In this document: positions 1-64,000 of the stretch, one piece after another
How positions within the stretch are numbered: the first letter of the stretch is position 1
Layout: every line of letters begins with the position of its first letter
NCBI RefSeq assembly: GCF_947623445.1
Contig: NC_135247.1
Span: forward strand, 3,164,501 to 3,228,500
Direction of reading: 5' to 3'
DNA length: 64,000 nt
DNA from: Clavelina lepadiformis
Taxonomy: Eukaryota > Chordata > Ascidiacea > Aplousobranchia > Clavelinidae
Notes under the pieces: model-generated
Databases searched by the model: none
Seen by the model: only the letters and a program-made list of their open reading frames with translations
Told to the model about the DNA's origin: nothing
Program-made: the position numbers and the translations under genes

Positions 1-481
1 GTTTCCATCAAACTAAAACCTACTCTGAGCCACAACACCTAATTGACTACTTAAAACAAAAAATCTAATGCTGCATATATAATTTAAACTAATGCTTTAC
101 AGTTACACGTAAAAACTTTAGTTCGCTTCTTTCATTATATCAATAAAGAAAGGAGAACAGACTTGTATTTTCGATTTTAGCAGCAGCCAATCCGACTGGA
201 AAACGCCATTATTTATTCACATTAGGTTTTCCTAAATGAGCTCGCTGGCTCTGAGTCACAGAAGCCAGAGCACAGAGATGAAAGAGCCTCATGCGGCTCC
301 AGAGTCACGGGTTGCTGACATCTGACTTAGATATACATTACTTACTTACTTTGTGTTTTGCAAACTTGGTCAACTTAGTTGCTGCTGCAGTAATAATAAT
401 TACGGATAATTAGTAACGGAAGCTCTTAGTAGGAAGTGCCTGAATTATGGGGTGATCATCTTTATTTTTCTGTTATTTCAG
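1..481 (+). other. Intron (3' part) of the NUP214-type gene
   Basis: This stretch is non-coding and ends in a pyrimidine-rich AG acceptor at 480-481. Positions about 230-324 contain a run of GAGCC/GGCTC-type words resembling the inner part of the hAT-type element at 58463-58907, so a worn fragment of such an element may be present. I could not define its ends. Nothing else is recognisable. Confidence 0.5.
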
Positions 482-3400
482 TGCTGACTTGCCCACTCTT
501 GCCAATGTTCTGATTCGAAATAAATCTGGCAACCAACAATCACCAAACACTGCCAGTGGTGATGGTATGGACAAATTGTCGCCGTCAAGGAGTGGCGCCA
601 TGCCTTGTATATCACCAAAAAAAGCGTCACAACTTGCTGATTTGTTGGCAACGAGAAAGTCAACTGTTCGCTCGTCATCTGGTATAAAGAAATTTGTTGT
701 TTGTGTGTTGCGATTAACGTAGAACTGCCATAAATGGTATGTTAGAGCATTTAGACCAAATGTTTAGTGGTAATTGTTATAAACTGTTATTACCAAGTTA
801 TTGCTTTGGGTATAACTACTAATTGTCTCTGTAAACAGTGTATAATTGCCTGCTAAATCATCTAAAATAATATTACTTATAAATTGTTATTTTTGTTAAT
901 TTTAGGTGGTAAGGGCAAGTCAAAGTTTGTGGCTCCTGCGTTCCGTCGAAGACAATCTGATGCTCGAACAGCATCACCCAGCTTACTCCAATCTCCAAGT
1001 GCTGGGTTTCCAAGTGTGGGCACTGCTGCTACCAAAGCTTCACATTCGTTTTCAACTGTCTCAAATTACTCATCGGAAAGTGAAAATGACGGTATAATTA
1101 CAATAACTTATTTTAACTAATAATCGTCATAGGCGGTGAAATTCTTAGTTTGTTCCCATTGAAAGCTGTTGTAGTTATCGACAGTTTTATTTTAGTTTTA
1201 TCGGTCTCAGAGCAACCAGCGCCACCTGGTGATGAAACTTATTCTGGTGGGCTGGATGGCGATTATGACATCACACCGAAAGGTTAATTATTTTCTACTA
1301 TACTGACCATAAATGCATTAAGTTGTGGTTACTTATCTATCTATGTTCTGTATAGTTTTTATGCAAGTGTTTATTTATTCATGTGTTTTGTTTCATAGTT
1401 CGTGAAAAATTTGATCAAGTTCCGTCAAACACTACCGCTAAAACACAAAACATGTTATTTGGCACTCCATCACCGTTTTCAGTTCCTCTGAAAAAGTTTG
1501 ACTCAGAAAAACCCAGTGTGACTTCAATCGCTCTTCCACAATCAACATCCATTGAAGGTTCTTCAACCATAACTTACGGTGGTCCAGAAACTCCTGTTGC
1601 CCAAAAAAAGCAAATTCCGAAGTTTGATGTAAATTCCCAAACGGAGGCTTCTTCAAATCTGAATAATCCACCAAGGGTAACATTGGTAGTACTAGTGGCT
1701 GTCACTACATTTCATATGTTTAAAGGTCAACTTCAGAAATTATTAGTATTGTTGTTTTTTCGAGAAGAGACACTTCGTCTTGTTTTAGGCCTAACATTTA
1801 GTATAAATCTATTGTGATGTGTATTTTCTTTTAACTATTTTTTTCTGCAGGAATAGCTTATTTGCATTTTAGAATCATGATACACTCACTGAGTTATGAT
1901 GTGTTTTTGTTTGTAGGTGGTAAACATTAAAGAGTTAAAGGACCCTCAGGTTGTAAATGTTGTGCCCTTCTCACACAAGTTTCAGGCCAAGTAAATGCTT
2001 TCTGCTACATATGCATATATTTCTGAATTCTCTTGTTGACAATTGACATGCGGTAATTTGGCTATTGGAAGTCGTGGTAGTCAGTAAACAAGACCATAAT
2101 GTACAATATCACTACAGGGCCGACGTACCACAAGGCGTGGCTGATGAAGTTCAGAAAGTGCTCAACGCTGTTCACGCAGAAACCGAACAGAAACCCACCC
2201 AAAGCTTGTCAATGTTAAACTCAAACACACCAAGCACTGCAGAAGGTAAGCCAGAGTTTGACATCAAAGGTGTAATTTGTTGCTTGCTTTAAGTGAATTT
2301 TGCGTTATGTTTTGAAAAGACTTGCAAGTGTCAAATATTGTAAACATGTTTGTTGTTGCGATGTTTTGTTTAAAAAAGGGTGCCTTCAAAATATGGGACA
2401 TACAATGCCAAGAACAAAAAAGACCCCTAGACCCAAATAATCATGGTTGTCTTTGAGATCCAAGAGTTTAATCCAAGTAAACTTAGAGAACCCTGTGGGT
2501 ATAGTGATGATCGAAGTGATCAGAGGGAACCTAGATAGGCTGGTCTAGGCAGAAGCATGCTGCTTTTTTAGTATCAATCACGAGAATCAAGCTTCCTTTT
2601 CAAATTGGAAGTGATGCTTTGAGCAACTCTTTTTTCATTCTTTCTGCTATTTTTTTTTGTTCATTTTTCGGAAAAAGCAATAGAATGCTTTTTGTTCGCT
2701 TCTGTCTTAGCTGGTAATAAGATGAGCTATTTTGGTATATTGAGAAAGTCACACAGGTAATACACAGGCAACTGGACCAAAAGCAATCTTTGGAACAATA
2801 TGTAATGTTGCTATACAATCTACCTATATGATATGTTTCACCTCACAGTATAAGATTAATTATTAATGGATGCGTGCACCTAAAAGTTTAACAGCAAACA
2901 AAAGAAATTTCTTTAACAAAATCTCATAACTTTCTTAACTTATGATAATAACAAGTATGTATTTACAGCTTGAAATAAGCTCTACCTTACAGCATACAAA
3001 AACATTGTTTTTTGAAAACGCGCAGAAGGATAAATAACTTTTTGCGAAAAAAAGTAGGCACTGTGAAAAGATTGTGCGCTTTCTTATCGAGTAGCAGAAA
3101 CGGTGCTCACTTCTGCATTTTGAGTGCACCCCATAAAACAAATATATCTATACACTATAAAAATTTCCACAAAAAATGTACAACGTTTTATGAAGATTCG
3201 CCCGTTACATCTGAGACCATAACAACGAAATCTCAAGGACTTGGCACGATATCAACTAGTCAGAGCGCAAGTCCTGGGATGTCATTTGGATTCAGCTCTC
3301 TTGGAAAAACTTCCTCTCCTTTCACTCTTGTCAAGCCAAGTAATTTTATGTTCGTTTTTTCGAAACAAATTACAACAAAATAAAGTAGTTATTGAGTTAA

Positions 3401-6400
3401 TGTGTAGTTGTTTATTAGTTTATTAGTTATTGCTGTAATTAGTGAATTGTTGCCTTGTCAATTAAATATTGTATTTTGATCTTTGTATATTTACTATTTT
3501 ACTGGTTATATTTTATGCAAAAACTTTGATTAAATCAAGTGTTTACATATAATCTCACACATTGTATTGTAGCTACTTTCAAAAGTTGTATTCCAATGTT
3601 CTTGTGTTGTTTCAGGACAACCTTCTTCTCAGAGCTCACAGTCTAGTGCTGTCCCGCCTCTTTTCTCTACATCATTACATCAACAGACTGCCTCACTTCC
3701 TTCCACAACGAAGGTAACACAGGCTCTTGCTTATGACAAACTGAAGGTAGAGAGCAACAAACTGTGTGTGAAATTCAGCTGTTATGATGAAGACATCGAA
3801 AAATGTGTTATGTTGTAGAACAATGTTTGTTTGCTGCTACAGCTTTGTTAATAATTTTAGTTGTAAATGGCAAGATGTTTTCTTTTTCCCAAGGGCTTTG
3901 GTGGGTTAGGTATGTCACCCAGCAGAAGTGCCCCTACTCTGTTTGGCCTTATTGCTGGCCACTCCATCGGTTCCAAGAAACTTGAGATTCCACAAACAGA
4001 AGCAGTTGTGACCAGCAGTGAAACTGTGGTTGGTGCTGAAGGTATTAAAACCCATGTTTTTAATGAATAAAGTTTTGAAAGAATGGAAAGATAGCATAAT
4101 TTAAGCGCAGTTTTTTCGTTTGACATTTCCGTTTTTGCATTTCTCAGCATTTTCTTGGTATTCACGATATTAAACTTTTCTACAATTTTATTTCTGATGT
4201 TGACATTTAGAGGACAAAGCAGAGACACCGGAGAGTGAAAAAGAGCAACCTGCATTAAGTCGTCCGCAATCAGTTGTAAATGTTTCCCAAGATTTAAAAG
4301 CTGACCAGACTGATGCTGCTGAGAATGAAAAGCTTTCATCAAGTGATGAAGTTTCCGATTCCAATACTGAGCTTAAATTAACCGGAATATCATCAGCTGA
4401 AGCCAGGCCATCCACCCCGTCTTCTAGTGTTGCCACGAACCCTGCAACTTTAACTGATATTGCTTCCCAAGCTCCTGGGTTTAGTTTTTCACTGAAATCA
4501 GATGAAAAACCTGCCCATCCAATAGTGGACGAAATAGAAAAACCAAGCGTAGTCAATCAAGATTCCACTGTTGCCCCTGGAGTTTCCACCACAACCGCAT
4601 CATCAACTACCGCTACCACTTTCGGTTTTGGCCTCGGTGCGGAAACAACACCCGGGTTTGGTTTTGGTCTTACTGGCGGCACTCCCTCTACTACTTCTAT
4701 CACAAGTTTAAGTGCCACTACCACCTCGTCAGGCTTGACAACCAAATCTCTACCAACCACTACCAAATCTCTCGGGTTTGGAACCACAACTGTGTCAACA
4801 ATCAACAATGCTGGATTTGGCTTTGACCTTACAACTACAACAAAGAGTGACTCGATGGGTTCAGGTCAGGTCCCTGCAGTTGTATCCACTGTCACAAGTG
4901 GGTTTGGATTTGGAACTATCACTCAAACATCGACGGCTGGTGGTTTTGGTTTCGGAGTCCCATCCGCTCAGGTTACCTCAAGCCCTTTTACAACTGCAAC
5001 AACGCCGGCAGGTATCAGAGAAGTGCAATTTTTCTAATACTTTGATCTTCTCAAATAATACATTATTTGATAGGGGCACAGTGTTGGGAGCTACGAATCA
5101 TAGTTACTGAACTACATTATAAACCTTGCCGTATTTTTGGTTCTCTAGTACACTAAAAATATTTGCAGTATCAGCAGAAATATTTGACTAATAAAATGTT
5201 TTCTGCTGTTTTGGCTCTTGTATTCATTCTACATATATTGTTCCAAAAAGCCGTTTTGCTTTTCACAGAATTTGCTGCTCAATACTATATTTTGTTGATT
5301 TCCTAAAGGTTCTGGTCTTGGTCAAAGTCAAGCCTCTGCAAACAGTTCTGGTCCGTTCTCTGGTGGATTTGGTCAAGCAGCACCATCTCCAGTTGTTTCA
5401 AACCAGACAACTTCTACAACATCACAGCCTACAAGTACTTTCGATAGTTTTACCAAAATGAAATTTAGATTGCGCTTGCTCATAGAGATTTGTCATTGAT
5501 TGGGAATACAAAATAATTATTGGCATTATCAAGTCAATTATTATTTATCAGTTGTTAAATATTTGCTACCACCATTTTAGATCTATTTCAGACAAAGACA
5601 ACTGCAGCTCCAGTATTTGGGTAAGTGTTGTGTTCAACGTAGTCATAGATAGTGTAACTATACATGCAATAAAATAATTGCAGCTAAGCTGTTACAAGTG
5701 ATAAATTTATTCCTTTAAATTCACCCAGTGCACAACCCTTTGGGTCAACCCCAGTGTCTAATGCATCGACTGGTGGGTTTCTAAGCGGCTTGGGTTCAAC
5801 CCCATCACAATCAGCCGGCAATTCGAACCCATTTGCTGCGGGTTCTACAGCACAAAGCACAGGTCAGTGTGTTTAATCGTTTATCCAACAGTATTCATAG
5901 AGTGTGACCTTTTTGTTGTTTATGTTGTAGTAGAATCACACTGTTTACTAAAAACACGCTAGTGACTAGTGTGTTTATTCTAACTATGGATGTTTATAAT
6001 TAGCTATTTTGACATATTAATCTGATAGTGTATCTGTTGATGACTGATAATGGTCTATGTTACATGGGTGCTTAACGTTTTACTGATTATTTGACAGACT
6101 TTTGTTGTTAATTTTTGTAGACACCAAATCTTTGTTTGGTAATACTGGGTCCTCCACATTTGGTTCCCCATTCGGTCAGACCCAGACCACAAGTGGACCA
6201 TTCGGAGCAAAACAACCAGAACAAACCAGTGGTGGTTTTGGTGCTTTTAGCAAACCCGCCGCAGGTACTAGCCAAAGACTTGAGAAATCCAATTTTATCA
6301 GAAAATACAGAAGGATATGTTGTAAACTTTCTTGTTGTTTTGATAGTTTCGGAATCTATGAGGTAGCTGGACAAATGATCCCCAAACGTTGCAAATAAAA

Positions 6401-7319
6401 AAGTTATAATTTTGTGTATAATTTATACATCTTTTCAACTGGTTTTATCATGTTATATTTTTACAGCTGGTTTTGGTGGGGCTGCAGTATTTGGATCACC
6501 TCCAAGTTTTGGCGCACAACCCACATTCGGAGGTGGAGCACAATTTGGTGGTGGATCAACTTTTGGAAGCGGTTTTGGGACTTCTTCCTCTACATTCGGA
6601 GGAGGAGCTGCGTTTGGAAGTTCAGCTGGGACGGCAGCATCCACTGCTTCCGGTGGTTTTGGGTCTTCAGGAGAATTTGGCTCGTAAAGATTTTGTTCAT
6701 TTCTAGATGTTTTATCAATAATCTCTATTAAGTAAATGCTAATAGTGGTTAATGCGTTTATTTTTAACATTATGACGTGATATTTCTTGGTAATATTTTC
6801 ATTTACATTCTGCTTGTCTGACAGAGCTGCCAATTCGAGCACCCCAACGTTTGGAGCCCTTGCAGGACAGAGTAGTGGGGGCTTTGGTTCGCTTTCAAGC
6901 CAAAACACTGGAAGTGGTTTTGGTGCCTCCGCTAATCAAGGTGGGGGAGGAGGTTTCGGTGCTCTGACTGGCCAAGGTGGGGGCTTTGGATCCCCTGCCA
7001 ATCAGGGCGGAGGCTTTGGTTCATTCGGAGGACAACAATCCCAAGGATTTGGAGGACAACAGTCCCAAGGATTCGGAGGACAACAGTCCCAAGGATTCGG
7101 AGGACAACAGTCCCAAGGATTCGGAGGACAACAATCACAGGGATTTGGATCTCAACCTCAGTCGTAAATATTTGTTTATTGGATTTCGTAATGGACATCA
7201 GCCAAATTTTTCAGTAGAGAAAATCTTCCTCTCATATTGGTAGTAAAGCTTTGATCTTCCAACAGCTCGTTAAAATTCCGTTTTTTTGCAGGAAATCATC
7301 TTTTTCTGGTTGGAGATGA
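482..7319 (+). CDS. NUP214: NUP214-type FG nucleoporin, C-terminal part (5' end outside window)
   Basis: FG nucleoporin of the nuclear pore. FG-rich tails form the permeability barrier and bind transport receptors. NUP214 sits on the cytoplasmic face and works with NUP88 and DDX19 in mRNA export (known of the family). Seventeen exons are in phase: 482-681, 906-1091, 1211-1282, 1399-1676, 1917-1990, 2118-2245, 3196-3339, 3616-3713, 3894-4041, 4211-5011, 5309-5434, 5581-5620, 5729-5862, 6121-6264, 6467-6683, 6825-7163 and 7292-7319, giving 1051 residues here. The first third is Ser/Thr/Pro-rich linker. From about 4210 on it is dense in FG, GFG and FGFG motifs in Gly/Thr/Ser/Gln-rich sequence. 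It ends SSFSGWR, which I compare with the GGWRS end of human NUP214 from memory. The N-terminal beta-propeller and coiled coil lie upstream of the window. The acceptor at 3195 is weak (no pyrimidine tract), so that exon start is the least certain. NUP153 or POM121 are less likely alternatives. Confidence 0.8.
7027..7146 (+). repeat. Five tandem 24-bp units encoding GGQQSQGF
   Basis: Five uninterrupted copies of a 24-base unit lie inside the penultimate NUP214 exon, each encoding GGQQSQGF. Units 2-4 are identical at the nucleotide level and units 1 and 5 differ at a few third positions. This shows recent in-frame expansion of an FG repeat. Confidence 0.95.
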
Positions 7320-7803
7320 AATCAATCTGGGTTCATCATCCCTTGCTTATCTGAGAAACTGCCAAAGTGCCCGACTGTATTTCTTCTGAACCGGATCATT
7401 TAGAAATTCATCGCTTCATCAATTCATCAAACAACCAACCAATTCATCGCTTTTTAATATTTATGACAAAACATACACGACGGCTTATAGGAATTGAATT
7501 CGTTAAATACAAAATTTATTAAAAAAAGCGAACTCACTGCTTTCAAGCAAGGCACAGTGCAGCAACAGCTATTCTAAATACAAAAGGAAAACATGTGAAA
7601 CAGTGCAAGAGTAAACGCTTGTGTGTGTATACAAATTTCTGGATGAAAACAAAACGCGCAACTACGGGACGGAAGAAATACTAATTTTGAGGATTGTGAT
7701 CTTGGCAAATCTCTAAAAATGTAGACTTCGGCCATCTTCATTTGGGGGAAGCCCCTGATAGTGAGATGAGGAACCGTTGACGTGGACGGGCTACTGATGG
7801 CTA
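7320..7803. other. Convergent 3' ends of NUP214 and CNTRL
   Basis: The two genes are tail-to-tail with 484 bases between their stop codons. Around 7514-7523 the sequence AATTTATTAAA carries an ATTAAA poly(A)-type signal on the plus strand and AATAAA on the minus strand, overlapping each other. Both 3' UTRs may therefore end in the same place or overlap. No other gene is seen. Confidence 0.45.
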
Positions 7804-10800
7804 TTAAGGTGAGTGCATGTGGTCTCTTTCTGGAAAAATGTTCTCGCGTTCGTCCAAACTCGGAAGTGCGCGGATGGGTGAAAGGTCACGTCCACGAGAG
7901 TATGACAGAGAGTCCATCGACGTATTGCTTACCTATACGAAAATGGACCGCACAATATGATGATAAGATCCTCAGAAGAACGCAGTCACGTTGGTGTCCC
8001 CACGTTTAGTTTTCAGCATAAACAACGTTTATTTTGGATTTTTAGAACGAATCGACCGTTTACAGGGGTGGCGTGAGCTTTGTGTCATGTGACACTTTTC
8101 ACATACTTACCAGCTCATCAAGGTTGTCCACTTTCTTCTTGAGTGAACGAATCTTTCCTTCTGACTGTTGCTTGCGGGCTTGCCACTGCTCTCTGTGACG
8201 TGACATCTGACGACATAAAACCGTATTGTGACTAAACAGCCATAAGATATCAAATAAATGTTTATTTTTTGCTATTGACGCAAAGTACCTGTCTTCGTAT
8301 TTGCGAAGCTATTTCCTCCTGCTTTGCTTTCAGGTCTTCCTGTAAGGTCTGCATCGTTTTATCTTCGTTTCTAGGAAGGAAGCTTCGTCGAGGAGGGGAT
8401 TTCCCTTTTTGAATCTAAGTAAAAACTCAATGAGAAGTGTCCGTGATCAATTACATTCAGCGATTGTATGAATGATGTGTCTATGTCCACTGCATCGACA
8501 TTGTTTGATCAAACTTTAAATCTGACAACCTCTTTGAGTGTGTTTAGTTTCCTCTCTGCACTCTCTCTCTCGTGGTAGAGTTCATTAAGATCTTTCACTG
8601 CTTCCGAGTGGGATGTATCAAGCATCAGGACTCCTTCCTCTACTTTGTCGTCGATCTCATCTCGGATTCGACAAGCTGCTCGCTGCAGCTCGCGTCTTTC
8701 CTTAGCTCGATCCTCTTCATTAAATCTGAGGATAGTGTTTAATAGTTAGTTTGAGCGAAACCGATAACTGCAAAAGCTCAAAACCGCAGTTAAAATATCA
8801 AGCTCTGTTAAAGCACCTCATTTCTTTCTTAATTTGAATGTATTCGGAGCGAAGTTGATTGAGTTCATTGGAGAGCCGCGTTGCTCTCTCACAATGATCC
8901 TGCGCCATTTTTTCAAGAGAGGAAATCTCACTCCCACTCTTGCTCCTTGCTCTTTCATTCTCTTCTTTAAGTTCGTCGACCTTTGTAGTAATATTAGTTT
9001 AAATTGACCTTCCTGACCAAGCTATTTACAATAGCTGATAGCAAAAATGGTCAAAATTCTAATTTAAATGGCTGATTTAGGGGTTGGCAAATTGTTTTAT
9101 GGTCTTTATGTCTAGTAGAATATAAATCTTGCAGCATTATTCAATTATTTGGTAGACTCTGCATTTTGGTTGACAATCATGCCAATTTAAATAATTCTTA
9201 ACTTAGTTCTTCGAGTTTCATCAAATTTATTTACCCGCTGCTGCAACCTCTTTGTTTCATGCCCAGATTCTACTTTGCACGCTCTCAGTTCTCCTTCTGT
9301 GCTTGACAGTGATCCTCTCAGATCAGATCGCTCTCTCTGGAGCTGGAGGACTTCCCGCTCTCTTTCAGCGATCCGGGATTCGAGAATCTTGATCTGGGCC
9401 TCTGTTTCCTCATACTTGCCTTCCAATCGTCCCAGCCTGGAATAAAGATGAACCGTTACCTCGTTGGGAAGGATTTTATCGGACATACGAAAGAAAATAG
9501 CTGAGACAAATTTCAACAAGATTGCAGATTTTAGCCGAAACACTTTTGCGCAACTTAAAATGAAAACATAATACATGAAGCATGAAACAAACACTTCGCA
9601 GTACTGCTGTATGACTAGTGCACCGTCTTTAGATTACGTTATCACATTTGCTACTGCTGGAATAACAGAAGAGGGATGCCAGGTTTCGATGTACAGCAAA
9701 TGTTTCTATGTGCACCACCTCTCCATGTCTCTCTTGGTGGCATCTCGTTTGATGATTGTCGCTTCCAACTCGTCACGTTGCTCGCACAGATCGGTCTGAA
9801 GTCTTTGAACTTCGCCGTTCAAATTCGTGATAGTCCTTTGAAGTTTTTCTTCCTCGCGTTCGATTTCACGAGTCAGACGTTGAATTTCCTGGTGATACGC
9901 GAGATACAAATGACTTAATATTGCCTTTGTGCGAGTTATGCAACGACCTGTTATTGTATTATGCCAAACCGCTTTCATGTAAACAAACCGGCATTTATTT
10001 TTATTCTCTTCAAAAAATGACTTAATTTAAAAAAAAAATTTAGTATGATTCAATAATGATGTCTGTTGTTTCGTCACACTCACCATCTCTTTCTCACTCA
10101 GCTCCTCCCGTCTTTCTCTTGCATTATCCTCTGCTCTCTGCGCCTCATCCTGTTTCCTCCTAACCTGCTGAGTAAGCATCTCCATCTGATGGGAGCAAGT
10201 TTTTATCTCCTCCCGGAGTGAAATGGCCTCCAGCGCTGCGTCATCCCGGAGCTTGGTGGCGGCGCGCAGATCCTAAATGAGGGGAAATTCAGTTTTGTTC
10301 AGTCTCACTTGACTTTACAGAAAACAGTCAATCAACCTGCTCCACAAGCTGAAGTTGATCTTGTGTGTCCTGTAGCTCCGATTTGTAGGAACTCAAGTCC
10401 GACTGCACATCTTTGGCTGCGCTACGTAACGAGGTGATCTGTGGGAAAACTCGGACCAATTAGGTTTGTTGACGTGGCCACGTTTCGTTACTTTTAACTT
10501 GAGGGTTCTTTCTTGGGTCGTAATATTTGCTTATAAACGACCAACAACGTACTACAAGTAACTGTAGGTCTATGCTCATATTAAAAGTAGCAGGTAGGCC
10601 TAGCTGAGGTAAAGTTGAGTGTGTGGTCAATGCGCAAGTGCTAGAGTATGTCCTACAACATAAATGTCCACGAATTACCTCTTTATTGAGAGCGTTCTTC
10701 TGTTGGTTTGATTCGAAAGCTTCTTTCCTGACGTGAGTTAATTCCTGTTCGAGTTGATCCAGGGTTGCCCCTGATTTGTCGATCCCAGTTCGAATCTCGT

Positions 10801-13800
10801 AAAGGTTCTGAAGAGAATGTTTTAATGTCATGAAGCGCATGTCATCTAGTTGTTATAGTTGTCAGTTTAAATCATTAAAATAATGTCGTCTTTGCTTGCA
10901 ATGCAGTGAATTGTCTATTTTTACTGAATGGATTTTTGCGTTGTTTTACCTTCTTCCCGATCTGTATCTTGTCCTCCAAGTTCGACGCCGTATTCATCAG
11001 CATATCCTTCTCTTTTGTGAACGACATTACGGTGTCTTCCAGCGTTGATCTTTGTGACGTCAAACAGTCGACATCGGAACGAAGTTTTTCGACATTCTGG
11101 AATTTTCAGTTTTTTAATTTTTGTAAAAAACGCCCAAGAGTGGGAATAATATAAAGATGAAGATTACTGGACTAAACAGTTTCCTGTGTCCTCATCACAC
11201 CTGCTTTATCCTGGACAAGTCCGCTTCCCTCCTCTGGACGTCGGAATTGATCTTCTCTAGCTCCGATCTCTCTTCCAACATCCTCCTCTGTGTGTCCGCA
11301 AGCTCAGATGACTTCACCTCGTGCTGCCTCCTCAGACTGTCCAGCTCCTGCTGCTCCAGACCCAGCATCTCAAGAACGTGCTTCAACTCGGCTTTTTGTC
11401 TAAGGTTTAAGATTTCATGTTTCGTTCATTCACAACAAACAACAGATTTCTACTCAACTGGTTCCATTTAAACTCTAACCCTGGAGACAAATTGAATGTC
11501 TTTGTGTACTAACAGTGTAGTAGTTTTCGTTTGATATGACTCACTTGTTCACTTCGGAAATTTTGTTTTGCAGTTCTTCCGAAGCTAGTTCCGTGTTTTC
11601 CCGTATTCCGGCAATTTCGCCTTTCCGTCGAATTATCTGTTCAACGTGAGGCACGCGTAAGAAACTTGACACTTACGGATCACACAATCTTAATGAATAA
11701 TATCGCAGGATTGATAAAAAAGATCAGTAACATATGGTCAGATTCAAACTTACCTGACTTTCCAAGTCCGATTTTGTAGACGACAATTCATCCACGTCAT
11801 GGCGCAATTGCTTTATTTGCTTTTGCTTCTCCTGCACGTCGGCTTTCCCTTCTTTCAAGACAATTGAAAGTTCATTTTGATGTTGTTCAATATTTTCCTG
11901 CGAAATTAAAGACCAACATTTCAATAATGACGTGAATGCCCAGAAGGAGCCGTATTTTTAATATGTATGTACCGGTGTGTTTAGAACACAGGTCTCACTA
12001 ACCAGCGACGAATATTCTGCTATTGAGAACATTTGTAAATATTAATTTGACATAATTTGAACAAAATATTGAAATTCTACTGGGCACTTCACCTGCAGAA
12101 GTTGGATCTCAGTTGTCTTCTTCCCCATCAAACGATCAAGTCCTTCTAACTCCTCGCGTTGGGCATTTGCTTGTTCTTTCAACTTGTTTAACTCCTCTCT
12201 TCTCTCAGCGAGGACTTTCTCGCTCTCCCGAAGAGCCGCTAATCTCTCCGCTTCTTTTTCCTCTGTCACGATAAGTTCCGATTGTAAGCGCTCTAGATTT
12301 CCAGTCATGTGATCTGTTTTCTGCTCAAGAGCGGTAAATTCTGCCTCCTTATTGGTCACCAGCCTGGTCAGCTGACGGCATTGATCATCCAATTGGATCT
12401 GTCTTCCTTCGGCATCTTTAACCTGATCCTGAAGTTGGCGGAGTTCGTTTCTGGCTCGGACTAATTTCATGCCGGTGTCGCTGGCTTGTCGCTCCAACTC
12501 TTCTGCGTCCTGTTCTGCTTCATTCAGGTTGCTACGAGCATTTTCAAATCTCTTTACCATTGCTTCAGCCTGTAGAGGTCAGTTGCAAAAACAAAGGTTA
12601 TTCAAAATTACAAAACGATGAAACCGATTGTTGTCACCATTCACCTTCTCTTCAGCTAAATCCGCGTTTTCCCTGGCTGCCCGAAGCATCCTCTCTGCAT
12701 CTCTCAGCTCGGCTCTTTTCTTAGCGATGGTGCGCTCCAGGGCTGCCAGTTCCTCCTGCATCTCCTCCTGTTGCATCATAGCTTCTTCGGTCCGGAGTTC
12801 TCCCAAAAGCTCTTCCACCCTTCCTTCGAGTTGATGCCTACAGTATTGAGATAAAGGGATCGATAACAGCATCATCATAGTGGATCGGTATATTTGAAGG
12901 AGATTTAGTGGGATCGTGAGTGACACAAAGATCTTTTGTCGTAAACTATCAGTTCATATTGATATATGTCCTTAAAAGCTTACTACACACAAAGAAGTGC
13001 AGAGAAGAATAAGATGGTAGTCACACCCACACATGCCATCATTTCAGCATTATTTACTTTCTGTTTAACTTATTCGTTAAAGTGTCCTTTAAATCCGCCA
13101 ACTCCTTCGCTGTCTCCTGTTTCTCCTGAGACATCCGTTCCTCATCCTGTTTGAGCTTCTCCAGGACGTCTTTGTGGGATTTTATCTCCTCTTTTATCTC
13201 GTTCAGTTTTCTGTCGAGATCCTGGACAGGTCCGACGATGTTCATCGCTTCTTCCAGCTCCTCTTTTTCAGCTTTTCTCTTTTCCTTGCATCTCTCCAGA
13301 GCCTCCTACAAGCAAAGATAAACGACTTGAACGGATAGATGATGATCATGAAGGACTCATTTAAGTTCGGAGCAACTCTGAGTTAAATTTATCAAGAAAA
13401 TTAAAATTTCCTCCGTGTAGTCTAATGAGAGTTTAGAACGTACCAACTGCATTGTGTGTGCTTCTGATTATAGCTTTTAACACATGTTGTGCTAGGATTT
13501 TTTGAAAAAAAAATCAAGGGAAAACTATTTTCCACACACTTCAAAGAAACTGCTTAAAACGAATAAACGCAATGAACCCAAACGACCTCTATCTTCAACC
13601 AGGAGATATCAACATCACCTGTAGAGCGGCTACGTCATCCTCTAAGTGGTGGTGTTCTTGCACGTTACAATACAAGCCTTCGAACGGTATCAAGACAAGG
13701 GTACCGTCTTCCTGTACCGCTATTGTGCCCGGGGTACCGGGTTGAAGCCCATGACAAGCGGCAGGGTCAACAGGGACCCCTTGTATGGTAATAGCCCCAG

Positions 13801-16800
13801 ATGGGGGAGGGGGCGGAGCGGTTGGGAAAGGAACTGGGACACTCTTTTGGGGTGTAAATTTCCATTGACCAGGGGATTTCCCTCCTTCAGGAATGTAATA
13901 GTAATATCCGGGCCAGAGACTTCGGATTCGCTGGTGGTTAGATGCCAGGGCGTCGCGAAGAGCATCCACTTCGTCTGTTAGATCGGCAATCTAATAAAAG
14001 CGTCAAATAAATCGCTATAGTGGATGTGTCGTAGTTCATTTAATTCTTTATACAGAATAAGTCCATTGTGTCCATAATTTCCATTTCAACATTTCCGACA
14101 AAATCGTGCAAACCTCATTTAGATTCTGTCCTTTGCGGGCACGAAGAGCTTTCTTCAGTCGACCAACTTCGTTCTGTCTGACGGCAAGTGTATCGCGCAA
14201 CTTACGTATCGTGCCGTAACCACGTCCATTCTGTTCATAACATGCACGTCAAAGATAGAATGTTAATATACTTCAGAGAACATTGAACAAGTTTCGATTT
14301 TACCACAAATTATAATTATTCAAATATTTGCTTAAAATTGAGACAAATAGATCAAATTTAAAAATATATCTAAAAGTTTTATTTTTCTGATTTTTGAATT
14401 CTTTCGAAACTTCGCTTCTTGAGGATCACGAACCTCCTGGTTTCCTTCATGCGCCCTGAGAAGATCCTGGAGTGCTCCGATTTCCTCCTCCGCCTGTGCG
14501 AGGTCCCTCAGAGCCTCATCCGCGGTTTTTTCCGCATCCACCGCCTTCAGCATTTCGTCAGCTCGCTCCGCCTAAACAGAGGATCCTTTGAGAAGAGATT
14601 TTGCAAAAATTTAATCCCTTCGTTGACTCAATCTGATTAAAAGAAGAAAGAAGTTTGGAGAAATACCTTGAAGTAGGTCCTGGCTTGAGAGCTTACTGTT
14701 GTGTACGATGAAGCCTCACTGCTGTTACTATACGACCTTACTGACATTATGATGATTGCGTTCACACAAGTCCTGACATTAAACTGGTGAACGTCGATTT
14801 AAACGGCGTACATTCAACTTTTCTTTCTTATCCTAAACTTTATTATTTATTACTTTAGGACCCAAACTATCACCTTCCGCGTTTTTAGAAGAAATAAAAA
14901 TCGCTTGTTCAACTGCTTTCAACTCTTAAATTGACCAAACTAGTGCCACGACACGACAGCTAAGAGAATATCGAAACACTCTCCACTAAACCGGCAATTA
15001 AACTGGCAGCGAAGAACAATGGTTAAAAAGCTTGATCGCCGGTTGGAATGAAAAAAGCGCTCGAATTGGGGCAATAAGCGGCATAATAGTTTACAGAGAA
15101 GTGGTAAAGGACCTCTTGTTTGTGTCGAGTACTCTGAATACGCTTTGTCTTTCGCTGTACTTCTTCTAAACTAAGACTTGTTTATGTTACTAGAGTCTGA
15201 TACAGACGTATATAGAGAAACATTGAAATTTGACTTGGTTTGGTTTTGGTATACTGATACACTGTCACTTTGAAATTAAATGTATACTACTATACTAAAT
15301 ACTTTGATCGCTGTGTGAGGTCAGCTTATCTACCAAAGTAAGTAAATCGAAACCTAAACTGTGTTCTGTAGTACTAACTACCACAATATCTAGCAAAACT
15401 ACATTCACAAATATCTTTGAATAGTACATCAAGTAACAGATAGCTATTTCACCAGCACAATAGCATATAATGATTCCTATTGATCTCGATAATTACCTCT
15501 AGTTTTTCGAGTTTTCTGTGCAGAGCTTCGATCTTTGCGCGGTTCCCTTCCAGTTCCTTGGAAGTCGCGATGTCCCGATCTTTTATTCCTCTCCTGGTGG
15601 CTCCCAGCTCTCTCTCAAGATCCCGGAGCGCAGCCTGGGATCTGCGCGATGACGTCATAGTAATTTTATCTCTATCTATCCATGATAGTTATAAACTGCT
15701 TCTATATAATGCTGGGAATTTCTGAAAATATGGCGGATCAAAATATCTGCTTGCCTCCTCACTATCTTACACGAAGCAAAATATCCCTTTAAAACGAAGC
15801 AATAAATCTGAAGCTGATACAAGGAAGCCTAATTTTGTTATGAACAAAACTTGACCTTTAAGTTAAAGAATTTCCAACATCGACCAACCGACGTACTAGT
15901 TATTAAAAGTTTTATTAACTCCTTGTCTTTATGACTAGACAGTTTGACATTCCACATAACATAAACTCTGTTCTGCGATCTCTATACACGGCGTATGAAC
16001 TACACTTAAAGCTATCCCGTAGCGTCAGTGTAAACAGGCACACAAAAGAACTCTGAAAACTAGCATTTTACCCGAGTAATATACCTTGTTTATACAAAAA
16101 CACGCTAAAATTCCTATTCACAAATCTGTCATTAGTTTTAGCATAAAAAGGCTTGAAAATTTTAGCTTCGTTATTTTACGTTGTTCGGACTAGAATTTAA
16201 GATTTAAGAAAACCTACTTCGATATGCGATGACGCGAAACGAGTTTTGAAAATTTGACTGTTACATGATAAATGTGTTTGCAATCAGGTCAATATTTACA
16301 AACCGTAGTGGCAAATAATCAGAGCTCCTTTCCTTCATTACTACGTCAAACTTAACGACTGGTGTGTAAACGCACGACACAGATTCTACAATGACAGTTT
16401 TGCGTCATTGGTAAAATCCTAACTACTAAAATTTTTTGTAAGAATCTAACTGAAATGCAAGATTGATATGATATGATTGCTTAGGTTTAGACTACGTCCT
16501 TTAACATTTTATTTTAAATGAACTATTTTTCAAAATTTAAGAACTGCGTGCTGTGGCATAGAATGCGGCTTGGCCTTGAACATAACATCAAAATTTTTAA
16601 AACGTTGTGAACAACAAGCTCAGAATTTCCTCATGGCGTGTTTGTAAAATAAATCAAATTTCACCAAATTTTGTTTAGTTATTGTAAGAATCAGTTGTGT
16701 AATGACTTACTGTGCGTCAACTAATCTCGCCTTTTCCTCTCTTGCTCTCACTTCTTCTTCTCTCTTCGCTCTCTCGTTTTGAGCAAGAGTTCTCATCATT

Positions 16801-19800
16801 ACAGCGTCTTCTTCCGCCTGTAACAATGACAAGAAGGACGTCATAATCGTTTGACCTATTGACATTCAACTTTTACCAGAGCAAAAATTATCTCGGATTT
16901 GTTGAGCCAAGTTTTGTTGATTTAAGATTTTTAAGAGTTTTTGAGACCAAACATATTCTTTAAAAACTTGTACAACATTTCTCACCTCTTTAAGTCTTTC
17001 TTTCAAAACGTTAACGTCACCGTCAATAGTTTGAAGCGCGTTTTCGTGTTTGCGTTTTTCCGCTTCAATCTTCGCTTCGGTCGCGGCTTCCATTGTGGTT
17101 TTGTATTCCTGCTGGGCCTATAACAAACAACAAACGTCCGTATTAGAAAGGTTTATGTTAATAAAAGCGACTCTATACAAAGTGCAGATGTTACAGATGA
17201 AACGATTAGGCGTGGTCGGAATTAGGATAGTGTGTAGCAAGTAGGGATGGGCCGATACGAACCCAAATCCGAATAGATTCGCCGAATATCGCCTTCATGG
17301 AAGATTCGGGCGAACACGAATACCAACAATGGCAAACCCGAATACAATATTACTTATAAATTTACTGACTTTTGTTAAAAATGATGATCTAGTTTCCCGA
17401 CAAAGCTGAACTAGAGTCAGCAGTACTTACAATGAAGGTCGTTTTCCTAACAATTTTGCTTTTTCAATCGTTTTTTAAACACTATTTTTTCAAAAGAAAG
17501 CGATTTGTTTATCGATTACGTCATTTTACAAGCAAGACTGGACAACTTTTGGATGAAATTTTATTGTTTGGTTCTAATACGAATAGATTCGGGATTCGTT
17601 CGTGTCGACCTTCATGATATTCGGGTTCGTGCGAACCTTCCTCGTAGCACATCCCTAGTAGCAACCGTAGCGGGATACCTCTGCCAGTTTTTTCTTTAAA
17701 TTTGCCATGTGCTTTTCCAAAGCTTGCAACGCTTTTTCCGCTTTTTCTTTATCTTCGTTTTCTTTGTCTGTTGTTGATAAACGATTTAAACATTAAAAAA
17801 AAATTTTTCAATCAACAAAATCGTCTTTTTGATTCTAGTGAAGAATTGGAAGCAAATATTGCAGTAGAACTCACCAACAAGACCAAAAATAGTTTCATTC
17901 AAATTGTGTAGAGCTCGCGCTATCGGATCTTTATCTCGTCCAGAAGGCGCAGTTGCACGATCCCCCTTTCTTAGAGCTTCATTTAATTTTCCAATTTGGT
18001 GAACAACCTCGCCCGGTCTGAGCATCGCGTTCAGTGTTTCGCGATATCGCTGGTTGGAGTTTTCAAGTTGACCAGCTAAGTCGCGATTGTGTCCCTATCG
18101 AAGAGAAAAACCGAACATTACTGGTTAACAATATTCAGGTCAAGATGGCATCGAATAATAAAATAAACACAAGCATCGAAATACGCTGGCGCCTAATATC
18201 GTTGCTATAACGCAAAACTTTTATATTTCCAGTTAAATACAGTGATTACAAGAAAATAAGACCTCCGTAGAAGCCCTCATAAATTGCCTCAGCCGACGGT
18301 TTTTCACGTCGTCAGGGCGGGGTATTGGGAATAGTTTTCAACTAGCAATAACCGCGTCTCGGATAAACCTCATCGACTACGGTATCGCCTCTGCGCAAAG
18401 CTGAAGATATCACAACATTTTGCATTCCTATAATTTATGAAAAATCTTTTCATTTGTGGTACCAAGCGCAGCGATAAACGTAGTTGCGTGGTTTATAGCA
18501 TTTCTTGTCGCCTGAGTAGCCTGGCGGTAATTCGGTATAAGTCGTCGACGTCCAAGAAATTGTCGGTTTGACGCTCACTCTGAGCACACAACTGTGTCTT
18601 GGTAACGTACTTAAAGATTGAAACTGGGCATAAAGATTGGCTTCATTCGGCTTACCGTCCACTTAATCCAAAACTTAACGGACAGGTTTAAGCTACTGCA
18701 TGAGCAGTCTCGATAAAACACTTCGATATCAACGTGAAGTCTGCGCATTTTTTCGCTCTCGTATTATGCATCCGTTACAACCCGGTTTTGAAGTGGACAA
18801 AATCGATCCTTAATTTAACAACGCGACAATTGTTCAAATAGCGCTTAGTCAGTGTTTCGCCGTATCGTTTGTTGCAGGTTTCAAGTGAACCAGTTAAGTC
18901 GCGATTGTGTCCGATTCATAAGATGACGCTGAATACTCATACTTTTAGGGATCATGCCTTTAGAGCAGGGATGTAAAACTCAATCGCACCAGGGACCAAA
19001 ACTCAAAACTTATTTAACGCTGCGGGCCGTAAGGATAAACCTTGATTGTACGTTTCGTGACACGAGTACATGAATTGGAACAGGCAGCGAAACAACACCA
19101 AATTTTTGATGTTAGCAAAGGTTAAAGAATTAACAAACAATAAAGAAAAAACCAGCCTAAATTACAGGCGTTAGAATAAATCGATTTATTCTATCGTATG
19201 GTGGGGCAACTGCTGTATTGTGCGAATCGTTATTATCTTGTTTCTTGCTTGAAAAAAGTAAGTTATACTGTACAATGATCTCGCGGGCCGGAAATAGTTC
19301 AATGAATAAAATAACATTGCGGGCCAAGCTGTATTGTAAAGCGGGCCGGGAGTTTGACAGGCATGCTTTAGAGTTTAGAACATATACGTCTTGATAACGT
19401 CATTGAAGTATGACGGTACTCTTATGGTCAACCATATTTAAGTCAAATATTAAAGCAATAACCACATTGTAGCGTTCGCGATATGGCTGGTTGGAGTTTT
19501 CAAGTTGACCAGCTCGCAATTTTGTCCTTGTCGAAGAGAAAAACCGAACATTACTGGTAAACAATATTCAGATCAAGATGGCATCGAATAATAAAATAAA
19601 CATAAGCTTCGAAATACGTTGGTGCCTAATATCGCTGCTGCAACGGAAAACTTTTATATTTCCTGTTAAATACAGTGATTACAAGAAAATAAGACCTCCG
19701 TAGAAGCCCTCATAAATTGCCTCAGCCGACGGTTTTTCACGTCGTCAGGGCGGGGTATTGGGAATAGTTTTCAACTAGCAATAACCGCGTCTCGGATAAA

Positions 19801-22800
19801 CCTCATCGACTACGGTATCGCCTCTGCGCAAAGCTGAAGATATCACAACATTTTGCATTCCTATAATTTATGAAAAATCTTTTCATTTGTGGTACCAAGC
19901 GCAGCGATAAACGTAGTTGCGTGATTTATAGCATTTCTTGTCGCCTGAGTAGCCTGGCGGTAATTCGGTATAAGTCGTCGACGTCCAAGAAATTGTCGGT
20001 TTGACGCTCACTCTGAGCACACAACTGTGTCTTGGTAACGTACTTAAAGATTGAAACTGGGCATAAAGATTGGCTTCATTCGGCTTACCGTCTACTAAAT
20101 CCAAAACTTAACGGACAGGGTTAAGCTACTGCAGGAGCAGTCTCGATAAAACACTTCGATATCAACGTTAATTCTGCGCATTTTTTCGCTCTCGTATTAT
20201 GCATCCGTTACAACCCGGTTTTGAAGTGGACAAAATCGATCCTTAATTTAACAACGCGACAATTGTTCAAATAGCGCTTAGTCAGTGTTTCGCCGTATCG
20301 TTTGTTGCAGGTTTCAAGTGAACCAGTTAAGTCGCGATTGTGTCCGATTCATAAGATGACGCTGAATACTCATACTTTTAGGGATCATGCCTTTAGAGCA
20401 GGGATGTAAAACTCAATCGCACCAGGGACCAAAACTCAAAACTTATTTAACGCTGCGGGCCGTAAGGATAAACCTTGATTGTACGTTTCGTGACACGAGT
20501 ACATGAATTGGAACAGGCAGCGAAACAACACCAAATTTTTGATGTTAGCAAAAGCATTAAAGAATTAACAAACAATAAAGAAAAAAGCAGCCTAAATTAC
20601 AAGCGTTAGAATAAATCGATTTATTCTATCGTATGGTGGGGCAACTGCTGTATTGTGCGAATCTTTATTATCTTGTTTCTTGCTTGAAAAAAGTAAGTTA
20701 TACTGTACAATGATCTCGCGGGCCGGAAATAGTTCAATGAATAAAATAACATTGCGGGCCAAGCTGTATTGTAAAGCAGGCCGGGAGTTTGACACGCATG
20801 CTTTAGAGTTTAGAACCTATACGTCTTGATAACGTCATTGAAGTATGACGGTACTCTTATGGTCAACCATATTTAAGTCAAATATTAAAGCAATAACCAC
20901 ATTGTAACGTTCGCGATATGGCTGGTTGGAGTTTTCAAGTTGACCAGCTCGCAATTTTGTCCTTGTCGAAGAGAAAAACCGAACATTACTGGTAAACAAT
21001 ATTCAGATCAAGATGGCATCGAATAATAAAATAAACACAAGCATCGAAATACGCTGGCGCCTAATATCGTTGCTATAACGCAAAACTTTTATATTTCCAG
21101 TTAAATACAGTGATTACAAGAAAATAAGACCTCCGTAGAAGCCCTCATAAATTGCCTCAGCCGACGGTTTTTCACGTCGTCAGGGCGGGGTATTGGGAAT
21201 AGTTTTCAACTAGCAATAACCGCGTCTCGGATAAACCTCATCGACTACGGTATCGCCTCTGCGCAAAGCTGAAGATATCACAACATTTTGCATTTGTATA
21301 ACTTGTGAAAAAACTTTTCATTTGTGGTACCAAGCGCAACGATAAAAGTAATTGCGCCGTTTATTTTATAGCATTTCTTGTCGCCTGAGTAGCCTGGCGC
21401 CTGGCGGTATAAGTCGTCGACGTCCAAGAGGTTGTCAGTTTGAAGCTCACTCAGAGCACACGGCTGTGTATTGACAACGTACTTAAAGATTGAAACTGGA
21501 CATAAAGATTGGCTTCATTCGGCTTACCGTCCACTAAATCTAAAACTTAACGGACAGGTTTAAGCTACTGCACGAGCAGTCTTGATAAATGTATATATGA
21601 GAACCAATTCAAATGTATATATGAGAACCAATCTCCACTAACTCTTGAGAAATTGGTGACAAGCATAGATCGGGCTTTCAAATACAAAATAAATCAAATG
21701 GCAGAGGTTGGGGAACTAGAACTCAATTTAGATCCCAATTTTAAATTGAACGATTTGATGCCACCGTAGTTTGATAAACACAATCGTGGTTTAATATGTA
21801 GTGTATAGTCTCCTTCCATCGCTGTGTTGTGTCGTAAACGTTTTTAGAATATGCATGTATTATGTTAAGCATTGCTACATGGCGTATAAACAAATGGTGC
21901 TTTTTCTTATTGATTGTTTATTACTCACTCCAATAGACAGATTTTTTACTATATTGCTATGTGATATAACAGAAATGAAAGTGATATACGGTTCATATCA
22001 ACGTAAAATTCATGAAACAAAAAGTTATATTTATTAAATAGTATTTTTATTGTGTGTTTTTTTTTCTTGTTGTCATTTTACATTATTTGCGTGTTATAAA
22101 TTAATATGCAAATAAACAAACTATTGACAATTGTTCAAATTGCGCTTAGTGTTTCGCCGTATCGTTTGTTGCAGGTTTCAAGTGAACCAGTTAAGTCGTG
22201 ATTGTGTCCCATTCATAAGAAGACATTGAATACGCATGCTTTTAGGGATCATTCCTTTAGAACACATACGTCTTGATAACGTCATTTAAGTATGACAGTA
22301 GTCATATGGTCAACCATATTTAAAGTCAAATATTAAAGCAATAACCACATTAGGTAGGATGTCACGTTGCATCTAAACAAGTGCTCTTCAACCTTTTCGG
22401 TGTCATAGAACCACTGGTGTACTTTTGCAAATGTCATGGAATCTGTCATTAATAAAAGTTAAAAAGACTAGCATGACTAGAATAGAACACAAATATTTCA
22501 AATACCCCAACACAAATCACGCAATGTTTTTTGAGCTTCCCAGTACTGCGGCTAAGCGTACACTTCGAAGCAAGCGCAGCTACCAACACCAACAAGGTTT
22601 AGTTGCGAAACCGAATCAAGATTTTATATTCACGAATTATTTTTTCGTCACAATTCGATTGTTACGTCTGCATGGCGTAACGATGCTTGTTTGCCGACGG
22701 ACACTTAATTGGGCTTATTAATATTCTATTTCTTGAATGATTGCTACAGTTAACAAAAAAACGATTTCATAAAGCGATAAAGAATTGTTTTGCCGTGCTC

Positions 22801-25800
22801 GAAACGTTTTAACGATGAGTCACGTTCAGTACAATCGCAAAACTCCGATAAGTTTCTGACTGTTTCAAAACCTACGCGTTTTACTCGATCAGTGATTATT
22901 AGAAAATAAGACCTCCGTAGAAGCCCTCATAAATTGCCTCAGCCGACGGTTTTTCACGTCGTCAGGGCGGGGTATTGGGAATAGTTTTCAACTAGCAATA
23001 ACCGCGTCTCGGATAAACCTCATCGACTACGGTATCGCCTCTGCGCAAAGCTGAAGATTCGATAACATTTTGCAATTCTATAACTTTTGAAAAAACTTTC
23101 CATTTGTGGTACCAAGCGCAATGATCAACGTAACCACGTCATTTCCAAGCTTTTCGCCATGAACGTCGATTATATTAGTCGCATAGTATTCGTTTTTGTA
23201 TTCTGTATCCAGTAACAATGCTAACTTTTACTGAAGTAAATGAGTTCTTAATCTGATAACAGCGACAAATAACGTTGTCGTAACTGTTCTATTACGTCAT
23301 CACGCACATCACCATAGAAACGGCGTAAGTGCACGCTGACCGCCTCGGAACAAAAATACGACTTGCAGGTCTTTTATGCTATATCAAGAATTACTTTGTA
23401 AACTAGCAGCCTTATACAATATACAATCTTCACAATTTTACACACTTCATAATTCACGAAAACACTGGCATAAAATGAAATCGCCGTTAGATGGCACCAA
23501 AACCCGGCCATGGAAGCAAATGAAGTTCATTGCAACAAAGCTCATTGATTAAATATCATATGACTATGACCATTTGATAAAACATATGACTATTTGATAA
23601 AACATATGATTATGTAAAAGTTTATGAAAGTGCAAAATTCAACAAAATAAAGCGACTCCAGAAAAATTTAACATGGGTTTTCGGCAATTACCTTCAATTT
23701 CCCAACTTCTTTCTTCAGTGCAACCGCCTCTGCCTTGCGATCATCGAGATTATTCTGCAGTCTCGCCATTTCTTCCATTTGCTTGCTTAATGTGGCTTTG
23801 TCGCTTTGATTCTTACGATCTGACTCTTGCATGGACCTGTGAAGTCTGCAGGAAAGGATGACTGATTAATTTTATTATCTCGCAGAAGACTGAAATGATG
23901 CAGTTAGCAAGAAAGAATTTTGAGAAAAAGACACAATTTATTAGAAGCAATTCACCAATTAAAGATACTTTTGCACGATTTAAATTTTTACCTGACCAAT
24001 CATTCATTTTTATATAGTATTTAAAGTGCTACTTTAGATTGCAAAAACTATTACTCTTGAAACGCAGCAGTTTTTGTTTTTATAGTTATTTTTTACTGAA
24101 TTGTTCAATATAATTAAAAAAACTTAAAAACATTCCTATGTCAAAAATTTGTCAGCTACAGTTTAGTCAAACCATACTCTTCAATCCGTTTTTCTGCATC
24201 TTCCAGTTGCTTCTGCAGCTCTGCGTCATGTACACTCAATTCATTGGCTTCGGTCTGGAGGGCATTGTTCAGCTCTTGCATATCATTCATCGATCGATTA
24301 AGAGCGTCAAGCTTAACATAAAAGATAAATATGAATATTTCACCCACAATAAATTTATTTCTATGAGCTATTGAGGGGCTTAATTGCAAATGCGGCAGCG
24401 TCAATTTCAACCGTAGTTTGTCATTAAGATCTGTGACGTCACATTTTCAATCAAAAATAGTCAATTTGTTGAAGTAAGTACATGTGAGTACTATGCATGA
24501 GTACATATATAGAACATGTTCGCAACAATAAGTGAGCACACACAGGCAACCTAAGCAGTAATACATGCACGGAATATTTAAGGTTCTACAGTAGTAATGC
24601 AATATGCTATACATGGTTTGATTGCTGCTTTATGCTTGAAATTGCTATGGAGTTGCAGATGATGCTTCTAAAAAATGCCTGTGTACTATTTCTGTAACAC
24701 AAACACGCAAACTATGTGCATTTAGCAAAGTTTTTATGCATCATGTGCTTCATGTAATTGTAAAGTTGTGTACAATATACATAGTGAACAAGCATATTTT
24801 AGCATAACCTCATTTGCAGACGGTAATTTGATACCAAGATGGGATGTAACACAAAACGTGACTACCACACCTACTAAATGCAAGTGATGACGACTAGGTG
24901 GGTTGTATGACTAAGATCGCAACGATATGACGTAAAACCTGTGCCTTGTGTGAAGCCAACTAAACAATCAGAGTGCGCCACACGCTGCCTTAAAAGCGCT
25001 TGTATGCGTCATTAGTCATTACGGTCAGTTTAGTGGCTTCTTCAACTTGCTGTGGCGTGGCAGTTTCTGCAGATATGGCAGCTGCTAGGACAGGCGGCAA
25101 AATGTCATCTCTCTGGTATGCAATGCTAGATCCTCGTTGACGAATGATCAACTCGTTTAAGTCCTGGGTTGCCTGAAGAAGCTCGTTGAGCTCCCCTAAC
25201 ACTGACACCTAGGGATGCGATACCGTCAAGATATTGCACCGCAATAAAATCGCTGAAGCTTTAAACAAATGTCAAGTATTTCTGCTCTCAGGCAAGTAAA
25301 ATCAGCAATATATGGCTCCAAGAAAAATTGTGGAAAGTAATAAAAAAAACAAGTCAGTTTTAAAAGTGGCACTGTGCATCAAAACATATCGAGGTCATTA
25401 ACATATAGACTAAGCTTAGCGTACCGGTACATTTACGTAGGAGATTTATCTTTTAGCTCATGCAAACTCAAAAGAAAACTTGTCGTTCTGTAACTGTGTT
25501 GTGACATTACCTGTTGCTGAAGCTGACTGTAGTCATCCACGTCAGAAGAAAGTATTGACTTTTCTTGCTCTAAGGCTGCAAGTCGTCGCACCAATCTTTC
25601 CTTGTCTCGCAGCAGCTGGTCGAACTCTGCTCGTTGCGCATCGGCCTTCTGCCTCACATTGAGCAAATAATCCTGCAGTCCTCCGACAATCTCCTCCAGT
25701 TCATGACGAAGAGCATCGTCAGATGAAGTGGTTCCTGTGTTGTTTTAATAAAATCGATAAATATTTTACGATAAATGTTTTCAAGGGTATTCGAAACCGA

Positions 25801-28800
25801 TCAAATATTTTTATCTTAACAAACTGTAAATTCGTGGTTGGCATGAAAATTGACGATATATAACTTCTGGATGAAAAAAAGAACTCTTTGATGGAATATT
25901 GGGTGCGATTAATGTGTAACCTTTCTCAAGTTGTTCTTCCAATTGCCTAATAGCTTCCGTATCTACAGCAATGTTCTTTAAAAGTTGATTTAATGTTCCT
26001 TCATTCTCCTTTATTTGGTGTGTGAGGTCTTTCACTTGAGCTTCTTTCAAAGCCATTTCGCTCCGTGTTTGAGCCTAAACAATACAACAAGGTAAAACCA
26101 AGAAAACACAATAATTTTTCTTGCCAGCAATAACATGAAATTCAGCAACGTTGTTGCAAATTAAATTATAAACATTGGACGTACATATTCTGGGCTGTTT
26201 GGATCCAGTGACTTTAACCTTGCTCTAAGTTCATCGTAGTCCAACTTCAACCTTTGAACTTCTGCACGACCACCGGCAATGGCATTTTCAAAGTTTTCAA
26301 CTTCATCTTTGAGCTTTAACAATATAATAAGTTAAACGGTGCCTTTGGATAAAGTATGTTATGTGGCAAAGTGCAGGTGGCGTGTGTAAATGTCACCTGA
26401 TTCACTCGCTGGATTTTGGCTGCAAGGCGTTGTCGTAGCTTTTGTTTTTCTGCTTCAGTAAGTCGACGCTCAGTGGCAGCCCGTTCAAGTTTATGCAATT
26501 CCTGAGTGGCCTCGACCACTTGCTTTTGAGTCTCTCGCAGTTCGCGTTGAAGCCCGGCCAGCCGTTCAGCCGCTTAATTTTAATAAAAGTGAAAAACGAT
26601 TGTTTGTCTTATAGAATCATATACAGCAATAAAATAAAGTCAATAAAAGATACCAGATACAGGAGAGACACAGCGTTGATACAATAAACTTTTGCGCTGT
26701 GTAGTGGTGTGGGCATTTACTTCATTATAGTGGTATGAATTGGTATCTTTCACACCAACACTAACCTTCATTAAGTTGTCTTTGTTTTTCTTCCAATTGA
26801 CCATCCAGTTGTCTGCGAGTGTCACCATCAACTGCTGTGAACTAAAACAGAATGCAGGTTTAAGTAACTGTTCATTTACTTACATGGCTATGGTAGTAAG
26901 TAAGTAAAATGCCAGAAAAAACAAATGTAATTGAGAGAAAGCTGAATTCATAACCCCCTATATAGAATGGTCAAGTGTTTAGTTAACATGACAGTCAGCG
27001 CACGACAGTTGAGATTCAACTTGAAATACTTTATAAGATAAAATCGTTGTATGCGATTTCAGTTGTAAAACTACACGCAATGAAGGGATAGTCGTAAAAC
27101 TCACCTGTTGTTTTGACCCCGGTGCAGTGCTTTCAACCGCCATTTGGTTCTTCTTGAACCTCGATTTTCCTATATATGGAATGTCCTCTTCTTCATCACT
27201 ATCCATTCTTGGCATCTTTTATCAAACAATACAGAAATTACTATTTCGATGAAAAGAACATAAGCAACAGCAATTAGAGCAAAATTTTATCTCAAATGTC
27301 ACCAAATAAACGAACCAAACTTTTAGAGGAAGATCACATCTTATTTTATGATTTCCTTTTAGAAAAGATAATGCTGCCAACTTACATTGATAGGTTCAAA
27401 TTTTGCATCAAGTTTTATGAACGCCAATTCTTGTTCCAGCTGATACTGCTTTGTCTGTGCACGTTGCAGCTCTTTTGCTTTCTTCTTCAGCTGTAAGTGA
27501 CATAGAAATATTGCTTCAGGTATTTCAACGACATTGTGTTGTAGATTAATGCTCAGTTTATCTTGAAAGGATTCTATTATGCCGTACAAACCATAACATT
27601 TCAACAACAGCATGATGTTGACGTGTTAAATGACTGTAGATCAACACAAATTCTATTATTATTTTTGAAAGGGTTTATTCAGGATAAGTTCTATCTCAAT
27701 AGAACAGGTCAGTTTTATTGTTTTTATTTCTGTTCCATGAAAGTTTGACGTAACTGTTTAACAGAAAGCATAACAGACGTTTTACACTGAAAAGCATGCA
27801 AATGTGGAAACGAATTGAATCTTTGAGATGATAAATTCTGTTACTTTGTCAAGAAGAAAAATCGAAGCTAAAACTCACCAAATCATCTTTGGTGTCGAGT
27901 TGTCTTTCGAGTTCTTCCCGACTCTCCTGTCCTCTTACTTCCTTTTCATGAAGATCTCGCTCACGGGCGGCCAATATCTCAATTTCCTCCACAGACCTAT
28001 TGTGAAGTTCTTGGCTTTGCTGTAGTTGGTTGCTGGTGTTGTGAAGCTCTCTTGTTAATCTGTCTAGTTCCTCTGCATTTCAAAATATTGTGTGAAAATC
28101 GCACGAATCACAATTCATTGTGAACACAAATGAACATCACAACTCACAAGTCACCACACAGACCTTGTGAAAATCTAGCAGTTGCCTCATTACGTTCAGT
28201 GGATGATATGGCCGTACCATCCAGCTGGTTTAACACTCGCAAATGAAATATGATGTACAGGCGATGATGAGGCAATTCACAGAGAGGGTTACCAGCGATA
28301 GTAAGCATGTGAAGATCATGACAACCACGCAGGCGAACTGCGTCGGTGAGCTAAAATTGAAAGCCCATTCCAAATGGAAAGTTTTTATGTTGCTTCACAA
28401 TCATTAAATTATGAAACAAGCACCGTGCAAACATACCTGTTGATGGAACTAACTAGACTAAGAATCACCAGACCGAAAGGGTTATAATTACGTGCTCCTT
28501 TTATTTGGTGGAACTTAAAATCCATAGTAGCAGTGATAGTGGTAGTAATACAAAATGATTCCACGTCAATTCAACCCGCGGACGATTCAACTTATGGCAA
28601 TTAAACCCATGGCTAATAAACCCAGGACGACCCAACCAACATCAACGTAAGTTGAATAGTTTATGGGTTGAATTGTCCTGGGTTCAATCCAATGTTGGTT
28701 GAATTGTCTTGTGTTAACTTGTCCCAGGTTGAATTGACCAACTACCAATACAAACTGACACAATGTATATAAATACATAAATTATATGAAAGTAAAAGCT

Positions 28801-31084
28801 CATTAACTCAACCATCTCTCAGTCAAAGTAACGTGATCGGTTTCAAGAAAATGCATTTACAGCAATATCAATTGTACCAGTTTCCTATAACTTACACTTT
28901 GGTTTACCCAGAGTAGTTTAATGGTCTGCTTCAGCTTGAAATTAATAAACTTTCACTGTATATAATGTATGTATTTTCCAAAGTCACCGAAGTGGTAGCG
29001 AAGTTGGTGAAAATGTTGCACCAACATCTAACGTATGCCCGAATTAGTAAGCATAACAAAACGCTTTCGGCTTACCGATAAAATATTATTGTTTGCCAGT
29101 TTAATGGTCCTCAAAAGTCTAAGCCTTTTAACAAGCCATAACGGTACTTTTTCAATGTAATTTCCTTCCAAGTTCAACGTCTGTAGATTAACCAATTGCT
29201 CCAAGCCTTCGATTTTTCTGAAAAATAATAAGTGATTAACAAGCAAAAACTTTGAATTTATCACACAGAAAAACGACGAAGACTAAACTTACGATATTCT
29301 ATTATTTGATAAATTAAGCTGCTTCAGGTTAGTCAAATGGTCCAATTTCTCGATACGTTTGATGATATTTCCAGTACAGTTTAAAGTTGTAAGATTCTTG
29401 AGACCATCCAGATTTTCAATATACTGAAAAAGAACATATTTGCTTTGTATGACATTACCAAGAACTTACAATATACAGTAGAAACAGCTTATTACGACCA
29501 TGTTAGAATCGGGACATTTTGGTCATAATAACCAATGGCTACAATACCATAAGCCGCTATAACCAAACCTGGATCAACACGATTAGCCACAAACAGGCCA
29601 AAGCCATGTTTTGGTCATTTGTAGATAAGCTGCATGTTTTATGCCAAGAACCTCAATTAACACAAATGTCACAACACAGAAAACAATATTGACTGTATTA
29701 CAGATTGACGTAAACTGTGGAACAAGGAATCAAGTGGAACTGTCAGTAGCAATCAAGCAGGTAGAAAACATGCATGAAGATGGAGCAAAGTAAGTATTTA
29801 TGGGAGACGCCCCTCAAACTAAATGATAGTGTTAAACTGTAATGACCCAGTGTGTGGTTAGAAAAAATTTATTGGAGTTAAGAAAAATTTTTGTTTTTAA
29901 CATTTGAAAGTTCATTTATTGAATGGGTATTTTTGTATGAAAAATTTGGTGCTGTATCAAAAAAGAGGTGATAAAAAGTGACTGGTCTTATTATTTGTGG
30001 TTATATTAAGCGATTTGCAATGTATTTAAACAGCATTGTAAACTATCAAAGCAGTAGAAATTGTTAGTTGCACTTTTCACGACAAATAAAAACGGCCTTA
30101 TACCTTTATTTTCTTTTCACCACTTAAAGTAAAATTCAGAGTTTTAACATGTTCAAACTGGTCTTCTTTTGCTAATCGCTTGATCAAGTCTGGGGTGATG
30201 TAACGAACAAGATTTCGACCTCCACCAGTTTCTGCATACATGAAAATCTCATAAATCACACATGCAATTACATTATTTAAAATTTAGTCCAAACAATTGT
30301 TTGATTTGTCACAACTAATACATAGTTTTTAAAGCCAGCACCATTAAATGGTCAAACATTTCCTTCGCACTATACTGGAAGACAGAAATATTTGTATATA
30401 AGCATGGAAAATTAAACAAAAAGTCACCTGGAAAAATACAGCAAAGTTTGTAGCCAATTTATTTCAAAATACCTGGTGGTAGCTCACGAGAACGTGATAG
30501 ATCTGGTTGGTCTGTGCGAATTGGACTCAAATTTTCCAGACTTCGAGTTGAGTAAGATGGACTTAATGCCCCTCCACGTGTAGGAGACATACTGGAAGAT
30601 CGAGATCTGCATCAAGCATTGTAACATGTGTTAATGTTACACAAACTGCAATTAACACTTTCAGCTTTTTCTACACATGCATGTTACTCAGTGATACTAG
30701 AAAGTTTTAATTGGTGTTTTGAGATTTTGCAAACAAATAATGCATTAAAATTCATATAAAGCAGCATAAATTACTTTAACATCTTTCAGGTTGGTTCAGG
30801 TCAGGTAAAGAAATATATGCCTACAGCAGGTTCAAATATTGGCAGGTTATTATGCCATAATTTTTTCCCATTCATTTTTTCACACGAGCGCATTTCTTTG
30901 CTTGACCTAAAAATACAAACCTCTGTGGCGTGGATGCACGACTACTACGGCGACCAGTATAAGTGGCTGGAGTCCGTGTGGGTGATGGTATTCTTGAACC
31001 AACTGAGAAACGTTTTGTATCGGTTGTCTTAAGGGTTTCATCTCCACTACCACCTCCGATCTTATGAATTGTGTTTCGTTTCAT
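7804..31084 (-). CDS. CNTRL: Centriolin (centrosomal LRR/coiled-coil protein), 42 exons
   Basis: Maternal-centriole subdistal-appendage and midbody scaffold needed for late cytokinesis and microtubule anchoring (known of the family). Exons: 31084-30921, 30606-30473, 30231-30104, 29423-29293, 29217-29076, 28350-28164, 28072-27879, 27490-27386, 27215-27105, 26841-26766, 26572-26397, 26313-26185, 26074-25921, 25734-25511, 25208-25023, 24311-24160, 23845-23692, 18094-17875, 17767-17679, 17117-16986, 16817-16711, 15641-15497, 14571-14434, 14230-14114, 13990-13619, 13305-13058, 12837-12645, 12569-12093, 11897-11754, 11636-11545, 11399-11201, 11096-10950, 10807-10679, 10438-10337, 10272-10084, 9888-9719, 9436-9235, 8980-8817, 8725-8530, 8414-8289, 8206-8111, 7932-7804. 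All phases agree and the total is 2289 aa (human about 2325 from memory). Residues about 1-99 are a Ser/Arg/Pro-rich basic head, about 100-295 are LRRs, and the rest is coiled coil broken by a Tyr/Pro-rich block (about 1166-1289). Matches to recalled human centriolin include YQLEQELAFIKLDAKFEP, PYIGKSRFKKN, CNVQEHHHLEDDV and the C-terminal LDELVSNTSMDS. The start is the first ATG before the basic head (31082-31084). An acceptor-like AG two bases upstream could be a trans-splice site. Confidence 0.95.
14667..14747 (-). CDS. CNTRL: Internal alternative first exon of centriolin (short isoform)
   Basis: This 81-base exon opens with ATG, encodes 27 Ser/Tyr/Thr-rich residues (MSVRSYSNSSEASSYTT...), and ends in a phase-0 GT donor at 14666. 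It joins in frame to the exon at 14571-14434. The upstream coiled-coil exon (15641-15497) also ends in phase 0. Joining that exon directly to 14571-14434 gives a gapless fit to recalled human centriolin (LHRKLEKLEAERADEM against LHGTVMKINQERAEEL), so this exon is not part of the full-length reading. The likely meaning is a second promoter near 14.75-15.4 kb driving a protein of about 1236 aa: the C-terminal coiled coils without the LRRs. A short cassette exon is the alternative. Confidence 0.65.
14748..15496 (-). promoter_or_regulatory. Candidate internal promoter region of the short centriolin form
   Basis: This non-coding gap lies between the alternative first exon and the preceding coiled-coil exon. 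I see no clear TATA box and no repeat. Its role as a promoter is inferred only from the ATG-headed exon just downstream. Confidence 0.3.
17242..17657. mobile_element. hAT-type MITE (TAGGGATGGG...CATCCCTA) in a centriolin intron
   Basis: A 416-bp element begins TAGGGATGGGCCGATACGAA and ends CGTAGCACATCCCTA, giving imperfect terminal inverted repeats. It is flanked by GTAGCAAG (17234-17241) and GTAGCAAC (17658-17665), an 8-bp target duplication with one mismatch. Inside are repeated GAATA/TTCGG words in both orientations. It has no coding capacity. The 8-bp duplication and TIR form point to hAT. Confidence 0.8.
18258..18402 (-). ncRNA. U4: U4 spliceosomal snRNA, copy 1
   Basis: The minus strand reads AGCTTTGCGCAG at the 5' end, then ATGAGGTTTATCCGAG, TTGAAAACTATTCCCAATA, CCCCGCC, an Sm-type site AATTTATGAG, and a 3' stem GGGCTTC-TACG-GAGGTCTT. 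This is the order and spacing of U4 snRNA, which pairs with U6 and carries it into the tri-snRNP. The length of 145 nt equals the usual U4 size. All four copies in the window are identical over the transcript. The Sm site has AUUUAUG rather than AUUUUUG. Confidence 0.95.
18451..18470 (-). promoter_or_regulatory. Proximal sequence element (PSE) of U4 copy 1
   Basis: The minus strand reads TGCGCTTGGTACCACAAATG at -68 to -49 from the U4 start. The same 20 bases sit at exactly the same distance in copies 2 and 4, with no change, and in copy 3, with no change. This spacing is that of the snRNA PSE bound by SNAPc. Confidence 0.8.
18853..18912 (-). repeat. Diverged relic of centriolin exon, unit 1
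   Basis: The plus-strand words CAGTGTTTCGC, TATCG, TTTCAAGT, GACC/AACCAGTTAAGTCGCGATT and GTGTCC follow the same order as in centriolin exon 18094-17875 near its 5' (high-coordinate) end. Similar relics occur at about 20286-20345 and 22150-22210. They are non-functional exon-derived spacer. Confidence 0.75.
18966..19365. mobile_element. hAT-type MITE in U4 repeat unit 1
   Basis: A 400-bp element begins CAGGGATGTAAAACTC and ends GAGTTTGACAGGCATG, an imperfect 16-bp TIR. It is flanked by identical 8-bp copies of CTTTAGAG (18958-18965 and 19366-19373). The third unit has the unoccupied site near 22240-22265 (GATCATTCCTTTAGAAC), which confirms the insertion boundaries. There is no coding potential. 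Confidence 0.92.
19474..19530 (-). repeat. Close relic of centriolin exon end, unit 2
   Basis: The plus strand carries GGCTGGTTGGAGTTTTCAAG and TTGACCAGCT as in the true exon, then continues into the same intron sequence (CGAGAGAAAAACCGAAC-like). The matching stretch at about 20909-20965 is its twin in unit 3. The reading frame is broken. It marks the left edge of the tandem duplication. Confidence 0.85.
19691..19835 (-). ncRNA. U4: U4 spliceosomal snRNA, copy 2
   Basis: Identical to copy 1 over all 145 bases, with the same Sm site and 3' stem-loop. It lies 1433 bases from copy 1 in the tandem array and is intact, so it is likely expressed. Confidence 0.95.
19884..19903 (-). promoter_or_regulatory. 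PSE of U4 copy 2
   Basis: Same 20-base element at -68 to -49 as in copy 1. Confidence 0.8.
20399..20800. mobile_element. hAT-type MITE in U4 repeat unit 2 (duplicate of the unit 1 copy)
   Basis: Same element and same CTTTAGAG duplication (20391-20398 and 20801-20808) as in unit 1. It was therefore copied by the tandem duplication, not inserted separately. Confidence 0.92.
21126..21270 (-). ncRNA. U4: U4 spliceosomal snRNA, copy 3
   Basis: Identical 145-base U4 transcript. Upstream sequence beyond the PSE starts to differ from copies 1 and 2. Confidence 0.95.
21319..21338 (-). promoter_or_regulatory. PSE of U4 copy 3
   Basis: Same 20-base element at -68 to -49. Bases just upstream differ from copies 1 and 2, so the element stands out as conserved. 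Confidence 0.8.
21588..22125 (+). other. Insertion in U4 spacer with an exon-like 48-codon reading frame
   Basis: Unit 3 departs from units 1 and 2 here and rejoins them at ACAATTGTTCAAAT near 22128. The segment begins with a tandem duplication of a 24-base word (AATGTATATATGAGAACCAA...). It then reads openly on the plus strand from 21623 to a TAG at 21767-21769 (SPLTLEKLVTSIDRAF, then NLDPNFKLNDLMPP), followed by AT-rich 3' UTR-like sequence with ATTAAA near 22035. It resembles a 3' piece of another gene (retrocopy or captured terminal exon). I do not recognise the protein. Confidence 0.45.
22353..22907. other. Intronic spacer without recognised features
   Basis: Lies between the end of the third repeat unit and the fourth U4 gene, and is unrelated to the repeat unit. 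No coding exon, RNA gene or element ends are seen. Confidence 0.5.
22908..23052 (-). ncRNA. U4: U4 spliceosomal snRNA, copy 4
   Basis: The 145-base transcript is identical to copies 1-3 although its flanks are otherwise unrelated, apart from about 80 bases upstream and roughly 20 bases downstream. This points to an older or separately placed copy whose transcript and promoter are kept by selection or gene conversion. Confidence 0.95.
23101..23120 (-). promoter_or_regulatory. PSE of U4 copy 4
   Basis: Same 20-base element at -68 to -49, retained while nearby bases changed. This is the best single evidence that it is functional. Confidence 0.85.
28562..28746. repeat. Fold-back array of degenerate CAATTCAACC / GGTTGAATTG words
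   Basis: The left part repeats words like CAATTCAACCC, CGATTCAACTT, CAATTAAACCC and CGACCCAACC about every 16 bases. The right part repeats the reverse complement (GGGTTGAATTG, GGTTGAATTGTC, GGTTGAATTGACC). The whole can fold on itself about a centre near 28640. It lies in a centriolin intron. The class is unknown. Confidence 0.6.
29474..29650. mobile_element. Possible pogo/Tigger-type DNA transposon fragment
   Basis: TACAGTAGAAACAGCTTATT followed by ACGACC resembles the CAGTAGAACCTC-type end of pogo/Tigger elements, with a nearby inverted GGTCATAATAACC. No opposite terminus or target duplication was found, so this is a fragment at best. Confidence 0.35.
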
Positions 31085-32471
31085 GGCTTTATATCCAGAG
31101 CAGACAAGAGTTGTAAAAACATGCACTCACACTAGCTACTAATGCATAGTAAAGTCCATTCCTTACTAATGTGAGATCTATAATAAAATTAATCAAATTT
31201 CATTTTTGTGTTTCTTGTTTTTTTTATGAAACAATCACTAACCTAAGTGAATACAAGAAACAACCTGACATAATTTGATATTTTTTGACTCAAATGAAAA
31301 CCAAAACATACTCAGGTCTCTTTTGCTTATGCACTCCCATATCAGTTTCGGGTATTGAAGAATTATAATTATCAGGTCGCAATTTGTTTTCTATTACCTC
31401 ATAACGTTTTACGATTTTGGCCTTCAAGTCGGAGTGTAAAAGTATAAAAGACCCACATACTGACATACTGAATATATAGTTCAAGACAACCAGCTAGCCT
31501 AATTTAGCTCCTCATTAGCTTGTCCATAGCCTATGTAGCTGGGGCAGACACTACAGATCAAACTTGCTGAAATAAAATTCTGTAACAACATGCAATAAAG
31601 AATAGGCTTAAACACAAAGCAAAATATATAAATGCTCTAAGCTATATATATCTTGATTTCGCAAGGCATACTGCTAACTATAGGCTAGGCTACCTGCAAT
31701 ACGCCCTTAATGGACAACAATATGCAGATATTACATTCCAAAACCAAGCCTAAATCTAGCTTTAAATCCTGTAAAGTTGCTAAATTTCTTGCTAAGCCTC
31801 TAATGCTGACATTATGTGATACTTTCGTATGTAAAAGGATGCTACATGCAAAAAAATTGCAAAAATTCTTCCTGAAGTTATGGAATTACGGCGGGTTCAC
31901 ACATTGTACGCTTTAAGACTTATTGACCTCATGTTGATCTTATCCGTTACGTTTAAACGCTTGAAGTAATCGGTTTGTGTATATACAAATCAAATACAAT
32001 AGGGGACTTGTTTGGACTAGTAACAAAGTCTAAATGACATTTCATTCATTCTTTTGAAAAGCACCGCGGTGGATTTCATATTGTTTTTTTGTCACGGTTC
32101 GTTGACAAACACAGTTTAGCCGTTTGTTGTCATGGGGTTGAGAATTTCCCTAAATGGAGGTTGGAAACTCTGATCAAGGTTTTGTTCGGGATTTTTATTT
32201 TGTGCTGCAAACTGCAATATATAAACTATGCTGCAATAAATAAACTTTAAAAGAATATTGGTTTTCAAATTATAGCATAAATTTTAGATCTTGTGAATAA
32301 AGAACTGCTGTTGGTAATAATATTTTTAATACTTTTCTTGTTAAACTTTGACCTCTATTTCAATTATAATAGGGAATTTACCGTTAGCAATTCTCCAAGA
32401 GTTATTTTTATTGGCCGTGGTATCAGATCCTTTCGCTGCGCAGTTTTTTTCAGCGACATATGCATCTAGAG
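31085..32471. other. 5' flank of centriolin, no gene recognised
   Basis: AT-rich non-coding DNA expected to hold the centriolin promoter. A short minus-strand reading frame at 31290-31484 cannot be joined in phase to the first centriolin exon. Otherwise nothing is seen. Confidence 0.4.
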
Positions 32472-32808
32472 CAGGGCTACTCTACTACTTAAAGAATAGA
32501 TCCAGTTCAAAAACTTAAAACTTTTAAGCAGTCATGAACGATCGTAAATTGTACAGTTTTACAACGTTTTAGGTTGAATGCTAGCACTCTGGGTTTAGAA
32601 AAAACGCAAACCGTATCTCTAAGTGGTCTATAGACTCTGGCATACAACCAAATATGTAAAATTGTCGAAAATGCTTCAGAGATACGGAAGAAAGCGCTAT
32701 GTTTTTGGATAAAAAAATTTGTGTAGAATACTGAGACACTGACGAAATCCGGCTTCAACCTTCCAACTGTCCGAATACGGTCCGCGGTCCACTATTTGAG
32801 TAGCCTTG
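32472..32808. mobile_element. hAT-type MITE (CAGGGCTACTC...GAGTAGCCTTG)
   Basis: A 337-bp non-coding element with terminal inverted repeats CAGGGCTACTC and GAGTAGCCTTG. The flanks ATCTAGAG (32464-32471) and ACCTGGAG (32809-32816) match at 6 of 8 positions, as expected for an aged 8-bp hAT target duplication. Confidence 0.75.
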
Positions 32809-33140
32809 ACCTGGAGGTTAGGGTTGGTAAGGTAAGTTATCGTTAAGGCGAATTTTTGAATACTTTAAACAATTTATCTCGGAAAATGTTGACTACAAGT
32901 GTTAACACCATTTCATGACACATAAGTTTTTATAAAATATAATGTTTGTTATTTATTTATTTATTAGCTTTTTGTAACCAATCAAACTTTTACAACAAGA
33001 ACTTAAATGAAAAAGCATTGCAGACCTTTTCGCAGTAATGGTACTTGAACAATAACAATAAAAAGCTTTGGCACGGCATTGTTGCCAGCTCACAATTATT
33101 CATTCCCTGCATGACTTAAATTGCATCACTCATCACATCA

Positions 33141-33166
33141 TTGCATTGCATTGCATTGCATTGCAT
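33141..33166. repeat. (TTGCA)n microsatellite
   Basis: Five perfect tandem copies of TTGCA. Confidence 0.95.
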
Positions 33167-33414
33167 ATTTCTAATTGTCTCAATGTTATTTTATTCTTTT
33201 CGGTTTGCAATACGCTTTCGATGACAAAGCGATGCCCCAAGTCATACTCTTCTTAACTATCAATGGATTTCAATAATTTCTTTCACCTTTCGTGATGCAC
33301 AATCATTGATGTACTTCAAGTTGATGACCTCCTCGTGGTGAATCCTGGAAACTGACGTCTGTCAGGCTAATATCAACAACCTGAGAAAAATTAAACAAGA
33401 AGCTACCTAGCAAA

Positions 33415-35527
33415 ATGCGAACTCAGCCCCAGCAGCCTAATACTGACCCGAAGCATGTGCCCTCCTTAGGGCAGGCAGCTATAACTGCCGAACGGGAAGG
33501 TGTCACGCTGTTACAGCTGAATGTTGAAGGTCTCACAAAAGCCAAAATCAACATCTTGGAACACCTTGTGAGTACCCACAAAGTCACCGCCATCCTTCTA
33601 CAAGAAACTCATGTAATCGATATATCCCGGCTCAAGATTGCCGGATACACCTTGGCTGCCCATACCGAGAGCACAATCCACGGCACAGCAACATTTGTGA
33701 AGCAAACAGCCAAATGGAAGCACATGGCAACATGTGATGCTAACTCCGAAACAGAATGGACGGCTGTAGAGGTGGAAGGCGTTAATGTCATCAATGTCTA
33801 CAAACCGCCTCCTGCCAGGCTACTTAAAAATTCCATCCCCACCTTTAGCAGCCCATGTGTTTATGCTGGCGATTTCAACTGCCACAGTACTACCTGGGGC
33901 TACAGCGCTACAAACCACGATTGCGCAGCACTTGAAGAATGGGCCTCGGCCTCCGATGTCCACCTTTTGTTTGACCCCAAACAGCCAGGCAGTTTCTGCT
34001 CAGGCAGATGGAACACCACCTCTAACCCTGACCTGGCTTTCACAAATCTCAACACTGGCCCTAGACCGAGACGTTTTATTCTGGATAAATTCCCAAGATC
34101 TCAACACAGACCATCACTAATAAAACCAACGAACCCAATAGAACCTTTGAAAACAAAACCAGTCTAAAGATGGAACTTCCGGAAAGCCAACTGGCAACAA
34201 TACACTCGATTGGTCGAGTCTGGATCTAAAAAGCTACCAGACCCCAAATCGACCAACTTGAATGTAGCCTACTCTGCATTCTGCCAATTACTCACTGACG
34301 CTGCAAAGAAGTCCATACCACGTGGCCGTCGGCAACACTACATCCCTACATGGGATGTTGAATGCAATAACCACTATGACGCATTCGTGAGTGCTGAGCA
34401 ACCTAGTGATGCTGCTTCCAAGGCCACAGACCTGCTAAACTGCCTTGATAAAAAATGTAAGAAGCGCTGGGAGGATACTGTAAAGGACATTGATTTCACG
34501 CATTACAGCAGAAAAGCGTGGAAGATCTTTAACCACCTCACTGGACGAAACTCCCAGTCAAAACCATGCCCGATTAAAGCAAATTCCATAGCCGGACAGC
34601 TTTTAGCCAATGGCCGTTTTAGTAATGCAGACAAGAACCATGCACGCCAGGTAAAGCAGGAATGCAGTGCACTATGGAAGGCACCTGGACCAGACGGACA
34701 TCTTTCCACGCCATTCACCATCCAGGAACTCTCCAGAGCTATTATGCAGCTGAAGAGCGGGAAAGCCCAAGGACCGGATAACATCCCCCCCAGAGTTCCT
34801 CAAGCAGTGTGGCCCCAAATGTCAAACATGGCTCAACAACTTTTTTTCATCCTGCTTCCGCCGCATGGCGATGCCGAAGATCTGGCGCAGAGCCAATGTT
34901 ATCGCCTTGCTAAAACCTAACAAACCCGAAGACAATCCCAAAAGCTACCGTACTATCTCTCTACTTTGTGTCCCCTACAAAGTCATGGAGAGGCTCCTGC
35001 TTGACCCTGTCGTTGACCCACAGCTCCCACAACAACAGGCTGGATTCCGACGGGGACGATCAACTGTACAGCAGGTGCTGAAGCTCACCGACAACATCGA
35101 GGACTGCTTCGAGCGAAAACAGAAAGCAGGTGTGGTCCTGGTGGACGTCACGGCTGCCTATGACACCGTGTGGCAGCAAGGCCTAACCCTCAAACTTCTT
35201 CGGATGATCCCTGACCGACACCTAGTGCGTTTCATTACTAACATCTTGTCCAACTGCAGTTTCACTCTCAAGACCAGTGATGGAGAAAGCAGCCGCCTGC
35301 GGCGTCTGAAAAATGGCGTACCCCAGGGCTCTACCTTGTCGCCAATGCTTTTCAACATCTACATCAGCAAGATATCGGCAAGAAACAACCTTCTAAGATG
35401 CCTGGTTGGGTCCTCATGGGGAGCATGCACCTCCACCCTTCGTACTGCAGCGCTTGCGATTGTCCACAGTGCTGCGGAGTACGCTGCTCCAGTTTAAGTT
35501 AACAATACTGTTTAAGTTAACAATACT
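33415..35527 (+). mobile_element. Dead APE-type non-LTR retrotransposon (LINE)
   Basis: From 33415 the sequence encodes an apurinic-type endonuclease: LLQLNVEGLTKAK, ILLQETH, CVYAGDFNCHS, TSNPDLAFTN and SQHRPS (consensus SDHRP). The same frame resumes at 34210 after one in-frame TAA (34165-34167). Near the T-run at about 34840 the frame shifts. From 34865 the reverse transcriptase follows: QAGFRRGRSTVQQ, VDVTAAYDTVWQ (motif A) and NGVPQGSTLSPMLFNIY (motif B). The YxDD catalytic segment is missing, because sequence jumps from the motif B region straight to a thumb-like block (ARNNLLRCLVGSSWGA). The element ends in two 18-base repeats (35492-35509, 35510-35527), as some LINEs do. The 5' end may lie near 33.3 kb. 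It is non-functional. The clade is uncertain (Jockey/I/CR1 group by look). Confidence 0.9.
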
Positions 35528-37888
35528 GTATTAATGTTAAAACTTGATTAACAGTAGGCATTACCGTGCATAACAGGTTTTTATAAGTTAGTTTTGAAGT
35601 CAGAATGTTGGCAAAGAAGTCAGTAATTAGCTTGTAGAGCTCATAAATACGCGAACTAGGTTTGGTACACCGCCAGACTATCATTTCAACTTGTGATGAC
35701 ATTGGGCAAAGATTGTAAAACTAAGCTTTCACATGTTCGGTGGAACTGTAGAGTAGTTCCCAATTTCAGCAACGCCACAAAACATCAAATAAAAATGCAT
35801 CAATCGGAAAATGCACACAAACAAGCTTGGCAAGCGTAACTTGAGTAGTGAAGCTAAGTCGTCGAAATTAATTCATGCGAGAATTTTTAAGTTGGAAGAT
35901 AATTCCCTTTTCACGCCACACTTAGAAAATAATGTACGCAGGGTGGCATAAGAGAGAAAAAAACGGTCAGATTTTTCATGTAAGGTTGTCAAGTTTTTTA
36001 CCCAATGCCGGATATTTAACAAGTTTAGTTCTACAAACCGACTGCAAAAGCAATAACTAACCAACGAACCTTTTTTTGATGAAAACTGAGCTGGGATGAA
36101 CGTATTTTCGAATGAAGACAAAGCTCATTTGTTAGTTATCAAGTTCATTTCTTACCACTGCGCAGGATTGCGGTATACTCGTAAAGTTGGTGCAAAATTT
36201 CAAATGAACAGTAAGTTTTTTGTACTTGTATTACAACTTTCGTTATTAATACTGCTTTTCTTAAAACCGGCGAGAAAATTTCAGATAAAATCAGTTTATG
36301 CCACTTCGAATCGTATAAACCGATGTTATATAAACCATTTCGAATCTAGTATTAAGCAACGTCTTACCGGCCAGTATTGCAATCAGACAACAGACCCTTG
36401 AGGATATCATAAACCTTAAATACCGCTGTATTACGAAAATCATACACATCGTAACTGGCAGTGGGTGAGAATATCATGATGTATAATCTATACTGTAATT
36501 TAAAACTAATTTTAATTTCCTATTGATTTTATAGCCCGGGGACAGTACGCTTTGTGGCCATTAGTTCTCTAATCTTTTATCATCGCTTCCTGCGCGCTCT
36601 TTGTACGCTCTGTTTTGTATGATATTTATAGGAACTGGAATTGGAACAAAGTTTAAGTATAGGACTAAGCCTTGTGCTGCTGTAATAGGTTCGATTCTTC
36701 ACCGACTTGATTGGAACATAAACGGTGCTGATGTTGTTCCTATACCGAGTAGCCTATTTGTACAAGTATATACGGTGCTGTCTGTCATCACTTAATTGGC
36801 AAATATTCCTATATGCAGATAAATTTTATCGCATTAAAAACCAGGTAATTTTGGTTGGAAGCAACAAGATTTTTCGTTTTAAAGCAAATATGTTGGAGAA
36901 GCGCGACGTCCTTAAGACCATCAAACGAAACAGAGATTGGGAGAATCTTGAGTCTAAACGTTTATTGAGTAAAATAACACACATAACGCTCATTCGATAA
37001 AACCCGTTTTAGTTCAAACCATACACACTATATTAGTCGTATTAGATAAAAAGGCTAAAGTAATCATTATTATAGGTATGACGTAAAAACTAAAAATTAT
37101 CGCAAGAGTTTAATTAAACAGCAACTTGCCGATTTCCCAAGAAATAAATATAAGCGGCTTAAAAATACCCAGGTGTGCCAACAATACCGACGGGTAACAA
37201 TGGATAAGTATTTGTCACATTTACCTATTTTATACGGACAAAGCCCTCGTACAGAAGCAAGAATAACAAAAAAAAGTTTATGGTGTTAATCGAATTCTGA
37301 AACCTCCCTTGAAATGTTTTAGCCATAGTTTGTAACATACATAAGACCTCAGAAGAATACGATGAGCAAAAACCATATAAGATCCTGTCTTAGAATACTG
37401 TATATGACAAATACATTATAATATAGCGCGGAAGTTGATACTTGACATGGACTACGCCCTTAAACTTGATTACTAGAGCATTACGCTCAAAACGTTAAAA
37501 AAATAAACACAATGAAAAAAATCATTATAAACTAATCTAAAATATCATATGATAAACACATATCTTTGTGCAATATACTAAACTAAAACTAACGATAGAA
37601 AAACAAAAAAGAAACGCAGTGGAGCTTCCAAGACTGAATTTGTTCCAAGAACAAATGCGGTATATATGACTCTTTATGCAGAAATACTGCGTCGATGTAC
37701 AATTTTCCATCTAGCACTGAGATTTTAAAACATTATCAACATGTACTCGTGAACGTTTCCACATGAAACATATGAAGCGTTATTTTTAGTACAAACATAA
37801 CTTCTAAACTTTAGTATTGCCATAAAAATTAGTTCTAAAGAAATAAAATCAAGTAACTTTTTGTTGCCAACAGCAGAGTGAAGATTGA
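35528..37888. other. Intergenic DNA downstream of scramblase A
   Basis: AT-rich, with only short reading frames lacking good splice context. I see no element ends, RNA genes or recognisable coding exons. The 3' UTR of scramblase A must extend into the high end. Confidence 0.45.
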
Positions 37889-40800
37889 TCATTGCTGGTT
37901 CTGGTTCTCGAAGAACATCATATCCTGAAAAATACGTTGTTAACTTCCATAGCTTGCTTTTTACTATAAAGTAATGTAGGCCATGCATGTCATTGATTAC
38001 GCCATTGTTGTCATCGAAGATGGATAATAATTAAATTAATCAATAATTAATCGTGCTTGATGTGAAATATTTCTGCACGAGTTAAGCACTGCTCAATGAG
38101 ATGCAGCTATATTCAAGTTATTTTAAAATCTCATCTTTACCAACCATATAGCGAACATTTCGTTTACATGTTAAAACACATATACGATGAGCTTAAGTGC
38201 GTAAATAAACACAATGCGCAAATCTGCATGTCTGGGACCGTAAACGCACGTGGAAAACTAAAACTACTCTATCTTAGAGTGCAGGTAAATTCTACTTACA
38301 ATGAGGAACGTCGCACCCAGCAGAACCGCTTTCATCTTTACGTCCAAATCCATTGGAACTGAAACATGAGGAAATGGTGATAAAACTTTTATAGTCGCAC
38401 TGTGTTCACGTTGTAAATTCCTTGTTGAAATAACAACGCCATTGTATAAGGCGTTATCCGGTTTCAAATCACAGCCCACTTTTATATTGCGGCAATGATC
38501 GATTAACAGACATTTATTGCGTAGTGAAAGGCCGTTTACTAGAAGGTTGCTGCGTGAACTATTAAACTACATTTTAGCAAACCACTGTAAGAATATTCGA
38601 TATGTAGATTGTTTAGGTGTGTTGTTTGGACAAGTGAAGTTGTCATGAGTTATCCAGGTAAAACAGATGCCTATACGAGCTGTAGGCTATTTTTTTACAT
38701 CATTACAATGACTTATTAACATTTTTTGTGTTTCCACATATTAAGCGCTTATAAAAAGTAATCAAACGAATTTCTATGTGCTACACGCGCCATGCTTATT
38801 TCGAGAAGTTACTTTGTTGAAAAAATAAAGATCTAAAAACTTTGGAAAATAGTGATGAAGAAAAACAAAAACATATCTGAAAACTAATGAACCACGTCTG
38901 CAATCTTACTCACAGGACACTGAGAAATTGGTGGCATCTGTGAACATTTCCTTCGCGAATCCGGACCACTGTTTTGCGATCCTTCCAATGGGAGGTTGAT
39001 CAAGACTCTTCGGATGGATCTCAAACGGGAAGTCGCAGGTGCAACAGATTCCGTGGCAGATGCAGCAAGGCCCTTTGATCTTGAAGACAGTCTGACCGGA
39101 CGCATCTTTTATGTCGTAATGAGGTTTCCAAAACGACTGTCTATAAAGTAAAAATTTCATTTACTGAAAGAATATAAAAACTGTTGGTAAACATGGCTAG
39201 GAGGTTACGTATAGCCTATACATTGACACATAAATTTTTCTCAAGTCGGTAAAGCAAATGCGCAGTTTTAATTGCTTCAAGTTAACACTACCAACTATTA
39301 CAACTTTTTTTCTTCATTCAAACGGAAAAGTTTTGGCCAGTTTTTCATTTTTGCTGCTTTTGGTTGGGAATGTTCTAATGCGTAAAGGACCATATTAAGG
39401 AACAGGATATTAAAAATCACAAGAAATATTGCAGATATGCACCTGTCATATAAGAAATTGGCAATATCTTTAAAATACTATTCGACAAAGGTAAGATATT
39501 AAGTTTCAACGTTTCTTTTTGTTTGCAGCAACAAAACAAAATTGTTTGGTAGCCTATACAGTATACCCAAATTTCTGTGCATGCGCAAAAGATTTTTAAC
39601 CTTTTCTTTATTTAGATCGCAAATCTATAAATAGCGAAAATCTTACATAACATTTCTACTCCATATTGGTCTTATATACATTGTATACTTTCTACTTACG
39701 ATTGTCGTACTTGTCCAATGGGGGTCCCGACAGGAGATTCGATATCCAGATTCCAGGAGCAGTGGTCAGTATTGGCGCACCAGCAACATCCGGAGCAGCA
39801 CTTGAATGGTCTGTTGATTCTTATCACCTCCTGGTATACAGAACATGCGCTAAATTTAGCAATTTTGACTCGCACAATATATTACTTTTTGGCAACGTAT
39901 AAAAACAACTTTTGATGCTAAAACGCGTTCGGCGTTGTTTGTTCGCAAAGTGTTACGTTTTTTCTTCATTTAATATTTTTCATTGTTATTTTTATGTTTT
40001 AAATTAGTTCGTAAGCTAACGCATATACAGGGTTGAGCACATTGCAAAGGCTATTTTTAGATTTAAGTAGATGGCTGTGGCAACAAAAAATCAGAGATGA
40101 CGTGTAAAATTTTTATTCCTGGCGGTGAATGATTGAATAAAAGCTATAGTTTTATCAGTTAATTATTAAATAGTTTTAAAGAAAAAGTTTTAAGCCAACA
40201 ATAAAATTTATAGATAAACGAAACCACAGATGTTACAGCAGACGAAAGATATCTTGCTTATAATCTGAATTTTCTTCCCTTCATTTTCACTTAGAATTAG
40301 ATCAAATATAGAAGTTAACAGTACACGTAGGCTAATGTTCACTGTGGCTATTCACAAAACCTTCATTCATCACTCTATGTTGTTTTTTTAGTTTTACCTG
40401 TCCCGCGTTGTCCACTATATGCAACATGAAACCTCTTGCTTGTCCACAGCATATTCGCATGCAGAGGTCAGATTCTGTAAATATCAGAACGGGATTTGTT
40501 TTCCATTTTTGTCACAGTTTGCGAATGGCGTGAAAACAAAAAGAAATCGATCATGTACATAATGTAGAATCAAGCATGCAACACTGCGGCATTGTTACAG
40601 CGCCTGTTCCATTTTACCTTCGTAGGCAAAATAGCATTGCTGTCCGACGCTATTTTTTATTGCGTATCTGTTCTTCGTTTCAATGTTGGTAAATGCTGCA
40701 AAAAAAACCAGTTGTTTAATCACCATTATGAATCCTAACTTCAGTTACTTTATTAGCAAAAAAGGCGTTTTTTCTGTGGAATGAACGTCAGCTTCGTTGC

Positions 40801-42251
40801 TAAGTAATTTTTCGCTAAACAGTTATACGTAAACTATTATGTGTACAATTTCACGAAGGGGACACACCTTCGAATAACTCAACTTGTTGATGAACCAGTA
40901 GCTGGTCAACCTGTGTCAGGTATTCTAACCCTGGTGGGCAGCCTGGAATATTTTGAGGCATAGGCATCCACTGTTGCTGCTGGCCGGGCTGCATACCAAA
41001 TTGTGTGGGCGCTTGCTGCATGCCATACTGCTGTTGAGGCGGTGGAACCTACATGTTCGGAAGTTAGTCCATCTTTTATATCAATTGTAAACCGAAATAC
41101 TTTTTACCCACAAGATTATACACTATGATACGCTGTATACCTCTCGAAATTTTGCTTTCGTTCTCTACACCTACACACGAATATATCACGTTTGTAAGAA
41201 TGTTATAATTAAACTGCAAATTAAAGCGTAAACGTGCCCACGGAAATCATACCTCGCAGTCCGAGGATTCCGCTAATGGCAAAACGTTATCAGAAGCGTA
41301 TAGCGTGGGTCTTGCAACAAATACTGTTTTAAGAATTCCCCATCTCTGGTTCGATACATGCCACGCGCTAGCAATTTTTTTGTAATGTACTTGAGCAAGA
41401 CATTATAAGAGCGAGAAGGAATCATTGTTGTATTAATTCAGACGAATGACCTCACTACCAAGCCATGCCCACAGATCGAAGGCATGCTAACCGGAAGCGA
41501 ACAGCAAAGAGATGCTACCATATTACGTAATTACCGGTGCATAGCCTATAGTCATTGCGGTATATACCGTACAATTGTGACTACATAAACGCAAAATATG
41601 ATTAAAATAAACAAAACGTGACAACCAGTGGATATACAAACTGTTGAATTTCAATTCGCGACGCATAGTAAGCAGAAACGCATCATCAAAATAACGGAAC
41701 CAAAGATAATTTTAAATGACATAGCAGGCGTAAATATTTTAATATTGGATGCAGAATGTGTCTAAACATTTATGAACTCTATGGATAGACATTTCTTTAC
41801 AGAAAGTCTTGAACACAGTTCACTATCATATATACCCAAAAGTAGCCTATCAGCGGGTGGTGTAGGCTTATATATTATTTATGCCCTATGGCGAAATAGT
41901 AACTTATAGAGTAGGTGCTTTCCTTCACCAGAAGATTGCTACAAAGGCCAGAAGTACCCAGTCATCTCGACGCAACACCGTTGAAGCGCTTTAATTAGCC
42001 TACTACTTCAATGAGGTAAAACGGTGCTTTGAGACTGAGTGACTGACCAACTCAAACGCCTGAACATTCAATTACGCACGATCATTCCGTTACACACGAA
42101 TGATACTTTCTTGCGTCCTGCGTTATGTAGTACGGGCGAGTGGTCAAGCATTAAGTCTCAAGGTTTGTGTAAGACTTTTATTTAAACACAAAATTGATCG
42201 TGAGCGGTTTTAACATAAACTTACCCCGGCTTGCTTTTGAGGTTCGGTCAT
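37889..42251 (-). CDS. PLSCR: Phospholipid scramblase A, 8 exons, 271 aa
   Basis: Scramblase-family protein of the plasma membrane or nucleus. Calcium-triggered lipid mixing is the classic role, though debated. Exons in phase: 42251-42225, 41048-40868, 40695-40618, 40474-40398, 39830-39700, 39140-38914, 38358-38300, 37924-37889. Order: a Gln/Pro-rich head, [20 protein letters not shown], a cysteine cluster CCSGCCWC (palmitoylation-type, compare CCCPCC in human PLSCR1), a second cluster [21 protein letters not shown], the calcium-site segment [16 protein letters not shown], and a C-terminal hydrophobic helix [15 protein letters not shown]. The start is a 9-codon exon (MTEPQKQAG). It keeps every canonical feature and is the most typical of the three tandem paralogues. 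The 1.2-kb first intron (41049-42224) shows nothing notable. Confidence 0.95.
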
Positions 42252-42680
42252 TTTCCCGTTTTATAAGTCGATGTGATTCAAGTCAATTATAAATTACTAC
42301 AACTACTACCCGGTCGGATGCTAATTACAGTTTAAAAAGAAAATAAATTCTAGTAGAAACATCTCAAACTTAAAAAAGGCGTGTATGTACTAGTAAGTAA
42401 TCCACAAAGTTCTACATAGCTCACAACGTCCAAAACAAATCAGTCGTTCACCTAACACTGCTTTAAACTTGGTGGCATACTTGCATTACTTGCTTGAACC
42501 TTGTCACCCACGACTAGTATAAACGGTACGAGAGAGGCGCGGTCTTCTGCAAAAGCTTTGAGGTTCATTTAAGCGTGACACGCAGCGCAATTGCTCACCT
42601 AACGGCAATCTAAAAATGAATGTTTTGTGTCTCGTTTTCATGCTGCTGAAAACAGTGCTCAACACGATTTTTTATGCCAA

Positions 42681-44569
42681 GGATTTGACAACGATGTTAG
42701 GCTAATTTGGGGTCGCTGATTTCAAAAATGGCATTCATTTTTCTCAATTGGCTCTAGTTTTTGAGATATTTAGATTTTTCACTTACGGAAATTCAACACA
42801 TGTCACACATAACGCAATACTAAGTTTCAGGTGTCAGCCAACTGTAGTACACTTGGACAATAGTCAGAGATATAGTAAAATGCATGAATAACACAATACT
42901 AAATCAATCAGTGCGTAATAAGTTTGTTTTTATGTATAGTTGTTGGTGAATCGCTTTTTGTATGACTTTCTTTTATGGCGGACGTCAGGACAATCACGTT
43001 GAAGACTCCAGCAGTAGTCTGCCATCATGTTTTTGTCCCATCTTCCGTGGTATCTTTCTTCCATCACCTTTATGTCCTGATGAAATCTCTCCACTTGTTC
43101 TTCAGAAAAATCTCCCAAATTGTCAGGAAATGTATCCAAATGGCTGTGGAGATAGTGCACTTTAATGCTCATATTTGCCCCTACCGGATGGTAGGCCTCG
43201 AGCATATTTTCTACCAACTCAGCATAGTTTTCTACCTTGCGGTTTCCCAAAAAGTTCTTCACCACAGATACAAAAAAAGACCAAGCTTGGAATTCCACAC
43301 TGTTCATGTTTGTTCCGAAATTTGAATCTTTGATTAATTTGCGAATTAGAGGCCCATCAAAAATGCCTGCTTTCAATTTTTCGATTGTCAGTCCTGGAAA
43401 ACATCTACAAATGTATTTAAAACAATCACCATCTTTATCTAAAGCCTTTACAAATTCTTTCATCTGCCCCAGCTCTGATAAGATAATTAAGCTCCTTTTG
43501 TGTGAACGGGAGTGGAAGAGCTTTCTAAGTAATCACTAAAACTGTCACGACTTGCTTCACTATGCTTCATTTCATGCTTTACCTCAATATATTTTTCTTG
43601 CAAATGTGGCAGGGATGTAAAAACAGGTACGAGAATGCTTTTGCAGTGCTCAATCGGTCGCCCTGCTGATTTCAAGTTAGGGTACTCCCATGTACTCCTC
43701 TTGTTGCGATTGAAATCTCTGAGATTTACCATACAAAAATAACAGTCATCGTGATGGTTTTGCTGCGCTCTCCATACCATGGGCACTTCGAATTTTAAGC
43801 TTTTCTTCTTTCCATTTTTCCATAGTCTCATTTTTATTTTATTTCCATTATTTTATTTCGATTTTCCATGGTCTTATATTTTTCCAGACTCTTTATGCAG
43901 GTCTTACAAATCTTATGAGGAGCCCAAGGCTTATCTTGATCGCCAAGCTTCACTCCAAAATATGCAAGGTATACTTGATTGGCAAAATCAGTGATGTTTT
44001 TTCTTTGAATCTCAGCAGTTTACTCTCCACAAATGTAACAAAATGATTCCGGGCGGTTTACTCATCGACGTCGTGAATCGTGATGAGCTCATACTTATGT
44101 AATTGTACTTAATGGATATAGCAAGAATATATCATGCACAAAACAAGATCGTTAAAGTAAGCAAAAACATACCCATGCAACTAACCAGTTTCAAGAAGAG
44201 TAACGCTTTATACACCTACATCTCGAAAGAAGCAAACTTGATAATAGTGAGGACAGCGATTCTTGCCTTCAGTGCATTAAATATTTCAATAAATCAGCAG
44301 AAATTAGCGCATTTTTATCAGTACATCAACAAATAAGGCAGGTTTAATTAATCAGAATCACAATTGAGTCTATTCTGAGGTTCCAATCTAAACACAAACG
44401 TTAACGTGATAGCTACAACATTGTAACTAATGCCAGAAATAGTGAAAAATGCTGAAATAAAGAAAATAGCTTTATCTCGAAAACTAGAACCAATTCAGCA
44501 AAACCAATGCCAAATTCGGAATCTGCGACCTGAAATTACCCTAAATCCGTTGAAACATCGCTGACATCT
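42681..44569 (-). mobile_element. Decayed DNA transposon with ~100-bp TIRs and an uncharacterised transposase-like ORF
   Basis: Between scramblases A and B, the ends at about 42681-42771 and 44471-44569 are inverted copies of one another. Shared words include CGATGTT, GGTCGC(T/A)GATT, TTGGCATT, (C/G)AATTGG(C/T)TCTAGTTTT and GAGATA, interrupted by an indel. Exact ends and a target duplication could not be fixed. Between them lies, on the minus strand, a broken gene of a protein family repeated in many invertebrate genomes. The TIR-plus-gene layout suggests a cut-and-paste element. I cannot name the superfamily. Confidence 0.65.
42930..44046 (-). pseudogene. Broken transposase-like gene (CYICGE...EEQVERFHQDI family)
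   Basis: N-terminal Cys motifs CYICGE (about 44022-44040), HKICKTCIKSLEKYK and CYFC may bind zinc, with FEVPMVWRAQQNHHDD between the later ones. The C-terminal half has MKEFVKALDKDGD, KAGIFDGPLIRKL, WSFFVSVVKNFLGNRK, VHYLHSHLDTFPDN, EEQVERFHQDI and HGRWDKNMMADYCW. I recall this motif string from uncharacterised multi-copy proteins of Hydra and insects. An in-frame TAA follows CYICGE. A frame change falls between the part ending at 43487 and the part starting at 43463, where the family normally has about 250 more residues (recalled motifs FIDSS and ICGDLK), so an internal deletion is likely. If the family is a DDE-type transposase, two acidic residues would be in the lost part and the third is E in EEQVERF. 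This is inference. Confidence 0.6.
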
Positions 44570-45167
44570 CAAAAACAATTTTTTTTGTTGGGTGGTGAAA
44601 TCATTGCTTTCTATTAGCATTTGACTAAAAACTATGGCAGTTTGATAAATGTGCGCAAACTAGGCTTGATTAGTTGTACACATCATTGCTGTTTTGTTTC
44701 GTTTTTCAAACATATAGAACGATGAAAGCAATTGTTTATGAAACAAATCTTTTGGGCAAACAGCAATTGGTGGGCGATTGTTTTACTTTAACAACAAGTG
44801 CGGGAACGTCAAAAATAATTTGGCTTACTCCTTGCTTGTTCAAGTCTATTGTTGTGGGTTTATATATTTTATGAACAGTGCTTTAGGTTTAGGATTTTAT
44901 CATCAATTCTTTAACTCTCGCTTTTAAATGTTATATTTACGAGGATAAAAAATGGCATAACTTCACAATAGTGTCCCTTACTTCTAGACTTTATTCAAAC
45001 ACAGTGTTAAGATTACTAAAAACATTCTTTCTAAAAGTGGCACACCTCATAGAAAATGTTTAGTTGTGTATTTTTTGATGATATAACATGTTATCATTGG
45101 TAATAGATTATAATTTCAGCAATACAATTGGTTCGGAGGTTTCAAAAGCTCTTTGCCGGTCAGTTTT
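44570..45167. other. Intergenic, downstream of scramblase B
   Basis: No gene or repeat recognised. It probably includes the scramblase B 3' UTR. Confidence 0.4.
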
Positions 45168-46918
45168 TCACTCATTCTGGTGTTCGAAGAACATAAAATC
45201 CTGCATGAAGACAATAAGTCATATTTAACTTATGTCTATCTCAGTCGATAGCTGTTACAGACGACAGGCATTTTAAAGCAAGAATTCTTTATCTACTTAC
45301 TATTAAGAAGGTTGCACCAAGCAAAACTGCTTTCATTTTCACGCTCAAATCCACAGGAACTAGAGATGAGGTGGACAAAAAATTCATTAGGAAGCGGCAT
45401 AATAGCCCATCAATTTACGTTTTACTTAGCTTAGCCTTAGACACTACATAATTTGAGCGCTATCAACTTACACTGAACGGAAAAGTTGGTTGCGTTGGTG
45501 AACATTTCCTTGGCGAAACCCGACCACTGTTTTGCAATTTTCCCCACTGGGGCTTGGGTATAGTCCCCAGGATAAATGTCAAATGGGAACTCACAAGAGC
45601 AACAGATCCCTTGGCAAACGCAGCATGGACCCTTAATCTTAAAAATGGTTTTCCCCATATCGTCGATTATGTCATAATGAGGCTTCCAAAACGACTGGCT
45701 GCAAAAACAGAAAAGAAATTAACGAAAACGCATATTAATTATTATTGTTAGCACGTATTGAATGTTAGCTAAATAAAAATTTAGTTTAGTCACGTTCGTT
45801 TTACAACGTTTTTAACTTACAAATTTGAATTACGACAGATTTTACCTTTGTCTTATTTGCCCAATCACGGTGCCAACAGGTGCTTCCACGTCAATGGTGA
45901 AAGCGCAACCATCGGAGTTAGCGCACCAGCAGCACCCAGCACAACATTTGAAAGGACGATTTAAACGGATGACTTCCTGTTAAAAGTTAGAAAAGCTATA
46001 ACGTTTGCTTTTACAGTATTTGGATATAGAAAATGTATATACAGTAATACGGCTATCAGAGTTTTCAAAATTGAGTTTAACGAGTAACCTGTCCAGCGTT
46101 GTCGACGATATGCATCATAAATCCGCGATTACTTTTGCAACATATTCTCATACACAAGTCCGATTCTATAACAGTATAATACTTTAAAACACAGAAAATA
46201 TGCAATTGCTGCTATCAATATGATTGAGATGGGCAAGCAACTGAGATACCTTCATATGCGTAGTAGCATTGCTGGCCAGCGCCGTTTTTTATGGCGTACT
46301 TGTTTTTTGTTTCCACACTTGTCAAAGCTACAACAAGTAAGATTTGTTTGCGTAATTACAGTAGATGTGACGTAGCTACAACTTTTTCTAATTGGCAAAG
46401 CAGCTTGCAAACTGCTTTCAGTTTGAAACTCAGTAGGCAAGCAACCGATGCTTAATTTTGTCATTTTAAACTCATGTTTTACCTTCAAATAGCTCAACTT
46501 GCTGATGAACCAAAAGTTGGTCCAGCTGACTCAAATACTCCAGACCAGGTGGACAGCCCGGCACATTGCTTGGCATTGCCATCCACTGGTTTTGCGCTGG
46601 TTGAGACTGGCCACCAAACTGCGTCGTATCAAACCCTGACGGTGTTGGCTAAAATTAAGTTCTTTCAAAAACTTGAATTAACGGAACTAAACACTATGGA
46701 GTATGGACTACCATCTCACATTAGCTGCAGCCTAGGTGCCGTACTTGCACAATCCGTAGTTTCAGCAACGGTAGGCTGTCGTTTACTGTAGGCTACAGTA
46801 TGTTTAGGCTGTACAACCGCACCCCACAACTGGGATTTAATTTTTTGCAACTCTATTTTCATAATTTCAACCTACCACTACATGTTCTTACCAAGATTTG
46901 GTTTCGATTAGCGGCCAT
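45168..46918 (-). CDS. PLSCR: Phospholipid scramblase B, 8 exons, 265 aa
   Basis: Exons: 46918-46892, 46648-46483, 46327-46250, 46165-46089, 45976-45846, 45698-45472, 45359-45301, 45200-45168. Six exon lengths (27, 78, 77, 131, 227, 59) equal those of paralogue A and all intron phases match, so A and B are tandem duplicates. Motifs: [68 protein letters not shown] and [15 protein letters not shown]. In the calcium-site segment the first Asp and the later Asp of A (TDAT..., DLDV) are Asn and Ser, so calcium binding may be weaker. The N-terminal head is shorter. The start exon is MAANRNQIL (9 codons), found by phase and donor match to A. Confidence 0.93.
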
Positions 46919-47586
46919 ATCTGCTTCGTTTTCTACTAGTCGTAAATTTGCCTTTAACCTTTCCTTTTTATCATATAGGAAAGATCCGACCACACTTGCT
47001 TTAAATTTTGAAAACCGATTTGCAGGAATTGTTTGTTAGCATTTAAATGAAACACGTCACAGGTGTCATTATTACGCTTAAATCTATTCAAAATTTTTTA
47101 ATGATGGTGGCAGAACTTTGTTAAAATGTTTTGCTGTATTATCGTAAAGTTAAATTTTAAAATAAAACTTTCACAATATATTAACTTTTTCTGATTTTTT
47201 TTTACCAACACTTTGAGTAAAGTCATCTGCTTTGGAAATGATTTTACGAGAAGGTATAAATAAATTTCTTGTTTGCAACAAAACACACGCAATATACGAA
47301 AACTCTGCATATATCTGAAAAGGCAGTGTAGCATCTCATCATCTCTGACCCGAGTTAAATAAAAACAAAAAAACACAGTAAAAAAATATGTCATTATGTT
47401 ATCAACGCATGGAAATCACTAACAGTCAATCAATCAACTAAAGTACTAAACGGTAAAAAATTGATCACAATTTGCATTTTTCATCGTTCTTTTCCCATAT
47501 TTTCGGCCTTTTTAAGAGTCACTCCTTGTAGCCGTATACGTGACCTTCTGCAGTAAAGTTTAGATGTAAAATGCGCCGAACATCAA
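46919..47586. other. Intergenic between scramblases B and C
   Basis: 668 bases of AT-rich sequence holding the scramblase B promoter and C 3' UTR. Nothing else is recognised. Confidence 0.4.
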
Positions 47587-49395
47587 TCATTCATCATCTT
47601 CACCAAAATGTATTGAATTCTGCAAGGCATTAGTACTTGACATGAAATTGAAGCGAAAGAACTCCGATTATGTTGCACAAAAACGCATTACTGGTACGTA
47701 TTTAGCATAGCTTACCATAAAGCATAGACTTAGTGTGTAAATTGTAATTCATTGCAAATGTACTTACGATAAGAAAAAGTGCTCCTAAAAGCACCGCCTT
47801 CATTTTTACTTCCAAATCTTGAGGAACTTCAAAAAAGAAAACCGAAAATCTTTACTACAGAAACCAGGTAAATTTAAAAAATGCAGCTAATTAGATAATA
47901 TCGCGCCTAGCGGCATGTAACGGGCCATTGCTTGGTATCTTACACGTTACTGAAAATTTCCTTGCATTAGAGAAGACATCTTCAGGTAAGCCAGACCACT
48001 TTCGAGTGATTCCCCCCACGGTGTTACCATCGTTGGTTTTTATCACAAAGTTGAAGTTAAAAAGGGAAAAGTTTGAACTCTCCCTTTGGATTGTAAATAC
48101 TTTGTGCTGATAGGAGTCCAGGACAACATAACGTGAAAAACACCCCGGCATTCTGTAATAGTTAGCAAAATGCAAGATCTTAGATTGCAAACAGTTATAT
48201 TGTAATAGAGTAATAACGGCTGACAATGCAAAGTAACAAAACGACTGGAAAACATGGTGTCAAACTATGATTAAGGACATCGCCTAACTTTAGACAACTT
48301 TTAATAAACCTTAAAACCAACAGCCGAATACAAGCTTTCGCTCCACATGCAACAGCTTACGTTTGTTTGACTTGTCCTATCACGTTGCCGACTGGAGCTT
48401 GAATTCTGGCATAATGAAGGCAAGGATCCAGCTTTGCCCAGCAGCAGTCACGTGACAATAGCCTGGAAGCGCTTTCAACTCTTATCACTTCCTACATCAA
48501 CAAGAAACTATGAAATCCTTTGTTGTTATTTGTACTTGCGCTGTAGAGACTAACATTTTGTGGAAATTTGTTGAAAAAGCCGAGAAAATTTCAAGAAGAT
48601 GAATGGTCATTTTCTTTCGAAAGACATTGTTTAAGGCTAAATTTAGTGCCACCGAAAGGCAAACAGAAACAATTTCCGCAGTCAGATACAGCGCAATTGC
48701 TTTACATATCTTTACTTACCACGTTTCTGCTATCTGTGACGTGCATGGTGAATCCCCCAGCGGCGCACATTATGTATTTCCGTTCAGAAGACATTCTTTC
48801 TGTAAATGCAATTTACGCAAATAATGACGCATTAGGAAGATTAGCTACGTGCGTTTATACTGAAAGTTTTCATCTGTTTTGTATAATGAATTCTATGACT
48901 GTTTCAAGTGAATTATAACCTTAGTAAATCTTCTACCTTCATGTCCTGCATAACATTGTTCACCAAGCCAGTCCTTTACGTCGAAACTATACTTCAGAGT
49001 ACAGTCTCCTTGACATAAAAAAAACTTTATTCTGATATGTGCCTTATATATTTGGTTTCACGGAAACTATTTGATTAAAGGTATAGTCTATAAGTACAGA
49101 TATTTACCATCAGAGCTTTGACTACAGCGTTCATACACCTTGTGCGATCTATGTACAAGTAGTTGATTGACGTTGACTAAATATTCCAACCCTGGAAGGG
49201 TCGTTGTAACGTCGGGTTTTTTCATCCAGTTTTTAACTACTGGTCGCAGCTGTAACGGCTGTGAAAGAAACGCGTACAACATATAAAGGCTTTCAGCTTT
49301 CAACGTTAACACTAACAAAAGTTTGTAATCAATAATAATTTATTTTGATTTATTAACCAACATCAACTGCTTACCAATTCTGTTGGGAAGCTCAT
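47587..49395 (-). CDS. Divergent scramblase C, 8 exons, 248 aa, cysteine-depleted
   Basis: Exons: 49395-49375, 49249-49108, 49008-48937, 48799-48720, 48491-48361, 48152-47944, 47826-47768, 47619-47587. Every intron falls at the same place and phase as in A and B, and the frame is open throughout, so this is an intact third tandem copy. Still recognisable: LPGLEYLVNVNQLLVH, GEQCYAGHE, GGFTMHVTDS, EVIRV, APVGNVIGQVKQT, GGITRKWSGLPEDVFSNA and [14 protein letters not shown]. Lost: the palmitoylation-type cluster (only DCCW remains), the whole second CCxCxGxCCxC cluster, the acidic calcium-site residues (SNARKFSVTFPQD), and the FMFFE tail (NSIHFGEDDE). Open frame and kept splice sites argue for selection for a changed role. 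A young pseudogene is the alternative. Confidence 0.85.
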
Positions 49396-49903
49396 CTAAA
49401 ACTTTACGTCAAACGTCAGCGAAGCTAACTCTTGTTGTTTGAAAGTAAAATGAAACTGTTAGAAAAACAGCTGTTTGCTGCCTGTATGCTTTTTATATCA
49501 AAGCTGTTATTCGAAAGTAAACCACTCGATCGTTGTCGTAACATATGGCGTCTTGTTCTGCTTAAAGCTTCCGATTATATGACGATATGAGAGTATTAAA
49601 ATGCAAGAAATTCCCCAACCTTTGATCGTGACTGGATTACAGCGCTAACGTTGTTCATTAATAGTTAAAAGCAACAAATGACAGATAAATATATTCTTTG
49701 TTAATTGCGTAAAAATATAAATGAATTTATAAGAAAATTAGACACAATTTTCAAAGAATGGTGTACACAATTTTTTTATTGAAAACGGTGAAAGCGAAGA
49801 CGAAAGAAATTTATCATTATTAATTCTAAGAAACGAACCGTCATATAATTTGTAGGTTTAAGTTAAGTTTATTTTTTTAACAGTTTCAGTGTGAAGTTGG
49901 TTT
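49396..49903. other. Intergenic between scramblase C and Rho-like gene 1
   Basis: About 500 bases without recognised features. It holds the promoter of scramblase C and the 3' end of the next gene. Confidence 0.4.
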
Positions 49904-51186
49904 TTAAGATATCGTGCAGCTCTCCGCTGTGGATTCTTTTTCTGATTTGTTCATGATAATTCTTATCGCTTCGGAGAACAAGTCATTTATCCCTTCCATT
50001 GTCAATGCTGAACATTCCATATACCTTTCAGCTTTGATCATTTTCGACAATTGCCGGCCTTCATCGTGCCTAGAATCGAGAAAAAGACAATGAACGTTTG
50101 TTTCTTTACTTTAGAGAAAGTTTAAAGCTACCGTATATTTGCGTCTAATGAAAAAGCTTGTGAAATCGTGTTTCTGAACGATATACATAAAGTATATAAT
50201 GACAATTCACAACATAATATGGCAATCTTGTGACTGAATTTATTTTTGTTATTACTTTATAGGTTCTTCGCTTCTTTGTCTCCCAGATTTCAAGTTACTT
50301 TGATCACGTCTCAAATCAGATTTTGTTCCAACGAGTAAAATGTTTGTATCCGGTAGATACTGACGTACTTCCGGAATCCATTTCTCAGTTACGTTGGTAA
50401 ATGACTTTCGACTTACCAGAGAAAAACAAATGATAATGAGGTCGGTATTGGCATCGTAGTGGAGTGCTCTGAGTCTGAGACCAATACACAATAACTATGT
50501 ACGGTATAGTTGCAAATGTACAGTGAAAAAGCTTCAAGAGTTTTCTTAATATAGAAAATTACTTTTTGGACGAATATTCCTGCTTTGTTATTTGAAACTC
50601 ACAACGTATGGCAGAAAAATTTATTAACGGAGCATACCAAGGAGAAATATAAAAAAGAAAACCATAATATGTTTTTTGTTGGTCATGCGTTAGGTAAAGC
50701 AGTATATACGACAGCATATCTTGGGATATGTCTAAAAATGAGCAACGGACAAAAGTATTAGGGATTATTTTCTAACAAAGAAATCATACCAACCTAGCGT
50801 AGTCGTCTAGACCGGATAATTCAGTTAGTGTCAATTCATAATCCAGTCCATCTACAGTGGTAAAAGCAGAATAATGCTCGTATACCGTAGGTACGTAGTC
50901 AGGAAAAACACCAGATGTGTAAGCAAGGCATACTGGAGTCTTTCCAACAGCACCGTCGCCAACCAAGATTATATTTAAACGCTTTTGAAATATAATTTCT
51001 TTTTAATTGCCATACATACCGGTAAAACGCACTCAAGTGGCACTAAAATAGAAGGTTACACACAGTATGTCTACCTCAAACTATAGCATATCTATTACAA
51101 AATCCAAGCTCATATGTATCATATTACACGTATATCTAGAATTTCATGAAACAACCTTTTCTTATATATAGGTAACCCACCTTCAT
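49904..51186 (-). CDS. Rho-family small GTPase 1 (switch II Gln replaced by Leu)
   Basis: Rho-type molecular switch. Exons: 51186-51181 (only Met-Lys, tentative), 50981-50794, 50474-50256, 50069-49904, giving 192 aa. P-loop GDGAVGKT is intact. Switch I YVPTVYEHYSA keeps the effector-loop Thr. The Rho insert region follows TKSD. The base motif ECSAL and a C-terminal CaaX box CTIS (farnesyl-type) are present, so membrane anchoring is expected. The usual DTAGQEDY reads ELSGLDDY: Asp57 becomes Glu and the catalytic Gln61 becomes Leu, the change that locks Rac/Rho/Ras in the GTP state. Inference: GTPase-defective, constitutively GTP-bound, like atypical Rho proteins. The first exon was chosen because it is the nearest ATG with a phase-0 donor. 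Tandem with two relatives on the same strand. Confidence 0.85.
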
Positions 51187-52233
51187 GTATAGAAATCGAA
51201 GCCAAACTTGCTACGTCAGGTAATCTTTCTTTAGCTAAAGCAAATGTTGGTGTCAGAGGACGAATTATAATAGTGTAAGAACATGATTAATGCTTTGCAT
51301 AATGAATTATTTCATATTAGTCAGATGGTACAAATCATTACTATTCATATTACTACACCGTAATGCGCTGTAACCTGCCATATGTGCGAATGAAATATAT
51401 GTGTCAACTAACGTAAATGCGACTTATATTAGTATACAACTATACATAATTCGGTCTTACTTAGTTTCTTTTATGGCTTCTAACCAAGATTTTGTGGTTA
51501 AGTTATGTATTTTGTAATTTACTCTCCATTATTCTATTGGTTTGTTTGGTTTCAAAGGCCAATCAAAGTCGTTCCTGCCACACTACATAGCTGATATGTC
51601 ATAACACAGTCCATCAGAACTGCATGTCCCGTTCAAATCGTGTTATTGGCATTTGCCGAACTACTTCAGCTGATTACCATGCAGTGCAGTACTGCCTGCA
51701 GGCAAACGATGATTGGCTACAACTACACTGAAGCAAACGATTGACACTTTCCCGTAGTAGTCTCTACGTATAGTCGACTTTAAAAGCCTCGCTTGTAATT
51801 TTGCGTATTTTAGCGAGCTCTGCAAAAAAGCTATCAATGGTTAATGTACACACAAGAGCGAGACGCACTTTGGCACCAATTATGTGGGCGTGAAAATGTT
51901 TGAAAGACACCTTGTTCAGGAATACTTATATTTCTAGTATTATACGCTGACACAATTGTGACAAAAAACCACGATACAACCACAGTTAAAAATGCTCGGT
52001 GTTAAAAATATGCGTAAGCTTTGCTTCCCCCCACACTGTATATGTATATACCGACATGTGCTGAAAATGTTCTCGGGTGCATTACACTGTAAAGATATTT
52101 ATGACAGAGTTAAATTACGTACTCGTTACGGCAAAATTGTCTGATTGAATTCAACAAAAAACACAACCTGTAGCTCATATAACGAAGTACAAGTTAGGAG
52201 TCCGGCTCTAGTCAGCTGCGGCAATAGACGAAT
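51187..52233. other. Intergenic between Rho-like genes 1 and 2
   Basis: Non-coding, AT-rich, with no recognised repeat or RNA gene. It holds the promoter of gene 1 and the 3' UTR of gene 2. Confidence 0.4.
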
Positions 52234-53566
52234 TTAATACATTGTACATGTTTTCGACTTGATGGCTGGCTTTTTCATTTGACGTACTTGTAACGCAGAA
52301 GAAAATATTTGATTCACCGTGGCAATTATCTGTGTTGAACATTCCATGTATTGGAATGCTTTGATCTTTTTCGCTAGGTTGAGGCCCTCTTTGAACCTGT
52401 ATTGAAAGCAATGTTCATTTAGACATTTTATCAATATTATTATAATTTATAACCATTGATTAAATTTTGTAGAGGTTGAAGTCATCAAATACACTGATTT
52501 TCTACTCAGTTATTTCTATCAACTCCAGATCTGATGCTAACAGTTCCGTGGCATTTCTTCTGTCCGATTGCAATCCGACAAGAAAGAATCTCGCATCCGG
52601 CTGATGTTCTCGCACCTGAGGGACCCATTTTGAAATGACATTTTTAAAGGTAGCTTTTTCATGGATTGCAAAAGCAACAATAAATACATGGGCTGTTGAA
52701 TAAATCCGAGGTCTGTCTCTGCAAGAAAGAAAAGTTGTTTAGCCCAGAACGTTCTGAAGACACCTCCTATATCGAGATGCACAATTACAAATACTTGTAC
52801 TTAATAGATTCAAAGTTTTATCTTTAACCCCATTGCAATGGCGAAAAGCTTTGCCTTGAGCATCATACAACTTCAACGCGTATGTTAGAGCAAGGCTGCA
52901 CCATCACCTTTGGGTGAGCGCTGAAAGTAACGGTACTACTATATCCGTAATAGATTTAAATTCACTAAAGAACTACGTGTAGGTAAAAGATTTTGGTTTA
53001 CAAGATTACTCAGTTAAAAACTGACGCGTAAATAGTTTTACCAGCAGTTACAAATAACAAAATTCTTAATTTGAAGAAACATGTTTTCTATAGAAAAAGA
53101 ACTTTCACAGACAGTTTCAATTTTAATTACCCACAGTGAACTATGGTACGTAAACCAGGAGTTAAATACTTCTCGTTTGCATCGTCGTCGCCAATTTCAA
53201 CCAGCAACATGTGATGTCGTACTCCATCTATGGTGCCACGTACATCGAAAGTGTGGACATTAGTTGGTTTCCGTTCCCTGGTTATGATGGTCAATTCGTT
53301 GCGAGTTAAAAATGCGTTTAACATGGAAGACTTTCCCACGAGGCTATCACCAACAATCACAATCCTTGTCCTATCCAAATCCTGCAGGGCATTAGCTTCG
53401 ATTAAATTTTGAAAAGACAGAAATGGTAGATTTTAATGAGATATTTTAGACCATGATTCAAATCATAGAGTAAGGTCTCGACAATGACAATATTATCACT
53501 ATTGTAATGACTACTATTAATTTGTATTTCCTTCACATATACCTCTGTATCCGCCAATTCTTCCAT
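52234..53566 (-). CDS. Rho-like GTPase 2, strongly degenerate G motifs
   Basis: Exons: 53566-53543 (MEELADTE), 53381-53131, 52718-52506, 52396-52234, giving 216 aa. Introns have the same phases (0, 2, 2) as the flanking Rho-like genes. P-loop GDSLVGKSS is intact and a switch-I-like RKPTNVHTF keeps a Thr. The DTAGQ region is VEIGDDDAN, with DxxG and Gln61 lost, and the guanine-specificity motif TKxD reads LQSD. The helix KATFKNVISKWVPQVREH, then RFFLVG, then AFQYMECS, and a basic tail KKPAIKSKT with CTMY CaaX-like end remain Rho-like. This predicts a pseudoGTPase that may still bind nucleotide weakly. An upstream open exon-like stretch (about 53655-53797, GYCRESQIKLQDAFTEIRRQ) could splice to 53574 and lengthen the N-terminus. 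The chosen ATG is the simplest start. Confidence 0.8.
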
Positions 53567-55807
53567 AATTGCAAGCTGTCGTTCTAGTTCCTTAAATTTT
53601 TAAACGCGATGCAAACTTGCAGTTTCTCTGTCTTCTATTTCTGAGCTTTTTGCTATTTCTTTTACTGGACGCTTCCCAGTGAATTTGCCGTCTTATTTCC
53701 GTGAAGGCATCTTGTAGTTTTATTTGTGACTCACGGCAGTACCCTTGAAGCGCTTTGCTTGGAATTTCACACACGAGGTTAATGTTTCTTGCTCTGCAAA
53801 ATTCCAATTAAGGGCAACAATGTTGATCTCAAACGTCCCTTATCAATACGTCAAGAAACAAGCTGAAACAGCGAATTGGTGCATTCAGAATTGCTTTGGA
53901 GGTGGGGGAACTAAATTCCCGTGTTTTCCAACCTACTAAAAAGCATGCATGGATTTTGGATTTTACGCCTAAAAAAACACTGTATGTAAAACCTTAAACA
54001 ACAATTTTGAAACGTCGTATGCCCGCTTGTTATATCTTTTCCTATAGGTTGTAGCTTATAAGTGTAGTTGCAAACAAGGAAATGAGTTAAACGAGAAAGA
54101 AGGAATACGTAAAAAGGCCTATGGCCCATAATATTTTATGATGGGGGACATAGCCTGGAAGCTTAGCCCCGAAATACGCCAGTAAAAGTAGCCTGTTGAT
54201 GCGATATCAAACTTTTGTCATTGAAATAAGAAAACACGGAGAAAATGTGATGTTTAAACAGCAGGTTTAAAAATGATAAATTTAATCTATAACATTTCAA
54301 CATTTAATCTTATAATCTCATCGATAATCTCACGCTGAGCACTAAATCAAAAACGATGGTAACATAGTAATATGACGTATAGAAATTGTTCGTGTTGATC
54401 ACGAGAGCAAAGACCCGTGTAAAGTATTGGTGGAAAAGAATTCAAACTTCAAATAAACTGCCCGATGTGGAGACTAGAACCTTGATGTACTTAAGGCGGC
54501 TAGTGAATTCACTTTCTCAAATTACATGGCAGTTTAGATTACAGATCATGCCGTCGATACGGTATCGTACATCTTGCAGTACAAACAACGTGACATTTTA
54601 TTTATTGGAATAACTTGCATGATTATGTAGAGAATACAAGCAAAATGGAAACAATTAAAATAACCAGCATTAAATTATATCTTACATAACATATACGCAA
54701 TTTGGAAATATCTCACTTGGTTAACAAAACTTTTTAGGACCAGGTAGGCTATAGCTAAATTCTCAAGTTTAGTCTTGTAACGTTCTGCTTTGAAATAAAA
54801 CTTTAAAAAAGAAGAGAACGAATTTCGAAAAAAAAGTTACTGTACATACATAACAGAACATCATCATCACCAAAAATATGAACATCAAACGTAATAAAAT
54901 GCAAACTGGATTTCAAATAAAATTAAACAGAAGTAGACAGGCATTGTCTTATCTCTCGTTCGGGGAGCGTTCTCGCTCGTAATATACTTCGCTACCTAGA
55001 TTATTGCCCAATGTTCTGTCGGTTATATGTGTTACGAACTTTGTTCCTCACGTATTGTGTAGTTGCTTATCATCGTGTTTTCGTTTGAAGCGTTTTTACC
55101 AATCAGCACCTTTTGCAAGTTTGTTCTTAACTATATTAATCACATGATTTGGTACCTTCGTTAAATATTAAGGTTGTGCGCTTTTTGGAGAGAGACGGAG
55201 GGGTTTTTGAGTCTGTGTCTGGCTGTGACCAACTAAATGTGGCTTTTCAAAGATCATCGGTTTGCTTTATTGGCGTGATAACGTTACACAGTCTAATTAC
55301 GCACAGTTAAGGGTGTTGCGGTTCACCGTAAACGTGAAATTAAGCCTGGCTACATGAATGAGAAAAATCTTCGTTACATATGTATGAGAATATATGTTTG
55401 TTTGGGTGTTAAAATACCTTGAAAATGTGTTGTGTCGTACTAATAGTATTTGACATACAATACGTTTAGTTTATGGTTTGTGAAGGTTTAAAAACAAGTT
55501 TTAATGATTTCAATGTTATTGGCCAACTATACAGTTGCTGATCGTTTTCCTTTAATTTTATATAGTTATAATCAATTTAGTTTTAAAAAATGAATTACAC
55601 TCTTTCCTCCAATTTTACTTTCTCCTGCGTTTTGCTGCTTGCATGTACAATACTTTTAATTTTCCGTCAACGGTTAGCACAAAGATATTTTAGTCAAATC
55701 GGTAAAATCGATTTATTGTACTGCCCCTTGTAAGCAGTGTATGAACGTTTCACTTGGCAATAGTTCGATAAACCTTGTAAATGAGTTGGAGAATATAAGA
55801 GTATGTT
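53567..55807. other. Intergenic between Rho-like genes 2 and 3
   Basis: 2.2 kb with no convincing gene. It contains the possible upstream exon of Rho-like gene 2 (about 53655-53797) and otherwise AT-rich DNA with short random frames. Confidence 0.4.
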
Positions 55808-57164
55808 TCATTTCAAGACATCATGAATTGTGCTTTCAGGGGCATCTTGCTTTAAAAAGATTCTTATCGCTTCACAGAATACGTTGCATACTCCTTCTTT
55901 GGTCCGAGATGAACACTCCATGTATCGAACAGCGCCGATCTCTTCGGCCAGTCGGATGCCCTCTTCCGGTCTAAAATTATTTTTGTTAAACTTTCGTTTT
56001 CAGCTGGTCTGGTTGCTTGCTAGCAGGCAGTAGACGTGGTCACTTGTTTGGATATTAACGGCGTTTGTTATGCTTTGACTGATATGAAATTGTGTGACTA
56101 AACGTGAAAGTTCATTGCACAACTAAGTCACATGGTTTGCAGTTAAGGAAAATATAAACTTACTCCAATGGCTTTGATCGCTCTTCGAACAACTCTTCGA
56201 GTATGTCGGGGTCATTTCTCAAATCGATTTTTGTTCCAACAAGCAAAATATTTGGATTTCGACAATGATGACGTATTTCCGGGATCCATTTTGCAATGAC
56301 GTTTTTGAAGGAAGTTCGGTCAACCACAGAGAAAGCAACAAGAAAAACTTTGGTGCAAGGATAAAATGCTGACCTAAGACTGCAATGAACCAAATATTAT
56401 TCAAAACTTTATTTCATGCATTGCACACTATAACTGGTTGATATAAAAAGTAAAAGAACGAACAAGGCTGATTCAACGCAAGTGCCCGGCTTCATGCAAG
56501 CATCACTAAATGTGAAACACGTCAAATCTACAAGGAACACAGCAATTAAATGAGAACTTCACCAGAATTATTATGTTATAACGAGGCAAACTTTTTGCAC
56601 CCCGTTTGTTATCACCGCATTGATTATAAGTCTGTAACCTTATTGGTTCCATAGGGAATGCAAAACAGTGAATAATATCCGTATAGTTTGTTATCACTAG
56701 CTGGTAACATTGAAGGACCATTTCCGTAATTTAAAAATAAGAACGTTGCCTTGAGATTAGGTTTCATTAAAAGAAATTAATGCTTCAAATCCACTCTGCG
56801 AACATGAAGTAACCCGATCATTGCCTGTCAATGCCTGAATTGCTTTGAATCGCACGTCATTACAGTACATACCTGTCAAAATTTGCACAGCCAGACGTGT
56901 CCCAAAGGCTTAAATTATATATTGTTCCTTCCATAACAATAGTCGCTCTGCGATTTTTAAGAACCGTTGGTGAAGTTACTTCAAGAAATTCGCCACTTTT
57001 ACAAGCGACGCACAACGCTGTTTTACCCACAGCCATGTCACCCACCGTGACGACGTCTAACGCAATTGGACCCTGTATAACATAATATTAACAAATCATA
57101 TGTATACGTAGCATATAGCCTAGGCGTTATAAATTACAATTCCGGCTATTTTTCCAACCTCCAT
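55808..57164 (-). CDS. Rho-family small GTPase 3 (Gln61 replaced by Cys, no CaaX box)
   Basis: Exons: 57164-57138 (MEVGKIAGI), 57072-56873, 56379-56164, 55970-55808, giving 201 aa with intron phases 0, 2, 2 as in the other two genes. P-loop GDMAVGKT; switch I TSPTVLKNRRA keeps Thr; DTSGCANFD replaces DTAGQEDYD, so Asp57 and Gly60 stay but Gln61 is Cys. LLVGTKIDLR is canonical, followed by the Rho insert (DILEELFEERSKPLEPEEG). ECSSR replaces ECSAL. The C-terminus (APESTIHDVLK) has no cysteine, so there is no prenylation, and a soluble protein is predicted. Nucleotide binding looks preserved while hydrolysis is probably slow. The first exon is inferred from ATG, donor and phase. Confidence 0.85.
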
Positions 57165-58462
57165 AATGGTACGCGAAATTAAAATATCTTCAACTGGACA
57201 CCAAAAAAACTTGCTGTTACATATGTTCCTCTTGCTGTATCTACTTACACCATCCTGCATGCATAAAAACACTTAGCCGTTAGAATCACAACATACAGCG
57301 AGTGGGTATTAGCAGGCTTACTAACAACAAGCTGCCATGTCAGAGTTGCTCTTAAATGTAGCAAATTTAAGGTTTTAATTTTTTTAATTTAAATAATTAA
57401 TTTAATTTATTTTTTTTTAATTTTAACAAAACAGATGAAATCAGTGCGATTAGCTTTGGTATGCAGTGTATAGGAACAGTATATTTTCTCATATTCATTT
57501 TTTAAAGTCATGTTTCTCACATTATCTGCTTGGGATGACATTTACTAAATATGTAATCGCAAGCAGATAACTGAGAAAAAATGACAGTACAGCCGCACTA
57601 CTACTAAAAATATGTTGTGCAAGAAAATTCACAACTTCGATACAACTTTGGATAACGGTGGAAGACCAACGCAAAACCCCTACCAGCTATCTGAGCCTCA
57701 AAGTTAAACTATCTGTCACACTGTGCAACAAAATATGAGTTGAAGACGACAACAACGCAAAACTAATTAGAGTGTCCAGCCGGCAGCATCACACGCACGC
57801 GCTTTGGAATGTAAATGACTTAAAATAATTTAAAACAAACCTGACTTAAAATGTCTGCATTGCTATCATGTTATACACTGATACTCAAACTTCAAAATTT
57901 ATCAAATACCGTCTGATGTCATGCATCAGACTAAAGATAATAAAACGTTTAGGACACTGGAAAATTTAAATCGTTTTTACATGATGTTAAGCAAAGGCAA
58001 CTTCAAGTTCAAGATAAGAATTACAAACGTATTGAAGGCCCAAGGTTGGGACACCTACAAATGGTAGTTCCTTACACTTATATTTAATTAATAACAAGTC
58101 GGACTAAAATTCGTTACACACAGGTAATTTTTAATGAAATAATGAAGTGTTGAATTTGTTTATTAAACTTATGGAAAATATGACAAAAAGCGTTTAATAT
58201 ATAGTTGCAAAACTTTAAGCTATAATTTCTTATCACATCAAATTGTTGCAATAATGACGACAGAAATCTTCATATTGCATTGAAAATTAAAATGTTTCGG
58301 ACCGCACAGTTTTTTATCACATGAAATTCACTGAACAATCGAGACATAAGTTCAACATGGGCCTGCTCAATTTATTTACAATACTTTACAATACAATTAA
58401 TACACATTCACTTCTTTTCGCAAAAGTAGAGGGTATATTTGGGAAATAAGTAGATTTTAGAC
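57165..58462. other. Intergenic, AT-rich
   Basis: Upstream of Rho-like gene 3. It contains an A/T-only tract at about 57370-57425. No gene or element ends recognised. Confidence 0.4.
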
Positions 58463-58907
58463 CAGGGGTGGCCAGACCTGCTTCATGCTCGAGCCGCATA
58501 TAACAAATTCCAGTTTTAAAAGAGCCACAACACAAACACAATAAAAATTCAAATTTATTCACTCACAACGAAGTGTAGCTATTGATAAACATTAGTGCTG
58601 CGTGGTGATACTATGAGTCTTCACCAACTCTTTTTGCAATTACAGTATTAGTACTGTATAACGTAACCAAGACTTAAATGTAGTTTTTGGAGTGTACAAT
58701 AATGTAGTTTTTGGAGTGTAATTTCATTATTACTAACAATGAGTCCATTGTTACTACGTGTGATAGAACGCATTGTTTCATAATCTGATCAAACAACTCG
58801 TCTTGACCGGGAAAATGCATGTCTAATTCAACAATGCTAATTCATTAAAGAGCCGCAATTAAAGGCTCAAAGAGCCTTCATTTAAGTTAATGTTTTGGCC
58901 ACCCCTG
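58463..58907. mobile_element. hAT-type MITE (CAGGGGTGGCCA...TGGCCACCCCTG)
   Basis: A 445-bp element with near-perfect inverted ends CAGGGGTGGCCA and TGGCCACCCCTG and internal GAGCCGCA / AGAGCC words typical of hAT non-autonomous elements. Flanked by TTTTAGAC (58455-58462) and TTATAGAC (58908-58915), an 8-bp duplication with one mismatch. No coding capacity. Confidence 0.9.
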
Positions 58908-61460
58908 TTATAGACCTACTTGATTGAATTTATGACTTATTCCACTATTGATTTAACTATATCTGTGGCTAAACAACACACATACTTTTGTCAACCAATT
59001 TTTATTTATGCTTTGTCATTTTTTTTACGAAAAACGTGCAGTTTGTCGTGTTCGTACTAACATGGATACACATATAAAAAAAACAGTTGCAACTATGGTA
59101 GACTACTAGGTCGACCAAAACTTTTTCGTGAAACTTGCCTCCATATCCGGCAATCTCTTTGCTAACCTTAGTAAGGTAACGTAGAATATCTCATACATCA
59201 TTAAAATTTTCTCTTTCATATAATATGCATGGAAATAGGCCAACAGGATGACGTCAATTCCGATTTTTTTCTATTGTCTTTTTTCGTTCTGTAAAACACA
59301 AGTACCATAAAAATCTCTATAGCAATTGACATTACTAGTGAGCAACAACTCTTAAATCTACAAAATAAAACTTCTCATACAAGCAAATGGATGTATAGAA
59401 ATTGTGTTTTATCTATCATCATTGATCGAATTGTTTAACAAACGAATTTCCCCTAGCTTTTCTTATCACATGCTAAAGTTATTGACTCTCCCGGAAGGTT
59501 TCATATTAGTTATGTTACAGGAAAACGTTTTACAAAATACACAGAGTATGATGCATTATGTTTAATTTTTGCCGTATATAGTATGCATGAGAATTTTGTT
59601 TTTCTGACAATTTTCGCCTTTTAGTTATAAGTCCGAATTTTAATCGAATTTCACCAAACTTACTGATTTATACTAAATGAGTAATTGTACATTCAATAAA
59701 TTGATTCAATCATTTCAATTGATTTAAACTAAGCCAATGATTGGCTAATAATCACGTTACAATTAGCACAAAAACACTATATAAAACCCGGCAATAATTA
59801 CGCTGCAAAGCACAAAACAGTACTTAACTACTTGGTATTGACAACTCACAATCATTCTACACACGGTGGATCAGCGCTCGCCACAACTACCTCCTTCGTC
59901 TAACCCAGGCTACTCTGTACAAGACTTCGTTTCGCAAGCACTATGTATAAGTATGGTTTGTTTGTACTCTAGGAAGCAGAGGACAACGTCAAATGCCCAC
60001 TACCAAGTTTTATTGATATCAATACACTTACACCACAGTTAGTTCTCACGGCAATGACGACACTGAATTAAGACAGCAGAGATATATTTCAACACAATTA
60101 CAAGCTAAGCAATTCTGTTTATAGCATCATTAAATGGTGTTGAGTAGATTGACATTAATACTTGTGCTAAATGATCTTTCATCTATTGTCCCAGTACTGA
60201 CAATAGACTATAACACTTTTTGATTCTCAATTTTGACAGTAAGACAGATATCGCATCGATGTAAAACTTGACCAATACAATACAATTACTTTAGACTTTA
60301 ATACAATTACTGTTGAGATGCTTTGCCTCACACCGATACCACATTCAGCACAATTATGATGTCACAAGGAATTTTGCGCCGACTTAGATTATTTGTTATT
60401 ATTTATTATTATTTATATTCATCACACACAATTATAACGTCACCATTAATAAGCAACACAACAGCATTGGAAAAGGGAGCTACTTTCCTCGGCAATTTCA
60501 TTGCGACAACTCTTGCAAATGTTTGCCGAAAATATTTTTATCATTAGTGTTTTTCAGCTATATGCTGCCATTGGTGATACAATATGGTTAGCCCTTAATC
60601 CTCTTATATGTCACCGTCACCACCAGATATGAAAATGAAACCTTACCCTCAGCCGAGTTTCCAGTTAGTTTTCCTACATGAGGTTAACGGCTGTTTTGTG
60701 ATCACGTGTTAGCTAAGGAACATGTGCATTTGTTTGGAGTCAGATATCCGAGTCCAAATCAACCATAAACTTACTCGTCACACTGGTAATTAACGCAATT
60801 GAGAAGCACCACGTTGGTGACCCCGCGAATCCAGCGCTTGAAAACATTCTTCTCTCACAGTTTGATATTTGTGAAAAATCATACAAAGTTTTCTCTCTGT
60901 GGTTACTATTTGTTTCTTGGCTATACGTTTATATTTATAATTTTTTATTTATTTTTCTTTATTTATTTTTTCTGTACATGGTTCAGTGATGATGTGTACA
61001 ATTTTCCGGAAGCACTTGTCTATTTGAACGTGTATAGTCATGTAGCACAATCCTATACGAGCATAGGGTATGGTGGCGAAAATACTATAATATCACCAAT
61101 TTTCGTCTTCAGTAACTATCAATTATACATTCAACTAACACAAACATATACACCCAAACAAGTTGTCGTTATGCTTAAATTTGTTATATCGCTACTACAT
61201 GTGCGCTAATTACTCATGTCGTAATTGTGCGCTGCCTGCATGTGCGCAAAATTCATTGCATTCATATAGTAACGAATTAAACTAGTTTGATATTACGGAA
61301 AATATTTTTTCAAACACATAAACTAAATTTTGCGTTTGACTGTTATTAGTAGGCTAAGACATACTGTAGCTTATAAGTGTAAATGAAAGCGATGGTTGTG
61401 CACTTGCCATTTATTCAAAACACAGCAAGTTAGATGAAATATTTTCACAAAATTTAAGTA
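58908..61460. other. Gene-poor intergenic DNA
   Basis: 2.5 kb with no exon I can support. Notable only for a TATA-like ACTATATAAAACCCGG at about 59778-59793 and a (TTA)n-rich stretch near 60389-60417. A hydrophobic reading frame at 60799-61209 is AT-biased and has no family resemblance. Confidence 0.4.
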
Positions 61461-62622
61461 TTACTCAGAGTACTCTTGCAGCATTGATTTGAGAATATCT
61501 CCGGCTATTGCCTTGCCCTTCTTCTGTTTCAGGTAAAACCGTATCATTTTTATCAGCTCTCCTTCGGGATTTCGTTTTGTCAGGCGACGTTTGAATTTCT
61601 CGGAGAAGTTGCTCTGGTAAATATCTTCGTCTGCCGGTTTTGAAGCTCTATGAATGTAAAAAATGTAATCGGTCTATTGTCTGGTTATTTCATAGTTCAG
61701 CGCCCAGAAAAACACTAAAAAAGTGCCAACCTCCGCAAAACTTTTTTCCTACCCCGTTTAACAATTTTAAAATCTAATCAATTGTTTTTTTATATTTGAC
61801 AAGGAATTCAACCACCATGTACTTTTTAAATTAAACTGTTTTTTCAAACTGAAAAATATATAACTTACTGTAGATAGAAATACAAGCAAAAAAATTATTA
61901 AAAAAACAAAATTTCCTTGGCGGAGGAAAAAGAATTCGATCCTTAAAACTTTACTCACAAATATTTGACAAAACTGGCCATTTTCTTCCTATTTTGTGCT
62001 TATCAACTCAGAGGTGGCCACTATTTTTTTATTAAAGGGAAACTTTTAGAGTGACCAGGTTTAAAGGATTTATATTTTAACAAAATGCTTAATACTGTAC
62101 GTATATGCTATGGTATAGCTTACTTGCTAATTGTCATACTTTACATATAATTCTGCTAAATTTTGACTATTTAAAATTTTAAACAGCAGTATACAAAGCG
62201 AATTTTCTGCACGACCACAAATGAAAGAACAGATGATAAGTTAAGATAAAAAAATGTCTTCAAACCATGCGTAACTGCAACCTTTGGAAATGAAATACAA
62301 TCTAGTTCTGTTCAGGATATCTGGTTGTTACCTGTTGTCCATTTCATAGATCGTATTGAATGGGGTGTTTCCGTTGGATGGATTTTCGTTATCTATTTTA
62401 GAAGGCTGCTGTAAAGTAATGTTTGTTTTAGATGTTACCATCATTAATCGTAAATATCTTGGAAATGCAGAAAAAATTTTAATTGGCAAACTGTGGTACC
62501 TTGAAAAAATCGACATCGGACGAATACTTTTCGTGTGGTATGTTGTCGTCTTTCGAAGAAGAAGATGATTTCGCTAGCAAAATGAGAATCGCCAAACTTT
62601 TCCACAATATAGTAAAGTCCAT
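61461..62622 (-). CDS. Small secreted prohormone-like precursor, 3 exons, 128 aa
   Basis: Exons: 62622-62500, 62408-62332, 61647-61461, joined in phases 0 and 2 with good GT/AG sites. The protein starts MDFTILWKSLAILILLAK, a classic signal peptide, then a Ser/Asp/Asn-rich acidic propeptide-like stretch (to about residue 67). Next comes YQSNFSEKFKRRLTKR with basic sites KRR (86-88) and KR (91-92), then NPEGELIKMIRFYLKQ and KKGK (109-112), ending ILKSMLQEYSE. It has no cysteines. This is the layout of a peptide-hormone or host-defence peptide precursor cut by convertases. The stretch PADEDIYQSNFSEKF faintly echoes secretin/PACAP starts (HADGVFTSDFS), too weakly to assign. I do not recognise the gene. 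Confidence 0.7.
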
Positions 62623-63054
62623 TTTACACACAGGTTTTAGCTTTCTAATTTTAGTACTGCGAAGTACTGTATTTTAGTATGAATTTTCAAAAAACAACAC
62701 CATCCAAACAAAAAACAACACTCCTACTGTAAAATACCGTGTCCAGGGTTACACCCGATGGCGTTCTATACTATCTTCAAAATGCTCTTGGACAAAGCAT
62801 AAAACGATTTATTCTTTTAATGAATGGTTCTGATAAACAGTTCAAAATTCCAGCAAGACTATTTAAATACCAAATAAAAAATTAAAAATATACGCAGAAC
62901 AAAAATTGCACTCAAACACGTTTTCGAGGTTTTGCTAACTATGAATTTATTACGATACAATTATGTAATTTTAATAAATATATATAATAAAAATATTTCT
63001 TTATCACATTCTCTTCTTTAAAGTTAATAAGAAACACGAAGCAACAAGTTGTTT
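62623..63054. other. 5' flank of the secreted precursor gene
   Basis: AT-rich, with no further exon or repeat recognised. Confidence 0.4.
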
Positions 63055-63245
63055 TCAGCATACAGTGGCAAATCTTTTTCTCTGATGACTAGTACTGCGT
63101 TTGCAAAGCTTATATGGACTCCCTATGTCCTGAATATCAGATGGTGTTTGTTCCTGTTTAATCTGTCTAATATTTACTCTCTGAGTGACATTTAACGCCT
63201 CGCACGAGATATTATTTGCGTGACCTGAATGATATTTTCTTTTCC
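63055..63245 (-). CDS. Possible terminal exon of an unidentified gene
   Basis: The stretch opens after a good acceptor (TTGTTTACAG ending at 63246) and reads without a break to a TGA at 63055-63057, ending KRSTSHQRKRFATVC. It is basic, with several KR/RK pairs and three cysteines. No upstream partner exon was found between here and the window edge, so gene, start and phase remain unknown. It could be chance. Confidence 0.35.
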
Positions 63246-64000
63246 CTGTAAACAAGCCGGTAATTGAGTAAGTGAATGAACGGTAATTATTCGTTATTAA
63301 ATGTACAAATACTCTATGGCCATGTTTTATATGGTATGATAGCGGCTTCTTGGATTCAAATTGAAAGTAAATAATAAATAGTCTTTCGCTGCATACATTG
63401 AAAATGTCGTGACTTAAAAATTATTTTTGTTTTTGTATAAAACCGCTTTTCTGGTGAAGGAGAAAAGCACAATTAACACGAAAGAACGTTGCATATTAAA
63501 TAACTACGTACTGTATTCGTTATTAGTTCACAGTAGACTAGTTGAACCTACCAAATGCAACAACATATTCTGTAAAAGAAATTGAAAAAACCTAATATTT
63601 TAGGAGTATAAAATTAAATATTATAAAAATTTATTAAATTAAAGAATCATGCATTTATTATTGTAATTAAGTAACAAGAGATTATTGACTGTTGCAAATC
63701 GTATTACTATTTTGAAAATGGTCAACATGAACCATACAAGTATAGCAAAAACCTGTGATAAGCGTATTATCGTCGTATGCGGGGTTTCAAAATTGGGAAT
63801 TCTGCATTATAAATTACCGCAGCTACTTTACTTGTAAATGTGGGAATGAATTCTATTGAGAGGTATTTTATGCCGTTTTTCAGGGGTAAAGACCGACGAA
63901 TGTGCACTAGGCACATTTTCTGCGGGGGGGGGGGGGGGGGAGGGGGTGGACTAATGCAAAAATTTATAATCTAACAGCTCTTAAACACTTTTGTCCCGCT
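63246..64000. other. Window end, intergenic or intronic
   Basis: No supported gene. Contains a 17-G run at 63924-63940, which may be a slippage-prone or assembly-sensitive site. Confidence 0.4.

Follow-up and report, generated by a model that had tools for sequence, protein, structure and literature searches.

Three Rho-type genes in the window

The window, a 64,000-nucleotide stretch of the Clavelina lepadiformis genome (C8:3164501-3228500), holds three genes for Rho-type GTPases, all on the minus strand. Their spliced models encode 195 (gene 1), 216 (gene 2) and 201 (gene 3) residues and have no internal stops. A sequence-only reading had placed a cluster of three genes at 49904..57164. The limits were right, with the gene 1 stop at 49904 and the gene 3 ATG at 57164 in the minus-strand models, but the count was too low: there are eight genes, and X4, X6, X7, X8 and X9 lie past the window end. 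The Pfam Ras profile scored 129 bits for gene 3, 111.5 bits for gene 1 and 66.9 bits for gene 2 against a cut-off of 21.6. The Ras-type G domain of the other five genes was recognised by alignment only.

Each model has four exons, all given here on the minus strand. Gene 1 has a weak candidate first exon at 51099-51113 (MSLDF), found by script from an ATG and the phase-0 donor GTAATA and lying inside the cluster limits. Its exon 2 (50794-50981), which ends in a weak donor (GTTGGT), encodes the P-loop GDGAVGKT, switch I and TELSGLDDY; exon 3 (50256-50474) carries the TKSD motif, and exon 4 (49904-50069) the ECSA motif and the C-terminal CTIS. Gene 2 comprises exon 1 (53543-53566, MEELADTE), exon 2 (53131-53381, with the P-loop GDSLVGKS, VEIGDDDANEKY and an insertion after switch II), exon 3 (52506-52718, with LQSD at the TKxD position) and exon 4 (52234-52396, ending in CTMY). 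Gene 3 comprises exon 1 (57138-57164, MEVGKIAGI), exon 2 (56873-57072, with the P-loop GDMAVGKT and DTSGCANFD), exon 3 (56164-56379, TKID motif) and exon 4 (55808-55970, ECSS motif), which ends in DVLK without a CaaX box. ATG-bearing first exons with phase-0 donors could thus be placed for genes 2 and 3, and that of gene 1 is only a candidate. All three genes have phase-2 introns after switch II and ahead of the last exon; in gene 2 the first of these falls beyond the insertion.

The altered Gln61 position and the differing tails described by the sequence-only reading are present in the spliced models. Gln61 is Leu in gene 1 and Cys in gene 3, and the motif is lost in gene 2. Asp57 is replaced by Glu in genes 1 and 2, and Gly60 by Asp in gene 2. 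The P-loops, which had been described as remaining, do keep GxxxxGK[ST] but are not all intact, as gene 2 has Ser and gene 3 has Met in place of Gly12. In seven array genes the alignment, read by eye, shows a Rho insert where Rac1 has its own, after the TKxD motif and before the SA motif; the insert is two residues shorter in X4.

Alternative splicing that restores DTAGQ would change the reading of these genes. Neither DxxGQ nor TAGQ occurs in any frame on the minus strand of 49500-58500, so restoration by local splicing was not seen, barring a motif split by an exon boundary. The plus strand of the same interval contains one unrelated DLFGQ.

Extent of the array

Further members were found by whole-genome searches of the 209-Mb assembly (95 contigs) with human Rac1 and genes 1 and 3 as queries. 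The eight genes span 3,214,404-3,292,933 on C8, about 78.5 kb, and continue past the window end. X4 (3,229,184-3,230,499) is on the plus strand, 0.7 kb beyond the window. X6 (3,275,033-3,282,176), X7 (3,285,006-3,286,426), X8 (3,288,539-3,289,633) and X9 (3,291,261-3,292,933) are on the minus strand. One exon plan is common to all eight, and the exons found contain no internal stops. A search for first exons, which covered at most 1500 bases upstream and phase-0 candidates of 9-60 nt, gave none for X6 and only unconvincing ones for X4, X7, X8 and X9. The distant last exon of X6 is a putative assignment, made from frame, phase and order. A C-terminal Cys-x-x-x is present in 7/8 array genes, gene 3 being the exception, and two of these ends, CTMY and CSTA, are atypical. 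The assembly quality given in PMC10884593 (QV 67.4) makes base errors at key codons unlikely.

Several other features lie in and around the array. The last intron of X6 (about 6.1 kb; L016) contains an LTR retroelement, in which a single open frame encodes reverse transcriptase, RNase H and integrase domains. Its two 300-nt direct repeats are identical, so the insertion into the array gene was probably recent. Three pieces of sodium:neurotransmitter symporter (SNF) genes between X4 and X6 (L014:7243-7599, L031:5265-5603 and L015:4863-5348) form a second local repeat family. Adjoining X9 is an intronless open frame of 1006 residues (L018:6040-9057) with weak matches to TPR and DUF294 nucleotidyltransferase profiles, all under the curated cut-offs. 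Positions 33385-35497 of the window hold a LINE-type element whose endonuclease and reverse transcriptase lie in separate frames.

Residues lost in the array

With 59% identity to human Rac1, X9 is a canonical Rac-like protein that keeps Gly12, Phe28, Pro29, Ala59 and Gln61. The other seven genes, here called derivatives, do not. In the order gene 1, 2, 3, X4, X6, X7, X8, position 61 reads L, D, C, A, A, H, D, so that Gln is lost in 7/7. Position 59 reads S, G, S, G, P, A, S (Ala lost in 6/7) and position 12 reads G, S, M, A, G, V, V (Gly lost in 5/7). Positions 28 (F, E, F, A, P, Y, P) and 29 (P, L, L, V, F, S, P) are each changed in 5/7. All three of positions 12, 59 and 61 are replaced in genes 2, 3, X4 and X8 (4/7); gene 1 and X6 retain Gly12, and X7 retains Ala59. 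Residues G10, G15, K16, T35 and D118 are changed in none of the seven. T17 is Ser in 2/7 and otherwise kept, G60 is changed in gene 2 alone, and Lys116 is Gln in gene 2 and X7.

The derivatives were compared with seven canonical rows: human Rac1 and RhoA, X9, and the Clavelina proteins that we label, by similarity, Cdc42, TC10, Rho1 and RhoDF (the names RhoU and RhoBTB used below have the same basis). Forty-nine columns were invariant among the canonical rows, a set that omits stretches absent from the partial ClRhoDF row and relies on a guessed ClTC10 residue at column 112. Gln61 was the most altered of the 49 (7/7 genes). The top six altered columns were 12, 28, 29, 59 and 61 plus column 81, which was altered as often as column 59 (6/7) and for which we know of no activating role. 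Three other alignment settings gave the same top six columns and the same motif-column values. The hypergeometric value for activating positions among the changed columns, 3e-6, is only descriptive, since the list of activating positions was drawn from reviews after the column ranking was known.

Reviews tie these positions to known behaviours (PMC8305018, PMC8072805, PMC9029563). Replacements at 12, 59 and 61 leave the Rnd, RhoH and RhoBTB proteins GTPase-deficient, GAP-resistant and controlled by transcription or modification, and the Rac1 changes F28L and P29S produce fast-cycling proteins. Judged by sequence, the array would have lost mostly residues that serve to turn a Rho protein off or to delay its loading, and those that hold the nucleotide appear mostly kept.

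The same table of residues can be read another way. The duplicates may have become binding scaffolds, or pseudo-GTPases, for which the nucleotide state is irrelevant and in which the fold was kept as the cycle residues drifted. The wide variety at position 61, the loss of position 28 in 5/7 genes, the D57 to Glu change in two genes, and the missing G60 and the insertion after switch II in gene 2 all suit such drift. Against it, G10, G15, K16, T35 and D118 are intact in 7/7 and T17 is only Thr or Ser, none of which a nucleotide-free scaffold would need. We regard this as an unlikely account of the array as a whole; it is most apt for gene 2 and X4: with their altered switch loops, gene 2 and, more doubtfully, X4 may be pseudo-GTPases.

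Position 61 in other Rho-type genes

Gln61 is present in 11/12 other Rho-type genes of the genome with a readable position 61, and the remaining gene has Asn. This control excludes the non-Rho gene L029, the RhoBTB-type gene L030 and the broken Rac pieces of L033. Non-Gln61 residues thus occur in 7/8 array genes and 1/12 others (Fisher p 0.0008, a descriptive value, as related genes are not independent). The retention of Gln61 in 11/12 other genes rejects general sloppiness of the genome as the cause.

The Asn61 gene belongs to a RhoA-type tandem of three on C5 (18,565,500-18,575,400; L020), where it combines the P-loop GDAGCGKS with DTAGNEQYDR. The other two members of the tandem retain Gln61, and the Asn61 member is a possible parallel to the array. 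Two Cdc42-like genes among the 12 controls, at C3:23,155,000-23,164,900 (L027, GDGTSKKT) and C3:22,955,500-22,957,600 (L034, GDKCSGKT), have altered P-loops and keep Gln61, the reverse of the array pattern. The unplaced contig C55 carries, close to its end (L033, C55:52,500-55,908), an exon with 78% identity to human Rac1, followed by Rac-like pieces with in-frame stops. No intact Clavelina Rac gene was readable at C55, only this exon and the broken pieces.

Selection on the array genes

Codon models gave an omega of 0.33 for the eight genes and of 0.45, 0.24, 0.38 and 0.27 for four triplets. Omega = 1 was rejected in all five sets (2dlnL at least 25 in each). pN was below pS in 28/28 pairs, with pS close to saturation. 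The array genes are under purifying selection.

These values bear on whether the derivatives are dying duplicates, recently inactivated or relaxed and heading toward pseudogenes. Their long branches, the CaaX box lost in gene 3, the five genes lacking a first exon and the weak donors of genes 1 and 2 would be expected of such copies. The absence of internal stops from all eight genes, the omega values well under 1 in five sets and the pN values below pS would not. Moreover, when X9 was evolved neutrally to 0.2 changes per site, only 77/4000 frames remained stop-free. Pseudogene decay is not favoured by these results, and we consider it highly improbable.

Origin of the array

An alignment with Rho and Rnd families, proposed as a check in the sequence-only reading, was used to build a tree without columns 12 and 61; RhoH is absent from this tree. 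The array forms one group (99/97). Within it X9 is closest to the canonical proteins, and X4 pairs with gene 2 on long branches (100/99). Rho, RhoDF and Rnd are set apart by a branch with 97/97 support, placing the array on the Rac/Cdc42 side and not with Rnd. Its nearest relative may be either Rac or Cdc42 (75/57). A clade of the seven derivatives without X9 has values of 56/5, which allow either a single loss of Gln61 or several. Given one loss, at least 5 further residue changes at position 61 follow (7 state changes in the whole tree including Rnd; ClRhoU, which has no residue at 61, was excluded from this count).

Among solved structures in the PDB, Rac1 gives the best match to X9 (255 bits, vs 230 for Cdc42) and to genes 1, 2 and 3; the gene 2 match is weak (66.6 bits) and level with that of RhoU (66.4 bits). 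The derivatives are 29-53% identical to Rac1.

A descent from Rnd or RhoH would make the array a diverged branch of an already GTPase-deficient group. The signature at 12, 59 and 61 is common to them, and the X7 tail, CKIF, is the CaaX box given for human RhoH in PMC8072805. However, holding the seven derivatives (without X9) together with Rnd1 and Rnd3 was rejected (AU p 7.6e-5), Rac1 is the top PDB match as described above (with RhoU level for gene 2), and RhoH appears only in vertebrates in Table 2 of PMC4669188. Such a descent therefore has very little to recommend it.

The best genome matches of human Rnd3, compared exon by exon within a limited candidate set, are RhoA-type genes. For Ciona, Table 2 of PMC4669188 lists five Rac genes in addition to RhoG, and no Rnd. 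The Rnd3 matches and the Ciona repertoire both agree with a loss of Rnd in tunicates followed by a second invention from Rac. We tentatively extend this to a broader proposal, which we hold to be rather less probable than its opposite: tunicates, having no Rnd, re-invented the Rnd mode from Rac as an amplified, constitutively GTP-bound array with diversified switch I, dosed by transcription, beside one cycling canonical relative.

Proposed mode of action

The reading we favour, with a probability of roughly 0.65, is that the derivatives are GTP-locked Rac-like proteins that came from tandem duplication, are controlled by amount and arose independently of Rnd; gene 2, and possibly also X4, may instead be a pseudo-GTPase. 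A Rac-like gene would have been duplicated in tandem in the C. lepadiformis lineage, with the X9 copy remaining a canonical switch. The other seven copies would then have left the GTPase cycle by losing the hydrolysis residues 61, 59 and 12. Most of them would also have lost the exchange-slowing residues 28 and 29 and kept those that hold nucleotide and Mg. Such proteins most likely load themselves with GTP, retain it and signal constantly. If so, their dose would be set by transcription and turnover and not by RhoGAPs, as reported for Rnd and RhoH.

Switch I is canonical-looking in X7 (PPTVFENY) and nearly so in gene 1 (VPTVYEHY). It is changed at positions 39-40 in X6 and X8 and at positions 37-40 in gene 3. 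Since the loops differ, different partners are probable, or action as decoys. X7 could act on Rac partners; X6, X8 and gene 3 would probably have other partners or be competing decoys. Gene 1, gene 3, X6, X7 and X8 are best read as GTP-holding, GAP-insensitive proteins whose output would follow their amount. We infer the GTP-locked state, the dose control and the change of partners of the derivatives from these residues. The loss of Phe28 in 5/7 genes, D57E in genes 1 and 2, G60D in gene 2 and the Lys116 to Gln change in gene 2 and X7 may lower nucleotide affinity and leave some members empty. The variety at position 61 fits relaxed constraint equally well as selection for activity.

The sequence-only reading had proposed a local family of predicted hydrolysis-poor Rho proteins, controlled by expression and not by GAPs, that may serve a cell-shape or immune function. 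At the level of sequence, the published signature of GTPase deficiency, the open frames and the purifying selection argue for such a family, although its size was underestimated: it comprises seven altered genes and one canonical relative. It is scarcely probable that the derivatives are still regulated switches, with an unusual GAP supplying catalysis in trans. Rap carries Thr61 and uses an asparagine of RapGAP, so that Gln61 is not strictly required (PMC3787391), and gene 1 and X6 retain Gly12, yet Gly12 is gone in 5/7 and Gln occurs at neither 62 nor 63 in any derivative.

Comparison with known systems

GTPase-deficient Rho proteins are an already known kind. Among the literature matches listed, in which subscription literature is mostly uncovered, there was no Rac/Cdc42-side tandem array of such proteins that has a canonical relative in place. 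If the favoured reading is true, the off-switch residues 12, 59 and 61, together with 28 and 29, were lost repeatedly in one array beside a canonical relative. The stepwise exit of a GTPase from the GTP cycle would then be testable inside one genome, and the array, in the sister group of the vertebrates, would have converged on their Rnd and RhoH.

The array resembles Rnd1, Rnd2 and Rnd3 in the loss of Gly12, Ala59 and Gln61, in the nucleotide-binding motifs that are kept and in the predicted control by amount or modification. It differs from them in lying outside the Rnd group, in lacking the DTSGSPYYDN switch II of Rnd1 and Rnd3, and in consisting of seven tandem copies with differing residues at 61. 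RhoH, known here by its description in PMC8072805, is changed at the same three positions and shares CKIF with X7, but the vertebrate-only entry in Table 2 of PMC4669188 sets it apart. Rac1 is the best solved match for X9 and for genes 1 and 3, and X9 shares its Gly12, Ala59 and Gln61; unlike Rac1, 7/8 array members lack Gln61. Finally, the changes at positions 28 and 29 recall RhoU/V, RhoD/F and Rac1 F28L/P29S. Those fast-cycling proteins keep 12, 59 and 61 as described in PMC9029563, whereas the array combines both classes of change.
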